From: Candidatus Gastranaerophilales bacterium
Lineage (GTDB): Bacteria; Cyanobacteriota; Vampirovibrionia; Gastranaerophilales; Gastranaerophilaceae
Assembly: GCA_944323335.1 (NCBI GenBank)
Contig: CALUSB010000006.1
Location: forward strand, 1-64,000
Length of the DNA: 64,000 nt
Direction: 5' to 3'
Part shown: piece by piece, positions 1-64,000 of the stretch
Layout: each line of letters begins with the position of its first letter
Numbering within the stretch: position 1 is the first letter of the stretch
Position numbers and translations under genes: made by a program
Notes under the pieces: generated by a model
Seen by the model: the letters and a program-made list of their open reading frames with translations, nothing else
The model's database searches: none
Told to the model about the DNA's origin: nothing

Positions 1-3000
1 TCTTCTGCAACAATAGCGCAGTCTTTGGGTTTTCTTGCTTCAAGAAGTTCTTCAACACGAGGAAGACCTTGAACGATGTCACCTGTTTTTTGTCTTTCAA
101 ATACAAGTGTTGCAAGCAAATCACCTCTTAGGATGAGTGCTGAGTTATCAACCTGCAAAAGCGTACCGGGGCTTATCAAGTGAGGTCTGCCTATTCTTAC
201 AGTCACTGATTTTGGTGTAACTTCAACTACTCTGCCTGAGCAAGTAGATTTTTCGCCTGATGAAGAAATAACTGCATCAAGTTTTACAAACTCGCCAACT
301 TTAACGGTAGCTTTTGATTTGATGTCGATTTTTCTTTCATAAGCGTCAGATACAAGAAGTAATCTTCTTAATTCTTTATCTGTTTGTTTAATACTTGCAA
401 TTGAGTCATTAACCGATAGAACTTGAGTTTTTGTAACAGGAGTTCTGGGTTCGATTATTTGACCGTTTTCCACAAGAAGTTCTGTTTGAGTAGAAGATAG
501 CATTCTTGAGCCTTCTTCTTGTTCACGACGAACAATGAGAGTTTCAAGAACAACAATCTTCAAGCTGCCGTTTTTATCAAGTTCAACAAGACCTTTTAAG
601 TGGCTTAAGTAGCCGCCCATTGAAAGAACCAATGAAGTTCTTGTAAGAACTGCACCGTCAAGGTTACGAACTCTTGCACCGTCTTTGAATTGCAATTGAG
701 TCAAAGGAACAATTTCAATTGAGTCATCTGTCGTATCAAACTTGATTGAAACGTCTTTCGGCTTAATTTCAAATCTTTGGATAGGCCTTATAAGTATTTG
801 AACTGATTTGTTTTCGATGTTGTCATCTTCAACGATATCTTCTGTTATTTCTTCGTCTAAATCATCAATTTCAAGTACATCAGAATCGTTTTCAACAATA
901 GTAACAATTGAATCAGCTTTTGCTTTAATGCCTGCCGCAACAATTGTACCTGCTTTAACAACTTCACCCTCATCAACTTTTAAGTCATTAATTGAATCAA
1001 GCGTATGAAGTTCACCGGGGCGGATAACAACTTCATGGATAATGTCGTTAAATTCTTTAATTTCAACAATACCGTCGATGTGAGTGTAGAGGTCTTTTAC
1101 AACTTCAGTACCGGCTTCAACGTATGTACCTGATTCAACAAGTTTTAGAGACGAATCTTTTGAAATTTGATGAATTTCTTCCGGTATAAATATCGCTTCA
1201 CCTGCTTTTGTTACAACTTGATTTTCATCAACTTCAACGCCGTTGTAGCGAATTTCACCTGAAGATTCTACTTTGTGCTCTTCATCAACAAGCTCGGCTA
1301 TTATCATACCGTTTTCAACCGTTGTATCAACGGGAGATTTAACGATATATTTTTCGCCTGTTTTATCAACTGTCCAGAATTGTTCTTTTTTAGTTTGTTC
1401 AAAAGTAGCGTTTGAAGGTTGAATTGAAGCGATAACGATAGTAAGTTCTTTACCTGCAACAATCTTTTTAATCTTTTTGCCTTCAAATTTAACTTCTTCA
1501 ACTTCCAAAGAATTACCGACTCTAACTTCACCGCCATGCTCAGAAACAATCAATGTTTCAGCGAGTTTTTCGCCTTTTTTGATTTTTTGACCGTCTGAAA
1601 CAAGAACTTTAGAACCGGCAGGAAGTGTATAAACATCTCCGCCTAAAACCCAAACAATGCCTGATTTGTTTGAAGTTCTTGAGATGTTGCCTTGTCTGTC
1701 TTTCTTTTCATCGGCTACAAAGTCTTCAAATACAACTTCACCCGAGATATCAGATGTGATATCTTTTGTAGCTTTTTCAGTAAGACGAGAACCGTCCCCT
1801 TTTGAAGCGGGTTCGTATTCGGCAATTTCTTGGCCTTTTTTAACTTCCATTCCTTGAGTAACATATATTTTTGCACCAGAAGGAACGTGAGCTTTTGTGA
1901 TATTGCCTTTTTTATCTTCGATTTCAATATCGACTTCTTTTATTGCAACTTGTACAACATCCCCGTGACGAGTTCTCAATTCACGAGTTTTAACCGCAGT
2001 TTTAACAGTACCGTCAACAGGTGACTCAACGTGCTTCATAGCACCTGAACCTTTAAATACACCACCTGTGTGGAATGTTCTCATTGTAAGCTGTGTACCG
2101 GGTTCACCGATTGACTGAGCGGCGATAATACCGATTGCTTCACCGATGTCTACAAGTTTTTGTGTTGTCATTGCCCAGCCGTAGCATTTTTGGCAAATAC
2201 CGTATTCAAGTTCGCAAGTAAGAGTTGAGCGAACGTCAACTTCTTTAAGTTTAAGTTCTTTAATTTTTGCCAAATCTTCACGGTTAACGGTTGTATTTTT
2301 AGTAACGATTACATTGCCGTCATTATCTAAAATATCTTGTGCTACAGTTCTGCCTAAAAGTCTGTCTTCAAGAGGAACAATTACCTCGTCACCATCCATG
2401 ATAGCCGTTAATTTAATGGATTTATTTGTATGGCAGTCTTCTTCACGGATGATAACATCTTGTGCTACGTCAACCAAACGACGTGTCAGATAACCTGAGT
2501 CAGCAGTTTTAAGCGCCGTATCTACAAGACCTTTACGTGCACCGTATGATGAGATGATGTATTCTGTAACAGACAAACCTTCTTTAAAGTTTGATTTAAT
2601 AGGCAAGTCGATAATCTGACCTTGTGCGTCTGCCATCAAACCACGCATACCGACAAGCTGTGATACCTGAGATAAGTTACCTCTCGCACCTGAGAATGCC
2701 ATCATATAAACGGGGTTTAATCTGTCAAAGTTTTCAACTACCTGCTCGGTAAGTTTTGCAGTTGTTTCAGACCAAGTGTCGATAACTTTTGTATATCTTT
2801 CAACTTCTGTAATCTCGCCTTTCATATAGCGGTAAGTTGACTCTTCAATTTGGTTTTGAGCTTCTTCCAAGAGTTGTTGTTTAACTTTAGGAACGCTCAA
2901 GTCATGAATTGAAATAGTCGTACCTGCTTTTGTTGCATATTTAAAACCTAAGTTTTTAAGGTTGTTTGCAAGTTCAGCAGTCTTAGCGCCGCCCCACTCA

Positions 3001-3107
3001 AGATAAATTTGAGAGAGGAGTTTTCTTAAGCCGCCTTTATCAACTATTCTGTTAATAAATTCAACAGTATGTTTTTTCTTTTTACTCTGCGGAGTTAACG
3101 TAGTCAT
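1..3107 (-). CDS. rpoC2: RNA polymerase beta-prime subunit, C-terminal half (RpoC2), 3' end outside window
   Basis: This is the C-terminal part of the split beta-prime subunit, which with RpoC1 forms the active-site half of RNA polymerase. I translated it from an ATG at 3107 (preceded by GAGGAAA) through the window edge, about 1035 codons, without interruption. Visible hallmarks are [19 protein letters not shown], the stretch [20 protein letters not shown], a Cys cluster ([13 protein letters not shown]), and [20 protein letters not shown] of the bridge/trigger region. A long region rich in beta-barrel-like hybrid motifs follows, as in the large cyanobacterial RpoC2 insertion. The last visible residues ([19 protein letters not shown]) belong to the conserved C-terminal part, so only a modest piece is missing. 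It lies 38 bp after rpoC1 in the rpoB-rpoC1-rpoC2 operon. Confidence 0.96.
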
Positions 3108-3145
3108 TTTTTATTGTTTCCTCATCATTTTTAATTACATTTACA

Positions 3146-4858
3146 TTAAGCAAGAATTGATTTACGAACTACTTCGTTAAATACGATTCTGCCGGGCGTG
3201 GTTTCTATTCTCTTTCCTTCATCGTCTCTTACAACGATTTTGTCGTGAAGCTTAACAATTCCTGATTCAAGAGCGGAAATTGCATCCATATAATCATGGA
3301 AATAACCTTTTACAGGAGCGTTTTCGTCTTTTAGAATTGTCAGATAGTAAATACCCAATACCATATCTTGAGATGGTGTAATGATAGGTTTACCTGTAGC
3401 AGGAGCAAGAATGTTGTTTGTAGCAAGCATTAACATTCTGGCTTCAGCTTGAGCTTCAATTGAGAGAGGTACGTGAACAGCCATTTGGTCACCGTCGAAG
3501 TCAGCGTTAAACGCTGTACATACAAGCGGGTGAAGCTGAATAGCACGACCTTCTACAAGAATAGGTTCAAATGCTTGAATACCGAGTCTGTGAAGGGTGG
3601 GGGCACGGTTTAACATAACGGGGTGTCCGTCAACCACTTCTTCCAATATATCCCATACAATGGGCTCTGAACGCTCAATTTTCTTCTTAGCTGATTTAAT
3701 ATTTTGAACCAAGCCGCGTTCAATTAATTTATTAACAACAAAAGGTTTAAACAATTCAATTGCCATTTCTTTAGGCAAACCGCATTGATTTAGACTTAAC
3801 TGAGGACCTACAACGATAACCGAACGGCCTGAGTAGTCAACACGTTTACCCAATAGGTTTTGTCTGAAACGACCTTGTTTACCTTCGATAATATTTGATA
3901 AAGATTTAAGAGGTCTTGAGTTAGGCCCTACAACCGTTCTGCCGCGTCTGCCGTTATCAATCAAAGCGTCAACGGCTTCTTGAAGCATACGTTTTTCGTT
4001 ACGTACGATAATCTCGGGAGCGCCCATTTCAAGCAGTCTTAAAAGACGGTTGTTACGGTTAATAACACGTCTGTATAAGTCGTTTAAGTCAGATGTTGCA
4101 AAACGTCCGCCGTCTAATTGCACCATAGGACGCAAATCCGGAGGAGTTATGGGAAGAACATCCATAATAAACCAAGTGGGCTCAGTTCCAGATTCAATTA
4201 AAGATTCAACAAGTCTTAATCTTTTGATTAATTTTGCTCTCTTTTGAACAGAACCGCCTGCAGCGTCAAGCTCAGAGCGAATTTCTTCAGCAAGTTCGGT
4301 GAGTTTTATTTCAGATAAAAGGTCTTTAATAACTTCAGCACCTATGCCTACTTTAAGAGTAGAATCTTCATTTTCAAGAATGTAGTCTTCGTATTCTTCT
4401 TCAGATAGAAGTTGGAACTTTTTAAAGGGGCTTTCGCCGCCGTCAACTACAACGTAGTTATTAAAGTATATGATTTGTTCCAAATCTTTTAAAGTCATAT
4501 CAAGAAGTAAGCCAAGGTATGAGGGAATACCTTTTAAGAACCATATGTGAGATACGGGAGCTGCAAGCTTGATGTGACCCATACGGTGACGACGCACTTT
4601 AGAGTCTGTAACTTCTACGCCGCAGCGTTCGCATATGATACCTTTGTGGCGTACTCTTTTATACTTACCGCAGTAACATTCCCAGTCTTTTGAAGGCCCG
4701 AAGATTCTTTCGCAAAACAGACCGTCGCGTTCGGGTTTTAATGTACGGTAGTTAATTGTTTCGGGTTTTGTAACCTCGCCGTAAGACCATTTCAATATGC
4801 GCTCGGGAGAGGCAATTGAAATTCTTATATAATCGAAATAATCAATACTAGTAGACAA
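3146..4858 (-). CDS. rpoC1: RNA polymerase beta-prime subunit, N-terminal half (RpoC1/gamma)
   Basis: This 570-residue protein is the N-terminal half of beta-prime. It carries the zinc ribbon ([20 protein letters not shown], residues about 61-80), the clamp and rudder region, and the catalytic Mg-binding loop [15 protein letters not shown]. It ends soon after the active-site domain ([10 protein letters not shown]), where cyanobacterial gamma subunits also end, so the split is genuine and not a frameshift: the next gene has its own start and ribosome-binding site. The start is a TTG at 4858 placed 8 nt after GGAG. It follows rpoB by 36 bp and is slightly shorter than the roughly 620 residues I recall for cyanobacterial RpoC1. 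Confidence 0.97.
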
Positions 4859-4894
4859 CTTTTATTCTCCTTAACTGTTGTTTATTATCTTTAA

Positions 4895-7800
4895 TTAGTC
4901 TTTAAAACTTGTCGGAGTTTCAAAGAAGTTGATGTTGAGAAGTTCACTGTCCATATCGGATAAGACTCTCTTAGGTGCTGATTTTCTTAAATCATCAGTA
5001 TCTGACATCAAGTCGACCTCTTCGCCGCCTTTTTTAGAAACAGCGATATCTAAGCCGATACTTTGAAGTTCGCGAACAAGAACTTTAAATGACTCGGGAA
5101 TACCCGGACGAGGTATATTATCACCTTTAACAATAGCTTCATAAGCGCGGCTTCTTCCGTTAACATCATCTGATTTGATTGTTAACATTTCTTGAAGAGT
5201 ATAAGCTGCACCATAAGCTTCAAGTGCCCAAACTTCCATTTCACCGAATCTTTGACCGCCGAACTGTGCTTTACCACCCAGAGGCTGTTGAGTAACGAGT
5301 GAATAAGGACCTGTTGAGCGAGCGTGAATTTTATCGTCAACAAGGTGAACAAGTTTCAATATATATGAAAGACCAACGGCAACAGGTTCATCAAACGGTT
5401 CACCCGTTCTACCGTCGTAAAGTGTAACTTTACCGTCTTCTCTAACCCAATCGCAGCCTGATTCTTTAATACCTTTAAGAAGTTCTTCTTTAGTTGCAAT
5501 TTCAGACTGGTTAGGCCCGTACATTTCATCAAATGACGGAGCTTCGTAGTAATTTCCTGTCAAGTATGCAGCCAAACCTAAAAGCAATTCGTAAGTTTGA
5601 CCTACGTTCATACGAGAAGGAACACCCAGCGGGTTAAGAACAATATCAAGCGGAGTACCATCAGGCAAGAAAGGCATATCCTCTTTAGGTAATATTCTTG
5701 AAACAATACCTTTGTTACCGTGGCGACCTGATAGTTTATCACCGACTGAGATTTTACGTTTTTGTGCAATATAAACACGAATTACTGTATTAGCACCGGG
5801 CGGAAGCTCATCTCCCTTTTCTCTGTCAAATACTTTAACGTCAACTACCCTACCGCCTTCGCCGTGAGGAACACGAAGAGAATTGTCTTTAACGTCACGT
5901 GCTTTTTCTGCAAATATTGCACGAAGAAGTTTTTCTTCCGGAGGATGTTCGGATTCACCCTTAGGTGTAATCTTACCAACCAAAATATCATCAGCGTAAA
6001 CTCTTGCACCGATTCTAACGATACCGCGCTCATCCAAGTGTCTGATTGAATCTTCAGATACGTTAGGAACTTCACGGGTAATTTCTTCAGGGCCGAGTTT
6101 TGTCTGACGTGCATCTATTTCAAGTTTTTCAATGTGAACTGATGTAAATACATCGTCATGAACAAGTCTTTCGCTCAATAAGATAGCATCCTCGAAGTTA
6201 TATCCTTCCCAAGGCATATAAGCAACAAGAACGTTTTTACCAAGTGCCAATTCACCTTGGTGAGTAGAAGCACCGTCTGCTATTACATCACCTGCTTTAA
6301 CCTTATCGCCTGCGCGAACTATAGGTCTTTGGTTAATACAAGTGTCTTGGTTTGAACGAACGTATTTTAGTAAAGGATATTGGTAAATCTTGCCGTCATC
6401 ACCTTTAATGTGGACTTCTTCACCAACAACTCTTATAACTTCACCGTCTACTTCAGAACAAGTTACCATGCAAGAGTCTTTTGCTGCACGTTTTTCAAGA
6501 CCCGTACCTACAACAGGACGTTGTGTTACAAGAAGAGGAACGGCTTGACGTTGCATGTTTGAACCCATCAGCGCACGGTTAGCATCGTCGTGTTCAATAA
6601 ACGGTATCAAAGAAGTAGCAACTGATATTATCTGAATCGGGCAAACACCGACGTAGTCGACTTTTTTAGATTCACCCATTGTAAATTCAGACCTGTAACG
6701 AACAGGAACATATTCTTCTTTTATACTTCTGTCAGGATTTAATTGAATATCAGCAGGTGCTACACGGTAGTTTTCGTCTTCATCTGCAGTTAAGTAGTGA
6801 ACTTCATCAGTTACAACACCGTCTTTTACAACGAAGAAAGGTGTTTCGATAAAACCATAGTCGTTAACACGAGCATGTGTTGCAAGTGAACCGATAAGAC
6901 CTGCGTTAGGGCCTTCAGGAGTTTCAACCGGGCAAATACGACCATAGTGAGAAGGGTGAATGTCACGAACCGCAAAACCTGCACGTTCTCTCATCAAACC
7001 GCCGGGGCCAAGAGCCGAGATACGTCTTTTGTGAGTAAGTTCGGCAAGCGGGTTTGTTTGGTCCATAAACTGTGATAACTGTGAAGAACCAAAGAATTCT
7101 TTTAAAGATGCCACAAGGGGCTTAGTATTTAAAAGATTCAAAGGTGTAAGAGTTTCACTGTCTTGCAGTGTCATTCTTTCTTTAACTATTCTTTCAATTC
7201 TTGATAAACCTACTCTGAATTGGTTTTGTAGCAATTCACCGACCGAACGGATACGACGGTTGCCCAAGTGGTCGATATCATCAAGAACGCCTTCATCGTA
7301 TGTAAGGTTAATTAAGTATTCAATACCCGCAACGATATCTTGAACAGTGATTGTTCTTTGTGTTTCAGGCAGGTTGAGACCCAATTTTTTGTTTAATTTG
7401 TAACGGCCAACCTTACCGATGTCATATTTTTTCTCATCAAAGAAGCGAGCTTCTAAAATTGAGCGGCCGCCTGCAGCTGATGCAGGGTCACCGGGGCGAA
7501 GTTTTTTATAAACTTCAATAAGAGCTTCATCTGTTGAGTTTGTTGTATCTTTTTCAAGAGTTTTCTTTAAGAATTCAAAGTGAGTAAATAAAGTTTCCAT
7601 TTCAACAGGTGTAATACCCAACGCTTTAAGAAGCGTTGTAGCAAGGATTTTTCTGTTTTTATCAATTTTTACGTACACAAGGTCGTTAGAATCTGTTTCA
7701 ATCTTCATCCAAGCACCGCGGTTAGGAATTAATGTAGCGTTGTAAAGACGTTTACCTGTGGGAGAAACTTCTTTTTTATAGTAAATACCGGGAGAACGAA

Positions 7801-8209
7801 CGATTTGAGAAACAATAACACGTTCCGCACCGTTTACAATGAATGTACCTTTATCAGTCATTGTAGGAATGTCGCCAATGTAGACTTCCTGTTCTTTAAT
7901 TTCCCCGCTATCACGGTTAACAAGACGCATCATAACGCGCAATTGCTTAGCGTAAGTAGCGTCATGAATACGAGCTTCTTCTATTGTATATTTGGGGTTA
8001 TCAAATGTGTAATTAGGTAAGAAATGCAGCTCAAGTCTGCCTGTGTAGTCTTTAATAGGCGAAAAAGAAAGGAACTCTTCCTTTAAACCTTCTTTTAAAA
8101 ACCACTCAAACGACTTTTTCTGAATTTCAATCAAGTCGGGTAAATCCTTAAGGCGTGTTTCGGGTATGCCCATAGGAGTAACTCGGTTCGCATATTTTGT
8201 TGTTGACAT
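4895..8209 (-). CDS. rpoB: RNA polymerase beta subunit
   Basis: This 1104-residue protein is the beta subunit of RNA polymerase, the usual length for cyanobacterial-type RpoB without large insertions. Recognisable blocks include the fork/rifampicin region ([23 protein letters not shown]), [35 protein letters not shown], and the C-terminal [17 protein letters not shown] and [23 protein letters not shown]. The ATG at 8209 is preceded by AGAGG. It is first in an operon with rpoC1 and rpoC2. No rplJ or rplL gene lies upstream; the next gene is divergent, so the operon is separate from the L7/L12 cluster, as in cyanobacteria. Confidence 0.98.
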
Positions 8210-8378
8210 CTAAGTACCTCTAATATATGTAATTACAATTAAATTTTAAAACAGCTGTTAATGGTATAATTCTTTCTTGAACTTAAATTTTGCAAAAAAT
8301 GATTTTTTCCCATCCTGCAATATCCTAGTCAGACATACTAAATCATATCTGCTAAATACCGCCAGTCAAGAGCAAAAT

Positions 8379-8408
8379 TTTACATATCTTTACATTTTAT
8401 GGTAAAAT
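8379..8408 (+). promoter_or_regulatory. candidate sigma-70 promoter for the secreted 218-aa gene
   Basis: TTTACA at 8379-8384 and TAAAAT at 8403-8408 are 18 nt apart, about 20 nt before the AAGGAA ribosome-binding site and ATG at 8430. The surrounding 220-bp divergent gap is AT-rich and must also hold the rpoB promoter, which I could not place with confidence. Confidence 0.35.
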
Positions 8409-8429
8409 TTTAATAAGGAATTTTATTCA

Positions 8430-9086
8430 ATGAAAAAAATAATACTCATAGCAACATTTTTACTCATATTCACACTTAAATCAAACGCCGATGTCACCCC
8501 TCAGTACTTGGGTTCTGTTAATCACTGGGGTATTGGTGTAGCACAAGTGGGCAAAGATATAAAAATTTATGACACAAATGAAAAAAATGCCAAGCTTGAA
8601 GCCAATATCATTTGGAATGAATTTGGCAAAGTTGAGTGCAAAAACACTAAAATGAACTGCGAAGGACGCGAGATGTTCCTTGGTTTTGCACCTGAAAATT
8701 CTGTAGCGCTTTTCTCTGTTGAAGATGAAACCGATGATTGGATAAAAATCTGCTATAACCAAAAACGCAAACTCTTTGGCTGGATTAAAAAAGACAAAGA
8801 CACAAAATACCTCAGCTGGAGCGAGTTTTTAATAAGTTATGGCAGAAAATACGGCATGTATTTATTTAGAGATGTGCCGAAAGATTTTAAAAGGCTATAT
8901 GCCGCGCCAAACATTGAAAGCGGTTGTGTGGACAGTTTCTTTCTTGCAAATCATATAAGCCCGTGGCTTGTAAGCGGCAACTGGGTTCTTGTAAAAGTTG
9001 AAAATTATGACGATAAACAAAAAACCGGCTGGCTTCGTTTCAGAAGCGACACCGGCCGGCTTTTTGGTTTTGTAAATTTAAAGTAA
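8430..9086 (+). CDS. secreted protein of unknown function, possibly SH3-like
   Basis: This 218-residue protein has a clear Sec signal peptide (MKKIILIATFLLIFTLKSNA, cleavage near residue 20). The mature part is rich in Trp, Tyr and Gly and has repeated short beta patterns ending in GWI and GWLR, reminiscent of bacterial SH3-like domains, though I cannot name a family. Six cysteines in the mature part would allow disulfides. The start has AAGGAA 9 nt upstream. It is divergent from rpoB, and its stop abuts the stop of the convergent GH13 gene with no gap. Periplasmic or cell-envelope location is inferred from the signal peptide only. Confidence 0.8.
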   Translation: MKKIILIATFLLIFTLKSNADVTPQYLGSVNHWGIGVAQVGKDIKIYDTNEKNAKLEANIIWNEFGKVECKNTKMNCEGREMFLGFAPENSVALFSVEDETDDWIKICYNQKRKLFGWIKKDKDTKYLSWSEFLISYGRKYGMYLFRDVPKDFKRLYAAPNIESGCVDSFFLANHISPWLVSGNWVLVKVENYDDKQKTGWLRFRSDTGRLFGFVNLK

Positions 9087-12000
9087 TTATGCCGCAAAAA
9101 ATCTGCTCATAATTTCCTGATGAGACACTTTGCCTATATTTACGGGTTTATAGAAAGTTGTTACGGTATCATCAATAACAATTTTTTTATTGTCTTCACG
9201 TCTCAGCTTACCGTCAGATACAATATATTTAACCGGGCTGCCGTTAGAATCAACTTCATCGACAAATTTTCCGCCGATATAGTTTCCGTTCTTATCGTAT
9301 TCTTTTTGGTAAACCTTTCTGTATAAATAGCTTTTATCAGTAAGGTATTGAACACCATCTTCATCTTTAAGGTTTATACTTAACACTTCTGTTTTTTCGT
9401 CCTCATTCATCTTTGAATGAGGGTCTTTTGTCATGCCGACATTTGAGAATACGTGCAATACATTTGAGCCTTTATCGTCATATTTAAGAATTGCATAAAG
9501 GTCATTTGTGCCCTGAGGAAGCGAAATAGGCATACCGCCTGCAATGGCAGATAGTCCATATTGTTTATACAAACCGGCGCTTGCCTGCATTCTGTCATAG
9601 TACTCGCGTATTTCCGGTTTATATTCTTTTGAATCCCTTTGTATCCATTCATGGTGAACCAAGTTCCTGTTTGCAACAGAAATATTCTTTGAAGCATATT
9701 CATAACCGGTTGAGCCCATATTATCTCCTGCAAAGAAGAACGGCACACCTGTTATAGAATTTAGAAAATCTGACATTTTTGTCATTTTTTGAAGTGCAGG
9801 CTCCATAGCAGTTTTAAACACCGCATCTTGAAGCTTTTTACTTTCTTCATCACTGAACCATTCTTCTTCGCGACAACCGGCAATGTATTTTGCCTGTTCC
9901 ATAACATCTTTTATGGATATATCAAACGGATTTTGACCGAATGATTCTGCACGAAGATAATCGGGATGGATTTTTGTTTTAAATTCGCCCAAGGCTAAAT
10001 CCGCTATTGCTTCATTTATTATTTCAAGTTTTTCGGGTTTAAATTTTAACTCTTCGGCAAAAGCCTTTCTCAAAAAGTCAGCCACCACAACTGCTTTTGA
10101 GCTAATTTTATCATAATTCTCGGGCTCTTCACCAAATACTCTTTCTGCAGCTTGTTTTGCACGTTTTATGTCATCTTCGTTTGTATCCGAACCGGAATTA
10201 ATACCAAATCTAGAAAGATATGCACCCATATCAAGCGCAAGACAGAAAGGTGCAAGAGGTTTATCATGGTTATCCACAAATATATGACTGTGAGTCAAAT
10301 ACAGCAAAGGACCTGATTTAAGGAAATTCTCAATATTAGTCTTGAGTGAGTCCATATTTGCAAAGTCACCCGTAATATTGCCCTTTTCAAAATTTTGACC
10401 AAACAAATTAGGTGTAAATCCAAAAAATACAGAGTAATTTGAGCCTGTTGTAGCACCTGTTTTTTCATAGAACATACGCTCTGCTGTTACATGGTTTTTA
10501 TATTTACCCCAATCCTGTGCCATAAGCTGGCCTGCAAGTTCATTTATTTCAGTTTCGCTTGCACCTTCACCAAGAGTTGCCGCAGCTTCATTTCTGTAAT
10601 TTTTATTACCTTCATAAAAACTGTAAAGGTCTGTTACCTCAGCAATAATATAAGATGAGGGGTTGATTGCTCTAACATTTTTAATAAATTCACCCCAAAA
10701 TTCTATAACGTCGTCCCAAGAATCTTCAAATGTTCTTAGGCCGTTTCTGTTGGTATTTAAGTCACCTATATCTTTAGCCGCGTCAAATCGCCAGTTCAAA
10801 CCACCGCCAGTAAGTTTCAGAAGGCTCTCAGCCATTTGAAATCCGTCAAGCTTATACTTGCTTACATCAGTACTTGCAATTTGTTCAACCAAATCAGTTT
10901 GCTGACCGTATATTGCAGATTCCCTGTCTAATCTCTTGTATATAATTTTACCCAATTGGAGCGCTTCGTCTTTGAAATTTCCTGAGGGCATAACACCTGC
11001 TTCATATTGAGAGCGTTCTCTCATAGCTTTTGAAACCTTGAGCATACCATCTTTTGAATCAATATAAGCGCTATCTTGAGGGAACATCGCCTTTAATACG
11101 GCATAACTTAAAATCCTTGGAGCAAGAATATTTGCCATATACTGACCGTAAGTTGTAAGTTTTACGCCGTTGTTTGCTTCTTCGGGCCTGTTTTTTTCAG
11201 TTGATAATACATCGTTTACTTCACTTGAAGGCTCAATTATGGCTTCAGGTGTACAACCGTCAAGTCTTCTTAGGGTTTCTATGGTGAAATTAAATAGTCT
11301 GTTCTTAACTTGCGGTGTTTTCATATACTCTGCAAACTCGGGCATAGAAAAAATTGCTTGAATTTGCGGAGAAACATCAAGCGTTTCAAATCTGAAATTA
11401 TCTATAATATTGTTAATATGAGCCTTTGCACTTACCACAAGAGCATTTGAATTTGGCTCATCAGAGCAGGCTCTCTCAAGAGCAAGTTGGAGTTCTTGAG
11501 ATGTAACACCATTTTTTTCGGCAATTTGTGCAACAAGTTTTCTGCCCTTTTCGCCTTTGGAGAAACACTGTGTAAGATATTCAAATAAAGAATCATGGGC
11601 AAATTGAGTCCAATATGTTGCAACAGAGTATAAATGCTCCCTTGCATTATAATATCCTTCAACATTACCCTCCAAAATGTTAGGGTTTGAAAGATTCATT
11701 TTAACAAGGTCAACATTACCATCCCAGAAGTTTGCGCCGCCTGAACGACCTTTTCTTACTATGTCATAGTTTTTAAAAGAAAAGAATGAATCAAGCTTAT
11801 CCTTAATCTCGGGGTCATTAAGCATTTTGCGGGAATATCCGCTAAATCTTTGGCGAACACTCTTATCCGTATAATCAAGTTCAAAATAATACGGAAGAAC
11901 AGAGTCCTGATGAGTTGTTATATCAAAATGGTCTTTTGGATTAGAATTTGCATACCTTTTAATAAGATTTTTTGAATCAAACTGCTGGTCTTTACTTGCC

Positions 12001-13052
12001 AATCTGTCATCAAAAAACTGTATATAGCTTGGTTTTTTGGGGTCATAGTCTTTTGTACCCCTCGGGTTTACTATCTTAAAACCAATATGTTCTATTGCTT
12101 TTTCACGTTTTGGATTTGAAGATTGTATAGGGTCAGGCAAAACACCCAGCCTTAATCTTCCGTTTATTTTAAACCAATGGTAAAACGGTGAATCTTTTCC
12201 ATATTTTAAAACATTTTGAAACATAGGGCTTTGAATGCTTTGAGATGTAAAAGCACCGTCTGCTATATAGCCCTTACCTTCTTTATAAAGGTCTATAAGC
12301 ACTTCTCTGAATTTAGAAACAGACGGAACTTGAAAGAAATTCTCACCCCAATATTTGTGAGACGATTTGGAATCTTTACCAAAATAAGGGTTTGTCATTA
12401 CATATCTGTAGGGCTCTATTTCATCTCTGTATTTAACAATACTGTCTAAATCACCACCCGCTTTATTAAAATGGTTTCTTACAAACGACGAGCGGTCAAT
12501 TCCCTGACTGTCAAATGAATCATAAAAAATATGAGCAGCAGAACCGGATTTTGGTGTTACACCCATATTATTTGATATAACAGTAAAATCTCCGTATTCC
12601 GACTGCACTTTCACACCCGGGTCATTAATATAGCCAAGCGTTTCAAGATTATCAAAAGGGCTTTCATTGCTATCAGGGTCAATATTACGAGAAGCATTCA
12701 GAGCTTGGTTTTTATCAACCAATCTAAACCTGTAACCCATATACTCGCTGTCTTCAGGATTACTTATGATGATTGTTCTGGGGTATTCTGATGTTCCTAA
12801 GTCTCTCAGTTCTTTATATGATTTATTAAGGGTAAAGGGTTCTGTAATACTTGTATCAAGCTCAAATCCGCCTTTGCCGTCTTCTTTAACAGCGCAAAGT
12901 TCAAGAACAAGAGCATATTTGCTTTTATCGTAAGGAGGCGCATAAAACTTATAGACATCCTCTAAATCATTATCATAGCCTCTTTTTAAGCCGCTGAATG
13001 AAGTATTGTTCTTATTATCTGCTTTCTGCAGTTCTATTGCTGAGATTTTCAC
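9087..13052 (-). CDS. very large GH13 alpha-amylase-family protein with N-terminal F-x-G tag
   Basis: This 1321-residue protein contains the GH13 (alpha-amylase clan) conserved regions spread over an unusually long chain: region I at DGAFTSQS (D265, with the usual NH replaced), a region V-like DGNVDLVKMNLSNP (about 444-457), region II LNWRFDAAKD (nucleophile D757), region III YIIAEVTD (acid/base E805) and region IV HIFVDNHDKP (H929, D930). All three catalytic acids are present, so it should act on alpha-glucans by hydrolysis or transfer. About 300 residues are inserted between regions V and II. There is no signal peptide. The N-terminus reads MKISAI..NNTSFSGLKRG, matching the tag seen on other proteins here. 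It is downstream of a second GH13 gene on the same strand. Confidence 0.85.
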   Translation of the reverse strand: MKISAIELQKADNKNNTSFSGLKRGYDNDLEDVYKFYAPPYDKSKYALVLELCAVKEDGKGGFELDTSITEPFTLNKSYKELRDLGTSEYPRTIIISNPEDSEYMGYRFRLVDKNQALNASRNIDPDSNESPFDNLETLGYINDPGVKVQSEYGDFTVISNNMGVTPKSGSAAHIFYDSFDSQGIDRSSFVRNHFNKAGGDLDSIVKYRDEIEPYRYVMTNPYFGKDSKSSHKYWGENFFQVPSVSKFREVLIDLYKEGKGYIADGAFTSQSIQSPMFQNVLKYGKDSPFYHWFKINGRLRLGVLPDPIQSSNPKREKAIEHIGFKIVNPRGTKDYDPKKPSYIQFFDDRLASKDQQFDSKNLIKRYANSNPKDHFDITTHQDSVLPYYFELDYTDKSVRQRFSGYSRKMLNDPEIKDKLDSFFSFKNYDIVRKGRSGGANFWDGNVDLVKMNLSNPNILEGNVEGYYNAREHLYSVATYWTQFAHDSLFEYLTQCFSKGEKGRKLVAQIAEKNGVTSQELQLALERACSDEPNSNALVVSAKAHINNIIDNFRFETLDVSPQIQAIFSMPEFAEYMKTPQVKNRLFNFTIETLRRLDGCTPEAIIEPSSEVNDVLSTEKNRPEEANNGVKLTTYGQYMANILAPRILSYAVLKAMFPQDSAYIDSKDGMLKVSKAMRERSQYEAGVMPSGNFKDEALQLGKIIYKRLDRESAIYGQQTDLVEQIASTDVSKYKLDGFQMAESLLKLTGGGLNWRFDAAKDIGDLNTNRNGLRTFEDSWDDVIEFWGEFIKNVRAINPSSYIIAEVTDLYSFYEGNKNYRNEAAATLGEGASETEINELAGQLMAQDWGKYKNHVTAERMFYEKTGATTGSNYSVFFGFTPNLFGQNFEKGNITGDFANMDSLKTNIENFLKSGPLLYLTHSHIFVDNHDKPLAPFCLALDMGAYLSRFGINSGSDTNEDDIKRAKQAAERVFGEEPENYDKISSKAVVVADFLRKAFAEELKFKPEKLEIINEAIADLALGEFKTKIHPDYLRAESFGQNPFDISIKDVMEQAKYIAGCREEEWFSDEESKKLQDAVFKTAMEPALQKMTKMSDFLNSITGVPFFFAGDNMGSTGYEYASKNISVANRNLVHHEWIQRDSKEYKPEIREYYDRMQASAGLYKQYGLSAIAGGMPISLPQGTNDLYAILKYDDKGSNVLHVFSNVGMTKDPHSKMNEDEKTEVLSINLKDEDGVQYLTDKSYLYRKVYQKEYDKNGNYIGGKFVDEVDSNGSPVKYIVSDGKLRREDNKKIVIDDTVTTFYKPVNIGKVSHQEIMSRFFAA

Positions 13053-13102
13053 AGTACTTACCCTTATTGTTCCCTTTATTTTTTACAAAACATCTGAACG
13101 GA

Positions 13103-13128
13103 TAAAATTGCTTAAATGTGCAATTTTA
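13103..13128. other. inverted repeat between the two GH13 genes
   Basis: TAAAATTGC (13103-13111) and GCAATTTTA (13120-13128) form a perfect 9-bp stem with an 8-nt loop in the 117-bp gap between the GH13 genes. The 3' side is T-rich on the plus strand, but no plus-strand gene ends here. On the minus strand it could be a weak terminator or attenuator between the two genes. Confidence 0.4.
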
Positions 13129-13169
13129 TTTTACAGATATTTAAAAAACTTAACTACAATGCTATGAGC

Positions 13170-14939
13170 TTAAAAATTTTGCTGCATAACATTTTCAGGT
13201 TTTGATAATTTTTCAATATCAGGTGTATCAATTTCAAATACATGTGCTCTTAGAGGCCCTAAATCAACCGTCATTGAACCGTTTGCTTTTTGGAAATAGC
13301 TTGGTTGAGAATAATCAGGTACGAGATTGTCCAGTTTTTGGTCAGCCTTAAAACCGGGAATATTAATTTTTGCACTTGTTCTCATATTAGCATTTCTGTT
13401 GCCGACAAAAAGAAGTGTTTTACCATCTTTATGTCTTGCATATGCAATGATTTCAGGGTTGTTTGTTTCAAGTTTAATAAATGAACCATGTTGAATAAGG
13501 TCTTTATAATTTTCATTATTTCTTATAGCAAGAGAAGATTTAATAAACTCTTGAATTTGCGGGAAGCCACCGCCCGGTTTTCTTGAGAAGTTGAATATAT
13601 CCAATCTGCCCTTGTGAACCGTGCACTCGTCATTATCTGTTTGAGATGTGGGTGATTTAGCATGGTCATATGGGTATAAGAAATAATCACCCGTTTGAAC
13701 GCCGTCAATAAAATACGGATTTACCATAGGAAGGGTGGATTGCATTGCAGTTGTGAACATAACCCATGGGGCACCGCCGTAGTACATAGGGCTTTGGTCA
13801 TCGTGAGTTGTCATCGAACCTATAAGGGATTTTGGCTCTTTCATTCTGTTGGACATATCAATGTTATCTCTCATATAGTTAAAGAGGTCATCTGCTTTTG
13901 TCCATTGGTTAAATATGTGGAATTGACCATAGTAAGAGTTAAATCCGCCTCTTAGCTGGTCTTCGGGTCTATCATAGGGCATATTAAGCTGAGGTGAAGC
14001 ATCTTCATATGTATAAGATTCTGCCAACCAGCCAAACTGAGGGTCAACAGAGTGAGAATAAGGAATGATAACATTCCAGAACTCAATTGGCTTAGCACGA
14101 GATACATCAGCCCTTATACCATCTATTCCAAGTTCAACACAAGCATCTACATATTTTTTGTGCATATCAAGAAGTGCGGGGTTGAGCTTTCTTTTTGCTT
14201 CATCATCCCAAACCCTAAACATTCTGATGTCTTGCCATCCTTGAGGAGTCTTGTCTTGTCCGTCTTTTTCTTTTGCCATTAATTCAGGATGCTTTCTTGC
14301 AAAATCTAAACTTGCACAAGACGGTAAATCAAGCATTACGGAAATTCCGCGTTTGTGACATTCATCAATAAAGATTTTGAAATGGTCCCAAGCACTGCCC
14401 TCTACATTAGGGTCTTTTAAGTTAGGGTCAACTGCAAGTTTGCCGTCATCTTCAACAAATCTGTCAGGGGCGTACAGAGAACCTGCCGTACCCATAGCAA
14501 GGGTTTTGCCTGTCGGGTGAATAGGCAGAATATGAAGAGTATTGATACCCATTGCTTTTATTTCATCAAGTCTTTCAATTGCATTAATGAAGTTACCTGA
14601 TTCTTCGCCTATTTGAATAAGACCGTTGCCGTCAGTGTCTTTAGCATTCATTGTTCTTGGCACAACACCCAAGATATTAGCTTGGTTATTTTTAAGCATA
14701 TCTCTAAAGTGATTTTGCCATTGGGCGTTTTGCACTGAAGCCGCATTACCTACAGCCGCTACATTTGAAGAGGGTAATATTTGGCTTGATTGTTTAATAA
14801 TATATTTACTCAAAAGCGGATTATAAGGGGTCTTTTGCACTTCGTTTGATGTTTGCTCTTGAGTATTTGCAACTTGTTCTTTTTTATAAGTTGTTTGAGG
14901 CATTAAGTAGCGATTTTGTACAATATTATTTACTTGCAT
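13170..14939 (-). CDS. GH13 glycoside hydrolase/transferase, GlgE-like in region I
   Basis: This 589-residue protein is a GH13 alpha-glucan enzyme. It shows the beta-barrel opening NTLHILPIHPTG, region I VMLDLPSCASLDFARKHPEL, region II GIDGIRADVSRAKPIEFW (R-x-D nucleophile), region III GWLAESYTYED (acid/base Glu) and region IV MTTHDDQSP (His-Asp). In region I the usual Asn-His is replaced by a Cys-Ala-Ser-Leu-Asp..His-Pro-Glu pattern that resembles maltosyltransferase GlgE, as does KPIEFW after the nucleophile. I would not assign a substrate from that. The first 60 residues are a low-complexity linker without a signal peptide. The ATG at 14939 follows AGGAGGGG and overlaps the end of the upstream membrane-protein gene by 14 bp, indicating translational coupling. 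Confidence 0.85.
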   Translation of the reverse strand: MQVNNIVQNRYLMPQTTYKKEQVANTQEQTSNEVQKTPYNPLLSKYIIKQSSQILPSSNVAAVGNAASVQNAQWQNHFRDMLKNNQANILGVVPRTMNAKDTDGNGLIQIGEESGNFINAIERLDEIKAMGINTLHILPIHPTGKTLAMGTAGSLYAPDRFVEDDGKLAVDPNLKDPNVEGSAWDHFKIFIDECHKRGISVMLDLPSCASLDFARKHPELMAKEKDGQDKTPQGWQDIRMFRVWDDEAKRKLNPALLDMHKKYVDACVELGIDGIRADVSRAKPIEFWNVIIPYSHSVDPQFGWLAESYTYEDASPQLNMPYDRPEDQLRGGFNSYYGQFHIFNQWTKADDLFNYMRDNIDMSNRMKEPKSLIGSMTTHDDQSPMYYGGAPWVMFTTAMQSTLPMVNPYFIDGVQTGDYFLYPYDHAKSPTSQTDNDECTVHKGRLDIFNFSRKPGGGFPQIQEFIKSSLAIRNNENYKDLIQHGSFIKLETNNPEIIAYARHKDGKTLLFVGNRNANMRTSAKINIPGFKADQKLDNLVPDYSQPSYFQKANGSMTVDLGPLRAHVFEIDTPDIEKLSKPENVMQQNF

Positions 14940-17430
14940 CTACCCCTCCTTGAGCACTTTTTTCTTTTTTGTACAGGTGCTCATGTTTAACTTTTCCAAA
15001 GAACATTTGAGAAACAAGAGTTATTCCAAGAACTGCTAAGCCGATGCCGCCAAATGTCTTGAGCCAAGTTTTATCGTTGAATTTTTGACTTGCAGTTTCC
15101 ATAAACAATTCGCTTACGGATTTACCAACCATTGAGTATTGAGTCTTTTGACAAGCATCTATTCCACCTTGAAGAGTGTGTCCTTGTCTTGCCAAATCTG
15201 CTGCACTTGCATAGATGTTGTAGATATTTCTTCTTGTTGCATTTAGGGAATCAAGCATCTTTTTATCACAGTTTTCAATAGTTGCCTTACTCATGCCAAA
15301 CAAAGGTTTCTTATCTTCGCCAAGATTATCTGAAATACCGAATAAAAGCTTAATTACTTTCGGCGCTTCGATACCGTTACCGTCCATATAGAACTTATTT
15401 GACAAGTCATTCATAGTACCGTCATACATGATATCTCTACAGATTTTCTGAACTTGTTCAAATACTTCTTCGCTGCCGCCAAGCTCTTTCCAGAATGCTT
15501 CAAGCTCGCCTGTTTGTATTCTCTTTTCTAAGTCAGCAGCAAGGATATATCTGTGTCCTGTTGCTTTTATGCCTGCACCTTTTTCTTCTACAAAAAGTTT
15601 GATAACTTTTTCGTATAATGGCATTTTACCCACACTGCCGTCAGCGCCAAATCTGGATACTTCTTTTTTATAGAAAGCAAAAGGAGAATCATCGCTTATT
15701 TTGCCAAATGCTTTGCCTATTGTCCTATTTGCATAGTCTTCAACTTTTTTAAGAACTCTATCAATTGTTTTTGTCTCAAGATTAGCTTGTTTTGCGGTAA
15801 TTGAAGAAATAAAGTCACCGTATCTGTTGCCTTTATCTTGCGCAACCGATGAAAGTGCTCCAACAAGGTATGATTTTGCATTATCGGTAGAATTTCTTGC
15901 AATTTTTAAGTCATCCATGGTAGGACTTAACTGCTTCATAAATTCATTCAAAGAGTCAAGGTGCAGCATAGTATGGACTGATTCATATTTTTGACCCACA
16001 AGACCGTTAATAAAGTCGTCAATACCTCTTACCTGAGCACTTAGAGGTCTTGTATGAGAAGTATACATCTCGCCTATTGATTGGCAAAATTCTTCAACAA
16101 TGCGAGGGTCAGCATCTTCTTTTTTCAAGAATTGTTTTGCAAGGCCCATTACCGCATCTTGAATTTCACATTTTTCCTGATTTGCCGTAGCAACTTCAAA
16201 TGCTCTGCAAAAATCATCAAAAGCAACGATTGTTTTAAATTCATCGACTTTAACTGAAAGCGGGTCAAGTTGACGTTTAAGGCTTGCAAAAATTTCTGCA
16301 CCTACGGCAGGTTTTGAAGCCTGAAGGTCCATTCTGCCATGTTCACCCTTAGTCATTTTTTTCAATCTTCTCATAAACTCGCCGTAGTCAATGCTTGAGG
16401 GCACATAATCACGAGTTTTCAGAACATTATAATCAGCTTCAAGTCTTTTTCTGATTCTTGGCGCAAAACTTGAAAGGTCAGCCACCAAATTGCCATCATC
16501 TAAATCTCTTGTAGAAATAAGCTCCCTAAACGGGTCAAGACAAATAGACACATTGCCGAAAAATGCCTTGTCGGGCTCTTTTGTTCTATCTTCAATAAGT
16601 GATTGAAGCTTGTTTACAACCTTGGCGTCAAAATCAGGATTATTCTTAATTCTATCTGCAATAATCGCTTCCATGTTATCTACTTCAGATAGAATTTTAT
16701 TGTATTTAGAGTTTACAAGATATCTTGTAACACCTCTTTCACCAAGGTTGCATATCATTGAAGTTAAAAGCGGGCTAAAGCCTGCGCTTAACATCCATAA
16801 AGTATTACCTTGAAGAGCAATTGAGCGCATTTTTTCTTTAATTAACTCTTCGCGGTCTTTAACATCTTTTGGAACATTGAGTTTATCGCCAACTTTATTT
16901 AAGTCTTCTTTTGACCATAAATCCCATGGTTGGTATTGGTTATCTTGGAAGAAATATTTTTTTCTGCCTTGAGAATCAACATATTTTTGTCTGAAATCAA
17001 AACCAAAACGCATTTTCATAGGTTCAGATATAAGGACTCTGGGCCACATTGCCATTGATGCGAAGAATGCACCAAAACCTAGAAATTCCATTAAGCCTTT
17101 TGTTGTCGTACCGCGTCTTGTAAATAGGTAAGAAGCGATACCCAAACCGCCGAGCTTCATACCAAGGTCGTTAAATCTTCCGAGTTGATTATCGTTAGAT
17201 TCACCTTTTGATAAAGCTTTGCCTAATTCTACAACATCTTTTACGGTATCCCCTGCACCGATTATAACACTTGACACGGGATTTCTGCTTTTTAGCAAAT
17301 AGCCTTTTGCCTTTTGCGGAGCAGTTGAATTAGCATTCAAAACAAAAGCTCTGTAAACATCTTGTTTAGCTATATCATCGCGAAGCTTTTGGTATTGATT
17401 ATTTAGGATTGAGGAATTAATATCGTTCAT
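14926..17430 (-). CDS. large membrane-associated protein of unknown function, coupled to GH13
   Basis: This 834-residue protein is not one I recognise. Hydrophobic segments lie near residues 90-135 (KLGGLGIASYLF, FLGFGAFFASMAMW), 205-228 and 795-815 (FGGIGLAVLGITLVSQMFF), separated by a long, mostly helical charged middle. Residues about 85-245 resemble the neighbouring protein at 17430-18464: both have a hydrophobic helix, then MKxxxGxDxxxxY, then a P-[RQ]-WDL box (PWDL at 168-171) and a second hydrophobic stretch. It has no signal peptide. The start follows GAGGTG. It overlaps both neighbours (1 bp and 14 bp), so it is co-translated with the GH13 enzyme. A role in holding glucan enzymes at a membrane is a guess from context. 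Confidence 0.75.
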   Translation of the reverse strand: MNDINSSILNNQYQKLRDDIAKQDVYRAFVLNANSTAPQKAKGYLLKSRNPVSSVIIGAGDTVKDVVELGKALSKGESNDNQLGRFNDLGMKLGGLGIASYLFTRRGTTTKGLMEFLGFGAFFASMAMWPRVLISEPMKMRFGFDFRQKYVDSQGRKKYFFQDNQYQPWDLWSKEDLNKVGDKLNVPKDVKDREELIKEKMRSIALQGNTLWMLSAGFSPLLTSMICNLGERGVTRYLVNSKYNKILSEVDNMEAIIADRIKNNPDFDAKVVNKLQSLIEDRTKEPDKAFFGNVSICLDPFRELISTRDLDDGNLVADLSSFAPRIRKRLEADYNVLKTRDYVPSSIDYGEFMRRLKKMTKGEHGRMDLQASKPAVGAEIFASLKRQLDPLSVKVDEFKTIVAFDDFCRAFEVATANQEKCEIQDAVMGLAKQFLKKEDADPRIVEEFCQSIGEMYTSHTRPLSAQVRGIDDFINGLVGQKYESVHTMLHLDSLNEFMKQLSPTMDDLKIARNSTDNAKSYLVGALSSVAQDKGNRYGDFISSITAKQANLETKTIDRVLKKVEDYANRTIGKAFGKISDDSPFAFYKKEVSRFGADGSVGKMPLYEKVIKLFVEEKGAGIKATGHRYILAADLEKRIQTGELEAFWKELGGSEEVFEQVQKICRDIMYDGTMNDLSNKFYMDGNGIEAPKVIKLLFGISDNLGEDKKPLFGMSKATIENCDKKMLDSLNATRRNIYNIYASAADLARQGHTLQGGIDACQKTQYSMVGKSVSELFMETASQKFNDKTWLKTFGGIGLAVLGITLVSQMFFGKVKHEHLYKKEKSAQGGVDASK

Positions 17431-18464
17431 TAGTGCACCTCGTATCCTTTGTTAATATCTATTTGTGTGTCAGGTTGGTTTTTTGCAACCTTAAAGCCGC
17501 GGGTGGCATTCATAACGCCAAGAATTGTAGAAGCTAAAGCGCCAAATATAAGGCCTCTGCCTACAATTTTAGCTCCGCGCGTGAACTTAAAGTTGTTTCC
17601 GTTATACAAATCTATAAAGCTGTCTTTCAATGTTACTGCGCAATTTCTTGCAAATACTTTAAGTTTTTCGGAACGCTTAGCGAACTCGGGCATTACAATT
17701 TTATTTTCAAAAGGAGCTTGAACGGCAAGCGCAACACCTAAACCTGCCCAAATAAATGAGCTTATTGATTTTGCGGCACTTGATTTAACAATAACTTCTT
17801 TTACCTTGCCTTGGACTGTTTGGTCAGGTGAATTAAGAGGCTCTTTAAAGCCCATTTTTTTAGCTATTTTATCGTACCAAATATACCTGTTGCCTTGTTT
17901 TTCACCTGCTTTATTAATCAAATCCCAACGCGGAAAATCAGCACTTTCAAAAACTCTATGATATTCTACAGCCGTTAAGTCCTTATCGCCGGGGTGCTCG
18001 GGTAACTCTGTAACAACTTTTCTATAGGGCATTTCAAGGTCAACACCTGTTTTCATTTGAACGCCTTTATTGATAAGTTTTGAACCGAGCCATTTGCCTA
18101 TAGCATAAAAAACTACGCCAAAAGCCATTTTTCTGCCCGGAATACCTGCAAAAGCTCTGTCAGGGTTTCTAAAGTTTTTATTAACTCCGTTAAATAAAGC
18201 AATAAGCATGCCTGAACCTACAAGGTTTGGTATAAGACCTAATGATAAAAATTCATAAAAATTAGAGTTTCTTGAGCCCTTCATGCCCTTTGGTGCATAA
18301 ACAAAAATATCATTTACTAATTTATCCGCTACAATTCTTGCGCCTGTTAGAGGAGTCTTTTTAATTATTTCATCAGACGTGCTTGCAAGCTCTTTATCGG
18401 CATGATTTTGCACATAATAAGAGTTTTGAGGTATATTTGTAAAATTGTTTTTACTTGTTTGCAC
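17430..18464 (-). CDS. membrane protein of unknown function, paralogous to its neighbour
   Basis: The open frame runs to a TTG at 18563, but that N-terminus looks like translated spacer. I prefer the in-frame GTG at 18464, which has GGAG 13 nt upstream, giving about 344 residues starting with QTSKNNFTNIPQ. Hydrophobic segments include FLSLGLIPNLVGSGMLIALF, MAFGVVFYAIGKWLGSKL, SSFIWAGLGVALAVQAPF and GLIFGALASTILGVM. The middle (VQMKTGVDLEMPY followed later by FPRWDL and a hydrophobic stretch) parallels the 834-residue protein that follows, suggesting duplication. It starts the minus-strand group leading into the GH13 genes. The start is uncertain; the function is unknown. Confidence 0.65.
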   Translation of the reverse strand: MQTSKNNFTNIPQNSYYVQNHADKELASTSDEIIKKTPLTGARIVADKLVNDIFVYAPKGMKGSRNSNFYEFLSLGLIPNLVGSGMLIALFNGVNKNFRNPDRAFAGIPGRKMAFGVVFYAIGKWLGSKLINKGVQMKTGVDLEMPYRKVVTELPEHPGDKDLTAVEYHRVFESADFPRWDLINKAGEKQGNRYIWYDKIAKKMGFKEPLNSPDQTVQGKVKEVIVKSSAAKSISSFIWAGLGVALAVQAPFENKIVMPEFAKRSEKLKVFARNCAVTLKDSFIDLYNGNNFKFTRGAKIVGRGLIFGALASTILGVMNATRGFKVAKNQPDTQIDINKGYEVH

Positions 18465-18621
18465 CTTAATTGTAGGACTCCAAAAACTAACACACACATT
18501 AATGAAAAAGTCTGAATGAAAATATTTGACACCATATTTGATAAAATTTACATTGGTTAACAAATATTTTTACTTTTCATCAACAACAACACCAAATGTA
18601 GATAAATGAGCCAAAATTATG

Positions 18622-18627
18622 TAAAAT
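18622..18627 (+). promoter_or_regulatory. -10 box TAAAAT, 6 nt before ATG (leaderless)
   Basis: TAAAAT at 18622-18627 ends 6 nt before the ATG at 18634, and no ribosome-binding site is present. Transcription would start at or next to the A of the start codon. No good -35 box is visible. Confidence 0.45.
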
Positions 18628-18633
18628 AAATAT

Positions 18634-20991
18634 ATGGATACATCCAATCTTCAATTTAGCATTGAAATTATAGACAAAATAAAAAAATTTTACAACTCGA
18701 CAAATGAGCTATTGCTTTTGTGCGGCTTTTCTGGTTGTGCAAAAAGCGAAATTTTAAACAAAACACTTGATGATTTGGATGAAAATACTCTTGTATTTAA
18801 GCATTTGTGCTTTTCGCATACTACAATTGATGACTTTTTATTAAACTTTTACGATTCTTTTCGCAAATTTTCTCTTGAAAAAAAAGTAAGCCTCAAAAAA
18901 ACCATGGGGGAAAGCTTTGCAAACAAAGTAAGTTTTTATTTTAAAGATATAGACAAAAAATGCGTCATTGTAGTAGATAATTTTGAACTTGTTTCAGATA
19001 ACACGGAAATTCTTAATTTGCTCTATCACATCGCAAGTTTTGAAAACACTAAAGTGGTGCTTGTTTCAAGAGATAAGCAAATACAGTTTTTTATAAACAG
19101 AGGTTTGCCGGTTGAAATTATTGAAATAAAACCAAATACCTATGAAGTCTTTAAAGCAAAGCTGGAGTACGAAAATCTTGAGGCGGATGAAAATACACTT
19201 CAAGAATTTTATAAACTAACAAACGGCTATGAACTGTATCTTAAAATGGTTATAAGATACTCAAAAACAACAGGTATGAGCATTTCTGACTTAATTTCAG
19301 AATTTAATAAGAAAAATATAGAATTTTCAGATTTTATTATTCTAAAAGTAGTTTCTCTTATACCAAATGTATATTATGAATTTCTAAAAAATTTAAGCGG
19401 ATTAAACCACAGCGTAAGTGTAGATTTTATAAAATATTATAACTTAGGTGATATAAAACAAATTGACTACCTTGAGCGCAATTTGCTTATTTCAAGATTT
19501 GACAACGACATAATACTCAGAAACTACTTTAAACAGTATTTTCTTAACATGCTATCTATTCAGGAAAAATATAAAATATTCTCTAATCTTGTGGATATTT
19601 ACGAAGAAGAACTTTCAAAAAGCCCTCGTGACAGGCTTTTAAGACTTTCTCGAGAAAGTATAAGAAAACAAATAGAGATGATAAAAGAAAACATCCCTAA
19701 ACTTGGCACTAATGCAAACATTAAACAAAATAACTTTTCATACATTTCTCTTGCTCAAGGCGGCGCTAACCCTTGGTTTGACAAAAAGGAAATGGATAAA
19801 AAACAAAAATATCTTGATAAAAAAAGAGAGCTGCAAAACAAAAAACCCTCAGCAAAAAGAGAACCTCTAAGTCAGGAAGATGCGCTTATTTTAAAAGAAT
19901 ACAGAAGAAAAAAACTCGAACAGGAACAAGAATACGAATCAAGGGAAGAAATTGTAGAAAACTTTGTACTTGAGTTTAGAAAAGCGGACGAACTTGAGCA
20001 AAACTATCACTACAGAGAAGCAAACGAGATTTTATTCAGGCTGAAAAATAAAGCGCAAGATGAAGAAACAAAGATAGAAATCCTTGAGCACCTTGCTCAT
20101 AACAGTGAAAAATTGAACAACTTTGAGCATGCTCTTGATTATTACACTCAAATTGGCAGCTTACATCTTTTAAGAGGTGATTATGAAAAATATTTCAGGA
20201 CTATACTTGAAATAGCGGTCTTATACAAAAACCTATACCGATTCTCAAGCGCCAAAGAAGAGTATTCAAAAATAATAAACACGGATAAGCCCGTCGCAGA
20301 TGATATAATATCAAGCGCATATAGCGGATTAGGGGATATTTGCGAGAGCGAAAATTCAATCTCTCAAGCGCTAAAGTATTACAGGCTGGCGTCAGATTAT
20401 TCAAACCCCCGAAATATCGTTGCAAACGCTGAAATATTCTATAAAACAGCTATTTTATATGATGATATTCAAGACTTTGACAGCGCCATTGAATTTTATC
20501 TAAAAAACATAGACACAAGCAAAGACACGACGAAAAACAGGTGGCTTTCTCAGTGTTATGTAAATTTAGGGCTAATCTATTCTTACAAAAATGAAACCGA
20601 TGAGGCTAAAAAGTACATAGAACTTGCACTTGAAACGGACAGAAACGACAAAAACCTCTCAGGCATTTACTTTGCCGCAAGAGAACTCTCTAAAATATAC
20701 GAAACAGAAAACATTGAAGTTGCTATTGAATATTTAAAAGAAGCCCTAAACTGCGCAAAAGATATGCATGATGAGTTTAAAGAAGCTTTTGCCTACCTTG
20801 AGCTTGGGGATTTGTATTATAATTTTAATCAGGATGAACTTGCACTTGTAAGCTTTTTTGAAGCAAAAAAAGCCCTTGGCGAAAACATCCTTGAAGAAAA
20901 CGAGCAAATCATTAACCAGAGAATTGATGATATGAAAGTAAAAATGCTCCCTGTAGAGTTTGAGAGAATTGAGTCACAATATGCTGAATGA
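18634..20991 (+). CDS. P-loop ATPase with C-terminal TPR repeats (STAND-like)
   Basis: This 785-residue protein has an N-terminal P-loop ATPase (Walker A GFSGCAKSE, about residues 31-39; Walker B CVIVVDNFE, about 109-117; VVLVSRD as a sensor-like strand). A helical region follows, then a highly charged coiled-coil stretch (about 380-450, rich in K, E and Q), then six or seven tetratricopeptide repeats to the C-terminus (patterns such as ALKYYRLASDY and AIEFYLKNID). This is the architecture of STAND signalling ATPases, which switch state on nucleotide binding, with the TPRs as sensor or scaffold. No effector domain or DNA-binding helix-turn-helix is visible. Its stop overlaps rsmG by 11 bp. 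Function unknown. Confidence 0.75.
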   Translation: MDTSNLQFSIEIIDKIKKFYNSTNELLLLCGFSGCAKSEILNKTLDDLDENTLVFKHLCFSHTTIDDFLLNFYDSFRKFSLEKKVSLKKTMGESFANKVSFYFKDIDKKCVIVVDNFELVSDNTEILNLLYHIASFENTKVVLVSRDKQIQFFINRGLPVEIIEIKPNTYEVFKAKLEYENLEADENTLQEFYKLTNGYELYLKMVIRYSKTTGMSISDLISEFNKKNIEFSDFIILKVVSLIPNVYYEFLKNLSGLNHSVSVDFIKYYNLGDIKQIDYLERNLLISRFDNDIILRNYFKQYFLNMLSIQEKYKIFSNLVDIYEEELSKSPRDRLLRLSRESIRKQIEMIKENIPKLGTNANIKQNNFSYISLAQGGANPWFDKKEMDKKQKYLDKKRELQNKKPSAKREPLSQEDALILKEYRRKKLEQEQEYESREEIVENFVLEFRKADELEQNYHYREANEILFRLKNKAQDEETKIEILEHLAHNSEKLNNFEHALDYYTQIGSLHLLRGDYEKYFRTILEIAVLYKNLYRFSSAKEEYSKIINTDKPVADDIISSAYSGLGDICESENSISQALKYYRLASDYSNPRNIVANAEIFYKTAILYDDIQDFDSAIEFYLKNIDTSKDTTKNRWLSQCYVNLGLIYSYKNETDEAKKYIELALETDRNDKNLSGIYFAARELSKIYETENIEVAIEYLKEALNCAKDMHDEFKEAFAYLELGDLYYNFNQDELALVSFFEAKKALGENILEENEQIINQRIDDMKVKMLPVEFERIESQYAE

Positions 20992-21610
20992 AAAAAATCT
21001 TGAAATTTTAAAAGAAGAATTTAATCTTATACCTGACAAAAAAACAATCGATAGGATTAATCTCTGGCACAAAATGTTTCTTGAATATAATTCTCATACA
21101 AATTTGATGAGCAAAAACGATACTCAAAAACTTTTTGAAAAGCATGTTTTTGATTCGCTTGCAATTTTAAAATGGAGGGATTTTGACCCTCAAAAAAAAC
21201 AAAAAATCCTTGACGCAGGTACAGGCGGCGGATTTCCATCGGTTATTTTGGCTCTTTTTTTCCCCGAACTTGAAATTGTTGCAAACGACTCAAAAATGAA
21301 AAAAATAAATTTCATAATTGATGTTAAAGACAAATTAAATGTCGAAAACCTTAAAATATCTTACTCGAGAATTGAAGACCTTGAACCGCTTAACTGCGAC
21401 ATTGTAATATCTCGCGCCGTCGGCACAATAAAAAATGTCTTAAGACTTACAAAAAAACACATTAAAGAGGGCGGATATTTTGTAATTTACAAGTCAAAAA
21501 CTCTTGAGAGCGAACTTTGTGAGGTTAATAATATTGAAGCTCAGATTGTAAGTTATAAATTGCCCCTAAAAGAAGATTTTGAAAGACATTTAGCGATAAT
21601 TAAAATGTAA
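20981..21610 (+). CDS. rsmG: 16S rRNA (guanine527-N7)-methyltransferase RsmG
   Basis: RsmG (GidB) methylates N7 of G527 in 16S rRNA. The protein shows the family's N-terminal helical part (NLWHKMFLEYNSHTNLMS), FEKHVFDSL, the SAM-binding loop ILDAGTGGGFPSVILAL, and the ISRAVGTIKN block typical of GidB. I use the ATG at 20981 (about 209 residues); a TTG at 20960 in the same frame lies deeper in the upstream gene. The 11-bp overlap with the ATPase gene suggests co-translation. Confidence 0.93.
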   Translation: MLNEKNLEILKEEFNLIPDKKTIDRINLWHKMFLEYNSHTNLMSKNDTQKLFEKHVFDSLAILKWRDFDPQKKQKILDAGTGGGFPSVILALFFPELEIVANDSKMKKINFIIDVKDKLNVENLKISYSRIEDLEPLNCDIVISRAVGTIKNVLRLTKKHIKEGGYFVIYKSKTLESELCEVNNIEAQIVSYKLPLKEDFERHLAIIKM

Positions 21611-21691
21611 ATTTTTTCTCCAATGGAACTAATACAAAAGTCTTGCGTCATCTAATCCATAAAGATGATAAAAGTTGGAGGAGTTAATATT

Positions 21692-22636
21692 TTGGGTATT
21701 AACATTTGTGAGCAAAAAGAAGATTTAATACTGGATAACATTTTAATTGAAGATGACAGCGAAGAAAAAGAAGAAATAAAAATATTTTCTACAATTGCAA
21801 ATAAAGATGAAATTTTGCAAATGTATTTAAAAGACATAGGGAGAATAAAACTGCTTAATAAAAACTCTGAAATGGCGCTTGGCAAAACAATTAAAGAGGG
21901 CAGCAGAAAAGAAGCGCAAATAGCAAAAAAGAAACTTATACAGGCAAATCTAAGACTTGTTGTATCTATTGCAAAAAAATATACAGGTCAGGGAATACTC
22001 TTTATGGATTTAGTTCAGGAGGGGTCTTTAGGTCTTATAAAAGCAGCACAAAGATTTGACTACACAAAGGGTTTTAAGTTTTCAACTTATGCAACTTGGT
22101 GGATTAAACAAACAATAATCCGCGCTATTGCTAATTCTTCACGCTCAATCAGAATCCCTGTACATATGAGCGACAAAATAAGAATGCTTAAAAAAGCAAT
22201 AGTAAAACTCAGTGTCGATAGTGGCAGAGAACCCACGGATTGCGAGCTTGGTGATTATTTAAAAATGGATGAAAAGAAAATAAAAACAATTAAAAAAGCC
22301 ATGATAAAAGAACCCGTGAGCCTTGATACACCGGTAGCGCAAGACTTATGCCTTGAGGATTACATAGCCGATTGCGAGAGCAAAATGCCTGAAATAAATA
22401 CGGAGAAGGAATTTTTAAACAAGGATATCATAGGAATTTTAGACATTTTAAATCAGAAAGAGAGATTTATTTTAATAAACCGTTTTGGTTTAGGGGGGCG
22501 TAAAACAAAGACTCTTGAAGAGTTGGGGAAGATTTTAGGATTTTCTAAAGAAAGAATAAGGCAGATTGAATGTGAGGCGCTAAAGAAACTAAGACGCTCT
22601 CAGGAGGCAAAAAGTCTTAAAGATTACTTAACTTAG
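21692..22636 (+). CDS. RNA polymerase sigma-70 factor (group 1/2 type)
   Basis: This sigma-70 family protein has region 1.2 ([16 protein letters not shown]), region 2 ([56 protein letters not shown]), region 3 ([14 protein letters not shown]) and region 4 ([18 protein letters not shown]), so it can recognise both -10 and -35 elements. I place the start at the TTG at 21692, 8 nt after GGAGGAG, giving 314 residues. The alternative ATG at 21665 has no ribosome-binding site and would place that GGAGGAG inside the frame. It lacks the acidic N-terminal region of long primary sigmas. Whether it is the primary sigma or an alternative one cannot be told from this window. Confidence 0.9.
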
Positions 22637-22677
22637 CAATACACAAGTATAAAACATATGCTACAATTAGCTAGATA

Positions 22678-23460
22678 ATGGAAAATCTTATTGAAATAAA
22701 AAACCTATATAAAACTTACAGCGATGACACGGGTTTCTTTAGTGCAAAAAAAGAACCCGTGCATGCGCTTAAAGGTATTAACCTTGAAATTAAAAAGGGA
22801 GAAATTTTAGCCCTTGTTGGGGAATCAGGCTGCGGCAAGTCTACTCTTGGTAACTGCATTTTAAAACTTCTTGATGTGACATCCGGAGAGATTTTATTTA
22901 AGGGCGAAAATATTATAAACTACGACAAAAAACAAACAAAAGCCTTTAGAAAACAAGCACAGATGATTTTTCAGAACCCTTATTCAAGTCTGAATCCTAA
23001 AATGAAAATAAAAGAAATTCTTGAAGAACCACTTAAAATCCACGGCATTAAAAATAAAAAAGAAACAGTTTATGAAACAATTAAGCTATGCGGTCTGAAT
23101 CAAAACGACTTAAAAAAATACCCTCATGAGTTCTCGGGCGGGCAAAGGCAAAGAATTGCAATAGCAAGAGCTCTGGTTTTAAAACCTAAGTTCATCGTGG
23201 CGGATGAACCTATTTCAGCGCTTGACGTGAGTATAGCAGCGCAGATTATCAACCTTTTAATAGAATTAAAAGATAAACTGGATTTGACTTTTTTGTTCAT
23301 CTCTCATGACCTGAACATCGTAAAATACATAAGCGAGCGCACTGCGGTGCTTAACAAGGGCAAAATTGTTGAGATGGGCTCAACAGATGAAATATTCAAA
23401 AACCCTAAAGATGACTATACAAAGCTGCTTTTAGGCTCAATACCAAAGGTGGATTTTTAA
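22678..23460 (+). CDS. ABC transporter ATPase, Opp/Dpp (peptide/nickel) type, orphan
   Basis: This 260-residue ATPase has Walker A GESGCGKST, the Q-loop (FQNPYSSLNPKMKIKEIL, typical of OppF/DppF), signature FSGGQRQRIAIARAL, Walker B KFIVADEPISALD and the switch His in LFISHDLN. Such subunits power import of oligopeptides, dipeptides or nickel. It lacks the short C-terminal extension of many OppF proteins. No permease or binding protein lies next to it, so its partners must be encoded elsewhere. TACAAT at 22662-22667 may be its -10 box, 10 nt before the ATG. Confidence 0.88.
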   Translation: MENLIEIKNLYKTYSDDTGFFSAKKEPVHALKGINLEIKKGEILALVGESGCGKSTLGNCILKLLDVTSGEILFKGENIINYDKKQTKAFRKQAQMIFQNPYSSLNPKMKIKEILEEPLKIHGIKNKKETVYETIKLCGLNQNDLKKYPHEFSGGQRQRIAIARALVLKPKFIVADEPISALDVSIAAQIINLLIELKDKLDLTFLFISHDLNIVKYISERTAVLNKGKIVEMGSTDEIFKNPKDDYTKLLLGSIPKVDF

Positions 23461-24132
23461 CTATCTTATATCTAAAAATTTATGCATCTGGGCTATCAGC
23501 CTTGTGTTTTTGTATTTTTTATAGAACTTTTCAAAAATTTCATAAGGATAAAAGTCTTTGCTTATTGGCATTTTTGGCTGCAAGACAAGTAAAATGCCGT
23601 ATTTTTTTGCAAAAGATACAGACTGTTCAATTTCTTCATCCAAAATGTTTTCATCAAAAATTATTTTTGCAAAAACCTCTTTTTTTTGTGCCACAAGCAT
23701 AAAATCATCAAAAGTAATTAAGCTAAAATCCTGCCCTGTTGCGCTTTTTAGCTTTATATCAGCTGCTATAATATCAACATAATCAATGATTTTTTCTAAT
23801 CCCTCAGGGTGTGTTCCGTTAGTTTCAAGGTAGATTTTTTTATTCAGCCTGTTTTTATATCTTTTTAAAAACTCGCACAAAAAATCAGCCTCTAAAAGCG
23901 GCTCTCCGCCTGTAAAACTTACAACATTAGCGTCATGGGATTTTAATTCTTCAAAAAATTCTTCATAGTTGTATTCTTTTGAATTTTCATCACATCTAAA
24001 ATCAGTGTCACAGTAGCTGCAGTTGAGGTTGCACTTTGTTGTTCTTACAAAAAGGTGTTTTTCGCCTATATATGGGCCTTCTCCCTGAATTGAAGTAAAA
24101 ATTTCTTTTATCTTTATTTTTTTATTATCCAT
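23461..24132 (-). CDS. queE: 7-carboxy-7-deazaguanine synthase (radical SAM)
   Basis: QueE converts carboxytetrahydropterin to 7-carboxy-7-deazaguanine in queuosine/preQ1 biosynthesis. The 223-residue sequence has the diagnostic start KIKEIFTSIQGEGPYIG, the radical-SAM cluster motif CNLNCSYC (CxxxCxxC, about residues 34-41), FTGGEPLLE, YLETNGT and a DIKLKS block. It overlaps the upstream J-protein gene by 8 bp, so the two are co-translated although functionally unrelated. No queC or queD is nearby. I saw no preQ1 riboswitch upstream. Confidence 0.93.
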   Translation of the reverse strand: MDNKKIKIKEIFTSIQGEGPYIGEKHLFVRTTKCNLNCSYCDTDFRCDENSKEYNYEEFFEELKSHDANVVSFTGGEPLLEADFLCEFLKRYKNRLNKKIYLETNGTHPEGLEKIIDYVDIIAADIKLKSATGQDFSLITFDDFMLVAQKKEVFAKIIFDENILDEEIEQSVSFAKKYGILLVLQPKMPISKDFYPYEIFEKFYKKYKNTRLIAQMHKFLDIR

Positions 24133-25117
24133 ATTTTCTGATGTCTTCTCTTAAATCACCCTTGTAAATATCTGAAATCTCACGATACAGTTCAACTTCT
24201 TTATCTCCCAATTGAGGCAAAATGTCAATTACAACTTTTACCATAAGAGGGTCGCGAGTATTTGTTTGAGCATTTAAAAAACCGCTCTCCATAAGCTTAA
24301 AAACAGTATTAGTCCTTGTTTTTGGAGGAATTTTTAAAATTTTTGTACCGTTATCGGGTATGGGGATTTTTATCTGCGCGCCAAGTACAGCCTCATAAGG
24401 GCTTATGGGCACTTCAATAAAGGCAAGCCCGTCAAGACTTTTAAAGGCAGCGTTTTTTTCAACATGCACTATTAGGTACAAATCGCCGTTTTTACCGCCG
24501 AATTTGCCCTCTTCGCCCTCGTTTTTAACCCTTATTTTAATACCGTCACGAACATTAGGGGGGATTTTTACGTTTATTTTTTTATACTGAGTTTTTTCCC
24601 CTTTGCCGTCGCAAAAAGTACACTTTGAACCGTTTATAAACTTAGAGCCAAAGCATTTTGGGCATTTTTCACTTGTTAAAATATTTACTTTTCTGCTTGT
24701 ACCGGATATTGCTTCAGAACTTGTGATGTTAATATGGGTTATAATATCCTGACCGTTAATTTTTTTAGGGGTTTTTTGCGGTTTTTCTTTTTTCTTGTTT
24801 TTAAAATAAGCATAAAAACTGCTTGTAAAATCTTCGTATGTTTTTTTCTCTTCTTTTTTTTCAAAAGAGCTGTAAGTTTCTTTTGTTTTATATTCTTTCT
24901 TTTTTTGGTTAAAACCGTATGCAAAATCGTACTGAGAGCGCATAGCATCATCAAGCAAGGTTTTTGCCGCAAGGTTTACCTGCTTAAATAAAATCTCAGC
25001 TTCAAGGGTATGATTTACATCGGGGTGATATTTTCTTGCTTTGGCGCGAAAAGCGGATTTTATTTCATCCCTTGTAGCTTGGGGGGAAATTTCTAAAATA
25101 TCGTAGTAATTTTTCAT
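24125..25117 (-). CDS. DnaJ-type Hsp40 co-chaperone with reduced zinc domain
   Basis: This 330-residue J-protein has an N-terminal J domain (YYDILEISPQATRDEIK, HPD in KYHPDVNH, residues about 4-66) and a lysine-rich linker. Only two CxxCxG-type zinc motifs follow (CPKCFGS and CTFCDGKG), where canonical DnaJ has four. The C-terminal substrate-binding beta domain (KINVKIPPNVRDGIKIRVKNEGE, GDLYLIVHV) is intact. It should stimulate DnaK and deliver clients. The missing zinc module may reduce its DnaK-independent holding activity; that is inference from the family. Confidence 0.85.
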   Translation of the reverse strand: MKNYYDILEISPQATRDEIKSAFRAKARKYHPDVNHTLEAEILFKQVNLAAKTLLDDAMRSQYDFAYGFNQKKKEYKTKETYSSFEKKEEKKTYEDFTSSFYAYFKNKKKEKPQKTPKKINGQDIITHINITSSEAISGTSRKVNILTSEKCPKCFGSKFINGSKCTFCDGKGEKTQYKKINVKIPPNVRDGIKIRVKNEGEEGKFGGKNGDLYLIVHVEKNAAFKSLDGLAFIEVPISPYEAVLGAQIKIPIPDNGTKILKIPPKTRTNTVFKLMESGFLNAQTNTRDPLMVKVVIDILPQLGDKEVELYREISDIYKGDLREDIRKYG

Positions 25118-25125
25118 TTGCTATG

Positions 25126-25154
25126 ATTTTAAGGAAATTTTTAAAAAAATCCAA
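25126..25154 (-). promoter_or_regulatory. promoter of the J-protein gene, near-leaderless
   Basis: On the minus strand TTGGAT (25154-25149) and TAAAAT (25131-25126) are 17 nt apart, and the -10 box ends 8 nt before the ATG at 25117. No ribosome-binding site is present, so the mRNA would have essentially no 5' leader. Confidence 0.55.
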
Positions 25155-25168
25155 TAGTACATAAAAAA

Positions 25169-25196
25169 ACAACCGGACAATTTCTTATCCGGTTGT
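25169..25196. terminator. rho-independent terminator (downstream of the nucleotidyltransferase gene)
   Basis: ACAACCGGA (25169-25177) pairs with TCCGGTTGT (25188-25196) around a 10-nt loop, flanked by an A-run on the left and TTTTA on the right, so it could work in both directions. It lies between the nucleotidyltransferase and J-protein genes on the minus strand. Confidence 0.75.
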
Positions 25197-25221
25197 TTTA
25201 TATGCATCAATAAGCTATTTA

Positions 25222-27066
25222 CTATTGACCTGCAACATATACGTTGCCGCGTACACTTTGTACACCGTATTTATCTTTAAACGCTTCAAGAGCATCTCTT
25301 GATTGAGCAGAATCAAATACTATACCTGATTCAAGGTCTACGTTATTTGCAAAGTCGTTTAATACAAACTCGGGCATACCGTAGTATTTGTTGTCAGGTG
25401 ATGTACCATGAAGTCTCACTTCATTTGCAACATCCTTGATAAGTTTCAAGTATGCTTCAGCTGTACCAATATCATCCCATACAGCAGGTTTCCCGCCTTT
25501 TGCTTCAAGAGGTACGGTATAGACTTTCATCCTGTTTCCTTCTTTATCAAGAAGTTTACCTTCATTTGCAAGTTTAACAATCTTAGGCATAACATTTCCG
25601 CCAAGACCTGTACCATCAGGATTTAAAATACCTTGAGCCATAAGGATTTTTTGGGCTTCTTTGCTTAAGAAGTACAAACCGGGGTTGGCAAGGAATTTAT
25701 TTTCATCGCTAGGGTCGACCGCAGTTTGAACTTTTCTGAATTCTTCCATTGCCTTATCATAAGCACCGGGTTGAGTAAAATCGTTTGGCATAGGTGCATT
25801 TGAAGTGTATGAAGGCTTCTCTAAAAATTCTTTTATTTGAAGATTGCCGTTCTCATCCTGTTCAATACCCAACAAACCAAATGATTTTGCTCTTTGGGGG
25901 TTTACAGGATAATAAGGAATTACAAGAGCAGCGTTAGGAAGAGTTTTAAGTGCGTTATATGTACGGCTTACATCGGCGTTTGTGAAAATATCAGCATTTA
26001 AGATGATAGAATCACGGTCGTTTCTGATTAAGTCGCGTTTTAAACCTTCGCTTATGGCACCGCCGTCTGTTTTGTATTTAGAAACATAATAAACACCGTC
26101 ACCCTCAGGAATTTCATGGTTTTGACTTAAATAGATAACGTCATCATTTTCATCACCGTTCAATATTCCTGCAGCAGCTGCAAGGTTAAGTGTTGTACCG
26201 ATAATACGGTATCTGTCATCAGTCGGCAACTTTGCAGAAGGTTTGTTTTCAAATTCTCTTGAAATATTAAAAAATCTTTCGCCGAAACCACCTGCAGGGA
26301 TGATAACCGTCGGGTCATTTTCTCTTACAACATCGGCATAATCACCTTTAATTGCTTGTTTTTGCAAGCCAGAATCAGCATATGAATCAACTGCATTAAG
26401 CGTTCTTGGCTCTTTATTTAGGGTTGTAATAACAGTTCTGCCGGTAAATGAAATGTCTTTATGACCTTCACCGGGAGTCGGTTCATATGAACCCGGCATT
26501 TTGAACTCAAAACCATCACCGATTAACTCAGAACCTGCAAACATTTTAATTGCTTTTTTGCCTAAAGTTTCAGGGTCTTTTACGGTAATTTCAGGCATAA
26601 ACTTACCTTGTTTATAAGTTACTATAGGCAGCGGATTTTTATCTATATCAACTTTACCTACAAAAATTGTGTTTCCTTTATCGTTGCTTATAGTAAAAAC
26701 ATTTCTGCCGTCAACGATTTGTTTTGTTATATTTAAACCTGCAGCGTTAAGTTTTTCTGCGCCTTTAGGCATTTTCTTCAGCGGTAAATCAATATCTTCA
26801 GCAATAGTTAAAAGGTTTGGAACTCTGATTTCTTTTGGAGTAATAATTGATTGTTCCAATTCGCTCAAATCCATAGAACCTGCAAAATTAACTGTTTTTG
26901 CAGTTTGAATACCGTTTAGTGCTTGATATGCATTGGCCAGTTTTGCAGCTTGTGTTTTTGAACCTTCAAAATTTACACTTTGTGCTTTTGCAGGTGTAAC
27001 TGCAACATTTGAACGTAATGCCTGATTTTTAACATTTACAGGGCTTAGACTAACTTTGTTTATCAT
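25222..27066 (-). CDS. sugar-phosphate nucleotidyltransferase (GlgC-like) with tagged N-terminal extension
   Basis: The C-terminal half (from about residue 250) is a nucleotidyltransferase of the GlgC/RmlA superfamily: VIIPAGGFGERF (255-265) is the nucleotide-binding loop, ILNADIFTN the metal-binding Asp region, and FGLLGIEQDENGNLQIKEF and EFLEKPS the sugar-phosphate region, with FLANPGLYFLS later. It would make an activated sugar such as ADP-glucose, but the substrate is not certain. The first 245 residues are unusual: VNFEG (31-35) and VNFAG (59-63) repeat the F-x-G tag twice, followed by a region I do not recognise. The start follows AAGGAAATCCTA. It is transcribed alone, with a terminator downstream. 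Confidence 0.82.
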   Translation of the reverse strand: MINKVSLSPVNVKNQALRSNVAVTPAKAQSVNFEGSKTQAAKLANAYQALNGIQTAKTVNFAGSMDLSELEQSIITPKEIRVPNLLTIAEDIDLPLKKMPKGAEKLNAAGLNITKQIVDGRNVFTISNDKGNTIFVGKVDIDKNPLPIVTYKQGKFMPEITVKDPETLGKKAIKMFAGSELIGDGFEFKMPGSYEPTPGEGHKDISFTGRTVITTLNKEPRTLNAVDSYADSGLQKQAIKGDYADVVRENDPTVIIPAGGFGERFFNISREFENKPSAKLPTDDRYRIIGTTLNLAAAAGILNGDENDDVIYLSQNHEIPEGDGVYYVSKYKTDGGAISEGLKRDLIRNDRDSIILNADIFTNADVSRTYNALKTLPNAALVIPYYPVNPQRAKSFGLLGIEQDENGNLQIKEFLEKPSYTSNAPMPNDFTQPGAYDKAMEEFRKVQTAVDPSDENKFLANPGLYFLSKEAQKILMAQGILNPDGTGLGGNVMPKIVKLANEGKLLDKEGNRMKVYTVPLEAKGGKPAVWDDIGTAEAYLKLIKDVANEVRLHGTSPDNKYYGMPEFVLNDFANNVDLESGIVFDSAQSRDALEAFKDKYGVQSVRGNVYVAGQ

Positions 27067-27139
27067 TAGGATTTCCTTTCGCTATCCTCTCACAACTAAC
27101 AACTTTTTGCATATTTATGTATGCATGGTCTTAACAACC

Positions 27140-27169
27140 GTGAAAAAAATATTTTGTTCTTTTTTTCAC
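27140..27169. terminator. A/T-rich hairpin, possible terminator
   Basis: GTGAAAAAAA (27140-27149) pairs perfectly with TTTTTTTCAC (27160-27169) around a 10-nt loop. It lies upstream of the nucleotidyltransferase gene and just after the end of the thymidylate-kinase-like pair read on the minus strand. The stem is weak in G/C, so termination is plausible but not assured. Confidence 0.4.
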
Positions 27170-27191
27170 ATAATTTACAAATATTTACAAT

Positions 27192-27857
27192 TTACTTAAC
27201 AACACCTAAATCCAAAACTTTTTTGAGTTCTGATTTTATAATACAGTGGATTTCTTCTTTGCTTTTTGTTCCGTCTATTTCAATAAAACCATACTCTTTT
27301 TCAAGTTTTTTATACTCTTCAAGACATCTTTTTTGATAAATTTCAAAACTTTTGTAGATATCAGTTGATAAACCTATATCTCTTCCTGATTCAAAATAAT
27401 CAAGCCCGCCTGAGGCGATAAGTCTTTTTATCAAAATATCGGGAGGCATTTTTAAATAAAACACCAAATCAGGCTCCGGAGCAAATTCGTAAAGTTTTTT
27501 TACCCAGTTAATATCATGACCTCTGACTGAATCACGAACAAAAGCAGTGTAGACATATCTGTCTAAAAGCACCACAAAGCCTGCTTTAAGAGCAGGGATG
27601 ATAACATTTTCCAGCCTGTCTGCATAATCTGCGGCATAAAGAAGAGAAAAAGTTGTGGTATTAAGGAGGTTTTTCTCCTTTGCCTCATTAATAAGACCTG
27701 AAATAAGCCTTGAGGTTTTCCACTCGGAAACTACACAACCGTAGCTTAAACCCTCAACAAAGCCTTTTAGCATATTTACCTGTGTGGATTTTCCTGCCCC
27801 GTCAGTACCTTCAATAACAACAAGAAGTCCGTCATAACCGTGTTTTTTATAAGTCAT
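27192..27857 (-). CDS. thymidylate-kinase-like nucleotide kinase, copy 2
   Basis: This 221-residue protein belongs to the thymidylate kinase-like P-loop family: Walker A VIEGTDGAGKST near residue 20, an ADRLENVIIPALKAGF helix and LLDRYVYTAF, the counterpart of the DRY motif that positions the monophosphate. It lacks the REPGGT motif of standard dTMP kinases, having SEWKTSRLISGLI instead, so the acceptor may differ. It is a clear paralog of the gene directly upstream (both have AKxKNLL, TFSxLxAxDxADRLE and LDRYVYTAFxRD) and overlaps it by 11 bp. The ATG has GAGGG upstream. Confidence 0.8.
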   Translation of the reverse strand: MTYKKHGYDGLLVVIEGTDGAGKSTQVNMLKGFVEGLSYGCVVSEWKTSRLISGLINEAKEKNLLNTTTFSLLYAADYADRLENVIIPALKAGFVVLLDRYVYTAFVRDSVRGHDINWVKKLYEFAPEPDLVFYLKMPPDILIKRLIASGGLDYFESGRDIGLSTDIYKSFEIYQKRCLEEYKKLEKEYGFIEIDGTKSKEEIHCIIKSELKKVLDLGVVK

Positions 27858-28542
27858 TTTCGCCCTCTTTTATCTCAATACCTCTTTTTTTGAGCACATC
27901 GCACACAAGGCTTCTGAAGTACTTTTGTTTTTGATGAATTGTTTCATTAGCATCAATTTTAATAAGACCGTATTCATCAATCATATTTTTATACTGTTCA
28001 ATAACTCTGTTTTGAAAAAGCACATAGCTTTTATAAGGGTTATTTGAAAGCTTTAAGTCCATGCCTGCTTCATAAAACTTCGGCTGACGATTTGTGCAAA
28101 TTCTCTCAAGTGAAACCTTGGCACTTACATCAAAATAAACGCTTAAATCGGGCTTAATTGCAAAACCGTACATGTTTCTGACCCACTTTGGGTCAACTTC
28201 ACGTGCAACATCACGCGCAAAGGCAGTGTAGACGTATCTGTCGGCAAGAACTATAAAACCTGCTTTAAGAGCGGGGATAATGGTACGCTCCAATCTGTCT
28301 GCAAAATCTACCGCATGCAAAATGGAAAACGTGCGCCCTGAGAGGAGATTTTTCTTTTTTGCACGTTTAGTTGTTTGAGAAATTAACTCAGATGAGTTCC
28401 ACTGAGTCAAAATAACGTCAAGATTTTTTGACTTTAGCCAACTGTACAATAAATCAAGCTGAGTACTTTTACCCGAACCGTCAATACCTTCAACACAAAT
28501 CAACACACCTTGCAGTTTATGGTCTTTTGAAAATCTTAACAT
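27847..28542 (-). CDS. thymidylate-kinase-like nucleotide kinase, copy 1
   Basis: This 231-residue paralog of the following gene has Walker A CVEGIDGSGKST, an ADRLERTIIPALKAGF helix and LADRYVYTAFARD. Like its partner it lacks the REPGGT loop, and WNSSELISQTTKRAKKKNLL occupies that place. The two proteins keep all catalytic-looking residues, so neither is obviously a dead copy. The 11-bp overlap suggests coupled, stoichiometric production and perhaps a heterodimer, since thymidylate kinases are dimers. The ATG has AAGG upstream. The reaction is assigned by family only. Confidence 0.8.
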   Translation of the reverse strand: MLRFSKDHKLQGVLICVEGIDGSGKSTQLDLLYSWLKSKNLDVILTQWNSSELISQTTKRAKKKNLLSGRTFSILHAVDFADRLERTIIPALKAGFIVLADRYVYTAFARDVAREVDPKWVRNMYGFAIKPDLSVYFDVSAKVSLERICTNRQPKFYEAGMDLKLSNNPYKSYVLFQNRVIEQYKNMIDEYGLIKIDANETIHQKQKYFRSLVCDVLKKRGIEIKEGENDL

Positions 28543-28620
28543 TTTCTGCCTTGTTTTTTTTACCGTTTAACAATAATATCTATATAGTAAATCATAAATT
28601 GTAAAAGAGAGCAACAAAAA

Positions 28621-29502
28621 ATGATGTATCAAAGCGTTAAAAAAAGTATTTCCATAATCATTGATAACCCTGTATTAACACTTAGTTTTGTTATATATTT
28701 AATCTTTCTTACTTTTGTTATGCCAAAACTTTTTGTTTGGCAAAATGTAATTGTCTTTGCACTCATTGTGCTTTTAATACTGCTTTTTACCTCGGCATTT
28801 TTTGCAGGCTGGCTGCAAATGGTAAAAACAGCCATTGAAAACTCTAAAAAAGAGGAGCGCAACGAGGAAGAGAGAGTAAAAGAATTTATTCAGATGAAAA
28901 ACGACTTTTTTAGCGCCGTTCCCGTTTATATTTTGCCGATTTTAGGCGGAATTGTGCTTTATTTTATAATGTTCTTTTTACTTGTTGCATTTAACATAAA
29001 ATTTGCAAACCACTTTATCGGCAGGCTTGATTTCATAGTAGACACCATAAACTCAATTCCTCAGGATTCTCAGGCGCTGCACGCTTTTGTAAGCAGCTTG
29101 CCTCAGGATAAAATAATGATTTTATGGAGCTGGCAGTTTTTATTTTTGTTTACCATAGGGATTTTTAACTTCCTTATAATGTTTTGGGCATCTGCTCTTT
29201 ACTACCCCGAAAAATGCACAACAAGCCCGCTTAGCGCTCTTAAAAACTCGCTCTTTGCGATTTTTAAACACCCTGTAAAATCTTTAGCGCTTTATACTTT
29301 TATACTTATTTTAGGTATGCTCTTTAAAATCATAAGCATTTCTTTTGCCACAAATGTCGTTTTATACTTTATTTTTATGGTTTTAGCGATATATTTCTGG
29401 GTATTTGTATTTGTGCTAATATTTGACTATTATGAGTCAAGATTTTACAATCACGGTGATAACGGGTGCAACCTGCTCGGGAAAAACAAGTCTGTCAATT
29501 GA
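28621..29502 (+). CDS. multi-pass membrane protein of unknown function
   Basis: This 293-residue protein has about six hydrophobic segments (VLTLSFVIYLIFLTFVMP; VIVFALIVLLILLFTSAFFAG; VYILPILGGIVLYFIMFFLL; FLFLFTIGIFNFLIMFWASALYY; SLALYTFILILGMLF; and a last one ending VFVFVLIFDYYE). A short charged cytosolic patch (about 77-93) sits between the second and third. I do not recognise a family. The stop codon lies about 70 bp inside miaA, an unusually long overlap that implies coupled expression or a mis-set 3' end. Confidence 0.7.
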   Translation: MMYQSVKKSISIIIDNPVLTLSFVIYLIFLTFVMPKLFVWQNVIVFALIVLLILLFTSAFFAGWLQMVKTAIENSKKEERNEEERVKEFIQMKNDFFSAVPVYILPILGGIVLYFIMFFLLVAFNIKFANHFIGRLDFIVDTINSIPQDSQALHAFVSSLPQDKIMILWSWQFLFLFTIGIFNFLIMFWASALYYPEKCTTSPLSALKNSLFAIFKHPVKSLALYTFILILGMLFKIISISFATNVVLYFIFMVLAIYFWVFVFVLIFDYYESRFYNHGDNGCNLLGKNKSVN

Positions 29503-30307
29503 TTTGGCTAAAAAAATTAACGCAGAGATTATCTGTGCAGACTCAAGAAGTGTGTACAAGGGTCTTGATATTGTAAGCGCTAAACCCAAAAAAGAAGAAA
29601 TGCAGGGCGTAAAACACCACCTGCTTGATATTATAACACCTGATTGCGACTTTAGCGCAGGTGATTTTGCAAAAGAGGCGCAGCGAACAATTGAGCAAAT
29701 TAAAAAAGAAGGTAAAAATGTAATTGTAACGGGCGGCACGTGGTTTTATATAAAATCTTTACTTGATGATAAAAAACTGCCTCAAGTCGGCATTAACAAA
29801 AAACTAAGAGAGGAGCTAAACCCAAAAACGCCTGATGAACTCTGGGATATGCTCTATAAACTCGATAGCACAAGGGCGCAGCAAATTCATAAAAACAATA
29901 AAGATAAAGTCATCCGCTCAATTGAGATGTGTATCGGGCTTAATATGCCTATATCAGAGTATATTAGGGAAGATAAAGAGCAATACGACACAAAATGGTT
30001 CATGCCAAAAATCGAGCGGGAAGAACTGTATCAAAGAATAAATAAAAGAGTAGATATTATGGTAGGCGAGGGGCTCTATGACGAGTGGCAAAAAATTAAA
30101 ACCCTCTACCCCAACTCAAAAGTGCTTGAGAACACCATAGGCTACAGGGAATTTTTTGAACTTGAGCGAGGCGAGTATAAAAACTTTGACGAGGCGGTTG
30201 ATAAGATTAAACAAAGGACAAGAAACTTTGCAAAGCGCCAGCTTACATATTTTCGCTCAAATAAAGACATAAAAAGCATTGGCGGTATTGGGGAAATTTT
30301 ATTTTAA
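29432..30307 (+). CDS. miaA: tRNA dimethylallyltransferase MiaA
   Basis: MiaA adds a dimethylallyl group to N6 of A37 in tRNAs reading UNN codons. The sequence has the P-loop GATCSGKTS, the substrate motif CADSRSVYKGLDIVSAKP, HHLLDII, FSAGDFAKEA, TGGTWFYIKSLL and a C-terminal KQRTRNFAKRQLTYFR, all characteristic. I take the ATG at 29432 (291 residues) rather than the TTG at 29423. Its 5' end lies inside the preceding membrane-protein gene, and its 3' end overlaps the convergent restriction-modification gene by 9 bp. Confidence 0.95.
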   Translation: MSQDFTITVITGATCSGKTSLSIDLAKKINAEIICADSRSVYKGLDIVSAKPKKEEMQGVKHHLLDIITPDCDFSAGDFAKEAQRTIEQIKKEGKNVIVTGGTWFYIKSLLDDKKLPQVGINKKLREELNPKTPDELWDMLYKLDSTRAQQIHKNNKDKVIRSIEMCIGLNMPISEYIREDKEQYDTKWFMPKIEREELYQRINKRVDIMVGEGLYDEWQKIKTLYPNSKVLENTIGYREFFELERGEYKNFDEAVDKIKQRTRNFAKRQLTYFRSNKDIKSIGGIGEILF

Positions 30308-32740
30308 AAATCCAAGTTCATAAACCATAGGTCGCATTTTATCAGCCAATTGTTTGTATAAAACAGAAAAATCTTCTAAATCATCTTTCATGTATTCTTT
30401 TACAACAGCTTTTATTTGATACCAACCGCAGTCCCAGTTCATTATCTGATACTCCGGATGTTCCTGATTAAACATCTCCCTGTATTTAAAAGACTTTTTA
30501 GTCAGTTCAATTGCCTTATTGAGTACTGCCAAAGCTTCCGGAGAAAATGTTTTTTCCTGTATCAATTTATATACATAACGCTCCTGTGCAGCCTTTGCGT
30601 CATTGTAAGTAAAATCAAAGTTATTTTCATTTGCAAGACGCATAATCTCATCTCTGCTCATGTAGAAAAATTCATTTTTGATATCCCAGAGCTGACCATC
30701 TTTTTCTATTTTTAATGAAGTTTGACAACTAGCCTGTCCTGCACCACTATGAAACAGTGAAAAAATTACACTGTCAGTTGCATATTCTTGCCAATTCTCA
30801 TTTTCCATATCAGGAGCACAATATTCATCTTTTGAATTCATCCAATTACCAAAAACCAATTTACGTGCAGCACATAAAGCGCAACATTTTATAAAATTAT
30901 TCCGCGATATTTGCAATATCCCAAGATTACTTGGAATATTGCTATTTAGAATTGTTACATATTGCATATTTTTATCAACATTATTACTATCACAAACCAA
31001 CACAGCCAAAGTATCTTTAGAACATTTCTTGATTTTTGTACTCGGATTTATACCAGATTTAAGACACAAACATTCTGTATCATTTTTCAAATTTACATCC
31101 TTTGCCCATTCTTTTGCAGTAGTTTTATCATCCAAATTATATAAAACCTTTTCTCCTACTACTTCTATTTCAGCATTATCCTCATCTATTAATAAGTATT
31201 CAAATTCATTCCTGTTGCTTGTATTCCCATCTTTCCACACAGAAAAGCTGATACCCCAGTAATTCGCGACATCTGAAAAATGAGCAGCACTAAACTGCAC
31301 ACCAGATTTAAATTGAAAATTATCAAAAAGTCTTTGTCTGAAAAGTCTGTAGCTACCACCAGTAAGAAATAAGGTTGGACAAAAAACTGCCAAGCATATA
31401 TTTGATAATTTAAAATGTTCTTTTATAAGATTTATTCTGTACAAAAATTGAGCATACAAATTTTGAGAACAAGCACCCATACCGTCGTTTCTCATTTTTT
31501 TATTTATTCTCGTCTTAGCACAGTCTTTTTTGCTTGTTTCATTATTAATACCTGCGGTTGCATAAGGCGGATTTATAAAAAATACTATAGGTTTGTTTTC
31601 ATCCAAAGCCTCATATAACTTCGGGGGCAATTTACAACCAAATAAATTACTTATATCATCATTCAAAAAATCAAACACAAATTTTGTAGCCTCGGGATTA
31701 TACCTTTTGCCACAATCTAGCTCAGCCTGCTCAAGTGTACTTGCATACAATTCTTTAAATTTATAATCTCTTGTAAGATTACCCGTACCCCAGCAACAGT
31801 CCCAAACTACATATTTTTCTTTCCAATCTTCTCCTAGTTCCTGAGATATCATCTTGTGAGCGTAGTCTGTAAATAATGTAGGCGTATAAAACTCACCGCT
31901 TCTTCGTCTTTTTGTATCTTCTATAAGCCTGTCGGATATTTCCGTAAATTTATTTTTATCTTCGGGAGAATATTCCTTTTCAAAATGACTGAAAAAAGTT
32001 CTGTAGTATTTACCGTTTATGTCATAGTGCTTATTGTGACAAACAAGTTTATTTTCGTTATTTGGATGTTGATAACAATTATCGCGGTCAATTATTGAGC
32101 TTATAAAAATACCAACTAAATCGTTTGGTGAAATTTTATCTGAATTTTTTAAAACTCTTTTTGTAAAATCATCAAAAATTTTAGAAATATTATGCTCGGT
32201 GACACGCACCTTGCGCACTGTATTAGTAGCAATTTCATTTATTTTGTCCGCAACATCTTTAAAAGAAAATGTGTCATTTATATCATGCACATATGGATTT
32301 ATTTCGCTATCATTTGCCACTTTCATTAATAAATCAGGATATTTATCCGATGAAGTACTTGGGGCTACAGACCAATCAACTTTTTCATCAAGGTATTTTA
32401 ATAAAGGATTTGTATGCATGACAAAAACTTCATTCACATCCCCAACCATTACAACATTTGGCAGTCTATCTCCATTTAATTCAAACTGTTTGAGGTAAAA
32501 AATAACCTGAACCAAAACCCTTGCACGTGATACGGAATTATGAAGTTCTTCATCAAACTTATATTCTATTAAAAGTCTTAAAAACAAGCCATTATCAACA
32601 AGACCATCACACTTGTAAGGATGTGAAATACAACCGCCGTTTTTTAGGAAATATATCCCAATACCCTCGTTGTAAACATCTTCTACTTCGCGCTCTTCTC
32701 TGGCATATTTTATCTTATCGTAAAACTTACTTTTGCTCAT
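30299..32740 (-). CDS. candidate type IIG restriction-modification enzyme (N6-adenine methylase)
   Basis: This 813-residue protein is an N6-adenine DNA methyltransferase: the RRRSGEFYTP motif (about 279-288), SAM motif I VVWDCCWGTGNLTR (about 312-325) and catalytic NPPY (about 390-393). Before it, CDGLVDNGLFLRLLIEYKF gives a D-x10-E-Y-K pattern (about 49-61) like a PD-(D/E)xK nuclease site, and a large C-terminal region could be the target-recognition domain. Together these fit a single-chain type IIG enzyme, although an orphan methylase is possible. I use the ATG at 32740, 5 nt after AAGGAT, instead of the longer frame. No separate endonuclease or specificity gene is nearby, and both neighbours are housekeeping genes, which suggests acquisition by transfer. 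Confidence 0.78.
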   Translation of the reverse strand: MSKSKFYDKIKYAREEREVEDVYNEGIGIYFLKNGGCISHPYKCDGLVDNGLFLRLLIEYKFDEELHNSVSRARVLVQVIFYLKQFELNGDRLPNVVMVGDVNEVFVMHTNPLLKYLDEKVDWSVAPSTSSDKYPDLLMKVANDSEINPYVHDINDTFSFKDVADKINEIATNTVRKVRVTEHNISKIFDDFTKRVLKNSDKISPNDLVGIFISSIIDRDNCYQHPNNENKLVCHNKHYDINGKYYRTFFSHFEKEYSPEDKNKFTEISDRLIEDTKRRRSGEFYTPTLFTDYAHKMISQELGEDWKEKYVVWDCCWGTGNLTRDYKFKELYASTLEQAELDCGKRYNPEATKFVFDFLNDDISNLFGCKLPPKLYEALDENKPIVFFINPPYATAGINNETSKKDCAKTRINKKMRNDGMGACSQNLYAQFLYRINLIKEHFKLSNICLAVFCPTLFLTGGSYRLFRQRLFDNFQFKSGVQFSAAHFSDVANYWGISFSVWKDGNTSNRNEFEYLLIDEDNAEIEVVGEKVLYNLDDKTTAKEWAKDVNLKNDTECLCLKSGINPSTKIKKCSKDTLAVLVCDSNNVDKNMQYVTILNSNIPSNLGILQISRNNFIKCCALCAARKLVFGNWMNSKDEYCAPDMENENWQEYATDSVIFSLFHSGAGQASCQTSLKIEKDGQLWDIKNEFFYMSRDEIMRLANENNFDFTYNDAKAAQERYVYKLIQEKTFSPEALAVLNKAIELTKKSFKYREMFNQEHPEYQIMNWDCGWYQIKAVVKEYMKDDLEDFSVLYKQLADKMRPMVYELGFLK

Positions 32741-32787
32741 AAATCCTTTTTTTAAAACAATAATACCATAAATTATTAACAATCTAA

Positions 32788-32812
32788 AAACCCCTGCAAG
32801 TTGCAGGGGTTT
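32788..32812 (-). terminator. rho-independent terminator of the ribosome hibernation factor gene
   Basis: AAACCCCTGC (32788-32797) and GCAGGGGTTT (32803-32812) form a 10-bp G/C-rich stem with a 5-nt loop. On the minus strand it is followed by a T-run, so it ends the transcript of the gene at 32845-33204. Confidence 0.85.
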
Positions 32813-32844
32813 AACTTATAACTATTAAATTTTTATCGTGCTTA

Positions 32845-33204
32845 TTATTTAGCCGCCTCTTCATCAGCAATAACTTCTGTTCTGATTGAAGGTGAGCCGC
32901 TTTTTGCTTTCAAGTATTTTTCTTTGTACTTTCTTACTTGTCTGTCCAGTTTGTCGCACACTAAATCGATTGAAGCATACATTGACTCAGCTTTTTCTTC
33001 AACTCTTACAGTGTCACCCAGTACTTTGCAGTTAATTTCCGCAACGTGAGAGTCTGCAACGGACGGATTTTTAATAACGGTTAAAACAACGTCAATTGCC
33101 TGAATTTGGTCATAATGTGCCGCAACTTTACCGGCTTTTTCTTTAACGTAGGCTTTAATTGCGTCAGTAATTTCTACGTTACGTCCGTTTACGTGAATAT
33201 GCAT
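32845..33204 (-). CDS. hpf: ribosome hibernation promoting factor, short type
   Basis: This HPF/RaiA family protein binds the decoding centre of idle 30S subunits. The start MHIHVNGRNVEITDAIKAYVKEKAGK and the later VLTVIKN and AEINCKVLGDTVRVEEKAESMYASIDLVCDKLDRQVRKYKEK blocks are typical of the beta-alpha-beta-beta-beta-alpha fold. I choose the ATG at 33204, 6 nt after GGAGA, giving 119 residues. Upstream ATGs at 33225 and 33243 lack good ribosome-binding sites. The protein lacks the C-terminal dimerisation domain of long HPF, so alone it would not be expected to bridge 100S dimers. Confidence 0.92.
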   Translation of the reverse strand: MHIHVNGRNVEITDAIKAYVKEKAGKVAAHYDQIQAIDVVLTVIKNPSVADSHVAEINCKVLGDTVRVEEKAESMYASIDLVCDKLDRQVRKYKEKYLKAKSGSPSIRTEVIADEEAAK

Positions 33205-33312
33205 AGTTTCTCCGTTTCTAGCCATATACTCTCTATATAGCAACTTTCCTTATTATACAACATCGAATTGTATTTTTAAAGACACAAATAGTAAAAAATT
33301 TAAAATTTGTAG

Positions 33313-33318
33313 TATAAT
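33313..33318 (+). promoter_or_regulatory. -10 box of the aminotransferase gene
   Basis: TATAAT at 33313-33318 lies 39 nt before the ATG at 33358, leaving a normal leader that contains the ribosome-binding site AGAGGAAA. No convincing -35 box is visible. Confidence 0.45.
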
Positions 33319-33357
33319 TAGTGACAGACGCAAAAAAAATCGTGAGAGGAAAAAACT

Positions 33358-34593
33358 ATGCAGAACTTTAGCAACTACATGGGCACACTTGAAACTTACA
33401 TCATGTTTCAAATTAAGGCAAAAATGCTTGCAATGAAAGATGAACTCACGAAAAAAGGCAGAAAGCCCATTGCTCTTTCTATGGGAGCACCTGTTGATAT
33501 GGTTCCGCAGTTTGTAGTTGACAGAACAAAAGAACTTCTTAATGACCCTAAAAACCACACCTACTCTACTCCAAAGGGTGAAGTTCCTTTTCTTGAAGCT
33601 GTAGCAAAACGGATGAAAAACCGCTTTGGTGTTGAACTTGACCCTAAAAGCGAAGTATTTTCTCTAATCGGTTCAAAAGAAGGTATCGCAAACTTCATAA
33701 GGGCTCTTATTAACCCCTCAATGGATAAAAAAGAACAAGAAATCATAATGATACCTGACCCCGGGTATGCCTCATACACTGAAATGATTAAAGTTTCAGG
33801 CGGCAGAGCATACGGCATTCCTTTAACGAAAGAAAATAACTACATGCCTGACTTAGATGAAGTTTGGGAAAAATTCCTAAAAGAGGGTAACGACCCCAAA
33901 AAAGTTAAGGCTTTAATCATAAACTATCCTAACAACCCTCTTGGCTGCACTTGCGATAAAAAATACCTGCAGCACTGCGTAGATTTCTGTAAAAAACACA
34001 ATATTGTACTTATGTCAGATAATGCTTACTGTGAAATTTATTTTGATGAAAACGATAAACCTCACTCGGTACTTGAATGTGACGGTGCTATGGATGTAGC
34101 GGTTGAATTTCACAGTTTCTCAAAACCCTACGCTATGACAGGCTGGCGTTTAGGCTGGGTATGCGGAAATAAAGACCTTGTATCAACTTTTGGTAAATTA
34201 AAATCCAGCCTCGATACAGGCGTATTTAAAGTACTTCAGTTTGCAGGCGCTGAGCTTCTTAACTCAAAAGAGGGTGATGAGTACATTAAAGAAGCAAATG
34301 AAAAATTTAAAAAGAAAATAGGTGACTTCGTAGACGGGCTAAACGAACTGGGCTGGAGCGTAGAAATGCCGAAAGCTACGTTCTACCTATGGATTGACCT
34401 GCCTCCAAGATACAAAACCGCAAAAGAATTTTGCGATGAACTTCTTGAAAAATCAGGCATAGTAGCAGTGCCTGGGGATGCTTTCGGCGATGAGGGTGCA
34501 GGACACTTGAGACTCTCTATTGTAGCTGATGAAAAAGAATTAAAAGAAGTTATACAACGTATGAAAGAAGACGGTCATACCTTTGTCAAATAA
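33358..34593 (+). CDS. PLP-dependent class I/II aminotransferase, DapL-like
   Basis: This 411-residue fold-type I aminotransferase shows YSTPKGEVPFLEAVAKR, SLIGSKEGIANFIRAL, PDPGYASYTEM, INYPNNPLGC, SDNAYCEI and the PLP-lysine motif HSFSKPYAMTGWRLGW. The GSKEGI block and overall arrangement are like LL-diaminopimelate aminotransferase, the lysine and peptidoglycan route used by cyanobacteria, but aspartate or other amino-acid transamination cannot be excluded. The ATG is preceded by AGAGGAAA. It overlaps hisH by 11 bp, so the two are co-translated. Confidence 0.85.
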   Translation: MQNFSNYMGTLETYIMFQIKAKMLAMKDELTKKGRKPIALSMGAPVDMVPQFVVDRTKELLNDPKNHTYSTPKGEVPFLEAVAKRMKNRFGVELDPKSEVFSLIGSKEGIANFIRALINPSMDKKEQEIIMIPDPGYASYTEMIKVSGGRAYGIPLTKENNYMPDLDEVWEKFLKEGNDPKKVKALIINYPNNPLGCTCDKKYLQHCVDFCKKHNIVLMSDNAYCEIYFDENDKPHSVLECDGAMDVAVEFHSFSKPYAMTGWRLGWVCGNKDLVSTFGKLKSSLDTGVFKVLQFAGAELLNSKEGDEYIKEANEKFKKKIGDFVDGLNELGWSVEMPKATFYLWIDLPPRYKTAKEFCDELLEKSGIVAVPGDAFGDEGAGHLRLSIVADEKELKEVIQRMKEDGHTFVK

Positions 34594-35176
34594 AGTTATA
34601 ATAATAGACTACGGCGCAGGCAATGTTAAAAGCCTTGGAAATATGCTCGAGTTTTTGGGCGCAGATTATGAAATAACTGAAGATAAAGAAAAAATCCTCA
34701 GTGCAAAAAAAATAATCTTCCCGGGACAAGGGCACTTTGAGCAGGCTATGAAAAAATTAAATGCAAAAAACATGCCTAAAACCATAAAAGAAGCAATATC
34801 AAACGGGGCAGATTTTTTAGGAATTTGCCTCGGTTTGCAGGTACTTTTTGAAAAAAGTGAAGAAGCGCCGAATGTAGATGGACTTGGAATTTTTAGAGGT
34901 GAAGTTAAAAAATTTCAAACGGGTAAAACACCTCAAATCGGCTGGAATAATGTCAAAACAACAGGCGCTGATACATACCTTGAGGATGATTACTTTTACT
35001 TTGTAAACTCTTACTACGTAGTACCTCAAGATGAGAGCATTATAAGCTCAATAACAAACTATCACATTGACTTTTGCTCATCAGTTCAAAAAGACAACGT
35101 CTGTGCGGTGCAGTTTCACCCCGAGAAAAGCTCGGATGCCGGTGTAAGGTTTTTTCAAAAATGGCTTAAGTTATGA
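34583..35176 (+). CDS. hisH: imidazole glycerol phosphate synthase subunit HisH
   Basis: HisH is the glutaminase that feeds ammonia to HisF in histidine biosynthesis. The 197-residue sequence has VIIIDYGAGNVKSL, FPGQGHFEQAM, the nucleophile elbow GICLGLQVLFE, IGWNNV and the His-Glu pair in VQFHPEKS, completing the Cys-His-Glu triad. The start is a TTG at 34583 within the end of the aminotransferase gene; the next residues (SNKVIIIDYG) match the family start, so it is well supported. hisF is not adjacent, unusual because the two often sit together. Confidence 0.93.
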   Translation: MSNKVIIIDYGAGNVKSLGNMLEFLGADYEITEDKEKILSAKKIIFPGQGHFEQAMKKLNAKNMPKTIKEAISNGADFLGICLGLQVLFEKSEEAPNVDGLGIFRGEVKKFQTGKTPQIGWNNVKTTGADTYLEDDYFYFVNSYYVVPQDESIISSITNYHIDFCSSVQKDNVCAVQFHPEKSSDAGVRFFQKWLKL

Positions 35177-37087
35177 TATATTATAAAACTCGTCAAGCGC
35201 GCTTATAAACTCGTTTGTAAGCTCTTCGGAGTATTTTTTGCCTGCTTGACGCTTAATTTCTTCAATTGCCTCTTCTTGAGTATAAGCTCTTCTGTAAGGC
35301 CTGTCTGATATCATAGCAAAATAAGAATCTACAATAAGTATGATTTGAGAAGTGATGGGAATATCGTCACCCTTTATCTGATTTGGATAGCCGCTGCCGT
35401 CCCAGTTTTCATGGTGATGTTCAATAATAGGAATAATATCGGAAATATTTGTGATAGGTTTTAATATCTCGCGCGCTGCCAAAAGCGGGTGCTCGCCTAC
35501 TTTTTCTTTTTCTTCCTGAGTTAAGGGGGCAGGTTTTTTAAGAATTTCATCGGGCAGCATGGTATTTCCGATGTCATAGAGTAAAATCGCTATTTTTAGC
35601 TTATCGATTTCAGATTTTGAAAGCTTAAATTTCTTTGCAACAATTGTGGCGAGCGACATTTTAGCTTTTGTAATACCTTCTTGATTTGACGGAGCGTAAG
35701 TTTGAGAAATTGTATCCACAACAGAATACAAGAGCTCTTGAGCCGAATTTCCCTTAACATTTTCCTGACGGGTTTGAAGTTTGTGAGAAAGCTCGGAAGC
35801 CAGTTTTGTATTAAATGGAATTCTGTGTTTTTCAAGTATCTCAACAAAAGCATTAACCGCAACATCTTGCCAAGAAACATTTTGCTGGGGCTGCGCCAGA
35901 CAAACCCTGTTTCTTCCTTGAATTTTAGCATCATACATAGCCTTATCCGCCATTTCGACCAAATCATCAAGGTCAAGGGTATGCTCAATAAAAGTTGCTA
36001 CACCAATACTTGCGCTCACATGTCCTAAGCCCTCAACAGGCTCTTTTTCAATAGAGGAGCGAAGCCTTTCAGCAGCTGCCGCACCGCCTTGGGCATCAAT
36101 ACCGGGAAGAATTATAGAAAACTCTTCACCGCCTATACGAGAAGCAATATCCACAGAGCGGGCATTTCTCATAATAACTCGTGCTACCGTCGCTATGGCT
36201 CTATCGCCCATAGAGTGACCATAGGTATCATTTATTCCTTTTAAATGGTCTAAATCAAGCCCTATTAGCGTAAAAGGCTGATTTAAACGCATAGCACGGT
36301 TCGCCTCACGTTCTATAGCATCGTCAAAAAATCTCCTGTTAAAAAGCCCTGTTAATGGGTCTGTGACTGCTTGCTTTTTAACCGTTTCAAAAAGATTTGC
36401 AATTGTTATTGCAAGCTCAATTTGGCGTGCAAAAAGATTTAGAAAATTAAGCTCATCTTCTTTTGCCTCAGCACGGGGAGAAAACACTGCAAGAAAACCC
36501 GTGAATTCTTTTGATGCTACAAGAGGCAGGATAATTACAGACTTTGTAAAAGTCTTTTTAGCTATATCTTGAGCGGTTTCATCGTTTAAATCAGGGAAAA
36601 CCTCTGTTAAAATTTCAACCAAATCCGTGTAGTGAACTGCAGTCCTATTTTCAATCGCTTCTTGAATTTTACCGTCTTTTTTGATTTTTAATTTAACATC
36701 AAAAATGGATTTTCCGATAAACTGCTCAAGTCTTTTTGAAAATTCATTTCTCAGATAAGTTCTTAAAGAATAAAAAACTCCGTCCTTATCAAGCTGTTTT
36801 TGAACAATGCAGCTGTATAGATAACCAAACTCGCCATGCAATGATGAAACAATGGTTTCAAGTACGTTTGAAAGGGGACGAGAAGAGTTCATCATATCCC
36901 AAACATGCTCAAGAGTAAGCAAGGTCTGGTTTGCTTTGTGGAGTTCTTCCGTGCGCTGAGCAATTTCGCGCTCCAGAGCTTGGTTTCTTTGATACACTTC
37001 AAGATAATCTCTTTTGTGTTCATAAATCTGGCTCTCAACGCGCTTAAGATTTTCGTTTGATGCTTTTATCCAGTCAAAAAATCCCAT
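35171..37087 (-). CDS. GAF-like/GGDEF/HD-GYP signalling protein with degenerate HD
   Basis: This 638-residue protein has an N-terminal coiled coil (about 10-60), a GAF-like sensor (about 65-230), a GGDEF diguanylate cyclase domain with GGEEF at 319-323 and an inhibitory RxxD site (RSVD, 310-313), and a C-terminal HD-GYP domain. The HD-GYP signature HHHENWDGSGYP (557-568) is intact, but the HD pair is YD (LLYDIGN, 502-508 instead of LLHDIGK), losing a metal ligand. It therefore probably makes cyclic di-GMP, with phosphodiesterase activity doubtful. No transmembrane segment is seen. A TATAAT box lies 7 nt before the start, implying a leaderless mRNA. Confidence 0.9.
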   Translation of the reverse strand: MGFFDWIKASNENLKRVESQIYEHKRDYLEVYQRNQALEREIAQRTEELHKANQTLLTLEHVWDMMNSSRPLSNVLETIVSSLHGEFGYLYSCIVQKQLDKDGVFYSLRTYLRNEFSKRLEQFIGKSIFDVKLKIKKDGKIQEAIENRTAVHYTDLVEILTEVFPDLNDETAQDIAKKTFTKSVIILPLVASKEFTGFLAVFSPRAEAKEDELNFLNLFARQIELAITIANLFETVKKQAVTDPLTGLFNRRFFDDAIEREANRAMRLNQPFTLIGLDLDHLKGINDTYGHSMGDRAIATVARVIMRNARSVDIASRIGGEEFSIILPGIDAQGGAAAAERLRSSIEKEPVEGLGHVSASIGVATFIEHTLDLDDLVEMADKAMYDAKIQGRNRVCLAQPQQNVSWQDVAVNAFVEILEKHRIPFNTKLASELSHKLQTRQENVKGNSAQELLYSVVDTISQTYAPSNQEGITKAKMSLATIVAKKFKLSKSEIDKLKIAILLYDIGNTMLPDEILKKPAPLTQEEKEKVGEHPLLAAREILKPITNISDIIPIIEHHHENWDGSGYPNQIKGDDIPITSQIILIVDSYFAMISDRPYRRAYTQEEAIEEIKRQAGKKYSEELTNEFISALDEFYNIS

Positions 37088-37094
37088 GTGAGTT

Positions 37095-37100
37095 ATTATA
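37095..37100 (-). promoter_or_regulatory. -10 box TATAAT, 7 nt before ATG (leaderless)
   Basis: On the minus strand TATAAT (37100-37095) ends 7 nt before the ATG at 37087, with TTGTAA 18 nt further upstream as a possible -35. There is no ribosome-binding site between box and start. Confidence 0.5.
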
Positions 37101-37169
37101 CAACTTTATTTATATATTTTACAATACCACGTTTTTATGATGTGTAATCAATACACTTAACAATATTAA

Positions 37170-37901
37170 TTAAACGTCTTTAACCCAGTATTTATCAAGC
37201 CACTTGACAGGTTTAATGTATCTGAAACCAAACTTGCCAAAGTATCCCTTATACGCTTGTTTTGGATTAGGTTTACCGTGGAAGATAACAATTTTTGCCT
37301 CCTGCGGGTCGCGTGCAACTTTAAAATAGCACACAGGAAACTTATAAAGGCAACACCTTTTAAAGCTTACGCACCAGTCAGAATTCCAGTATTTAAGCAC
37401 ACCTTTTTCAAACATTTCGTAGGTTAAAAATGCCTGTTCGTTTTTAAAGTGTTTTCTAATGGCCGTACCAAGGCCATAAAAATGCTCCAGTACCTCGGGG
37501 TGTTTTCCTATCTCAAAACGAAAAACAGAAGAGTTACCTATAATATCATCAGGAAAATCCCAATCTTTAATGATTAAAAACTCGCCCTCTTCTTCAAAAA
37601 ACGGGTCAAGGCTCTGTCTTATTATAATATCTAAATCTAAAAACAAAGCAGTACCTTTAAGGTCATAGAGTTCTTTATTAAATACGGTAAGCTTTTTCCA
37701 CATTCTATCGGGGATACCGTCCTCCTTTAGCGGAGGAATAGGGAAAGTTTCAATTTTTGGATTAATGCCTTGCGGGTTATCCGTAAAACATACAAAGCGA
37801 TGAGGTATGGTGATATTTTTTTCAACCATTTCATAGAGGCGATTTACATAGCCTGCGTCAAACTTTTCGCCCCATTTCATGCATATTATATTTTTATCCA
37901 T
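37170..37901 (-). CDS. glycosyltransferase with DxD motif
   Basis: This 243-residue protein looks like a nucleotide-sugar-dependent glycosyltransferase of the GT-A fold. It has an N-terminal strand (IICMKWGEKFDAGYVNRLYEM), RFVCFTDNPQG, a metal-binding-like FLDLDIII (about residues 88-95), and later VIFHGKPNPKQA, which resembles the conserved C-terminal histidine motif of such enzymes. It is soluble, with no signal peptide, and probably acts on a surface polysaccharide or glycolipid; the acceptor is unknown. The ATG has GGAGAG upstream. Confidence 0.75.
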   Translation of the reverse strand: MDKNIICMKWGEKFDAGYVNRLYEMVEKNITIPHRFVCFTDNPQGINPKIETFPIPPLKEDGIPDRMWKKLTVFNKELYDLKGTALFLDLDIIIRQSLDPFFEEEGEFLIIKDWDFPDDIIGNSSVFRFEIGKHPEVLEHFYGLGTAIRKHFKNEQAFLTYEMFEKGVLKYWNSDWCVSFKRCCLYKFPVCYFKVARDPQEAKIVIFHGKPNPKQAYKGYFGKFGFRYIKPVKWLDKYWVKDV

Positions 37902-37930
37902 TTTAACTCTCCGATGATATCTTCACATAA

Positions 37931-37961
37931 ATGCAGGCGGCGTTATTAGCGTCGCCTGCGT
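37931..37961 (-). terminator. terminator of the 103-aa gene
   Basis: GCAGGCG (37933-37939) pairs with CGCCTGC (37953-37959), extended by inner G-T, C-G and G-C pairs around a 7-nt loop. It lies in the 76-bp gap between the small gene and the downstream glycosyltransferase gene. The T-tract on the minus strand is short. Confidence 0.6.
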
Positions 37962-37977
37962 ATTTTATAAATAAAAC

Positions 37978-38289
37978 TTAAATTTCTTCCTCAATGTCAC
38001 CCATTGACTCAAGCTGTTTCTTTTTAAGATTGTGCACAACAGCATCAACAAGTAACTCGTAAGATTTTGCATCTTTAATCTTTGCGGAAAACTCCTTGAC
38101 AAGAGTTTCTCTTACCATTTTTTCAAGATTATCGTTATCAAACCCCGGGGATTTTTGTTCATCGGGAATAAGATAATCAATGTATTTTGAGCCTATTTTA
38201 TAGTCTTGAAGACTTTTGAACATAAACCACTTGAGTTTTGGGCTTATGTTGGCAAGTTTTCTAACTATTTTGAAATTTTTAAAATTCAT
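37978..38289 (-). CDS. small cytosolic protein of unknown function
   Basis: I use the ATG at 38289, 5 nt after GAGG, giving 103 residues starting MNFKNFKIVRKLANISPKLKW; the longer frame to 38370 looks like spacer. The protein is lysine-rich, mostly helical, and has no membrane segment or recognisable motif. A hairpin directly follows the stop and would end its transcript. Confidence 0.6.
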   Translation of the reverse strand: MNFKNFKIVRKLANISPKLKWFMFKSLQDYKIGSKYIDYLIPDEQKSPGFDNDNLEKMVRETLVKEFSAKIKDAKSYELLVDAVVHNLKKKQLESMGDIEEEI

Positions 38290-38529
38290 CCTAACCTCAG
38301 ATGTTGTGCTTTCTCTTCTTTTAAGTGCCCTGAATAAAAAAAGTGACAATTTTTTGTATTTTATTAACAAAAATTTACTTAATTGTATAACATTTTAGTA
38401 CATTTGAAAAGTTATATATTTTTGTAAATTTTCTTTACAAACAAACAAAAATCATTAAAGTTTAAAGGTCAAAATTACGATGACAATTATACAAGGATAG
38501 ACTCTTGAAATAAGGAGACAAAAGGCGAT

Positions 38530-38787
38530 ATGTCCACAAACTTTAATGTAAAATCTTTCGGTTTAAATGTTATACCTGACCTAAGACAGGGCAAACAAGC
38601 GGCTCATACCGTTGAAAAAGCCATAGGGGACATGTGGGAGCCTGTGCTTGATTATCTTGCGACAAATGACAATGTCTTTAGCGGAGAGGTTGCTCAAGAA
38701 ATTAACAAAATAAATCTGCAAACAATGCAGTTGGGCACAATTGTAAACGGTGATAAGGAAGTAAGAAACCTGGACACAAATATGTAG
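38530..38787 (+). CDS. small protein of unknown function, possible tag variant
   Basis: This 85-residue protein starts MSTNFNVKSFGLNVIPDLRQG and contains no cysteine, signal peptide or membrane helix. The N-terminal NFNVKSFG is a loose match to the N-terminal F-x-G signature discussed in the findings. A good ribosome-binding site (AAGGAGA) precedes the ATG, and it sits alone between two minus-strand genes. The rest is acidic and probably helical. Function unknown. Confidence 0.6.
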   Translation: MSTNFNVKSFGLNVIPDLRQGKQAAHTVEKAIGDMWEPVLDYLATNDNVFSGEVAQEINKINLQTMQLGTIVNGDKEVRNLDTNM

Positions 38788-38792
38788 AAAAG

Positions 38793-40403
38793 CTAGATAA
38801 TCTCTGTTCTTTCTATCAAGGTGCAGCCGTCTTTAGAGAATGTTGAAACAACATTTTTACCGTTGTTTTTAGAGTGATAAAGCGCAGTGTCGGCTGAGTT
38901 TATAAGTGTTTTAGGGTCAATACCGTCATAGGGGTACTGTGCAACACCTATACTTGTTGTAGGTGAAATTGTAGTAACCTCATTTGCAGCAACCGTGATT
39001 TTTGAGATATTCTTCCTCAAGCGCTCTGCAATTATAACTGCGTCTTCTTTGTTTGTTTCAGGTAATATCACAACAAATTCTTCACCGCCGTAGCGGGCAG
39101 GAATATCAATTTTTCTTACTGTTTCTGCTATTACTCTTGATAATTCCCTTAAAATCTGGTCGCCAATTAAGTGACCGTAAGTATCATTTACGTTTTTAAA
39201 ATTATCTATATCAAGCATAAGCAGCGACATATCACGCTTATAGCGAGCGCAACGGCGAATTTCATTTTCAAGAAGAGTATAGAAATGCCTGTAGATGTAG
39301 AGCTTTGTGAGACCGTCTTTTGTGGCAAGCTCGTACAATTTTGCGTTATCAATTGCAATAGCAGCCTGATTTGCAAGAGATGTCATAAACTCTAAATCCT
39401 TTTGGTTAAAGAGTTTTCCGTGTTTTTTGTTAGTAATGTTTATAACACCAATAGCTTCACCTTTTGCAATTAGAGGTACACAAAGAAGCGAGTGAGTATT
39501 TGTTAAAATATCTTTTACGATAAAACGAGGGTCAGATGAACCGAGGTTTGTAATAATAGGCTTTCTCTCCAAAAATACCATGCCTGCAACGCCCTCACCT
39601 GCTTTTATTTTTGAACATTGGATTATACCGTTGTTAATTCCCTCTTCAACTTTTTTATCCTGCAAACCATAGACCACTCTAACCTGAAGAGAGTTTTGAG
39701 AATAGTCATAGAGCATTAAAGAGCCCTTTTCTGCATCAAGAGTATCGATGGCTTTTGATAAAATCACTTGCAGCAGGCGCTTTAGGTCATCAATAAAGTT
39801 AACCGCCTGAGATATATTGTACAAAATTGAGATATTATACAGTGACTTTTGCAGCTGGGCTATTTCGTGTTCTTTTTTTAAATCATTTAAATACTTGCCG
39901 ATAATAGGTTCAACATAGTCAAAAGCCATATTTAGCACTTCGCGCTGATTTTCATCAAGCTTGCTAAAAGTTTCACTTGTACCTATAAAACAAAAACAAA
40001 CAGGTACACCGTTTGAGAAAAATGCTCTTAAATATTTTGTCTTTAGTTTTTCAAGACCGTTTTTCTCCCAAAAAGAACCAAAAAGCACATCACCGTGCTC
40101 ATTTTGAGCATCAATTATCTTGCCTTCGTTAATCGCGCTTAAAAATGCCTCATTATCCTGCTCAGACTCAAAACACTCGTCAGCTCTGACATTTTGCATA
40201 CTGACAACATTTTTAAACACCTGACCGTCAAGCACATAAAAAGAAACATTTTCATTGTGAATAAGATTAACGATATAATCTGAAAGCTTCTTTAACAAAT
40301 CAGTGACATTTCCTGCCTGATTTGCAATTGTGCTTATATCAAACATCCTGTTAAGATGCACTACGTTATTTTCTATATTTGAAAAATCTTCTTGATTTGA
40401 CAT
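38793..40403 (-). CDS. diguanylate cyclase with two GAF-like domains
   Basis: This 536-residue protein has an N-terminal GAF-like sensor (about 15-170), a second clear GAF domain (about 190-357; KGSLMLYD, GEGVAGMVFLERKPIITNL, LCVPLIAKGEAIGVINI), and a C-terminal GGDEF domain with GGEEF (439-443), DIDNFKNVNDTYGH and an inhibitory RxxD site (RKID, 430-433). It should make cyclic di-GMP with product inhibition in response to a cytosolic ligand. A TATAAT lies about 30 nt upstream of the ATG on the minus strand, so this gene has an ordinary leader. Confidence 0.92.
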   Translation of the reverse strand: MSNQEDFSNIENNVVHLNRMFDISTIANQAGNVTDLLKKLSDYIVNLIHNENVSFYVLDGQVFKNVVSMQNVRADECFESEQDNEAFLSAINEGKIIDAQNEHGDVLFGSFWEKNGLEKLKTKYLRAFFSNGVPVCFCFIGTSETFSKLDENQREVLNMAFDYVEPIIGKYLNDLKKEHEIAQLQKSLYNISILYNISQAVNFIDDLKRLLQVILSKAIDTLDAEKGSLMLYDYSQNSLQVRVVYGLQDKKVEEGINNGIIQCSKIKAGEGVAGMVFLERKPIITNLGSSDPRFIVKDILTNTHSLLCVPLIAKGEAIGVINITNKKHGKLFNQKDLEFMTSLANQAAIAIDNAKLYELATKDGLTKLYIYRHFYTLLENEIRRCARYKRDMSLLMLDIDNFKNVNDTYGHLIGDQILRELSRVIAETVRKIDIPARYGGEEFVVILPETNKEDAVIIAERLRKNISKITVAANEVTTISPTTSIGVAQYPYDGIDPKTLINSADTALYHSKNNGKNVVSTFSKDGCTLIERTEII

Positions 40404-40496
40404 ATTGCCCAGACTTACTCTTTGGTAATATTATAAGATAATATATGGTAAAATACAATTTTAGAGAATACTAAAATACATAATTCGGAGGAGATA

Positions 40497-41363
40497 TTGA
40501 GCGATATTTGCAAAAACTGGACACAATGGCTTAAACAAACTCGCTTTTCGCATATGAGCGAAGTTCAGGTGCAACAGACTTTTAACTGGCTTTTTGCCGT
40601 GAGGAATATAGTTATTGAAAAAGCAAACATAAAAGCGGGCGACAAAATTATTGATATAGGCTGCGGTACAGGACTTTTAAGTTTTGGAGTGCTTGAAAAA
40701 TTCCAAGACAGTGTTGAGCTTATTTTCTCCGATAAGTTTGAGGACTGTCTTTTAGAGTGCAAAAAACTCCTTGAAGAGTCAAATATTAAACACAATGCGA
40801 CTTTTCTTCAAAGCGACTGCCTTGACATTAAACTGCCTGATTTTAGTGTAGATAAAGCTCTTACCCGCTCGGTTTTAGTACACATTGCAGATAAACAAAA
40901 AGCAATAAATGAAATTTATAGAATACTAAAAAAAGGCGGCACGTACTGTGCTTTTGAACCTATTATAAAATCAAACACAAGATACCACGAGCTTACCACA
41001 CCTAATGAAATAACAGACTGGAGAGCATTTAAGGAGGCCGAGGATGACTTTATGTCAGACCCCAATGACCCCCTCACAAATTTTGATGCTCAATCTATAG
41101 CACAAAACCTTGATTTAGCAGGCTTTTCAGACGGTGATATTGATGTTCAGGACACTCCATCCAGCTACATTGCAACAAAAGAAGCAATTAAACAGTGGTT
41201 TGACAGTGCTCCAAGTCCTGACAGGCCAACAACAAAACAACGATTTCTTAAATATTTTGATGAAGATAAGGTCAATAACTATATTTTTGAAGTACAAAAC
41301 GCACTTCATAACAAAATGATTAGCGTAAATTCAAAAACTATTTTTATAAGAGCAACAAAATGA
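40497..41363 (+). CDS. class I SAM-dependent methyltransferase
   Basis: This 288-residue protein has the SAM-binding motif IIDIGCGTGLLSFGVL (about 51-66), a motif II acidic region (LIFSDKFEDCLLEC) and a post-core RSVLVHIADKQKAINEIYRILKKGG block, as in small-molecule and quinone methyltransferases. The substrate is unknown. The start is a TTG at 40497 after GGAGGAGAT. It overlaps the following ylxR-like gene by 4 bp (ATGA), so the two are coupled. Confidence 0.85.
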   Translation: MSDICKNWTQWLKQTRFSHMSEVQVQQTFNWLFAVRNIVIEKANIKAGDKIIDIGCGTGLLSFGVLEKFQDSVELIFSDKFEDCLLECKKLLEESNIKHNATFLQSDCLDIKLPDFSVDKALTRSVLVHIADKQKAINEIYRILKKGGTYCAFEPIIKSNTRYHELTTPNEITDWRAFKEAEDDFMSDPNDPLTNFDAQSIAQNLDLAGFSDGDIDVQDTPSSYIATKEAIKQWFDSAPSPDRPTTKQRFLKYFDEDKVNNYIFEVQNALHNKMISVNSKTIFIRATK

Positions 41364-41617
41364 AAAAACAAAGAAAATGCCAAGGGTGCAAAAAAACGCT
41401 CGATTCTGATTTGATGCATAAAATTACCCTTGAGAAAAAAAGCGGGAAGATATTTTTTAATCCGAGTTCAAAAATTCTGGGCAGAAGTGCTTATGTGTGC
41501 AAAAACAAAGAATGTATAAAAGCTCTTCTTAAAAAAAGAACTCTTAAAAATGCTCTTAAAACAACTGAGACAAAAGAAATAGAAGAACTATTGCAAAGCC
41601 TCATTGTTGAGAGTTAA
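41360..41617 (+). CDS. ylxR: YlxR-family (DUF448) nucleic-acid-binding protein
   Basis: This 85-residue basic protein matches the YlxR family: RKCQGCKKTLDSDLM near the N-terminus, GKIFFNPSSKILGRSAYVC in the middle, then KNKECIKALLKKRTLKNALK. The family is thought to bind RNA or regulate RNase P, and its gene is normally between nusA and infB. Here it instead follows a methyltransferase gene with a 4-bp overlap and ends convergently inside the GH57 gene by 30 bp, which is an unusual location. Confidence 0.78.
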   Translation: MKKQRKCQGCKKTLDSDLMHKITLEKKSGKIFFNPSSKILGRSAYVCKNKECIKALLKKRTLKNALKTTETKEIEELLQSLIVES

Positions 41618-43861
41618 AAGTACATCTTGAGGGTAAACCTCATTTATTACTTCATTTGTTGCACCTACTACGCAGAACTCTACAGGGGTGTTTTCTTCAA
41701 GTCCTAAGTCTTTGTAGGATATTTTAAGCTCGATTACTTCCTTATAAGCATACTCGTCATGCTTCATAAGAACCATTTTCCACAAACCTCCGGGCATTGA
41801 TACACTAAGTATCGGGGGCAGAAGGTCTTTTTTGTTAAAAGAGAACATAACCTCATGAGAAAAACTGTTCTTAAGTGTCGGGTAGATGTTATTTGTCCTT
41901 GAAATTATTCTCACGGGAGATAAAGAGCCTTGAATTGCACTTCTTATATATATGTGAATTTGATTTTTTAAGAAATGATTGCTCTTTGACACGGTTTGTT
42001 GATTTATTTCAAATTTAAAATAAAGATTTTCACTGTCACAACCGTAATATATTCCCCTTACGGCTTTCATTTTTGAAAATGTGGGTGAATCGGGCAAAAA
42101 TATGTAGCCTGCGTTTTCCCACTCGTCAAACATTTCATCCTGTGTACCGTCAATAACGGGGCTTATATGCCCAATTGCCTGTCTTATAGGCTTTCCTACC
42201 ATAGAAATTAAAGGAATATTCAAGTAATCGGGAATTTGTGCATAGAAAATTCTATAGACATTTCTTAATCGTTCTCTAAAAAGATAGTCAAAAATAATAT
42301 CGCTGCCTGATTCGTTTGGTTCACCATACCACCAAAACCAGTCTGAACCCTCGGCAATGAATATTTCTTCCCTTGCTTCATAAATTGTCTTATTGGCTTT
42401 TGCCTTGTCGATATTTGTTTTGGCTTTGCTCAAAAGCTCTTTTGACATTTTTTCAAAATCTTGTTTTGTCTGGTTAAGATAGCGCCAAGCAACATTTTTT
42501 GTCGGTTCGCCCACCCAGAGTTCAAAGTTTCTGTTAATCCAAGAACCTGAGGCAATTTTGTTGAGCTCTTCAGGAGTTGATTTGTCAATAAAATCACTTA
42601 CAAGAGTGGTACTTAAAGTGTCATCCTGCTCAATCAGGTTATAGAGCGCGCTTAAGAATTCTTCGCCGTCATTTTGATAGCTTTCCCAGCAATTTTCTCC
42701 ATCCATTGCAATGGTTAAGAGGTGATTTTCTTTAGGTGAATTTTGAAGTTTATTTTGTATGGTTTTAATCTTTTCATACAAGTCATTTGCCGCAACTTCA
42801 CTATCGTAGCTGCCATATCCAAAACCGACTAAATTTGCAAAAAATGAATCCGCAAAGATTAAATTTGTCTTATTTTTGTCTTTTTTAAGTGCATAATTAA
42901 CACAAAGCCCAAAGGGGTCTTCAAGATTTCCCTCAAAGTCCCTTGCAAATTCCCTGCCTATACTGTTTGATAAAATTCCCTCATCAAGAACAGTCCAGTC
43001 AATATTAAAGTAAGAAAGCAGATTAAGAGTCTTTTTGCTCACACACTGCTCAGAAAGCCACATGCCTCTCGGACGTTTGTCAAAGAGCTTTTCAAATTTG
43101 TCTAGTGCTCTTGCTACTTGTTCTTTAGCATCTTTAATGCCGCCTTCAAGCGCATCTGGCAAATTCTCGCTATATGGATAGTTGTTTTCATGAATGTTTA
43201 TTAAAAGCGGCAAAATCGGGTGATAGTATGGATTTGTAGATATTTCAATTCTGCCTTCGTCTTGATATTTCCTGTATGTTGGTAGAATATCTTTAATTAT
43301 CTGCAGTTGAATTTCATATATTTTTTGCCTGTCTTCAAGTGTAAAATCTTTTTCTTTATCTAAAAGATAATCTAAACCCTCGTAGCGGTACCTGAACCTT
43401 TTATCTATCCAGCAAAGGGTAAAATTAGCCATAATATCGGCATAGTCCTGCTCGCTAAAACTGTCTATAAGAGAGGTTTTAGAATCGCAATGCACCCTTA
43501 TGTCATTAAGATGAGCATAATGAGGACGGGACATGAGCATATTTGAATAATTTACGTCAAAGAAATTTTCCAAAATAAAAAGCTTGTCGTCACGGTCTAA
43601 ATCTTTTGTATCACACAAAAGAAGCTTTAAATGTATGTCTTTTGCTCCGTTTATGTATTTTTCGATTGAATCAATCAAAACGGGAGAAATATCAAAATTC
43701 AGTTTAATATTTTTAAAATCTTCAAGCCTTATAAGCATATCCAGATAATCTTTTGTAGCGTGCAGACGCACCCATGGCATTAAGAAATCACCGTTTGAAT
43801 TTTCCTGATAAGAGGGTTGGTGAAAGTGCCAAATAAATGCTATATTAAGCTTTTTAGTCAT
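41588..43861 (-). CDS. GH57 family alpha-glucan hydrolase/transferase
   Basis: This 757-residue protein belongs to GH57: conserved region 1 IWHFHQPSYQ (His 12 and 14), GMWLSEQCVS (E271, the expected nucleophile), and MDGENCW (D387, the expected acid/base). A helical domain and a C-terminal beta-rich domain follow, the latter probably binding carbohydrate. GH57 enzymes include alpha-amylase, amylopullulanase, 4-alpha-glucanotransferase and branching enzyme; I cannot choose among them. There is no signal peptide, so it should act on cytosolic glucan. A TATAAT at 43898-43903 (minus) lies about 36 nt upstream, and the start follows AAGAGTG. Confidence 0.88.
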   Translation of the reverse strand: MTKKLNIAFIWHFHQPSYQENSNGDFLMPWVRLHATKDYLDMLIRLEDFKNIKLNFDISPVLIDSIEKYINGAKDIHLKLLLCDTKDLDRDDKLFILENFFDVNYSNMLMSRPHYAHLNDIRVHCDSKTSLIDSFSEQDYADIMANFTLCWIDKRFRYRYEGLDYLLDKEKDFTLEDRQKIYEIQLQIIKDILPTYRKYQDEGRIEISTNPYYHPILPLLINIHENNYPYSENLPDALEGGIKDAKEQVARALDKFEKLFDKRPRGMWLSEQCVSKKTLNLLSYFNIDWTVLDEGILSNSIGREFARDFEGNLEDPFGLCVNYALKKDKNKTNLIFADSFFANLVGFGYGSYDSEVAANDLYEKIKTIQNKLQNSPKENHLLTIAMDGENCWESYQNDGEEFLSALYNLIEQDDTLSTTLVSDFIDKSTPEELNKIASGSWINRNFELWVGEPTKNVAWRYLNQTKQDFEKMSKELLSKAKTNIDKAKANKTIYEAREEIFIAEGSDWFWWYGEPNESGSDIIFDYLFRERLRNVYRIFYAQIPDYLNIPLISMVGKPIRQAIGHISPVIDGTQDEMFDEWENAGYIFLPDSPTFSKMKAVRGIYYGCDSENLYFKFEINQQTVSKSNHFLKNQIHIYIRSAIQGSLSPVRIISRTNNIYPTLKNSFSHEVMFSFNKKDLLPPILSVSMPGGLWKMVLMKHDEYAYKEVIELKISYKDLGLEENTPVEFCVVGATNEVINEVYPQDVLLTLNNEALQ

Positions 43862-43905
43862 AGAAATTCACTCTTAAATAAACCGTAACGTCTACTTATT
43901 ATACT

Positions 43906-43940
43906 AACTAAAAAGCCCATCGGTAATGGGCTTTTTAGTT
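43906..43940 (-). terminator. rho-independent terminator upstream of the GH57 gene
   Basis: A perfect 15-bp stem (43906-43920 with 43926-43940, core AAAAGCCCAT/ATGGGCTTTT) with a 5-nt loop ends the transcript of the 176-residue gene and insulates the GH57 gene. Confidence 0.85.
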
Positions 43941-43963
43941 GATTTATTTGCATTTAACAAATA

Positions 43964-44494
43964 TTATCTTTCGGGGTTTGATTTTGTTGCTATATCATAA
44001 ATTTCTTTTATTGCAAATCCGCCTGCAACAACAGCAGTAAGAGCTGCAGCGGCAAGTTTAACACCTTTTGCGCCTTTGTGTTCTTTAGCAAATTTTACAA
44101 TACCGTCTTTTGCGCCTTTAAAAGTTTCAACAACTTTTGCTTTTGCACCCTTAAGAGCATCAAGCGCTTTTGCGCCGAATTTTTTATTTGCTTCTACTGT
44201 TTGTTCAACAGTTTGTTCCACCTGTTCTGTTTTGGGGGCTTTTTTAAAGCGAGCAACTATACCGCCAAAGAAATTAGGAACAGTTTCTTTAAAGAATTTA
44301 GGCAGTGTTTCTTTAAAGAAAGTAGCTACTTTTGAACCAATTGTTTTAAATACTTTGGGAAGAGCTATTTTTGCTTTTTTAGCACCTTCTTGAGCAGTTT
44401 CAGCTACGGGAACAGCGTTACCAAAAGAAACAGAATTTCTTGGAACTTGTGGTCTGTTTAGCGATGAACCTGCGTTAATTGCACTGATATTCAT
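43964..44494 (-). CDS. small tagged protein with amphipathic repeats and C-terminal hydrophobic helix
   Basis: This 176-residue protein starts MNISAINAGSSLNR and has VSFG at 22-25, matching the shared N-terminal tag without the spacer residue. The body is rich in Lys, Ala and Phe in short repeating amphipathic units (KVATFFKETLPKFFKETVPNFFGG, KALDALKGAKAKVVETFKGAKDGIVKFAKEH). The C-terminal LAAAALTAVVAGGFAIKEIYDI could cross or insert in a membrane. I do not recognise a family; the amphipathic pattern is like proteins coating a surface or membrane. The ATG follows GGAAAG. It lies 35 bp after the similar gene at 44530-45177. Confidence 0.7.
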   Translation of the reverse strand: MNISAINAGSSLNRPQVPRNSVSFGNAVPVAETAQEGAKKAKIALPKVFKTIGSKVATFFKETLPKFFKETVPNFFGGIVARFKKAPKTEQVEQTVEQTVEANKKFGAKALDALKGAKAKVVETFKGAKDGIVKFAKEHKGAKGVKLAAAALTAVVAGGFAIKEIYDIATKSNPER

Positions 44495-44529
44495 TATACT
44501 TTCCTTTCAATTATTACTTTCAAATAAAC

Positions 44530-45177
44530 CTATACAGCATCACCTAAACCTAAAGCACCGGCAACTTTTGCCAAGTCTTTAAAGGTATCTTTAAGGGTTG
44601 CCTCTTTTTGTGTCTCATCAGCAATGTCGCCAACTTCTCGACCTGCAAGAGTTGCAGCACCGACTGCTATTGCAGTATCAGCAACATCTCCGCCTGTTTT
44701 AATGCCTATTTTATCAAGACCATTCATAACAGAATCTGCATTTTTACCAAATAATTTAGTTACACCTTTTTTAAGCAATGTTCCATCGCCCTTAGCCGAT
44801 AATTTTGAGGTATTTTCTACCATATCTTTTGCTACATCGGATATTGTATCATTTTTTACCTTAGCTCCGACATTACCGATTTTACCTGCCACTTTTGAAG
44901 TTGCGGCAGCAATACCGTGTCTTAACTTTGGAGCAACTTTTCTGAATGATAAAGCTGCTGCCGAAAAACCTGCAACCGATGCCAACGTATTAACTAACTT
45001 TCTGCCGGTTTCAGTCTTTTTTAACTTTCCGTCTAAAACATCAGCAACAACATCAGGATTAAAGTCTTTATCGATATCAAAGTCGCCTCTCTCAAGAGCT
45101 TCTGCACGAGCTTCCAGAGCCTCGGGAGTGAGTCTTGCTGATGAAAAATTAACACCTGTAACATTTTGTATTTGCAT
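44530..45177 (-). CDS. small tagged Ala/Lys-rich protein of unknown function
   Basis: This 215-residue protein begins MQIQNVTGVNFSSARLTPEALEARAE, with NFSS at 10-13 as a variant of the F-x-G tag. An acidic helix, then a moderately hydrophobic region (TLASVAGFSAAALSF), Gly/Lys-rich repeats and a second hydrophobic stretch (VADTAIAVGAATLAG) follow. No enzyme motif is visible. The ATG has AGGAG upstream. It probably shares a transcript with the next tagged gene at 43964-44494. The opposite strand carries a long open frame, which I regard as a shadow. Confidence 0.65.
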   Translation of the reverse strand: MQIQNVTGVNFSSARLTPEALEARAEALERGDFDIDKDFNPDVVADVLDGKLKKTETGRKLVNTLASVAGFSAAALSFRKVAPKLRHGIAAATSKVAGKIGNVGAKVKNDTISDVAKDMVENTSKLSAKGDGTLLKKGVTKLFGKNADSVMNGLDKIGIKTGGDVADTAIAVGAATLAGREVGDIADETQKEATLKDTFKDLAKVAGALGLGDAV

Positions 45178-45316
45178 ATTTTATGCTCCTAACCTTGCAC
45201 CCATGGAAAGTCTGTAAAGATTTTTTTTTGCCCTATTATCGATATTTATTTAAAAAATTTTACAAAACTTAACACCTGACAACAAAGCATTTTTTAAATT
45301 ATACACCAATTTAAGC

Positions 45317-46537
45317 TTAAGTAAAATACTTTTTATCGCCCAACTCATCAGGTAAAAATCTCTGATAAACATCAGGCGCGTCGTGAGTATATATATACCC
45401 CTCTCCAAAGCCGTATTTTGCCGCGTCTTTATAGTGAGCATCTCTTAAATGAAGGGGAGGTTTAAAATCCAGACCGTTTTTAATATCAGAGATTGCACTA
45501 TCTACAGCACAAATCGCCCGATTAGATTTTTTTGCACGTGCTACAAATTCTGTTGCCTGAGCAAGCGCAATTCTGCCCTCAGGCATACCAAGGTGCTCAA
45601 CCGCCCTAAGCGCCGCCTCTGCCACAAGCAAAGCTCTAAAATCGGCATTACCTACATCTTCTGAAGCTACAACGAGTAATCTTCTTGCAATAAACCTCGG
45701 GTCTTCACCCGATACAAGCATTTTCGCAAGATAATAAATTGCAGCGTCAGCGTCAGAACCCCGAAGTGATTTTTGATAAGCGCTTGCAAGGTCATAGTGC
45801 TCATCTATACCGTATTTTGCAGTTCTTTTTTGTAAAAGATTTTCTATCAAATTCTTACCCACTTCGCCTTTTGCAGCAAAGTATGAATTTTCAACCGTAT
45901 TAAGGGCAAATCTTGCATCTCCCCTTGCAAGTTTAACAATAGTTTCAATTGCCTCATCAGTTATTTTAACATTTTGCGACGGGTAATTTTTAGATAAATA
46001 ATCATATCCCTTTTGAACAATTTTTCTGATACTTAAATCGTCGATAGGGTTTAGGATAATCACCTGAGCGCGCGATAAAAGAGCAGGAATTACCTGAAAA
46101 GAGGGGTTTTCAGTAGTTGAACCCATAAGGTGAAAAGTTCCGTTTTCAATGTGGGGCAAAAGCGCATCCTGCTGAGTTTTTGAGTATCTGTGAATTTCAT
46201 CTATAAAAACAATTGTTCTTATACCCGAGCGGAGATTTTCTTTTGCGGATACTACTGCGTCTTTAACATCTTTTACACCTGATGTAACGGCAGATAATTC
46301 AATAAAATTTGCATTATGATAATTTGCTATAAGCCTTGCAAGAGTAGTCTTGCCGCAGCCCGGAGGCCCCCAGAGAATAAAAGAAAAAAGTCTTTTTGCT
46401 TTTATCAAATTATACACGGGCGAATTTTCGCTTATGACATTTGTCTGCCCCAGATACTCATCAAGGCTTTTTGGACGAAGCAGCTGAGCAAGAGGCATTT
46501 GTTTATTATTATCTTCTAGCGCGTCAAATAAATTCAT
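45317..46537 (-). CDS. rarA: replication-associated recombination ATPase RarA/MgsA
   Basis: RarA (MgsA) is an AAA+ clamp-loader-like ATPase acting at stalled replication forks. The 406-residue sequence has LAQLLRPKSLDEYLGQ, Walker A LWGPPGCGKTT (about 55-65), Walker B IVFIDEIHR, FHLMGSTTENPSF (sensor 1), LLSRAQV (arginine finger) and the family-typical C-terminal SDADAAIYYLAKML and ARRLLVVASEDVGNAD. A TAAAAT box at 46549-46544 sits 6 nt before the ATG, so the mRNA appears leaderless. Its promoter shares a 14-bp gap with the divergent solute-binding protein gene. Confidence 0.95.
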   Translation of the reverse strand: MNLFDALEDNNKQMPLAQLLRPKSLDEYLGQTNVISENSPVYNLIKAKRLFSFILWGPPGCGKTTLARLIANYHNANFIELSAVTSGVKDVKDAVVSAKENLRSGIRTIVFIDEIHRYSKTQQDALLPHIENGTFHLMGSTTENPSFQVIPALLSRAQVIILNPIDDLSIRKIVQKGYDYLSKNYPSQNVKITDEAIETIVKLARGDARFALNTVENSYFAAKGEVGKNLIENLLQKRTAKYGIDEHYDLASAYQKSLRGSDADAAIYYLAKMLVSGEDPRFIARRLLVVASEDVGNADFRALLVAEAALRAVEHLGMPEGRIALAQATEFVARAKKSNRAICAVDSAISDIKNGLDFKPPLHLRDAHYKDAAKYGFGEGYIYTHDAPDVYQRFLPDELGDKKYFT

Positions 46538-46539
46538 AG

Positions 46540-46549
46540 TATAATTTTA
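46540..46549. promoter_or_regulatory. overlapping divergent -10 boxes in a 14-bp gap
   Basis: TATAAT on the plus strand (46540-46545) and TAAAAT on the minus strand (46549-46544) share two base pairs. Each ends exactly 6 nt before its start codon (plus ATG at 46552, minus ATG at 46537). The minus box is preceded by TGA, an extended -10 arrangement. Both -35 regions must lie inside the opposite gene. Confidence 0.6.
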
Positions 46550-46551
46550 TC

Positions 46552-47793
46552 ATGCTAAAAAAGTTTTTTTTAACGGCATTATTAATATTAATCTGCGCGG
46601 CGGGAGCTTTATTTTATATTAAAAATAAAGACCCCAGAGAAGAATTTACCCTCTGGACCATACAGTTAAAACCAATTGCAACGGATGTAATTGAAAATAC
46701 AATAAGAGAATTTGAAACAAACCACCCTGAAATTAATGTTACATGGGTTGATATACCTATTTCAGAGGCTCAAAAAAGAACTCTTGCATCAATTTTAGGC
46801 GGCAATCCTCCGGATTTAATTAATTTAAACCCTGATTTTTCGGTAATTTTGGCTCAAAGAGGCGCACTTGACTACTTTAGCGAACAAGAAGCCAAAAAAC
46901 TAAGCAAAAGTGCCACAGGTATGCTTCGCTATGAAGATAAAATCTTTGCCCTGCCTTTTTATGCGACAAGTTCCGTTACTTTGTATAACGCTCAAACATA
47001 CAACTCTTGCGGATTTAGCGAAGTACCGAAAACCTATGAAGAGCTCTATGATATAGCACCAAAACTAAAAAATTGCTCCAATATCTACCCGCTTGCAATT
47101 AACTTAAATGAAAACGATTCTCTTGCAAAAATTTTAAACAAATACGGCATAAACACTTTTGAAAGTGAAGAAGAAATACAAAAAGCGATTTTTGTATATG
47201 AAATGTTTAATGACATGTACAAAAAAAATCTAATCTCAAAAGACACTCTTAACATAAACCACAGAGAAATGGCAGAAAAATACATGTCAAACAACGCCTC
47301 TTTTGTTGTTTTGGGGTCAAATTTTTTAAATATGGTAAAAGAAAATGCGCCTGAAATATATGCTAAATCAGATATCAGCACTCAACTGACATCAAAAGGC
47401 GGCAAATACGACATAGCTCTTATGAATTTAATAATACCAAAATACGCTAAACATAAGGCCTTGGCACATGAATTTGCGGCACTTTTAACAGATAAAAAAG
47501 CTCAAATTGAACTTGCAAAATTGACTAATGTTATCCCCATAAATGAAGATGCACTAAATGACGACTACTTTAGCATATGCGATACGGATATAATAGCTAA
47601 AGCACGCTGCGAGAGCATTAAGCAACTTTCTAACTCAGGTAATAAAGACTTCGGCTCAAAGAACAAAAAAGAAATCAACGACGCCATAAATAAAACCGCG
47701 GAAAAAATTCTTTTAGATAACTCAATTACAAAAGCTCAAATAGAAAAAGAAGTAAGAGCTCTGGCAAAAAGAGTTAGTGAACTTAGACAGTAG
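46552..47793 (+). CDS. extracellular solute-binding protein, family 1 (sugar type), membrane-anchored
   Basis: This 413-residue protein starts with a basic N-terminus and one hydrophobic segment (FFLTALLILICAAGALFYI), then the cluster-B substrate-binding fold seen in sugar ABC importers: FTLWTIQLKPIATDVIENTIREFETNHPEINVTWVDIP, LASILGGNPPDLINLNPDFSVILAQRGALDYF and ALPFYATSSVTLYNAQTY. The cysteine in the segment is not in a convincing lipobox, so it is probably anchored by an uncleaved helix. No permease gene is adjacent. It has no ribosome-binding site and a TATAAT 6 nt before the ATG. Its 3' end overlaps the convergent gene by 11 bp. Confidence 0.82.
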   Translation: MLKKFFLTALLILICAAGALFYIKNKDPREEFTLWTIQLKPIATDVIENTIREFETNHPEINVTWVDIPISEAQKRTLASILGGNPPDLINLNPDFSVILAQRGALDYFSEQEAKKLSKSATGMLRYEDKIFALPFYATSSVTLYNAQTYNSCGFSEVPKTYEELYDIAPKLKNCSNIYPLAINLNENDSLAKILNKYGINTFESEEEIQKAIFVYEMFNDMYKKNLISKDTLNINHREMAEKYMSNNASFVVLGSNFLNMVKENAPEIYAKSDISTQLTSKGGKYDIALMNLIIPKYAKHKALAHEFAALLTDKKAQIELAKLTNVIPINEDALNDDYFSICDTDIIAKARCESIKQLSNSGNKDFGSKNKKEINDAINKTAEKILLDNSITKAQIEKEVRALAKRVSELRQ

Positions 47794-48487
47794 CGCTTTC
47801 ACCTTTTTTTATTTTCTCAAGAGTTTTAGCCGAACTTTCCTGTTCTTTAGAGAGTTCAAGCACAAAATCTATAGCCTCGCTATCACGCCTTATTGCCTCT
47901 TTTAATGACATAATCTGAGCATAGCTAAGTTCTTGAACTTTTTTGGGGTCAGCAAATTCAAAGACTCTTTTGAAGTTTTCCTGAGTAGTTTCATCATACC
48001 CCGGCAGTTTCATTTTATATGAATACCACTTGTGGAACTGATGAGACATTACATAGATATTTAAAGGTAAATCCCTTAAAACAAACATCTCGGGAGTCTT
48101 AAAAGATATTTTTTTATTTAAAACCAAATTAAGATACAGTGCCTCAAAACCGCTCTTTGGAGTAATAAAGCCCTCTTGTTCTTTTACATAAGATAAAATC
48201 TTATCCGCATGAGCAATTTTTATAACTCTTGTGCCTGATTTTTCAACATATTCAAGAAGTTTTTCAGGGGTTTTAATATTCTTTTTAACAATTTTTTTAA
48301 CAACGCTTTTAAGTTTTTGCATTTTTTCTTTTGTTTTTATGTCAAAAGAAACCGTCGCAAAAGAAGTTATATGCGAGCTTGATAAGCCGTTTGAATATGA
48401 ATACATATTTTTATCAGGCAGCTTTGGTGCATTTTTTTCCTGCATTGATAAAATCTGGTTTAATAATAATCTTAATAATTTCCTCAT
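47783..48487 (-). CDS. protein of unknown function
   Basis: The open frame extends to 48592, but its first 35 residues look like translated spacer. I prefer the ATG at 48487, giving 234 residues starting MRKLLRLLLNQIL; a further ATG at 48445 is also possible. The sequence is lysine-rich and mostly helical, with a possible globular part (GFITPKSGFEALYLNLVLNKKISFKTPEMFVLRDLPLNIYVMSHQFHKWYSYKM). I recognise no family. It is divergent from the tagged gene at 48593. Confidence 0.6.
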   Translation of the reverse strand: MRKLLRLLLNQILSMQEKNAPKLPDKNMYSYSNGLSSSHITSFATVSFDIKTKEKMQKLKSVVKKIVKKNIKTPEKLLEYVEKSGTRVIKIAHADKILSYVKEQEGFITPKSGFEALYLNLVLNKKISFKTPEMFVLRDLPLNIYVMSHQFHKWYSYKMKLPGYDETTQENFKRVFEFADPKKVQELSYAQIMSLKEAIRRDSEAIDFVLELSKEQESSAKTLEKIKKGESATV

Positions 48488-48592
48488 AACTATATAAAAA
48501 CTTATCTTAACAAAAAATTGCTTGAAAAAAATTTTTTGTGAGAAAATAAAAATCTTGAGAGGTTTTTTATAAACGAAAGCCGAATCCATCAC

Positions 48593-49351
48593 ATGAAAAT
48601 AAACAGTTTAGATAAAACAAATTTTAAAGGTTATTCAAGCGCTATAAAAAGAGCGCAATATGCCGCTGCGGATAAATTTGCAAAAATAGATAAAATAGGA
48701 GAGGGTACAAATATTGCCCTTGATTTTATAGGTAAAGCTATCCTTGTACCGGCTACAATTATGGCGGCATCAAAAGAACCAAAAGAAAAAAAGGAATACT
48801 CAGCTCTTAAAAACCCCGTAGCCGCAGCCTTTCAGTTAATGATGGAAGCACCTATTTTAATGCTGGGTTCAAGTTTTGTGGCAAATCTTGCAAACAAAGG
48901 CAAACTTGACAGAGAGGGCAGCAATTTTTCATACAATGAAAAATTATACAAAGATAAATTTATTGATAGCGTAAAATCCGCAGCAAAAGAAGATAAAAAT
49001 TTTGAAAGTATAAGCAGTGAGCTTTTGGAAAAATTAAACAAAAAAGGATTTGGCAAAAATCTTAAAGAAAATTTTTACGACGCTATAGAAAACAGCTCCA
49101 TAAGTGCAAAAGAAACTCTTAAAAAATCTCTTAAAGAATTTGATTCAACACACAAAAGATTGTATCACCTGCAAAATAGAATCTGCTTTGTTGCAGCAAT
49201 AGCACTAACTCCGATTTTATGCAAAGCGGAAGATTATTTCTTCCCCAAAATTATGAAATTAATAAAACACCCTGAAGAAAATAAAAAAACCAAAATGAAA
49301 ATCTCGCTTTATCATTTTAAAGCACAGAGTGCAAAAGGAGGTTTAAAATGA
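48593..49351 (+). CDS. tagged membrane-associated protein of unknown function
   Basis: This 252-residue protein opens with the clearest form of the tag: MKINSLDKTNFKGYSSAIKRAQYA (F11-K12-G13). Hydrophobic segments lie near 42-60 (IALDFIGKAILVPATIMAA), 75-100 (NPVAAAFQLMMEAPILMLGSSFVANLA) and 195-212 (ICFVAAIALTPILC). No enzyme motif is seen. It overlaps the next gene by 4 bp and probably forms a three-gene unit with 49348-49839 and 49865-50131. No ribosome-binding site is obvious. Function unknown. Confidence 0.7.
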   Translation: MKINSLDKTNFKGYSSAIKRAQYAAADKFAKIDKIGEGTNIALDFIGKAILVPATIMAASKEPKEKKEYSALKNPVAAAFQLMMEAPILMLGSSFVANLANKGKLDREGSNFSYNEKLYKDKFIDSVKSAAKEDKNFESISSELLEKLNKKGFGKNLKENFYDAIENSSISAKETLKKSLKEFDSTHKRLYHLQNRICFVAAIALTPILCKAEDYFFPKIMKLIKHPEENKKTKMKISLYHFKAQSAKGGLK

Positions 49352-49839
49352 TAAAACCTATAGAAAAAAGCCTAAATAAATTTGCAAATTCTCCTTTTGT
49401 CAAAAAACATATTGATAAGTGTATTCAAAATCCTGAATTTTTAACAAAGACACTTTTAGTTACAAGCGTTTCAAAAGATGTTTTTGCATACGCCCTTAGG
49501 GTTCATAACACCATGAAAAATAATGAAATACCCGAAGATAAAAAATCCTTTGTTGCAAAAATGGACGCTACAACAGGCTTTATAACGGCAATAGTACAAA
49601 TCTCAGCAGGTCTTGCCCTTGCAAACAAAAAAGTTCAAAGTGCAATGTGCAAAAAATTATTCTCGGTGCTTGATGAAAACTCTAAACAATTCAAGCAAGC
49701 AAGCGCAGGTTTTGCAGCCGTTTCAACTCTTGTAGGCGCAACAGTTTTAGCAAAAAGAATACTTGTTCCTCTAATATCTGCTCCTATAGCAGGATATCTT
49801 GAAAACAAACATATAAATAACAATAAAAAAGCAATTTAG
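49348..49839 (+). CDS. membrane-associated protein of unknown function
   Basis: This 163-residue protein has three moderately hydrophobic stretches (FLTKTLLVTSVSKDVFAYALRV; TTGFITAIVQISAGLALA; GFAAVSTLVGATVLAKRILVPLISAPIAGYL) and a basic C-terminus. A GGAGG ribosome-binding site sits inside the end of the preceding tagged gene, with a 4-bp gene overlap, indicating tight coupling. It lacks the F-x-G tag itself. Function unknown; it is likely a partner of the tagged protein. Confidence 0.68.
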   Translation: MIKPIEKSLNKFANSPFVKKHIDKCIQNPEFLTKTLLVTSVSKDVFAYALRVHNTMKNNEIPEDKKSFVAKMDATTGFITAIVQISAGLALANKKVQSAMCKKLFSVLDENSKQFKQASAGFAAVSTLVGATVLAKRILVPLISAPIAGYLENKHINNNKKAI

Positions 49840-49864
49840 AAAGTTGTTTTGTTTTATTAAAAGT

Positions 49865-50131
49865 ATGACAAGCCCTATTAGTAACACAAATACACAAATG
49901 ACTTTTACACCTCCAAAGGTAGGCGTTGTACCTACACCGCCAAAAACAGAAGGTATTTCAAAAGATACGCTTGAAATTGCAAATGCAAAAGCGCCGCAAG
50001 AGTTAAAAAACGCAGGCATCAAGAAGAAAAAAAGCCCGATAAATATAGTCAACTACCTATGGCTCGGGGTAGGGCTTATATCATCAGCTATTGCAGGCAG
50101 CGAGGTTTTAAAACTCATCAAAAAACATTAA
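49865..50131 (+). CDS. small single-helix membrane protein, proline-rich N-terminus
   Basis: I start this at the ATG at 49865 (88 residues, MTSPISNTNTQMTFTPPKVG); the TTG at 49844 is less convincing. The N-terminal 50 residues are Pro/Thr-rich and include MTFTPPK, a possible degenerate tag. A basic patch (KKKKSP) and one C-terminal hydrophobic helix (IVNYLWLGVGLISSAIAGSEVL) follow. It lies 25 bp after the preceding gene and appears to be the last member of this small group. Confidence 0.6.
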   Translation: MTSPISNTNTQMTFTPPKVGVVPTPPKTEGISKDTLEIANAKAPQELKNAGIKKKKSPINIVNYLWLGVGLISSAIAGSEVLKLIKKH

Positions 50132-50194
50132 TTTAATTGCAATATTTATTATCCGCCCATATAATGTTCTTGTAGTTATTAAAAAGGTGGATTT

Positions 50195-50851
50195 ATGAAA
50201 ATAAAACAGGGTTTTACACTTGCAGAAGTACTCATCACCCTAACTATTATAGGTGTTGTAGCATCAATGACAATACCGTCTCTTATTATGAATATTGATT
50301 TGGACAGAAAACAAGCGGAAGCTGAGGTTAAAAAAGTATACACTGCGGTAAATGATGCAACAAAACAAATAGTTATGATGGAAACAACATCTCACAGTAT
50401 GGCAAAAGTCAATTGTGCAAGTCATGACTGCATAAGAGATTTGTATGCAAAATATATGCAATTTGTAAAAACTTGCTCTTCAAGCTCGCAAACCGCTTGC
50501 CTTGATGGCGCATCAGCAACATCAAACGATACAACAAGTTTTTACTCAACAGCAGCATACGCTGCAGACCCGAAACCAACAGGGGTAGATTTTACGAGCA
50601 AATCCCTTGCAGTTCTTGCCGATGGCACATTAATGGGCTTTAAATATGACAACACTTGCTCCCTATCTACAAAAACAGTCATTGCATATGAAGAAGAACC
50701 AATAGATGTAACAGGTGCTTGCGTTGAGATTGCAATAGATGTAAACGGCGCAAAAAAACCAAACAAAACAGCACTTGACAGATACCAATTCCCCGTCGGA
50801 AAACTGGGTGTAAAAATGGTTCCAAAAAATGCCTCTGCAACAACTCCTTAA
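50195..50851 (+). CDS. type IV pilin-like (pseudopilin) protein
   Basis: This 218-residue protein has a class III prepilin signal: a short basic leader MKIKQG, cleavage before FTLAEVLITLTIIGVVASMTIPS, with Glu at mature position 5. The mature hydrophobic helix (about residues 7-31) would assemble into a pilus or pseudopilus after PilD processing. The C-terminal part has five cysteines (CASHDC, CSSSSQTAC, CSL, CVE) and a Ser/Thr-rich loop and is poorly conserved, as in minor pilins. The start follows AAGGTGG. It is monocistronic, with a strong terminator downstream; no pilus assembly genes are in the window. Confidence 0.88.
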   Translation: MKIKQGFTLAEVLITLTIIGVVASMTIPSLIMNIDLDRKQAEAEVKKVYTAVNDATKQIVMMETTSHSMAKVNCASHDCIRDLYAKYMQFVKTCSSSSQTACLDGASATSNDTTSFYSTAAYAADPKPTGVDFTSKSLAVLADGTLMGFKYDNTCSLSTKTVIAYEEEPIDVTGACVEIAIDVNGAKKPNKTALDRYQFPVGKLGVKMVPKNASATTP

Positions 50852-50868
50852 AAAAATATTAAAATAAA

Positions 50869-50891
50869 ATCGGGGGGTTAAACCCCCCGAT
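50869..50891 (+). terminator. rho-independent terminator of the pseudopilin gene
   Basis: ATCGGGGGGTT (50869-50879) and AACCCCCCGAT (50881-50891) form a long G/C-rich stem followed by a T-run (50891-50896). A flanking A-run means it can also serve the convergent alcohol dehydrogenase gene. Confidence 0.9.
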
Positions 50892-50908
50892 TTTTTATGA
50901 GCAAAATC

Positions 50909-52126
50909 TTATGCCATAGGTTTCATGGATTCTCTATATATTGCCTCAACCCTTTCTTTTGTAGCCTCATTTGGCGCTATTGCAAGCAATCCGTCAAGCG
51001 ATGGCGTTGTAAAAGCAAGATTTGTAAGCTTATCTACATCAGAGTCACAATAACCCATATCTTCAAGTTTTTCCTTTACGCCTATTTCAAATAACCATTT
51101 TTCTACTCCAATAGCTGCTTTTTTAGCATCTTTGGCATCTGCTTTTAAGTCAGGTACAATGGGTTCTAAAATATCAGCCAATGTCGCAGCTTTATCGGGA
51201 TAAATTGTTTTAATTACCGCAGGTAACAGTATTGCAAGCCCAAGACCGTGAGAGAGGTCGTGTTTTACTGCGCTTAACGGGTGCTCAAGCGCGTGAGTAT
51301 AGTGCAAAAGTCCGTTATCAAAACATATGCCGCCCAACAGTGCCGCATACATTAAGAAATATCTTGCTTCCATATCTTCAGGGTTTTTAAGCGCAAGAGG
51401 CAGATATTTTGCAACAAGTCTTATTGTTTCTTTTGCAAGAGAAATTGAATATGGAGAAGCAACCTTACTTGTTGCAGCCTCTACAACGTGATTTATAGCA
51501 TCAATTGAAGTATACATTGTTTGTTTAGGGCTTAGTTTAATACAAACCTTAGGGTCATCTATTGAATATGAAGGATAAATACAATCATAAGCAATAGCCG
51601 GTTTAAAGTCTTTTTTAACTACGGTTGCTACAGCAAAACGATTTGCCTCAGTTCCTGTGCCATGAGTTAAATTAACTGCTACAACAGGCACTGCACTATC
51701 GGGTGCAAATTTGTATTCATAAAGTTCATCAGCAGTTTTATCCTGATATTTTTTATCCATTAAAATAGCAACACTTTTGCCTGTATCGATTGGAGAGCCT
51801 CCGCCTATTGCAATTACTGCTTTTGCACCAAAGTCCAATGCGATTTTTTTGGCTTCATCTATACCATCTGTTGTAGGGTTTGGAGTAACTTTATCGTAAT
51901 TTACATAACCTATTGAGTTATCATTTAGTGATTTTTCTATAATATCCCAGGCGCCTGTTGCCTTATATGCGTTTTTGCCCGAGATAACAATGACTTTATC
52001 CACACCTTTTGTTTTTAGGTCTTTTAGTATGTCATCAATTTTGTGCATAGCGCCAATACCGAAGTACACCTTAGCACGCGAGATAATTTCTTTTACCTCG
52101 TTAATGTTAATGTCTTTTTCCCACAT
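50909..52126 (-). CDS. iron-containing alcohol dehydrogenase
   Basis: This is a group III (Fe-dependent) alcohol dehydrogenase using NAD(P)H, probably cytosolic and fermentative. It has YFGIGAMHKIDDIL, the nucleotide-binding GGGSPIDTGK, NLTHGTGTEANRFAV and the metal-ligand region DNGLLHYTHALEHPLSAVKHDLSHGLGLAILLP with its histidines. I choose the ATG at 52126 (AGGAG upstream), giving 405 residues; the longer frame to 52204 adds an unlikely basic leader. The substrate (ethanol, butanol or other aldehyde) cannot be told. Confidence 0.92.
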   Translation of the reverse strand: MWEKDININEVKEIISRAKVYFGIGAMHKIDDILKDLKTKGVDKVIVISGKNAYKATGAWDIIEKSLNDNSIGYVNYDKVTPNPTTDGIDEAKKIALDFGAKAVIAIGGGSPIDTGKSVAILMDKKYQDKTADELYEYKFAPDSAVPVVAVNLTHGTGTEANRFAVATVVKKDFKPAIAYDCIYPSYSIDDPKVCIKLSPKQTMYTSIDAINHVVEAATSKVASPYSISLAKETIRLVAKYLPLALKNPEDMEARYFLMYAALLGGICFDNGLLHYTHALEHPLSAVKHDLSHGLGLAILLPAVIKTIYPDKAATLADILEPIVPDLKADAKDAKKAAIGVEKWLFEIGVKEKLEDMGYCDSDVDKLTNLAFTTPSLDGLLAIAPNEATKERVEAIYRESMKPMA

Positions 52127-52273
52127 AAGTAACTCCTTTTTTGTAAAATATTTACAAGACAAGTATAGCATTTTTTTAAACTTTTGTAACAAATATTTTA
52201 TCAAAATAAATTTTCCTGTATAAAAAAAATATTCACAAGACTATAGATAACATACATATCTTAGGAAGTTAAA

Positions 52274-54910
52274 ATGAGAATACCGAGCATTAACAGTATC
52301 AAAAATTATATCCATTTTTCGGGCAAAAAAGAAAAACATCCCCAAATAGACCAGTCTGTTTATATTTACCCGCCTATAACCGCCGAACAGAGATTATTTA
52401 ACGATAGAATAATAAAACATATTGAAAAAGTTAAACAAGAAATTGAAAAAAGAGAGAATCCCTGGGCAAATGACCCGATAGTACAAAACCGCGAAAGAAT
52501 ACAAAGAGAAAAAGAGTTAAGCCCTGACCCGTTTTTACTAAGAGCGCAAAGTTTAAGAAAAAATCAAGCAAAAGCTCTTGATATGGAAAAAATAAAGTCC
52601 ATAATTCTTCCCTTGGGCGAATCATCAAAACTGCGCTCATTTGAAGATTCAGATAAAAAATATACCCTTGACAGATACCAAAAAGAAGCGGTTGACGCTT
52701 TTATATCAGGAAAAAATACAATCGTAACAGCACCAACAGGCACAGGTAAAACCTTAATTGCCGAATACGGTATAGAAGATGCACTAAAAAGAGGCGAGAG
52801 AATAATCTACCTTTCTCCTCTTAAAGCCCTGAGTAATGAAAAATTTGTTAAATTCTCCGAGTTGTTTGGTAAATACGACAAAGACGGAAACTTCATTCAC
52901 TCTGATAACGTAGGCATTATAACAGGTGATGTCACAATTAACCCTGACGCCCAGCTTGTTGTTATGACAACAGAAATTTATCGCAACATGGTTAATATGT
53001 CGGAACCTGATGAAACCGCCGAGACATTTAGAGATTTTTCAGGGGTTATTTACGATGAATTTCACTACCTTAAAGACCCTGACAGAGGAACGGTCTGGGA
53101 AGAGTCCGTTATGCAGACTCCAAAACATATGCGTCAGATGATGTTATCGGCAACCGCTTCTAACGCATCTGAAATATCAAAATGGCTCAATAAAGTAAGC
53201 CCCGATAACGGAACAAAACTTATAGATGTACCTGAAAATGAAAGATACGTACCGCTTAAAGAATATGTATTCGGCTATAAATACCCCATGGGCTACACTA
53301 TAGAGCAGGCATACAGCAGAAAAATAGATTTAGATTATCTTGAAAACCCAAAAGGCGACAGAGTGCTTGAAACAATTCAAGAACTTGAAGGTCTCTATGA
53401 CGGTAAAAATTATCTTGATATATTAAAAAGCTATTCTGACGGCAACAACATAATTGATGCAGAAAGATTTTCAGGTATACTAACATCGCAAAAAGGCGTA
53501 AAGCATGAAAAAGCACAACAAATCGCCTATGTTTTATCAAACCCCGATAAAACCAGAAGAACCGATGTAAAGTTAAACTATGCACCAAAAAATCCTCCCC
53601 TGCCTCCTCTTGTCAAACTTCTCAACGACAAAGACAAAACTCCTGCGCTTTTCTTCTTATTTTCTAAGAAAAAATGCAGAAAAGCACTTGATGAAACATC
53701 TTTAAAACTTGGAACACTGCTTACCCCCGAACAGTCAAAAAGAGTACTGGATATAGTTCAAGAGGCAGATGAAAAAGATATTTATCTTGGCGATGATTTT
53801 GAAAGCGACTATTTGCCAAAACTTTTAATGGGTTATGCGGTACACCACGCAGGTATGCTGCCTGCGTACAAGAGCCTTGTAGAGAAACTCTCAAGAGAAG
53901 GACTAATCAAAGCCTGCTTTGCAACGGAAACTCTTCTTGCAGGCATCAACATGCCCTTTAAAACAACAGTATTTACCTCAATTGAAAAATTTGACGGAAG
54001 GAAAATGGTAGAAATTCCTCCCACAAACTACAAGCAAGGTGCAGGAAGAGCCGGCAGAAGAGGAATAGACGACCTTGGAAATGTAATTATCTGCCCCACT
54101 TCAGATAAGGAACTATCAAGATTTAGAGCAATAATAGAATCCGACAATACAAAGATTTCGAGTTCTTTTAACCTTTCATACGCCACACTTCTTCAAAACT
54201 CAACCATAAACAATCTGGATGAATTTTTAAAAGACAGTTTCTTTGCTCACCAAGCAGGTTCAACTCAAAAAATCAAAAAAGAAGCACGCAGAAAACTTGC
54301 TTACTTAAGAGACAAAGACTATATTTACTACGAAAACGGCAAAAATCATCTGACATACAAAGGTGAAATGGCAAAAAATGTATATGGAATAAACCAAGTA
54401 TTATTCTGTGAAATTATGGAAAATCCAAAATACACTCAAGACCTTACACCCGAAGAACTTGCGGCTCTTATGGTAATGTTTGCAGACATTAAAGACGATA
54501 AACCAAGAGATACATTTGACGACGATTTGGCAGATGTAGCGCAAAAATTAAGCCCTGCAATAGATTTAGCTAAACAAATCCAGAAAGAACAATCTGAAAA
54601 GAAAATTGATGAGCCCATAAAAATGAGTACAAATCTTGTTCCTGCAATTTTAAAATTTGCTTATTCACCATATTACAGCGATGAAGAATGTTTGGAACAA
54701 TGGCAGAACATATTTAATGACTTAAAATCAAAATATATAATAATGCATGAAGGCGACTTAATGAGAGTATTTAACGGTACAATTGATTTGCTCAGAACAA
54801 TTGCCGAAGTAACAGACGACCCCATGCTTGAGAAAAAAGCGGATAATGCTATAAAATGCCTCAAAAAACCGCCTGTGACAGATATTTTAAAATACGAATT
54901 GGATATATAA
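52274..54910 (+). CDS. Ski2-like DEAD/DEAH-box helicase with N-terminal F-x-G tag
   Basis: This 878-residue superfamily 2 helicase has Walker A TAPTGTGKT (152-160), a DEFH box (261-264), SAT (292-294), motif IV-VI blocks in ATETLLAGINMPFKTTVFTS and GAGRAGRRGID, and a C-terminal helical region, as in Ski2/Mtr4-type RNA helicases and related DNA helicases. The first 17 residues, MRIPSINSIKNYIHFSG, match the N-terminal tag shared with the GH13 and nucleotidyltransferase proteins, and residues 18-125 are an extra charged region. The ATG has AGGAAG upstream. It is monocistronic with a downstream terminator. Whether it acts on RNA or DNA is not clear. Confidence 0.86.
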   Translation: MRIPSINSIKNYIHFSGKKEKHPQIDQSVYIYPPITAEQRLFNDRIIKHIEKVKQEIEKRENPWANDPIVQNRERIQREKELSPDPFLLRAQSLRKNQAKALDMEKIKSIILPLGESSKLRSFEDSDKKYTLDRYQKEAVDAFISGKNTIVTAPTGTGKTLIAEYGIEDALKRGERIIYLSPLKALSNEKFVKFSELFGKYDKDGNFIHSDNVGIITGDVTINPDAQLVVMTTEIYRNMVNMSEPDETAETFRDFSGVIYDEFHYLKDPDRGTVWEESVMQTPKHMRQMMLSATASNASEISKWLNKVSPDNGTKLIDVPENERYVPLKEYVFGYKYPMGYTIEQAYSRKIDLDYLENPKGDRVLETIQELEGLYDGKNYLDILKSYSDGNNIIDAERFSGILTSQKGVKHEKAQQIAYVLSNPDKTRRTDVKLNYAPKNPPLPPLVKLLNDKDKTPALFFLFSKKKCRKALDETSLKLGTLLTPEQSKRVLDIVQEADEKDIYLGDDFESDYLPKLLMGYAVHHAGMLPAYKSLVEKLSREGLIKACFATETLLAGINMPFKTTVFTSIEKFDGRKMVEIPPTNYKQGAGRAGRRGIDDLGNVIICPTSDKELSRFRAIIESDNTKISSSFNLSYATLLQNSTINNLDEFLKDSFFAHQAGSTQKIKKEARRKLAYLRDKDYIYYENGKNHLTYKGEMAKNVYGINQVLFCEIMENPKYTQDLTPEELAALMVMFADIKDDKPRDTFDDDLADVAQKLSPAIDLAKQIQKEQSEKKIDEPIKMSTNLVPAILKFAYSPYYSDEECLEQWQNIFNDLKSKYIIMHEGDLMRVFNGTIDLLRTIAEVTDDPMLEKKADNAIKCLKKPPVTDILKYELDI

Positions 54911-54913
54911 GAG

Positions 54914-54941
54914 AAAAACTCCCGAAAAATCGGGAGTTTTT
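54914..54941. terminator. bidirectional terminator between helicase and ferritin genes
   Basis: AAAAACTCCCGA pairs with TCGGGAGTTTT around an AAAA loop (core 54918-54925 with 54930-54937), with A-run and T-run on the two sides. It serves both convergent genes. Confidence 0.85.
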
Positions 54942-54948
54942 TTAAATC

Positions 54949-55458
54949 TTAACCTATAACGGGAGCAACAAAAGTCCTTGTTGCAAGTTCTCTGTCAAGT
55001 AACAGAAGTGCTCTCGGGTCATTTTGAGCAAGTTTTAAATTACCCAAAACATTTGAAACATTTGCTTCTTCTTCAACTTGTTCTTTTATATACCACTGAA
55101 GAAGAGAAATTGCCGCTCTGTCTTTAACTTCTTCTGCTACTGAAGTTAGTTCGTTAATCAGGCTTGTTACATATTCTTCATGTTCTAAAACTTTTTCAAA
55201 TACGTTTAGGGGTGAATTCCAGCTATCCTCAGGCTTATCTACGCTCATTAAAGTAACCTTGCCGCCGCGCTCTAAAACGTAATTGTACATACCCATAGCA
55301 TGAGCTAACTCTTCTTGTACCTGAACTGCCATCCAGTTAGCAAACCCGTCAAGATTCATATCTTTAAAATAAGTCTGCATAGCAAGGTATAAATAAGCAC
55401 TGTAGAGCTCTTTGTTTATTTGCACACAAAAAGCATGTTCCAACTTTTCATTAATCAT
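54949..55458 (-). CDS. ftnA: ferritin
   Basis: This 169-residue non-heme ferritin forms an iron-storage shell. It has the opening INKELYSAYLYLAMQTYF, the ferroxidase residues in VQEELAHAMGMYNYVLERGG (E..H), EHEEYVTSLINEL and QWYIKEQVEEEANVSNVL. Length and motifs match bacterial FtnA, with no heme-binding Met of bacterioferritin evident. A strong GGAGG ribosome-binding site precedes the ATG. It is monocistronic. No Fur box was identified. Confidence 0.93.
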   Translation of the reverse strand: MINEKLEHAFCVQINKELYSAYLYLAMQTYFKDMNLDGFANWMAVQVQEELAHAMGMYNYVLERGGKVTLMSVDKPEDSWNSPLNVFEKVLEHEEYVTSLINELTSVAEEVKDRAAISLLQWYIKEQVEEEANVSNVLGNLKLAQNDPRALLLLDRELATRTFVAPVIG

Positions 55459-55539
55459 TTTTCATCCTCCAAAATAATTTTTGCAACTAATATTTTAACA
55501 CAAATTTTAAATGATGCCTTAGCATAAAAACCATAAACA

Positions 55540-55568
55540 TTGCAAAATAAGACTATCAAAGCTATATT
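55540..55568 (+). promoter_or_regulatory. sigma-70 promoter of the uracil-DNA glycosylase gene
   Basis: TTGCAA (55540-55545) and TATATT (55563-55568) are 17 nt apart, leaving a leader of roughly 25 nt before the ATG at 55601. Confidence 0.5.
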
Positions 55569-55600
55569 AATACAAAAGACCATTTTGAAAGACACGCAAA

Positions 55601-56176
55601 ATGTTTGAAACACTTGATGAAGCAAGGAAAGCCTGCAAAAACTGCACAAAGTGCAAACTGCATAAAACAAGGACAAACACAGTCTTTGGAGAGGGTGTTG
55701 TAAACAATAAAATAATTCTTATAGGAGAGGCTCCGGGGTTTTGGGAAGATAAACAGGGCAAACCTTTTGTGGGCAAAGCCGGGATACTTTTAGATAAAAT
55801 ACTTGCCAGTGTCGGTTTTTCGCGCGATAAAAATATCTACATCTGTAACACCATAAAATGTCGACCGCCCGAGAACCGTGACCCTGAAGAGGATGAAAAA
55901 GAGGCTTGCAGAGAGTATTTAGATACTCAAATTAATATCATGCGCCCAAAAATCATTCTCATTTGCGGCAGAGTGGCACTTGAGAGCATGTTTAACAAAA
56001 AAATGAGCATAACCCGCGTACGCGGTCAGTGGTTTGACGGTCCCAACGGGTCAAAAATGATGCCGATTTTTCACCCGTCATATCTTCTAAGAAATGACTC
56101 AAGAGAAAAAGGCAGCCCAAAGTGGCTTATGTGGCAAGATATTAAGGAAGTAAAAAGGCTCTACGATACGCTTTAA
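55601..56176 (+). CDS. family 4 uracil-DNA glycosylase (Fe-S)
   Basis: This 191-residue enzyme removes uracil from DNA. It shows the [4Fe-4S] ligands (CKNCTKCKLHKTR, Cys 13 and 16, with later Cys in the ICNTIKCRPPENR and EACREY regions), the active-site motif GEAPGFWEDKQGKPFVGKAG, and the HPSYLLRN motif. Length and order match family 4/5 UDG. Its 3' end overlaps the convergent EamA transporter gene by 4 bp. Confidence 0.93.
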   Translation: MFETLDEARKACKNCTKCKLHKTRTNTVFGEGVVNNKIILIGEAPGFWEDKQGKPFVGKAGILLDKILASVGFSRDKNIYICNTIKCRPPENRDPEEDEKEACREYLDTQINIMRPKIILICGRVALESMFNKKMSITRVRGQWFDGPNGSKMMPIFHPSYLLRNDSREKGSPKWLMWQDIKEVKRLYDTL

Positions 56177-57039
56177 AATAAAATCACAACCACTGCGCCA
56201 AAAACCATGATAAGCGCCCCAAGGAGCTTTTTTAAAATATTTTTTTCCCTAAAATATTTCCAGCCTAAAACCACACTTACAAGAGATGAAAGTTGAAAAA
56301 GCGCAAGGGCATACGAGACATTTATGTGCTCAAAAACAATATTTGTTGAAAACTGCATCAAAAACATTGAAAAACTCAAAAGCAAAAAGTAAAGAGGGTA
56401 TCTTTTTATGCTTAAATAAAACTCCTGTTTGATTTTATTTTTAGCAAAAAGCATTAATACAAAAGAAAAAAGGGCACTTGAAACACACCAGAGAATAAAA
56501 GACACCAAAACATCAGACATTACAATTATCTTTTTTATAAAAACAGCCTCAAGAGCAGTCAAAATAAGGGCAAAAATCCTGTATCTTATGTCTTTTCTAA
56601 GAAAAATTTTAAAATTAAAACCCCCTGATACACTGTCAAAAACAAAATAAGACCCCAAAACTATTAAAAATATGCCAAAAAGCCCCACTAGAGAAGGTAT
56701 TTCATGCAATATAAAAAAGGCAAAAACTATACTTACGACAGACTTGTAGGAATTTATAGGCCCAAGGACAGAAAGCTCGCCGTATTTTATGGCTTCCGTT
56801 AAAAACCAATTGCCTAAAGCACCTATTAACCCTGAAATTATAACGTATTTCCAAAAAACAGGCCCAAAAGCAGACCAGTCAACAAAAATAGCAGGAAATA
56901 TTACAAAAATGCTAAGTAAAAAATAAGAAAAAAAACTTATCCATAAAGGCTTAAAACCCCTTAAAGAAAGCTTCTTTTGAACTACATTAGAGTATGGGTT
57001 TGATAAAATTCTTACAACAAGCGCCAATATTCCTGTCAT
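56173..57039 (-). CDS. EamA/DMT-family transporter
   Basis: This protein has about ten hydrophobic helices in two similar halves, the drug/metabolite transporter (EamA) fold. Typical pieces are FGPVFWKYVIISGLIGALGNWFLTEAIKYGELSVLGPINSYKSVVSIVFAFFILHEIP and the matching second half ending VSVVLGWKYFREKNILKKLLGALIMVFGAVVVILF. The substrate is unknown. I start at the ATG at 57039 (289 codons including stop) rather than the TTG at 57057, because TACAAT lies 6 nt before that ATG and would be transcribed as a leaderless mRNA. Confidence 0.88.
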   Translation of the reverse strand: MTGILALVVRILSNPYSNVVQKKLSLRGFKPLWISFFSYFLLSIFVIFPAIFVDWSAFGPVFWKYVIISGLIGALGNWFLTEAIKYGELSVLGPINSYKSVVSIVFAFFILHEIPSLVGLFGIFLIVLGSYFVFDSVSGGFNFKIFLRKDIRYRIFALILTALEAVFIKKIIVMSDVLVSFILWCVSSALFSFVLMLFAKNKIKQEFYLSIKRYPLYFLLLSFSMFLMQFSTNIVFEHINVSYALALFQLSSLVSVVLGWKYFREKNILKKLLGALIMVFGAVVVILF

Positions 57040-57045
57040 TTTTTT

Positions 57046-57075
57046 ATTGTAAGGCAAAAATAATCATTTTATAAT
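57046..57075. promoter_or_regulatory. divergent leaderless -10 boxes (EamA transporter and exonuclease)
   Basis: On the minus strand TACAAT (57051-57046) is 6 nt before the ATG at 57039. On the plus strand TATAAT (57070-57075) is 6 nt before the ATG at 57082, with TTGTAA 17 nt upstream as a -35. Neither gene has a ribosome-binding site. The 42-bp gap holds both promoters. Confidence 0.6.
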
Positions 57076-57081
57076 TAAACT

Positions 57082-57672
57082 ATGCAGCTTAATTTATCTT
57101 TTAGAGAAAACATACAAATTCCAAAACCGCCCGCACCAAAAAAGCCCAAAGGCAAGGTGGTTGATATTATGCCTTATGACTTTTGTGTTGTTGATATTGA
57201 GACAACAGGCTTTAGCATGGGCTATGATGAGATTATAGAAATCAGCGCCATAAGAGTAAGAGGGCTCAAAAGAGTGGCTGATTTTTCCATGCTTATTAAA
57301 CCAAAGCGCGCCCCAAACAGCTTTATTGTAAATTTAACAGGCATTAGCCCAAGTATGCTAAGCAATCAACCCGACATAAAGACAGTGCTCAAAAAATTTA
57401 GAGAATTTGTACAAAATGACATTATTGTAGGGCACAACGTGAAGTTTGATGCGAATTTTTTGCACAGAGAGATGAAAACAAACTTTGATGAAAATCTCTC
57501 AAACGACCTTGTAGACACAGTTACGCTGGCTAAAAGAACATATAAACTTGAAAGCTATAAGCTCTCAAACATTGCAAAACACTTAAATATCGATACAAAA
57601 GGCGCTCACAGAGGGCTTAAAGACTGCGAGATGACATATCTTATATATTTGGATATGAAAAACAGGGTTTAA
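57082..57672 (+). CDS. DEDDh 3'-5' exonuclease (DnaQ-like)
   Basis: This 196-residue exonuclease resembles the epsilon subunit of DNA polymerase III and PolC exonuclease: ExoI CVVDIETTGF (D-E), ExoII VGHNVKFDANFL (D), and ExoIII KGAHRGLKDCEMTYLI (H..D). A short proline/lysine-rich N-terminal tail (residues 1-30) precedes the domain. It could proofread or act in repair; no polymerase domain is attached. The gene starts leaderless and ends 4 bp inside the convergent M48 peptidase gene. Confidence 0.9.
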   Translation: MQLNLSFRENIQIPKPPAPKKPKGKVVDIMPYDFCVVDIETTGFSMGYDEIIEISAIRVRGLKRVADFSMLIKPKRAPNSFIVNLTGISPSMLSNQPDIKTVLKKFREFVQNDIIVGHNVKFDANFLHREMKTNFDENLSNDLVDTVTLAKRTYKLESYKLSNIAKHLNIDTKGAHRGLKDCEMTYLIYLDMKNRV

Positions 57673-58628
57673 TTTTTTTGTTTTTGTTTTGATTTTTCTT
57701 CAAGTGCTTTTTGCTCTTCTTTAAGTCTTTTTTGTTTGGCTTTCTCAATACTCTTGAGGGCTTTTTGCTCTTGTTTAAGCTCTTTTTCTTTTAGTTTTTC
57801 CTGCTTTTTGTAGTAAGCCTTTTGATATTTTTCGTATTTCTTTTTTCTTTTTTCTTCAAGTTTAGAAAATTTCTTCTGATGAGAGATTAATTTTTCGGGG
57901 TTTTCTTTTCTTTCTTCAAGTATATCCTCATAATAGCTCATAAATATGGCAAAACTCTCTGTATCATAGCCCTCTTCAATATATTTAGGATAGGTGTGGG
58001 CTATGTAGTCATAAACATAGACAGTTCTTTTTTCTCCCGACGGGTGGGTAGAAAAGAAGTCTAAATAGGCCTCATCGTTAATTTTTTCTAAAACAGATAC
58101 CATTGCAAGGGGGTTATAACCCGCCCCCACAAGCAAATCTACCGCCGTGGCGTCAGCCTCGTATTCTTCTGACCTTGACCACTTTCTAAAAGAAAGTTTA
58201 TACAAAAGTGCCGCAGGCAAAGCGACAATGGGGACTTCTCTTGCTACATTTAATGAAATATTTGCAATGTTATTTACAACATTTATTTTAACAACATGAG
58301 AATTTACAATGTGCCCGAGTTCATGAGCTATAATGCCCGCAAGCTCTTCGTCGTTGTCACACAATCTTACAAGGGCGCTATAGACAACAATGTCTTTATA
58401 CAAATTGGCATAAGCGTTTACTTTGCTTGTTTTTTTCAGTTTAAACCTAACATTTGCCTCAATTTTATTCCTCTCAAGCAGCCTGTTGCCGATTTTGTTA
58501 ATGCGCCCTGTCATAGTTTCGGGGTAGGTTTTTGATACTTTTGCTTTTTTAGTCGATGAAGCACTTGCCCCATAGGCGCACGGGGAGAGAAGTATTGAGA
58601 AAATAATCAAAAGAGAGAAGAACTTTTT
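57669..58628 (-). CDS. secreted M48-family zinc metallopeptidase
   Basis: This exported protein has a signal peptide (MKKFFSLLIIFSILLSPCAYG) and an M48 peptidase domain: zinc site IIAHELGHIVNSH (HExxH at 103-107) with the third ligand in the EEYEADATAVDLLV helix, and FFSTHPSGEKR, common in the BepA/Oma1/YfgC group. The last 80 residues are a low-complexity Lys/Glu/Gln-rich tail, probably coiled coil. It likely works in envelope protein quality control. I use the ATG at 58628 (GGTGG upstream, 319 residues); the longer frame to 58670 is less likely. Confidence 0.88.
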   Translation of the reverse strand, partial: KKFFSLLIIFSILLSPCAYGASASSTKKAKVSKTYPETMTGRINKIGNRLLERNKIEANVRFKLKKTSKVNAYANLYKDIVVYSALVRLCDNDEELAGIIAHELGHIVNSHVVKINVVNNIANISLNVAREVPIVALPAALLYKLSFRKWSRSEEYEADATAVDLLVGAGYNPLAMVSVLEKINDEAYLDFFSTHPSGEKRTVYVYDYIAHTYPKYIEEGYDTESFAIFMSYYEDILEERKENPEKLISHQKKFSKLEEKRKKKYEKYQKAYYKKQEKLKEKELKQEQKALKSIEKAKQKRLKEEQKALEEKSKQKQKN

Positions 58629-58720
58629 CATACCACCTGCAAAAAATATTGTCAGGTTTAATTTTAGCATTGTTGAGGGTTTTGCTCAAGGAGATTATTC
58701 AAAGTCGGGTTTAGAACAGG

Positions 58721-58749
58721 TTGAAAAATGATTAAAAGTTATTTATAAT
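58721..58749 (+). promoter_or_regulatory. strong sigma-70 promoter of the structured RNA
   Basis: TTGAAA (58721-58726) and TATAAT (58744-58749) are separated by exactly 17 nt. The RNA closing helix begins at 58754, where transcription is expected to start. It closely resembles the tmRNA promoter at 63430-63457. Confidence 0.75.
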
Positions 58750-58753
58750 ATAA

Positions 58754-58980
58754 GCACAGGGTGATAGTTTAGCAGACTATCAAGAACTCTGTAGAGGTCT
58801 AACGGTTCTTATCTTTTAAGGTGAGAACCGTTTTTAATATGGACAAAATCAAAAAGATTAAAAATAAACTCAAATTGAAATCGCTCATATCGCCCCCTTT
58901 CTAGTCGGGAACCAACCCGAGGTCTACAGTATAGTTGGTGGTCAGTTTCCTATAAAAAAGAGTTCTTCTTTACCCTGTGC
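58754..58980 (+). ncRNA. unrecognised structured non-coding RNA, about 227 nt
   Basis: No open frame with a start signal fits here, but pairing is extensive. GCACAGGGT (58754-58762) pairs with ACCCTGTGC (58972-58980), closing the whole RNA. GATAGT/ACTATC (58763-58768/58776-58781) forms a small hairpin. AAGAACTCT (58782-58790) pairs with AGAGTTCTT (58959-58967). A 12-bp hairpin is at 58802-58831 (ACGGTTCT stem, TTTTAA loop). TCGGG/CCCGA (58905-58909/58916-58920) has a loop ACCAA that can pair with TTGGT (58935-58939), a pseudoknot. GTAGA/TCTAC (58791-58795/58923-58927) may add a helix. It does not look like RNase P, SRP RNA or tmRNA. 6S RNA cannot be excluded, but the branched, pseudoknotted layout argues against it. 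Confidence 0.7.
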
Positions 58981-59046
58981 ACAATTTACAATGTTCAAAT
59001 TGATTGGTATGAAATATTATAGCAGTTTTTACTCATTTTTATAATA

Positions 59047-59074
59047 AAAAGACCCCTTGATAGGAGTCTTTTTA
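59047..59074. terminator. terminator hairpin (structured RNA; old tRNA-His terminator on the other strand)
   Basis: AAAAAGAC and GTCTTTTT flank a short G/C step (AAAAAGACCCC..GGAGTCTTTTT, one mismatch) around 59047-59074, ending in a T-run on the plus strand. On the minus strand it directly follows a duplicate of the tRNA-His 3' end, so it may be the original tRNA terminator. Confidence 0.65.
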
Positions 59075-59089
59075 TGGGGCGGGTGATGG
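59070..59089 (-). repeat. duplicate of tRNA-His 3' end (att-like direct repeat)
   Basis: The 20 nt TTTTATGGGGCGGGTGATGG here are identical to 59266-59285, which includes the last 15 nt of tRNA-His with CCA (minus strand CCATCACCCGCCCCA). Only this fragment of the tRNA is present. Confidence 0.85.
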
Positions 59090-59133
59090 CAATAGTATTG
59101 AATTTATTACGCTTACGCTATAAATTCATACTT

Positions 59134-59189
59134 TGCATCCATAAAATCACGAAATCAAAGATTTCGGATTTTTTGTAGGGTTCTCACCC
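59134..59189 (-). repeat. structured repeat core, copy A
   Basis: On the minus strand this 56-nt block matches 63929-63984 at 51 of 56 positions without gaps. It contains the perfect palindrome CGAAATC-TTT-GATTTCG and a GGGT-gaga-ACCC mini-hairpin whose partner copy keeps pairing through a G-T change. It is 3' of tRNA-His in the same orientation. Confidence 0.8.
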
Positions 59190-59234
59190 ACTTTACGGGT
59201 CTTTCGACCCGTGTGGGTTCTAACTCAACCAAAA

Positions 59235-59270
59235 TAAAATAGGTTACAGCTTTTGCTGTAACCTATTTTA
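59235..59270 (-). terminator. terminator of tRNA-His
   Basis: TAAAATAGGTTACAGC (59235-59250) and GCTGTAACCTATTTTA (59255-59270) form a perfect 16-bp stem with a TTTT (AAAA on the minus strand) loop immediately after the tRNA CCA end. Confidence 0.8.
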
Positions 59271-59347
59271 TGGGGCGGGTGATGGGGTTCGAACCCACGA
59301 ATATCGGAACCACAATCCGAGGCCTTAACCACTTGGCGACACCCGCC
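59271..59347 (-). tRNA. tRNA-His (anticodon GTG), CCA encoded
   Basis: On the minus strand the acceptor GGCGGGTG pairs with CACCCGCC, followed by encoded CCA. The extra 5' G (G-1) opposite C73 is the histidine identity element. The anticodon arm TCGGA-TTGTGGT-TCCGA gives GTG, and the T arm carries GTGGGTTCGAACCCC with the GGTTCGA loop. Confidence 0.97.
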
Positions 59348-59470
59348 ATAAACTTATTTAATTGTCACTTTAATATCGGAACTAATCTCCCGACACCAAG
59401 CCGCCACTTTTAACTAAAGTGCCATATACCCTAATATATTTCAAACAAAAACATAATTCAAGATTTTTGA

Positions 59471-59476
59471 TATAAT
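59471..59476 (+). promoter_or_regulatory. extended -10 box TGATATAAT, 6 nt before ATG (leaderless)
   Basis: TATAAT at 59471-59476, preceded by TGA, ends 6 nt before the ATG at 59483 of rnhC. No ribosome-binding site is present. Confidence 0.6.
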
Positions 59477-59482
59477 AAAAAA

Positions 59483-60349
59483 ATGAACAACTACACATCC
59501 ACCTACAACCCTAAACAGGTGCAAAAATACAAAGACATTTTCAAAAACGAAAACGCGAGCTTTTCTGTACCTCAATATATGCTCTTTCAAGCCAGAGGCG
59601 AGGGTTTTACCGCTTCATTTTATCAAAGCGGCAAATTTGTAATACAAGGCAAAAACACTCAAACAATCCTTGAAAAATATTTTAACCAACCGCAGCAAAC
59701 AAAACAAAACTCAATCGACATCCCCTATCCGCACATAGGAATTGACGAATCAGGCAAGGGAGATTTCTTCGGCCCGCTTGTTGTTGCAGGGGCATATTTA
59801 ACACAAGATAATGCAAAAAACCTACAAGAGCTCGGCGTTTGCGACTCAAAAAAACTCAATGATAAAAAAATCCTTGAACTTGAGGGCAAAATAAAAGCCC
59901 TTGCGATATATGACGTTATAGTAATTAACCCCAAAAAATACAACGAACTCTACTCAAGTTTCAAAAACCTAAATCGCCTGCTTGCTTGGGGACACTCGAG
60001 CGTGCTTGAAAATATCCTAAAAAAAACAGACGCAAAAATCGCTATATCAGACAAATTTGCCTCAAGCGAAAGCGTTATACAATCTGCGCTTAAAGAAAAA
60101 GGCAAAAGCATAAAGTTAATTCAGCAAACAAAAGCCGAATCAGACACCGCAGTAGCGGCAGCGTCAATACTGGCAAGGGCAGAGTTTGTGAGAAGAATTT
60201 CTAACCTGAGCGCAAATTATGAAATTAACCTGCCAAAAGGCGCATCGGGACTTGTTTTAGAGCAAGCGAAAAAATTCAGCGCCCGCTTTGGCAAAGAAGA
60301 ACTTAAAAACATTGCAAAACTGCATTTTAAGACGTATGAGAGCGTATAA
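59483..60349 (+). CDS. rnhC: ribonuclease HIII
   Basis: RNase HIII cleaves the RNA strand of RNA-DNA hybrids. The 288-residue protein has an N-terminal TBP-like domain (residues 1-75, YMLFQARGEGFTASFYQSGKFVIQG) and the catalytic motif HIGIDESGKGDFFGPLVVAG (D-E-G), CDSKKLND, the Asp in AISDKFAS, and the Asp in KAESDTAVAAASILARAEFV. The GIDESGKGD form and N-terminal domain separate it from RNase HII. The 3' end overlaps the convergent phosphohexomutase gene by 23 bp. The mRNA appears leaderless. Confidence 0.95.
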   Translation: MNNYTSTYNPKQVQKYKDIFKNENASFSVPQYMLFQARGEGFTASFYQSGKFVIQGKNTQTILEKYFNQPQQTKQNSIDIPYPHIGIDESGKGDFFGPLVVAGAYLTQDNAKNLQELGVCDSKKLNDKKILELEGKIKALAIYDVIVINPKKYNELYSSFKNLNRLLAWGHSSVLENILKKTDAKIAISDKFASSESVIQSALKEKGKSIKLIQQTKAESDTAVAAASILARAEFVRRISNLSANYEINLPKGASGLVLEQAKKFSARFGKEELKNIAKLHFKTYESV

Positions 60350-61715
60350 AATCTTTTATTTTATCTAAAGTTTCAATACTGTCCGATTCTATATAAAACC
60401 TTAAAAGCGGCTCAGTTCCTGACGGACGCATTAAAACCCAGCTGAGTTTTTCTTCGCCCAGATAAAACTTAGCGCCGTCAATTTTTAAAACATCATAAAT
60501 ATGCATACCCGCTATATCAAACATCTGCAAAAATTTCTGCTGCAGCTCATACATTTTCTCTTTATCTTCTAATTTTACATCCACCCTGTCACAAAAAAAG
60601 TTCACACCCGCAAAGTCAAGCAGCTCTTTTCTCAGTTCACACAGAGGTTTTTGCAAAACACTTACCATCTCTAAAATTAAAAGATTAGCGTAAATACCGT
60701 CTTTTTCAGGTATATGCACACCGCATGACAAACCGCCCGAGTCCTCACCTGCTAGAATTGTGTCATTTTCTCTCATTTTTTCGCTTAGCCATTTAAAACC
60801 AACAGGAGTTGTGATTGTTTCCACATCAAGCTTTTTTGCCACTACATCAACAAGAGCGCTAACACCTACGGTTTTTATCATTTTGCCTTTCATACCTTTA
60901 TTTTCAACAAGGTATTTAAGCAAAATCGCAAGTATCTCATTTGGACTCACCCACTGTCCGCACTCGTCTATTACCCCGTAGCGGTCGGCATCTCCGTCAT
61001 TTGCAAACGTCAAAAAGCCGTTTTTCTTATGGTGCATAAATTTTTCTTTAGGCTCGGGCAAAAACCCGCCAAAATTAGGGTCATAGCAGTTGTTTACAAC
61101 TTCATAATTTATCCCATGCCTGTTTAAAATCTCATCAAAAGTCCCTACAGATGCGCTAAAAAGCCCATCATATATGAATTTTACGTTTGATTTTTTAATA
61201 GCGCCAAAGTCTATCAAACTTTCTATATGAGAAAAATAAACCTCTCTAAAGTCCGACTCTATTATCTTTCCGCCCTCTTGAGGCTCGGCTGTGTAGTTTT
61301 GTTCTATGTTTTGAACAATAACATCCGTTATTCCCTTTGTTGCAGGGCCGCCGTAGTTTGGAATAAACTTCATACCCAAATAATTTTTTGGATTATGAGA
61401 AGCGGTGAACATAACCGCACCTGCGGAATTTTTTGCAACTGTAGCAGCATAAGCTAAAACGGGCGTCGGGCAAACACAGTTTGAGAGCATAACGCTAAAG
61501 CCTGATTTTACAAAAATTTCTGCACAAAACCTTGCAAACTCATCTGCCATAAACCTCGGGTCATAGCCTATAAGGACGGATTTTTTATCGTTGACGTTGT
61601 CTTTTAGATATTTTATTATCCCGTGTGTGATTTTCTCTACATTTTCGAAGGTAAAATCTCCGGCTATTATGCCTCTAAAGCCGTCTGTTCCGAATTCTAT
61701 TTTTTTTGTTGCCAT
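60327..61715 (-). CDS. phosphoglucomutase/phosphomannomutase family enzyme
   Basis: This alpha-D-phosphohexomutase has FGTDGFRG at the start, the phosphoserine loop TASHNPKNYLGMK, the metal-binding ANDGDADRYG (D-x-D-x-D), the sugar loop GEDSGGLSCG and the phosphate-binding RPSGTEPLLRFY near the C-terminus. It interconverts hexose 1- and 6-phosphates. The GEDSGG form favours glucose or mannose substrates over glucosamine, but this is not proof. I start at the ATG at 61715 (GGAA upstream, 462 residues); the frame to 61730 adds five residues. It could supply glucose-1-phosphate to the GlgC-like enzyme. Confidence 0.92.
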   Translation of the reverse strand: MATKKIEFGTDGFRGIIAGDFTFENVEKITHGIIKYLKDNVNDKKSVLIGYDPRFMADEFARFCAEIFVKSGFSVMLSNCVCPTPVLAYAATVAKNSAGAVMFTASHNPKNYLGMKFIPNYGGPATKGITDVIVQNIEQNYTAEPQEGGKIIESDFREVYFSHIESLIDFGAIKKSNVKFIYDGLFSASVGTFDEILNRHGINYEVVNNCYDPNFGGFLPEPKEKFMHHKKNGFLTFANDGDADRYGVIDECGQWVSPNEILAILLKYLVENKGMKGKMIKTVGVSALVDVVAKKLDVETITTPVGFKWLSEKMRENDTILAGEDSGGLSCGVHIPEKDGIYANLLILEMVSVLQKPLCELRKELLDFAGVNFFCDRVDVKLEDKEKMYELQQKFLQMFDIAGMHIYDVLKIDGAKFYLGEEKLSWVLMRPSGTEPLLRFYIESDSIETLDKIKDFIRSHTS

Positions 61716-61732
61716 ATTAATTCCAATCATAA

Positions 61733-61738
61733 TAAAAT
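61733..61738 (+). promoter_or_regulatory. -10 box TAAAAT, 6 nt before ATG (leaderless)
   Basis: TAAAAT at 61733-61738 ends 6 nt before the ATG at 61745, with TTGCCA 18 nt upstream as a good -35. No ribosome-binding site is present. Confidence 0.55.
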
Positions 61739-61744
61739 ATCTAT

Positions 61745-62578
61745 ATGAATAATTCTATCAAAAAAATACTTTTCCTTGGGCCAAAAGGAACATACAGTGA
61801 CTTCGCATGTGAAAAATTCAGAGAAAAACTCAACCTAAAAGCTGATTTTGAGCCTGTTTCAACCATTACAAAAATAATTGAAACAATTGATGATGATTGT
61901 ACTCTTGCTGCAATTTTACCAATGGAAAACTCTATAGAGGGCATTGTAAGACCGACACTTGATGGGATTTTCAGTACAAAAAATGATGTTAAAATTCAAG
62001 CCCAGACACAAATTAACATCGAAAATTGCCTTATTTCATATTCAAAAAAAGAGGAAATAACTCATATAATATCTCACCCTCAGCCGCTTTCACAGTGCCA
62101 AAAGTACATAAGCGCAAACTTTGGAAAGGATATAATCCTTGAGGGTGCTTCATCTACTGCTGCTGCAACAGCCATGTTAAAAGACAAAGGCAAGGGCTAT
62201 GCCTCTATCGGGAATGAGCTTTGTGCCAAAATGCACAATGTGCCTGTAATAGAGAAAAACATAAACGACAACAAAGACAATCAAACCCGCTTTGTGCTTG
62301 TTTCAAGGGAAGATTTTAATTTTGATAAAAAAATAAGAACATCTCTTGTATTTTCAACAAAACAAGAACCCGGCGCGCTTGCAAATGCTCTTGAGGTGTT
62401 TAAAAAGCACGATATTAACCTTATCTACATTGAATCTCGCCCGTCAAAAAGGGTTTTAGGGGAGTATAATTTCTTTGTGGATTTGGATAAAGATATAGAC
62501 AATCTTAAAACAACACTTGATGAGTTAGCTGATTATACCCAGTATTACAGGATTTTAGGCAGTTATCCGGTTGTGTAA
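61745..62578 (+). CDS. pheA: prephenate dehydratase
   Basis: This 277-residue enzyme makes phenylpyruvate in phenylalanine biosynthesis. It has LFLGPKGTYSDFACEKF, ILPMENSIEGIVRPTLDGI (the substrate-binding ENS), HPQPLSQCQKYI, and DNQTRFVLVSR with the catalytic Thr-Arg-Phe motif. A C-terminal ACT domain (EPGALANALEVFKKHDINLIYIESRPSK) senses phenylalanine. There is no fused chorismate mutase. The stop is followed directly by the ATG of the FkbM gene (TAAATG). The mRNA appears leaderless. Confidence 0.95.
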   Translation: MNNSIKKILFLGPKGTYSDFACEKFREKLNLKADFEPVSTITKIIETIDDDCTLAAILPMENSIEGIVRPTLDGIFSTKNDVKIQAQTQINIENCLISYSKKEEITHIISHPQPLSQCQKYISANFGKDIILEGASSTAAATAMLKDKGKGYASIGNELCAKMHNVPVIEKNINDNKDNQTRFVLVSREDFNFDKKIRTSLVFSTKQEPGALANALEVFKKHDINLIYIESRPSKRVLGEYNFFVDLDKDIDNLKTTLDELADYTQYYRILGSYPVV

Positions 62579-63427
62579 ATGAAAGAAATAAAATTAAGAA
62601 TTATACGTTTTTTGTGGTTTGAAGCCTTTAACAAATACTTAGAAAAAAACGATAAAAAAAGTAAAACTCTAAACTTGAAAAACGATTTAGATAAGATTTC
62701 TTGCGATTATATAGACTTGTTTTTAAAACTTTTGCCATATGTAAATAAACCTTTTTTAGGCAAAATATGGACAAGAGAAGATAAAAAACTAAAAAAAGAA
62801 CGCAGGGAATTTGAAAAAACTTTTAGACAGCCTTTTATAGATATTTTAAAAATTGACCCTTTTTATTATTCAAATATTTACGGGCTAAAAGACCTGTATA
62901 AAGAGATTTTTGACAAAATTAACGGAAAAATAATCATAGATGGCGGAGCACTTAACGGAGACAGTGCCCTTATGTTTCATCATTATTTTCCAAAAAGCGA
63001 AATTCACGCATATGAACCTCTTAGTGTGAATTATAATGTTATGGATAAATTCCTTAGAATTGATAACTGTAACAATAAAATTATCCCCGTCAAAAAGGGA
63101 TTGGGCCAAAAAGAAGAAGTGATTGAGATAACATTTAACGACACAGAAATGGCACAAATTACAACCATTGATGATAATTACAAAAACTCTGAGGCCATAG
63201 GGCTCATTAAGCTTGATACCGAAGGGTTTGAAAGCGCCATTATAGAGGGTGCAAAGGAGATAATAAAAAGAGATAAACCGATTGTAGTTGCAGCAATGTA
63301 TCACACGCCTAAGGATTTTTTTGAATTGAAAGATAAGCTCAAAATGCTAAATCCTGATTATAAGTTTATGATAAGAAGAAGCGAGATGGTAATACCCATG
63401 GCAGATTTGGTACTTATTGCATATTAA
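62579..63427 (+). CDS. FkbM-family methyltransferase
   Basis: This 282-residue protein has the FkbM-type SAM methyltransferase domain in its second half: IIDGGALNGDSALMF (motif I, about 121-135), IHAYEPLSVNYNVM, then IGLIKLDTEGFESAIIEGAKEII, the hallmark of the family. The first 110 residues are a charged helical extension. Family members methylate sugars or polyketides, and many act on surface glycans; the substrate is unknown here. It starts one base after the pheA stop, so it is translated by coupling and carries no promoter of its own. Confidence 0.87.
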   Translation: MKEIKLRIIRFLWFEAFNKYLEKNDKKSKTLNLKNDLDKISCDYIDLFLKLLPYVNKPFLGKIWTREDKKLKKERREFEKTFRQPFIDILKIDPFYYSNIYGLKDLYKEIFDKINGKIIIDGGALNGDSALMFHHYFPKSEIHAYEPLSVNYNVMDKFLRIDNCNNKIIPVKKGLGQKEEVIEITFNDTEMAQITTIDDNYKNSEAIGLIKLDTEGFESAIIEGAKEIIKRDKPIVVAAMYHTPKDFFELKDKLKMLNPDYKFMIRRSEMVIPMADLVLIAY

Positions 63428-63429
63428 CC

Positions 63430-63457
63430 TTGAAATCGCTTAAAACAGTGATATAAT
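63430..63457 (+). promoter_or_regulatory. tmRNA promoter
   Basis: TTGAAA (63430-63435) and TATAAT (63452-63457) are 16 nt apart. Transcription would start near 63464, some 24 nt before the mature tmRNA 5' end, which RNase P would create. Confidence 0.65.
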
Positions 63458-63487
63458 CATAAATACAGAACTTTGAAATTTTAATAT

Positions 63488-63882
63488 GGGGACGTTGTGG
63501 TTTTGACAGGGTGCTTTATCAACCGTGATGCAGGCCGCGCGGATGTTGCGCGTTACCAACAATCAAAAAAATAAACGCTAATAACGTTGTAAAAGCTGAC
63601 TTTGCTCCCAGAGCAATCGCTGCATAGTTTGCGCGACAGCCACTCTATCTTGCCAGCTTGCCGCAATTTAGGGTCAATTATGCAAGCCTTAACACTTGTA
63701 GCTTGAGGCGCAGGCGTTTAAGTATTTAGCCTTGAGGGGTTGTCTTTCCTTATAAAAAAGACTTTGGCGCTTAATTTGGTTGAAGACATCTTTCCGATTT
63801 TGCGTTGAGATAAAAAGATTCTAAGCTTGTAGATTCGCGCTTGTTATCATTTTGGACGCGGGTTCGACTCCCGCCGTCTCCA
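63488..63882 (+). ncRNA. ssrA: tmRNA (one-piece)
   Basis: The 5' end GGGGACG pairs with CGTCTCC before discriminator A at 63882, and the 3' part carries a tRNA-like T arm (GCGGGTTCGACTCCCGC). The CCA end is not encoded. The tag reading frame starts at GCT 63577 and encodes ANNVVKADFAPRAIAA before TAG at 63625-63627. ANN at the start and a C-terminal Ala-Ala are typical of cyanobacterial tags. The RNA rescues stalled ribosomes with SmpB and marks proteins for degradation. Confidence 0.95.
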
Positions 63883-63928
63883 GTATTATTTTAATAAATT
63901 GAAGTCGTTGGAGTCAAAGCCGCGTAGC

Positions 63929-63984
63929 GGGTGAGAATCCTACGACAAATCCGAAATCTTTGATTTCGTGATTTGACGGATGCA
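63929..63984 (+). repeat. structured repeat core, copy B (downstream of tmRNA)
   Basis: This 56-nt block matches copy A (59134-59189, minus strand) at 51 of 56 positions. It contains CGAAATC-TTT-GATTTCG and GGGTgagaATCC, and is preceded by CCGC-gta-GCGG, which replaces the CCCAC/GTGGG arms of copy A while keeping them paired. It starts about 45 nt after the tmRNA 3' end in the same orientation, and similarity continues (AGCGTAA) to the window edge. Confidence 0.8.
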
Positions 63985-64000
63985 GTTAGCGTAAAATTTC

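Follow-up and report, generated by a model that had tools for sequence, protein, structure and literature searches.

Comparative genomics points to an undescribed family of type I toxin-antitoxin modules in Gastranaerophilales

The window (the whole stretch of 64,000 nucleotides that was analysed) contains, between positions 58721 and 59074, a locus which on comparative-genomic grounds is very probably a type I toxin-antitoxin module of an undescribed family. Two overlapping genes on opposite strands explain this locus better than the single unknown structured RNA proposed by a sequence-only reading: the minus strand encodes a membrane peptide of 26 to 29 residues, which is probably a self-toxin, and the plus strand is predicted to give a short antisense RNA that would silence the peptide gene. 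Purifying selection on the open reading frame (ORF), the plus-strand promoter, the strand of the terminator, the covariation of the helices and the co-variation of two direct repeats (R1=R2) were computed directly; toxicity, expression, repression and the order of folding events we infer. The label "toxin" rests on the architecture, because the peptide matches no known toxin family. The features of the locus are as follows.

58721-58749, plus strand: promoter of the antitoxin RNA, TTGAAA-17-TATAAT; 11 of 12 consensus positions matched in the family
58754-58762, unstranded: outer inverted repeat P1, left arm (partner 58972-58980); 97.9% of cells paired, mostly invariant
58756-58837, plus strand: predicted antisense antitoxin RNA of about 82 nt, with putative ends
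58763-58781, plus strand: antitoxin-RNA hairpin GATAGT...ACTATC; double-sided changes in 4 of 6 pairs
58782-58790, unstranded: inner inverted repeat P2, left arm (partner 58959-58967); compensatory changes in 5 of 6 pairs
58794-58801, plus strand: direct repeat R1 GAGGTCTA, putative recognition seed of the antitoxin RNA
58799-58888, minus strand: predicted toxin ORF of 29 aa, MSDFNLSLFLIFLILSILKTVLTLKDKNR; HMM E = 1.8e-11
58801-58837, plus strand: 12-bp hairpin followed by a U-run, predicted to be the intrinsic terminator of the antitoxin RNA
58893-58904, minus strand: toxin mRNA, Shine-Dalgarno region CTAGAAAGGGGG; almost no variation across alignment A2
58906-58919, minus strand: leader hairpin CGGG...CCCG directly upstream of the Shine-Dalgarno region; 99% of cells paired
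58919-58926, minus strand: direct repeat R2, whose complement lies in the leader of the toxin mRNA and is predicted to pair with R1
58959-58967, unstranded: P2, right arm
58972-58980, unstranded: P1, right arm
59016-59024, minus strand: likely toxin promoter, extended -10 TGCTATAAT; assigned from sequence, weakly in the TTGAAA subtype

The claim that no reading frame explains the locus did not survive the inspection of the minus strand, where an ORF running from 58888 to 58799 follows a strong Shine-Dalgarno sequence and is conserved across the family. In particular, the conserved block CATATC-N-CCCCCTTTCTAG reads on this strand as CTAGAAAGGGGG-N-GATATG, that is, a strong Shine-Dalgarno sequence with a start codon, and in 66 of 75 copies CTAGAAAGGGGG and a spacer of 4 to 6 nt are followed by exactly 26 codons for a MDNFNISLLLIFLILYILKNGSYLNR-like peptide of the form M[DEN][NKD]FN[IL]xL.L...LIL..LKNGSxLNR. 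The pN/pS of 0.38 in the peptide frame is the lowest among the six frames compared, and most of the variation in this frame sits at third codon positions. Residues 6 to 18 are strongly hydrophobic (13-residue hydropathy of 3.1 to 3.6) and the C terminus is basic, with R or K in most copies; the peptide thus presents the features typical of type I toxins, being shorter than 60 aa and hydrophobic, with a predicted transmembrane stretch and a cationic C terminus. Pfam, NCBIfam and PADLOC held no relatives of it, and the family profile retrieved no PDB chain at E <= 10.

As regards the transcription of the peptide gene, copies of the TTGACA type show a clear minus-strand promoter (score of at least 9/12 in 80%, versus 6% after shuffling), and in copies of the TTGAAA type, the subtype of the window, a minus-strand -35/-10 pair was not found above chance. 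No clear terminator of the toxin mRNA was found; the 12-bp hairpin is common to both strands, with wobble pairs optimised for the plus strand only. The copy in the window has lost 1 nt from an A-run compared with the 26-aa family form, and this deletion alters the C terminus of the toxin. Since this deletion is common to genomes G001, G003 and G009, and the ORF in G014 is truncated, the lineage of the window may be losing the system; the window's own copy may be inactive owing to the frameshift near the C terminus.

The peptide profile is present in 102 of the 286 genomes of the window's order, mostly metagenome bins, with up to 10 copies per genome; these and the other counts are taken over related sequences and do not represent independent events. 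All the positive genomes belong to the window's own family, with the sole exception of G045, and when 386 genomes sampled from the phylum were searched, all the peptide matches fell inside the order. Furthermore, blastn recovered close copies from part of the genomes of the window's genus and more divergent ones from other genera, including a tandem pair in G031, and the conserved central pattern occurs at no fewer than 80 loci in reference genomes, most of them labelled Candidatus Gastranaerophilales or Melainabacteria. Distant copies in G045 (of another family) and G070 have helices of different sequence and keep the ORF, the Shine-Dalgarno sequence and an 11-nt R1=R2. Several loci hold two to five copies inside 8 kb; tandem arrays of three to five copies were observed at L054, L160, L161 and L163. 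Phage-like neighbours occur next to some copies (an endolysin near L107, phrog_6034 proteins near L054, L077 and L119), and others adjoin chromosomal genes, some of them housekeeping. The anticipated neighbourhood of tRNA-His and an M48 peptidase gene is kept in near relatives, and the other copies lie elsewhere.

Searches of phage and plasmid collections with blastn gave no match, and the terminator pattern was absent from IMG/VR; three pattern matches in IMG/VR were rejected as copies of the element, their other strand resembling an ordinary Shine-Dalgarno sequence plus ATG. A second weak match in the window's own genome, G000 (C13), devoid of promoter, repeats and Shine-Dalgarno sequence, was dismissed as a chance occurrence. 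An intact copy (L110, contig JAMPCZ010000023.1) sits in a bin labelled Muribaculaceae, where misbinning of a Gastranaerophilales contig is likelier than a transfer to Bacteroidota. Downstream of the element in the window, the last 14 bp of tRNA-His (GGGGCGGGTGATGG) occur twice, at 59076-59089 and 59272-59285. The two copies enclose a segment of about 196 bp that is absent from the close relative G003 and resembles a small insert in a tRNA attachment site.

The peptide could also be a small membrane protein without toxicity that, for instance, regulates a membrane complex, with a cis antisense RNA controlling its translation. Its lack of any family match and the housekeeping genes adjoining some copies are compatible with such a role; however, the patchy, multi-copy and tandem distribution is typical of self-toxin modules and would be odd for a housekeeping regulator, and the prophage-like surroundings of some copies, the damaged copies in some lineages and the module-specific seeds of the paralogues described below point in the same direction. 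We therefore consider this explanation improbable, and a self-toxin remains the preferred reading of the peptide.

On the plus strand, the proposal of an unclassified functional RNA gene with its own near-consensus promoter is supported, with conserved and covarying homologues in related genomes. The promoter TTGAAA-17-TATAAT lies at 58721-58749, and the plus promoter scores 11 of 12 against the consensus in each of the 79 aligned family copies, the usual forms being TTGACA-17-AATAAT and TTGAAA-17-TATAAT. The one departure falls in the -10 element (TTGACA with AATAAT) or in the -35 element (TTGAAA with TATAAT), and the constant score of 11/12 looks as if the strength were kept slightly under consensus. 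The 12-bp hairpin (58801-58832) is strong and directly followed by a T-run. Across the family, its plus reading holds 182 G.U versus 3 A.C pairs, and it therefore folds as plus-strand RNA. The plus-strand product is, from these sequence signals, most likely an antisense antitoxin of about 81 nt (the median of the predicted lengths in the family) with putative ends, consisting of a 5' hairpin, a single-stranded seed (R1) and the intrinsic terminator. In the window copy the predicted antitoxin RNA folds with z = -5.35; over the family, R1 is unpaired at 0.72 versus 0.28 for the remainder of the predicted RNA. The locus thus presents what is expected of the antisense RNA of a type I system, namely, a promoter and a terminator on the opposite strand together with computed cognate pairing. 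A plus-strand ORF within the core was also considered and rejected, its start codon not being conserved.

The remaining structural elements that had been read from the sequence are present as well: the 9-bp inverted repeat 58754-58762/58972-58980, the second one formed by AAGAACTCT (58782-58790) and AGAGTTCTT (58959-58967), the small hairpin 58763-58781, the hairpin 58906-58919 with its loop AACCAA and a GTTGGT downstream, and the terminator-like hairpin 59046-59073. The stretch 58754-58985 is structured far past chance expectation (folding z = -6.2 versus shuffled sequences), and the covariation check proposed for the homologues, once run, gave 18 pairs with double changes for the whole structure versus 9.0 (sd 1.4) after shuffling (0/500). 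In distant copies, the sequence of P1 is replaced jointly with that of the partner arm, and very diverged copies retain inverted repeats of other sequence. In P2, the interior mismatches fit better as G.U pairs in minus-strand RNA. The leader hairpin, when read on the plus strand, holds 0 G.U versus 10 A.C pairs, and it therefore fits the minus-strand RNA. The covariation of P1 and P2 fits a putative fold-back that joins the 5' and 3' ends of the toxin mRNA, comparable to AapA/hok, and the Shine-Dalgarno sequence is mostly closed in the predicted folds of this mRNA (0.27 unpaired).

A stand-alone structured non-coding RNA of about 227 nt, transcribed from the plus promoter and closed by the 9-bp helices, would be in keeping with the strong promoter, the folding score and the covarying closing helices. 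Nevertheless, the intrinsic terminator, optimised for the plus strand and about 80 nt past the promoter, should stop transcription of the plus strand near 58837, the 9-bp helices, being long-range, fit an mRNA from the opposite strand, with P2 and the leader hairpin favouring that strand, the minus strand carries a conserved coding signature, and the identity of the direct repeats has no role in a single RNA. This explanation is thus very unlikely, and two opposite-strand genes remain the reading that we favour.

No known RNA family was recognised, as had been stated: no match reached the Rfam gathering thresholds, and relaxed E-values gave chance-level matches only. The suggested control for 6S RNA likewise gave no match of the RF00013 covariance model at the locus. 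A divergent 6S RNA was rejected, as G019 and G031 hold the element and a separate 6S-like RF00013 match on different contigs, and so was a divergent RNase P or SRP RNA, since G000 (1.67 Mb, 99.8% complete) carries both, together with tmRNA, elsewhere. The housekeeping RNAs being found elsewhere, the element is therefore not a disguised housekeeping RNA. RF00013 is detected in most related genera, yet in only 1 of 15 genomes of the window's genus, where 6S RNA has been lost or has diverged too far.

The top covariation pairs of the entire alignment correspond to the identity between R1 and R2. We counted 34 different strings of 6 to 11 nt, mostly 7 to 11, R1 being equal to R2 within a copy. The longest common R1/R2 string averages 8.59 for cognate repeats versus 4.78 (sd 0.16) with R2 permuted, and among 116 pairs of copies with at least 95% identity in the ORF region and different repeats, the self-match is 9.0 nt and the cross-match 3.6 nt. 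With one RNA transcribed from each strand, repeats that are direct in the DNA become complementary in trans. The predicted binding of the R1 segment to its own toxin leader has an energy of -18.25 versus -13.45 (sd 0.26) kcal/mol when permuted, so that cognate duplexes are predicted to be stronger by 4.8 kcal/mol. The R2 complement sits in the toxin leader, directly before the Shine-Dalgarno hairpin, and is predicted to be 0.67 unpaired in the toxin mRNA. Judged from the alignments, we take the R1/R2 identity to be trans base-pairing with module-specific seeds, as in Fst/par.

Copies within a genome weakly avoid sharing repeats (P = 0.04 for mean similarity and 0.19 for full sharing, in what is a weak test). 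Two neighbouring copies at L054/L163 have the repeat GAAATCGAAGT in common and seem to have duplicated recently. The match between R1 and R2 has been lost at L104 (4371-4598), a copy that appears chimeric with L070, and at L164, and the ORF in G014 is truncated as well; such copies are probably decaying or recombinant modules. The direct-repeat periods are 124 to 131, with one outlier of 149; an origin of the repeats by template jumping (concatemer ORF) was rejected, there being no endless frame and mostly no multiples of three. Instead of RNA pairing, the repeats might record an event at the DNA level, being recombination sites or the target-site duplication left by an inserted core. R1 and R2 do flank a conserved core of about 128 bp, but the sequence beyond them is also conserved between copies, unlike insertion into varied sites, their positions coincide with the exposed antisense seed and the open toxin leader, and none of the copies collected lacked the core. 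This explanation has hardly any probability.

On the preferred reading of trans pairing, it is possible to propose a mechanism. The hydrophobic peptide of 26 residues (29 in the window copy) encoded on the minus strand would most likely be a membrane-acting self-toxin, translated from an mRNA of about 225 to 255 nt with predicted ends and a strong Shine-Dalgarno sequence. The full-length mRNA would probably be translated poorly, its 5' and 3' ends being paired through P1/P2 and its Shine-Dalgarno sequence sequestered. The near-consensus plus promoter would give an antisense RNA of about 81 nt stopping at the intrinsic terminator, which faces the 3' portion of the toxin ORF, with the R1 seed exposed between its two hairpins. 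R1 would pair with the R2 complement in the toxin leader, directly upstream of the Shine-Dalgarno hairpin, and the antisense RNA would also pair with the overlapping 3' region of the toxin mRNA; this pairing may block translation or trigger decay by RNase III. With its own R1=R2 string, each copy would have an antitoxin that recognises only the toxin mRNA of that copy when several coexist. We lean towards the hypothesis that the family diversified mainly by swapping the short seed present once in each of the two RNAs of a locus, with near-identical toxins of one cell or phage each under their own antisense RNA only. If true, a single bacterial order would provide a natural library of about 34 strings for recognition between RNAs.

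Type I systems have been reported in Proteobacteria, Firmicutes and Tenericutes and, beyond those, as one Microcystis candidate only (PMC12390103). If our reading is true, comparative genomics alone has uncovered a large native type I family in gut bacteria that form the uncultured sister group of photosynthetic cyanobacteria. With their matched repeats, the many paralogues of this family would be a ready data set on the evolution of antisense specificity, and identity-covarying direct repeats could serve as a general signature for convergent antisense pairs missed by ordinary RNA covariation searches.

By analogy, the convergent overlapping genes, the small hydrophobic peptide, the short antisense RNA, the matched repeats and the folded-back mRNA are hallmarks of type I systems. 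In Fst/par of pAD1, a toxin mRNA of about 230 nt and a short antisense RNA are convergent, and direct repeats provide trans complementarity near the toxin translation start; these repeats are poorly conserved between homologues and are thought to confer module specificity (PMC7472228). The direct repeats of the new family would act like DRa/DRb of par_pAD1 (PMC7472228), and convergent promoters combined with trans-complementary direct repeats are shared with Fst/Ldr, the minus promoter being clear in the TTGACA subtype only. However, the peptide lacks the PXXXG motif of Fst/Ldr and has no proline in its hydrophobic stretch; different from Fst/par, the toxin is unrelated in sequence (no Pfam, NCBIfam or PDB match), there is one repeat pair, good evidence for a shared bidirectional terminator is lacking, and the phylum is another.

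AapA/IsoA of Helicobacter and relatives comprises a toxin mRNA of about 225 nt, an antisense RNA of about 80 nt and a peptide of about 30 aa, with several chromosomal paralogues, strict module specificity and a 5'-3' long-distance interaction (PMC6733600). The new family resembles it in sizes, paralogue specificity and mRNA fold-back, the 5'-3' interaction being suggested here by the covariation of P1/P2 and the strand bias of P2. The toxin is again unrelated (no PDB, Pfam or NCBIfam match), and, different from AapA/IsoA, the antisense RNA faces the 3' portion of the ORF together with the 3' untranslated region (UTR), reaching the leader via the direct repeat.

MsoT1/MsoA1 of Microcystis, a candidate type I system and the first reported from cyanobacteria (PMC12390103), belongs to the same phylum in the broad sense and has an antisense RNA that likewise consists of two hairpins and binds the ORF at its 3' end as well as the 3' UTR (PMC12390103). 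It differs, by its description, in the two predicted membrane helices of MsoT1 versus one short hydrophobic stretch here, and its homologues are reported in photosynthetic cyanobacteria, direct repeats not being reported (PMC12390103). In tisB/istR-1 and zorO/orzO, too, the antitoxin contacts the 5' leader upstream of the Shine-Dalgarno sequence (PMC4147584), and repression of the standby-site type is possible for the new family (PMC4147584); those pairs are, however, divergent and non-overlapping and have no direct-repeat basis. By toxin sequence, the family is thus not part of either Fst/par or AapA/IsoA, and it would combine the direct-repeat recognition of the former with a folded mRNA like that of AapA/hok.

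Follow-up and report, generated by a model that had tools for sequence, protein, structure and literature searches.

tRNA genes are the best-known docking sites of mobile DNA, and the usual searches for insertions discard cases that lack an integrase or are shorter than 2 kb. Several kinds of very small or modular insertions are known from bacteria: MITEs, REP/BIME sequences and the small dispersed repeats of cyanobacteria are tiny, palindromic, gene-less and presumably mobilised in trans, the Rickettsia palindromic elements are structured insertions of about 100 bp that lie inside genes and also hit RNA genes, and integron gene cassettes form order-swapped tandem arrays with folded sites. The islands that target tRNA and tmRNA genes have been catalogued in Islander, where an integrase gene and a length of at least 2 kb are required and only tyrosine integrases are stated as known to target tRNA genes (PMC4383910). 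In Dehalococcoides, islands associated with the serine recombinase DsiB are found as tandem insertions at the tmRNA gene ssrA, with 20-bp repeats of its 3' end, insertion in the T-loop and a dsiB gene that overlaps ssrA (PMC3146451). As far as the concept is set out in the same paper (PMC3146451), CIMEs are elements of which only the attachment ends are kept, and att-site accretion is their accumulation in tandem.

The locus considered here lies in a window of 64,000 nucleotides, the whole stretch of DNA that was analysed, from a Candidatus Gastranaerophilales bacterium whose genome is denoted G000; the relatives compared with it are numbered likewise (G003 etc.).

The tRNA-His locus

The features of the locus, and of the second RNA gene of the window with a related sequence, are as follows.

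59271..59346, minus strand: tRNA-His (gtg), the target gene (tRNA gene calling and Rfam)
59070..59265, minus strand: inserted 196-bp module, measured from a point in one repeat copy to the same point in the other (match to the empty site of G003)
59266..59285, minus strand: tRNA-proximal (inner) repeat copy of 20 nt, of which 15 nt belong to the tRNA 3' end (exact repeat)
59070..59089, minus strand: outer repeat copy of 20 nt, corresponding to the tRNA-His 3' end that was displaced (exact repeat)
59234..59271, minus strand: the module's own terminator-like hairpin after the tRNA, with 17-bp arms and a T run (folding; unlike the native terminator)
59213..59224, minus strand: tRNA-His T-arm in inverted form, reading GTTAGAACCCAC on the tRNA strand (sequence; a matching inverted T-arm occurs in the 3' modules of other tRNAs)
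59195..59212, minus strand: short hairpin ACGGGTCGAAAGACCCGT, with the inverted T-arm piece on one side and the direct piece on the other (sequence and folding)
59178..59191, minus strand: direct T-arm-like piece GTGGGTGAGAACCC, with the T-loop TTCGA changed to TGAGA (alignment with the tRNA-Ser and tmRNA modules)
59089..59208, minus strand: conserved core R1, common to the tRNA-Ser(gct) and tmRNA modules (E 1.3e-32; compensatory changes at 9 pairs)
59144..59171, minus strand: core hairpin AAATCCGAAATCTTTGATTTCGTGATTT (folding and compensatory changes)
59095..59131, minus strand: core hairpin GTATGAATTTATAGCGTAAGCGTAATAAATTCAATAC, adjoining the outer repeat (folding and compensatory changes)
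59044..59075, minus strand: native tRNA-His terminator, now beyond the module (directly 3' of tRNA-His in G003)
63488..63882, plus strand: tmRNA gene, the second target within the window (RNA gene calling and Rfam)
63883..64000, plus strand: related module M1 after tmRNA, 161 bp, which continues to contig position 64043 and is followed by M2, 178 bp

An earlier, sequence-only reading of the window had pointed to a 20-nt repeat containing 15 nt of the tRNA-His 3' end and spaced by 196 bp, and this repeat is indeed exact over all 20 nt (59070-59089 and 59266-59285); with tRNA-His at 59346-59271 on the minus strand, the inner copy includes 15 nt from the 3' end of the tRNA. The same reading described the segment as gene-less, with hairpins and a core also found after tmRNA, in agreement with which there is no ORF of at least 80 aa between the two repeat copies and a 71-nt piece of the segment recurs at 86% identity just 3' of tmRNA (63916-63984), while the complete 196-bp segment is present in a single copy in the genome. 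Going outward from the tRNA, its end is followed by a strong hairpin that has a T run, by GTTAGAACCCAC (the T-arm region in reverse complement), by a short hairpin, by the T-arm-like GTGGGTGAGAACCC, by two more hairpins, by the displaced tRNA end and finally by a second terminator. The stretch folds with a z-score of -12.9, none of 200 shuffled sequences being equally stable. Searching the window against Rfam 15 gave only tRNA and tmRNA at gathering scores, and the modules gave no convincing match even at permissive thresholds. It should also be mentioned that degenerate repeats of the 5' part of tRNA-His are seen upstream of the gene, both in the window (59347-59440) and at loci L009, L010 and L013, in numbers that vary by species.

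Presence and absence in related genomes

When 59070-59265 is removed from the window, the remaining sequence matches the close species G003 at 480 of 489 positions without a single gap, and G003 accordingly carries an empty site, of the kind that the sequence-only reading had proposed to look for among close strains. The segment is therefore either a clean insertion or a clean excision, and we conclude that it was inserted precisely at the tRNA-His end. In G003 the outer terminator sits directly after tRNA-His, which identifies it as the original one, as surmised from the sequence of the window, while the hairpin that now follows the inner repeat copy (59271-59234) is a different, terminator-like one. 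A chance repeat is ruled out by the exact 20 nt, the empty site and recurrence in other species.

The DNA of the adjacent RNase HIII gene is 97.0% identical between the window and G003. The segment is furthermore present in four additional species (G008, G010, G002 and G007) with 94.5-97.8% identity, where the neighbouring RNase HIII gene is only 77-81% identical, and the fact that its presence does not track relatedness favours horizontal acquisition, although strong constraint on the segment could be an alternative cause of its high identity across species. Other sites vary in a similar manner: the tRNA-Ser(gct) site is empty in G000 and G003 and holds two identical tandem modules in G009, and the module at tRNA-Glu is found in zero (G009), one (G003) or two (G000) copies between flanks that are nearly identical between the species. 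The sequence-only reading had named three observations that would speak against it, namely the segment in all relatives, no further copies at tRNA ends and no empty site, and none of the three was made: G003 lacks the segment and has an empty site, the same core also occurs at tRNA-Ser(gct) and tmRNA, and modules are found at many tRNA genes. The notion that all of this stems from errors in metagenome-assembled genomes could be raised because several contigs end at tRNA modules, but corresponding loci carry the same modules in genomes that were assembled independently and come from different species, with species-specific substitutions, and assembly artefacts can for practical purposes be dismissed as an explanation.

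Modules with core R1

A covariance model of core R1 was searched against 15 genomes of the genus, probably Candidatus Galligastranaerophilus. All strong matches with a readable flank in these 15 genomes adjoin one of three genes at its 3' end, namely tRNA-His, tRNA-Ser(gct) or tmRNA, and most of them terminate in a copy of the adjoining gene's own 3' end. Two matches at contig edges (G012 and G014 C1) have no RNA gene in view and terminate in the tmRNA and Ser 3' ends, and one weak match (E 5e-4) is located elsewhere. The R1 consensus exhibits compensatory changes, altering both sides, at nine base pairs.

At tmRNA, three module types occur in arrays of differing order and content, being M1-M2 in G000, M2-M1 in G007 and G008, M2 in G009, M3-M1 in G003 and M1-M3 in G014. 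M1 is 97.8% identical between G000 and G007/G008, whereas the tmRNA itself is only 85-87% identical. A further family of long modules is found on the 5' sides of tRNA-Tyr and tRNA-Pro, as M3 at tmRNA and at tRNA-Ser in G011 (L252), with common motifs of the type GGCGACGT...ACAGGAGC at both 5' and 3' positions.

Modules on both sides of tRNA genes

In this genus about 40% of the tRNA genes are accompanied by modules of 85-200 bp, which are found on the 3' or the 5' side in 0-3 copies. This figure comes from a survey of genome stretches for near-exact copies of the tRNA end (12 or 13 of 13 nt) at most 330 bp away, which scored 12 of 31 tRNA genes in G000, 13 of 30 in G003, 15 of 36 in G009 and 16 of 34 in G014, a few true tandem tRNA-Pro genes being included among the positives. 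The contigs of many genomes break at tRNA modules (e.g. C11 and C24 of G000, C1 and C3 of G112), and for this reason the module counts are probably too low.

Every module ends in a copy of its own tRNA's end, and most hold an inverted T-arm (3' side) or D-arm (5' side). A downstream module is built of a terminator, the inverted T-arm, hairpins and the final nucleotides of the tRNA sequence. In upstream modules the components are the initial 13-14 nt of the tRNA, hairpins, the D-arm region in inverted form and a leader that extends up to the real tRNA. The longest inverted match averages 11.7 nt to the D-arm in 5' modules and 10.9 nt to the T-arm in 3' modules, compared with 5.8 and 5.9 nt after shuffling, and where the match is long it falls, for upstream modules, on the D-arm region (about nt 5-30) and, for most downstream ones, on the T-arm; a minority of modules, including the long Tyr and Pro types, are without a long inverted match.

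The leader motif TTGAMAATTDAATA is conserved between promoter and tRNA upstream of many tRNA genes of the genus (for example tRNA-Gly, Val and Asp in G000) and is duplicated along with the 5' modules. The idea that the motif before 5' modules is itself a promoter was rejected, since a sigma-70-like promoter sits further upstream; the motif looks more like, and may be, a boxA-type leader element. On the 3' side of tRNA-Lys(ttt) in G014 (L158) there is a second, broken tRNA-Lys copy with a hairpin inserted inside the anticodon arm.

One may ask whether the modules are simply decayed tandem duplicates of tRNA genes, seeing that the period of the short ones corresponds to a tRNA plus spacer (about 90 bp) and that true tandem tRNA-Pro genes exist. 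However, the module interiors are non-tRNA sequence common to modules at different tRNAs and in different genera, simple duplication yields no inverted arms, and the long modules are larger than one tRNA, so that decay of duplicates appears a very improbable origin; simple tRNA duplication is in fact excluded by a non-tRNA core common to a dozen tRNA types.

Core R2 across the order

The same survey found no positive among 55 genes in G020, G022, G030 and G045, and four among 10 in G023. The clean G020 had suggested that the phenomenon is limited to the genus, an idea that was overturned by modules with a second core, R2, in G023 and G015, through which this core was found, and by an order-wide search. 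R2 modules have the same layout as those with R1: the tRNA is followed by a terminator, a modified inverted T-arm (GATGAGAACC), a short hairpin, a direct T-arm ending in TTCGAG, a core of about 100 nt and finally the remainder of the T-loop with the tRNA 3' end. Within Gastranaerophilales, R2 is present in 291 of 383 genomes, which belong to 34 of the 52 genera, with up to at least nine per genome, and a phylum-wide search (E<=1e-6) gave no match outside the order among the matches listed. G000 itself has no R2 match, R1 being its counterpart with the same layout.

Among 46 R2 matches inspected around the best-scoring loci, 34 have a tRNA upstream on their own strand and terminate in a copy of its 3' end matching at 11-13 of 13 nt, a proportion that does not represent a random sample since the loci were picked by score. 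The tRNAs behind these 34 are of 12 types (His, Asn, Thr, two Lys, Met, four Ser, Gly and Tyr), and the exact 3'-end copy in R2 modules is usually 16-19 nt long and thus starts in the T-loop. The other matches mostly terminate in recognisable tRNA 3' ends, the tRNA being cut off by a contig end or lying behind a larger gene-bearing insertion. Gene-bearing stretches resembling prophages or islands are seen at L331, L332 and L334 (in G126, G141 and G137, respectively) where the tRNA of the R2 module is expected, which suggests that larger elements have been inserted there between tRNA and module.

This breadth bears on the possibility that the modules are host elements under selection, i.e. structured RNA or DNA flanking tRNA genes and serving expression, 3' or 5' processing or protection from integrating elements as spare attachment sites, in which case the observed variation would be loss and gain by recombination between repeats. 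Such a role is in agreement with a core structure kept by compensatory changes, with the symmetric use of both gene ends by inverted arms fitted to the tRNA, with the occurrence of modules in many genera and with the larger integrated elements found at the same tRNA ends in relatives, and conserved pairing could be a sign of host function. It is however in poor agreement with the clean empty sites of very close species that lack a particular module, with the fact that most tRNAs of the same genome have no module, with the position of 3' modules behind a terminator and with the swapped module order at tmRNA, and we regard a host function as an unlikely explanation.

Candidate recombinases

The insertion had originally been ascribed to a tyrosine recombinase, which is unsupported. 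A resident tyrosine integrase was rejected as candidate, since G000 has two full-length tyrosine recombinases, both apparently Xer-sized (294 and 309 aa), and one contig-edge fragment, and no connection of any of these with the modules was found. The same tRNA-His site is occupied in relatives by elements of about 6.5 kb (G014, L034) and 9.9 kb (G005, L035) with large serine recombinases of Resolvase, Recombinase and zinc-ribbon domains; the frame of the recombinase crosses tRNA-His in antisense and closes with ...GAGDGVRTHEYRNHNPRP, its final codons being the antisense strand of the tRNA gene. A related recombinase gene lies at the same place in G009 (L036), and a remnant is found beside the 196-bp module in G007. 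The 9.9-kb element of G005 also encodes a 292-aa protein that, judged by eye, resembles reverse transcriptases.

These elements raise the question whether the modules are stripped-down remnants of tRNA-targeting islands, i.e. cis-mobilisable sequences retaining only attL and attR, that are moved in trans by island recombinases such as the large serine recombinases at tRNA-His. The two elements of G014 and G005 at the very same 3' end, the related recombinases in G009 and the remnant adjoining the module in G007 speak for this. A comparison of ends points both ways, the tRNA-end repeat being common to the module and the serine-recombinase elements at tRNA-His and the inner ends not. The large tRNA-His elements are, however, without the R1 core. 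Furthermore, a single recombinase cannot account for one core at 12 or more tRNA types, and the modules share structure with each other, not with the island beside the same tRNA, which makes an origin as island remnants rather improbable. A phage or plasmid origin of the cores was likewise rejected, as exact-pattern scans of viral contigs for the R1 and R2 cores gave zero matches, as did a scan for the His-end pattern and a blastn search of an R2 module against phages and plasmids; no autonomous relative with the core was found by these scans and searches.

A model for the modules

On balance we find it fairly likely that the 196-bp segment represents an integrative module, non-autonomous and gene-less, and one of a class of 85-200 bp found at many tRNA and tmRNA ends of Gastranaerophilales. 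The sequence-only reading thus had the outline right, but it was too narrow, since the class extends across genus and order and to both the 5' and 3' sides, and the enzyme it proposed is wrong or unproven. The module would consist of a structured core, its own terminator and a spare tRNA-His 3' end, and would be inserted within the T-arm/3'-end part of the gene; the tRNA remains intact because the module supplies its 3' end, and the displaced native end with its terminator would come to lie 196 bp away. The clean empty sites, the patchy distribution and the swapped arrays probably reflect insertion as a unit at the tRNA-proximal end, as in integrative elements though without genes, and being gene-less the segment depends on something in trans.

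The first step would be precise insertion at the tRNA end, to which the empty site testifies directly. Modules may then spread between species and between different tRNA genes, a movement that we infer from the occurrence of one core at different targets, from a patchy distribution, from high identity between diverged species and from the swapped tmRNA order, and recombination between direct repeats may subsequently change the copy number, as suggested by identical tandem copies. Joining would take place in the T-loop for 3' modules and near the D-loop for 5' modules, presumably by a trans-acting recombinase or another strand-joining activity, and the inverted arm is predicted from sequence and folding to pair with the spare tRNA end inside the module and not with the real tRNA.

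Ordinary site-specific recombination fails to explain the different target-matched arms of one core, since normal attP arms are not changed for each tRNA; recombination of this kind would give one element with one target, whereas here the arms of each module are those of the tRNA beside it. Any of three processes could give rise to such arms, namely copying of the target at the time of insertion, gene conversion at a later stage or selection for pairing. More speculatively, and in our estimate possible rather than probable, the modules may represent a new class of selfish element in which a core enters the T-loop or D-loop of a tRNA gene and builds its arms from the target at each insertion, for instance through template switching or from a copy of the tRNA transcript. 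If this is true, one core could colonise any tRNA harmlessly.

We found no description of such modules in the open-licence literature searched, and the class as a whole appears to be undescribed. An order of gut Melainabacteria in which numerous gene-less modules adjoin the ends of tRNA and tmRNA genes, on either side of the gene, with cores common to different tRNAs and arms fitted individually, raises the question of which activity inserts them and how one core acquires target-matching arms; it would widen the definition of a mobile element and explain rapid variation beside essential RNA genes.

Comparison with known systems

Modules differ from MITEs, REP/BIME sequences and the small dispersed repeats of cyanobacteria in that these are not known to be tied to tRNA ends or to carry target-matched pieces, while modules have both. 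Terminal inverted repeats of a transposase, short target duplications and scattered sites, by which MITEs are recognised, were not found, as the readable strong R1 matches are all at tRNA or tmRNA 3' ends and the repeats flanking the modules are the tRNA end itself. The Rickettsia palindromic elements, unlike the modules, are not known to have a duplicated tRNA end or a target-matched inverted arm. As compared with integron cassettes, the modules carry no genes, and no integron integrase, attI or RYYYAAC/GTTRRRY boxes (the boxes judged by eye) were recognised.

CIMEs, as outlined in PMC3146451, carry cargo genes and have in that outline no common structured core across unrelated targets, whereas the modules are gene-less and have such a core. 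The large serine recombinase running antisense through tRNA-His parallels DsiB at ssrA, but the Dehalococcoides islands are multi-kilobase and gene-bearing and the modules are gene-less and found at many tRNAs (PMC3146451). There is also a likeness in layout to the Islander islands, whose limits are likewise marked by an intact tRNA and a displaced copy of its end, for which both 3' and 5' fragments are known and tmRNA is a common target, and for which the T-loop/T-stem junction is a known crossover region (PMC4383910), much as proposed for the modules. Judged by the features used there, the module has an intact tRNA and a displaced 3'-end copy, yet no integrase (no ORF of at least 80 aa) and only 196 bp in place of 2 kb or more; the rejection of candidates that are shorter than 2 kb or lack an integrase would explain why modules are missing from that catalogue. 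What sets the modules apart from the islands is that they are 85-200 bp long and without genes, that several occur per genome and that their arms are fitted to each tRNA.

Follow-up and report, generated by a model that had tools for sequence, protein, structure and literature searches.

Short hairpin-rich units flanking tRNA and tmRNA genes of Gastranaerophilales, possibly gene-free mobile cassettes

How does the same structured sequence come to lie behind two RNA genes of one bacterium, and what kind of element is it? The window, by which we mean the whole stretch of 64,000 nucleotides of Candidatus Gastranaerophilales bacterium analyzed here, comprises bases 1-64000 of a 66358-bp contig (C6), of which 2.4 kb remain beyond it. 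In this region a 56-nt core at 63929-63984 (+) is identical to 59134-59189 (-) at 51 of 56 positions, as an earlier note on this DNA had reported; the runner-up site for the 56-mer in the window shows 29 of 56 identities, and the whole genome holds no third copy at that similarity besides those of the tmRNA and the tRNA-His. By ARAGORN and Rfam, the tmRNA occupies 63488-63882 (+) and the tRNA-His 59271-59346 (-). Each repeat therefore immediately follows the 3' side of a gene whose end is tRNA-like, on the same strand as that gene, just as the note had described. Its prediction that a duplicate of the tmRNA 3' end should appear within 300 bp downstream was borne out: the sequence CGCCGTCTCCA recurs 161 bp behind the gene, and once more at 339 bp (3' ends at C6:64043 and C6:64221). 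The parts of the two loci are the following.

63488..63882 (+): tmRNA gene (ssrA), host gene of the array (ARAGORN; Rfam RF00023, 124.6 bits)
63883..64000 (+): first 118 of the 161 bp of a type-1 unit, which continues to C6:64043 and terminates in a copy of the tmRNA 3' end
63910..63925 (+): foldback arm, identical at 14 of 16 nt to the tmRNA T arm in reverse complement
63927..63940 (+): direct T-arm-like copy GCGGGTGAGAATCC
63947..63974 (+): type-1 hairpin AAATCCGAAATC-TTT-GATTTCGTGATTT, the part common to type-1 units
59271..59346 (-): tRNA-His(GTG), host gene of the second array (ARAGORN, Rfam)
59075..59270 (-): type-1 unit of 196 bp behind tRNA-His
59234..59271 (-): 17-bp hairpin, terminator-like, immediately behind tRNA-His (inverted repeat I1)
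59213..59223 (-): foldback arm of the tRNA-His unit, TTAGAACCCAC; for comparison, the His T arm in reverse complement is TTCGAACCCAC
59178..59191 (-): direct T-arm-like copy GTGGGTGAGAACCC of the tRNA-His unit
59144..59171 (-): hairpin of type 1 within the tRNA-His unit
59075..59089 (-): displaced copy of the tRNA-His 3' end, CCATCACCCGCCCCA
59044..59075 (-): outer terminator-like hairpin behind tRNA-His (inverted repeat I2), probably the original terminator of this gene

The tRNA-His unit is closed on its outer side by TTTTATGGGGCGGGTGATGG, which repeats 20 bp of the end of the tRNA. Behind the type-1 unit of the tmRNA stands a second unit of 178 bp (C6:64044-64221), unrelated in sequence to type 1 and also closed by a copy of the tmRNA 3' end. 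With lengths of 161, 178 and 196 bp, these units are too short to hold an integrase gene.

In general, a unit is a non-coding, hairpin-rich segment of about 70-260 bp, whose outer side is closed by a copy of the host gene's last or first 10-20 nt. From the gene outwards, a 3' unit typically consists of a terminator, a foldback of the T arm, a direct T-arm-like copy, a module, and the displaced T-stem strand followed by the 3' strand of the acceptor. The typical 5' unit is the mirror image: the displaced 5' strands of the acceptor and of the D arm are followed by the module, the rest of the arm and a D-arm foldback, and then by a copy of the precursor leader and the intact gene. In tandem arrays the adjacent units are often identical. 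A fixed target-duplication length was sought among the displaced ends and none was found; these ends are mostly of 10-20 nt and variable, which argues against a fixed attachment core.

The foldback is specific to the host gene. In the 3' units (n=23) the reverse-complement score for the gene's own T arm was 215, against a mean of 153 for reassigned arms, and in the 5' units (n=35) the score for the own D arm was 340.5 against 218; none of 5000 permutations reached the observed value in either set, and the wrong-arm foldback test, applied to 3' and 5' units, gave no enrichment. The feature is not universal, given that a rank p of 0.05 or less versus other tRNAs was obtained in 14 of the 23 3' units and in 17 of the 35 5' units. 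In the relative G203, the foldback arm behind the tmRNA matches the reverse complement of the tmRNA T arm at 16 of 16 nt. This host specificity explains why the differences between the two copies had appeared to preserve pairing: the arms CCGC/GCGG and CCCAC/GTGGG are the T stems of the respective hosts (GCGGG/CCCGC in the tmRNA, GTGGG/CCCAC in the tRNA-His) and do not represent independent covariation. The preserved pairing of the outer arms thus mostly reflects copying of the host T arm. Double-sided changes that keep the pair do occur in 8 of 29 pairs of the type-1 alignment; in type 3, described below, the same is true of 12 of 30 predicted pairs.

Two functional readings of these parts were rejected. 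The motif GGTGAGAATCC was considered as a riboswitch or T-box T-loop, and it resembles a modified copy of the host T arm. Insulation, in which the foldback would mask the displaced tRNA end, was discarded on the tRNA-Val foldback of this genome, which reaches past the displaced part into sequence that only the intact gene has.

The occurrence of such units was surveyed in 130 tRNA/tmRNA genes from the genome of the window, G043, G187 and part of G110, and the survey was extended to 36 genes of G407 (another family of the same order), 40 of G345 (same class) and 41 of G311 (same phylum), excluding genes truncated by a contig end. A copy of the terminal 14 nt of the gene with 3 mismatches or fewer within 450 bp was counted, and some single hits may be due to chance, e.g. 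those at spacings of 288 and 419 bp without unit-like content. In the five genomes of the order 71 of 166 genes have a unit on one or both sides (18/32 in the genome of the window, 18/39 in G043, 6/38 in G187, 10/21 in G110 and 19/36 in G407). Copies of the last 14 nt occur downstream of 37 of the 166 genes (23/130 plus 14/36 in G407) and upstream of one, in G407; copies of the first 14 nt occur upstream of 49 (37/130 plus 12/36 in G407) and downstream of one. The swapped-end controls gave 0.002-0.017 per gene in these five genomes and 0.002-0.022 across all those surveyed. In G345, last-14-nt copies were found downstream of 6 of 40 genes and upstream of none, and first-14-nt copies upstream of 0 of 40 and downstream of one; in the cyanobacterial outgroup G311 the corresponding values were 0 of 41 and one, and 2 of 41 and one. 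From these counts we conclude that the order has units at both gene ends, its relative of the same class has few and these only at the 3' side, and the outgroup has none beyond chance.

The 3' units of G345 (L314, L353-L355, L357 and L367; 6 of 40 genes, no 5' units) are short and may represent an ancestral form. The involvement of 5' ends first became apparent in G095 (C2, L005, about 1800-2087): the tandem units that immediately precede tRNA-Val(GAC) there contain partial 5' tRNA copies as well as the D arm in reverse complement. In addition, contigs often start or stop at or near tRNA genes (C11, C19, C22 and C24 of the genome of the window, and several in other genomes), as is expected if near-identical tandem units break assemblies.

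Each 3' unit is flanked by direct repeats of about 10-20 nt of the gene 3' end, and the 3' ends of tRNA and tmRNA genes are known integrase targets; on these grounds the units could be remnants of conventional integrase-borne islands or phages, as the earlier note had understood them. In that form this reading was not supported. The units are short, gene-free and often exact tandem repeats, they share sequence among different tRNAs, and they have mirror equivalents at the 5' ends of tRNA genes (the 37 of 130 genes mentioned above), which to our knowledge are rarely used by classical tRNA-targeting integrases. One exact type-1 and one exact type-3 pattern gave 0 matches each among the 2.9 million viral contigs of IMG/VR, and a tyrosine-recombinase box, sought with a crude regular expression, was seen in none of 1140 ORFs of at least 100 aa (0.85 Mb, half of the genome of the window). 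We consider an origin from such islands quite improbable.

The distribution of the units among relatives was analyzed in 288 genomes of the family. In a DNA search, 19 of them matched type 1 strongly (E 1e-9 or better), and 14 of these are of the same genus, counting the genome of the window; matches at E 0.01 or better occur in 59 of 288, and weak ones of 20-25 nt (E about 1e-3) were left out of the type-1 count. Seventeen of the displayed sites have an annotated neighbour, and at every one of them the unit immediately follows the 3' side of a tRNA-like gene on the same strand (tmRNA 8, tRNA-Ser 5, tRNA-His 3, tRNA-Asn 1), in line with the expectation that copies elsewhere would accompany genes of this kind. 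The type-3 unit, first met beside type 1, is present in 72 of 288 genomes and 19 of 41 genera. When 30 type-3 loci were fetched and annotated with ARAGORN, 22 were in arrays 3' of tmRNA, tRNA-Ala, Lys, Leu or Glu, seven had no tRNA-like gene and one had such a gene about 1 kb off. Behind tRNA-Ala (L037) and tRNA-Lys (L054), type 3 retains its own tmRNA-like end ATTATCTCCA and shares just CTCCA or CCA with the target. An exact type-3 21-mer was found in 29 stretches of a named genome collection, whose titles were only Ca. Gastranaerophilales, Ca. Galligastranaerophilus or 'uncultured bacterium' bins. Pieces resembling type 3 also occur in a 251-bp unit upstream of the tmRNA of G043 (L042), together with a copy of the tmRNA 5' end. 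In the genome of the window, hairpin ends of this kind (GACGTA ... ACAGGAGC) lie at places not obviously beside tRNA genes (L409 12353-12397, L412 15442-15597, L421 19380-19424 and L431 18453-18561).

A further module, M5, is formed by ACTCTGCCGA, a hairpin and GAGAGG. It is present in 271 of the 288 family genomes with up to 86 matches per genome, and the reversed-pattern control was empty in all but one of them; in a sample of the phylum, M5 was found in 110 of 254 genomes, all of this family except one that belongs to another family of the order. The orientation of 39 matches at 27 loci was recorded: upstream of the gene 17 are forward and 0 reversed, 12 are downstream, 7 reversed and 5 forward, and 10 have no tRNA near them on the locus. 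Of the five forward-downstream exceptions, two (L218, L229) can be seen to be 5' units belonging to the following gene, and the other three, which were not displayed singly, are presumed to be the same. The module therefore points at the gene from both sides, which a process acting at RNA 3' ends would not do.

This bears on the idea that a tRNA-linked RNA was reverse transcribed and joined beside the gene, in the manner of a bacterial SINE. Such a route would account for the closeness of the units to tRNA ends, and the foldback copies indeed read like complementary DNA of the tRNA; however, it conflicts with the two-sided symmetry and the opposite strand of the module, and with the end copies of the tRNA-Ser units, which stop at CTCCG without the CCA of the mature tRNA. 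No RNA-only feature such as an added CCA was seen in the units. We regard RNA-mediated insertion as very improbable.

A different role for RNA is suggested by the 3' units, which follow the gene directly and on its own strand: they could be functional structured RNAs cut from tRNA precursors, like the E. coli rtT RNA, acting for instance as decoys or regulators of tRNA maturation. The pair-keeping double changes of types 1 and 3 and a layout that resembles that of rtT agree with this proposal. In contrast, RF00391 (rtT) gave 0 matches up to E 10 in the genome of the window with a positive E. coli control, M5 is antisense in the 3' units, terminator-like hairpins stand ahead of many 3' units, and the presence of units is erratic inside one genus. 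Rfam scans of the unit-bearing loci, RF00391 included, placed no unit at the gathering score of any family; the hits below gathering, up to E 1, are at chance level, and those to tmRNA_permuted either overlap with the tmRNA or extend from its tail into the units. Wobble pairs are also rare in M5 and type 3. Counted over related sequences, without a formal test, the M5 stems contain 938 Watson-Crick, 16 GT, 6 AC and 86 GA/AG pairs, and those of type 3 contain 497 Watson-Crick, 7 GT and 3 AC; such nearly pure Watson-Crick stems are unusual for RNA and fit a DNA hairpin. The type-1 stems, folded on the sense strand, have 43 GT, mostly at few columns, versus 442 Watson-Crick pairs and no AC, a tolerance of wobble that could denote RNA. 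As an argument for DNA, the strand symmetry between the two sides of the gene outweighs the wobble counts, and we think it unlikely that the units are functional RNAs.

Turnover was followed at the tmRNA locus of one genus, where 15 genomes were searched and 12 had a match, in about eight configurations. Written as the types of their units, the arrays are 1-2 in G000, 3-1 in G203, 2 alone in G151 and 2-1 in G115 and G133; G036 has type 1 and part of type 3, G095 has type 1 and part of another type 1, G177 is a mosaic, G066 has type 3 up to the contig end, G254 has another unit and G191 is empty. The downstream flank is common to G000 and G203. In 81 of 91 pairs the type-3 units resemble each other more than the adjacent tmRNA genes do, and the same holds for the type-1 units in 17 of 21; the pairs that go the opposite way are mostly close relatives or partial units. 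For instance, G187 and G063 belong to different genera and their type-3 units are 99.4% identical, versus 48.1% for their tmRNA genes. Units thus seem to travel between genera, and horizontal movement gains support from units that are more alike than the genes they adjoin.

One insertion can be read at the locus L342 of G407 (C5), a clean snapshot of one element within another. Here two tandem 5' units precede tRNA-Leu(GAG), and one of them bears a precise 137-bp insertion in the M5 hairpin loop; by comparison with the neighbouring unit, and with the junction read by eye, at most 1 bp is duplicated. The CAAGAC module (GCGGATTTT ... AATCCAAGAC) is found inside this M5 loop of G407, and at the T-loop both in the type-2 unit of the genome of the window and at tRNA-Asp of G043; in the latter two the element sits in a T-arm copy at GTTCG|A without duplication.

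The main rival of our interpretation is a two-step origin. According to it, replication slippage or unequal exchange duplicates tRNA gene ends in tandem and leaves one intact gene, after which hairpin elements insert into the copies; these would be ordinary elements with a preference for T-arm or D-arm motifs, for which the useless copies are the only harmless site, and no special recombination at tRNA ends would be required. Some 5' units are in fact plain pseudo-tRNAs without a module (Arg-CCT of G110, 124 bp, twice), the CAAGAC element occupies T-arm copies with no duplication, and neighbouring tandem units are often identical. Nevertheless, this scheme leaves unexplained the locus-specific foldback arms, the position of type 3 directly behind CCA with its own tmRNA-like end, and the frequency of partial tRNA duplications in the order versus their near absence in G311. 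We hold a two-step origin possible, if rather doubtful.

The reading that we prefer, with a probability of about 0.5, is that the repeat of the window is one unit of a class of non-autonomous hairpin mobile cassettes that reside at the ends of tRNA and tmRNA genes and move at the level of DNA. The element would move as DNA, probably as a folded single strand, and a site-specific recombinase or a transposase of the HUH/Y1 type, supplied in trans, would recognize this strand and join the unit beside a tRNA-arm or CCA-end sequence. Since the end that is joined would bring along or duplicate the part of the gene that it displaces, the host gene would be preserved with its promoter leader and terminator; the resulting repeats of the gene end would then permit stacking, swapping and loss of units, and a benefit for the host need not be invoked. 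Several observations speak against this reading: no mobilizing enzyme emerged from the crude screen of half of the genome, the displaced ends vary in length, M5, type 3 and the CAAGAC element are not confined to tRNA genes, type 1 tolerates wobble, and part of the units have no clear foldback. More tentatively, and at less than even odds, we suggest that these cassettes are a new class of gene-free mobile DNA that uses both tRNA ends, is oriented to the gene, rebuilds the gene end together with its leader or terminator, carries a foldback tailored to the host, and depends on a machinery that reads the structure of tRNA genes rather than their sequence.

Several known systems share part of these features. 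The rtT repeats of the E. coli tyrT operon (RF00391) are tandem, non-coding units of roughly 178 bp behind a tRNA, each with a copy of the tRNA 3' end. The units described here are likewise tandem and, at the 3' side, each holds a tRNA 3' end; in contrast, they show no homology to rtT that we could find, occupy many tRNAs and both gene ends, and have shared modules, foldbacks and movement between genera. MITE, REP and PATE-type elements, moved by Y1/HUH enzymes, are similar in being short, non-coding and rich in hairpins, and insertion without target duplication, as in those elements, was found here in one clean case (L342, at most 1 bp), with which the type-2 core within a tmRNA T-arm copy agrees; the difference lies in the many copies tied to tRNA ends, the tandem arrangement and the locus-specific copy of the host end. 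Integron attC cassettes are also reorderable tandem units, with stem-loops that have unpaired bases on one strand only (GCCGA in M5), whereas our units have no coding gene and are bounded by tRNA ends. With tRNA-targeted integrative elements and tandem island arrays the 3' units have in common that the tRNA 3' end is directly repeated at the two borders and that the gene is intact, but they are gene-free, of about 70-260 bp, and have counterparts at the 5' side. The Rickettsia palindromic elements, likened here by their general description, are small palindromic insertions in one bacterial lineage and are not known to be linked with tRNA ends. In the portion of the literature available to our search no description of such tRNA-end arrays was found, and this class of gene-free tRNA-end cassettes is apparently undescribed so far.

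The best-known docking sites of mobile DNA are tRNA genes, which are used almost invariably at their 3' end and by elements of kilobase size that bring an integrase. In this order, elements of about 100 bp, frequently arranged in tandem, flank 71 of 166 surveyed tRNA/tmRNA genes on one or both sides; they turn over rapidly and are alike in different genera. They would allow the minimal requirements of DNA mobility to be tested and could point to a new kind of minimal mobile DNA. They may explain the frequent contig breaks at tRNA genes in such genomes, and they offer a natural series of precursor tRNAs with decoy ends, useful for studies of tRNA maturation.

M5, type 3 and the CAAGAC element are also found away from tRNA genes. 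In the high-copy genome G098, most of the displayed M5 copies are within a dispersed element of roughly 200-330 bp located away from tRNA genes. This element (5' TGTCTGAGTGGGACCTCGCTTGTA, 3' GTCGGGGTCAGTTGACTATATGAAA) occurs at many places (L247, L250, L253, L272 and others) with no link to tRNA genes, and the M5 hairpin and further optional blocks are present in some of its copies and absent from others; near one of its copies, a Guanidine-I riboswitch (91.8 bits) is located at L273 205-311.
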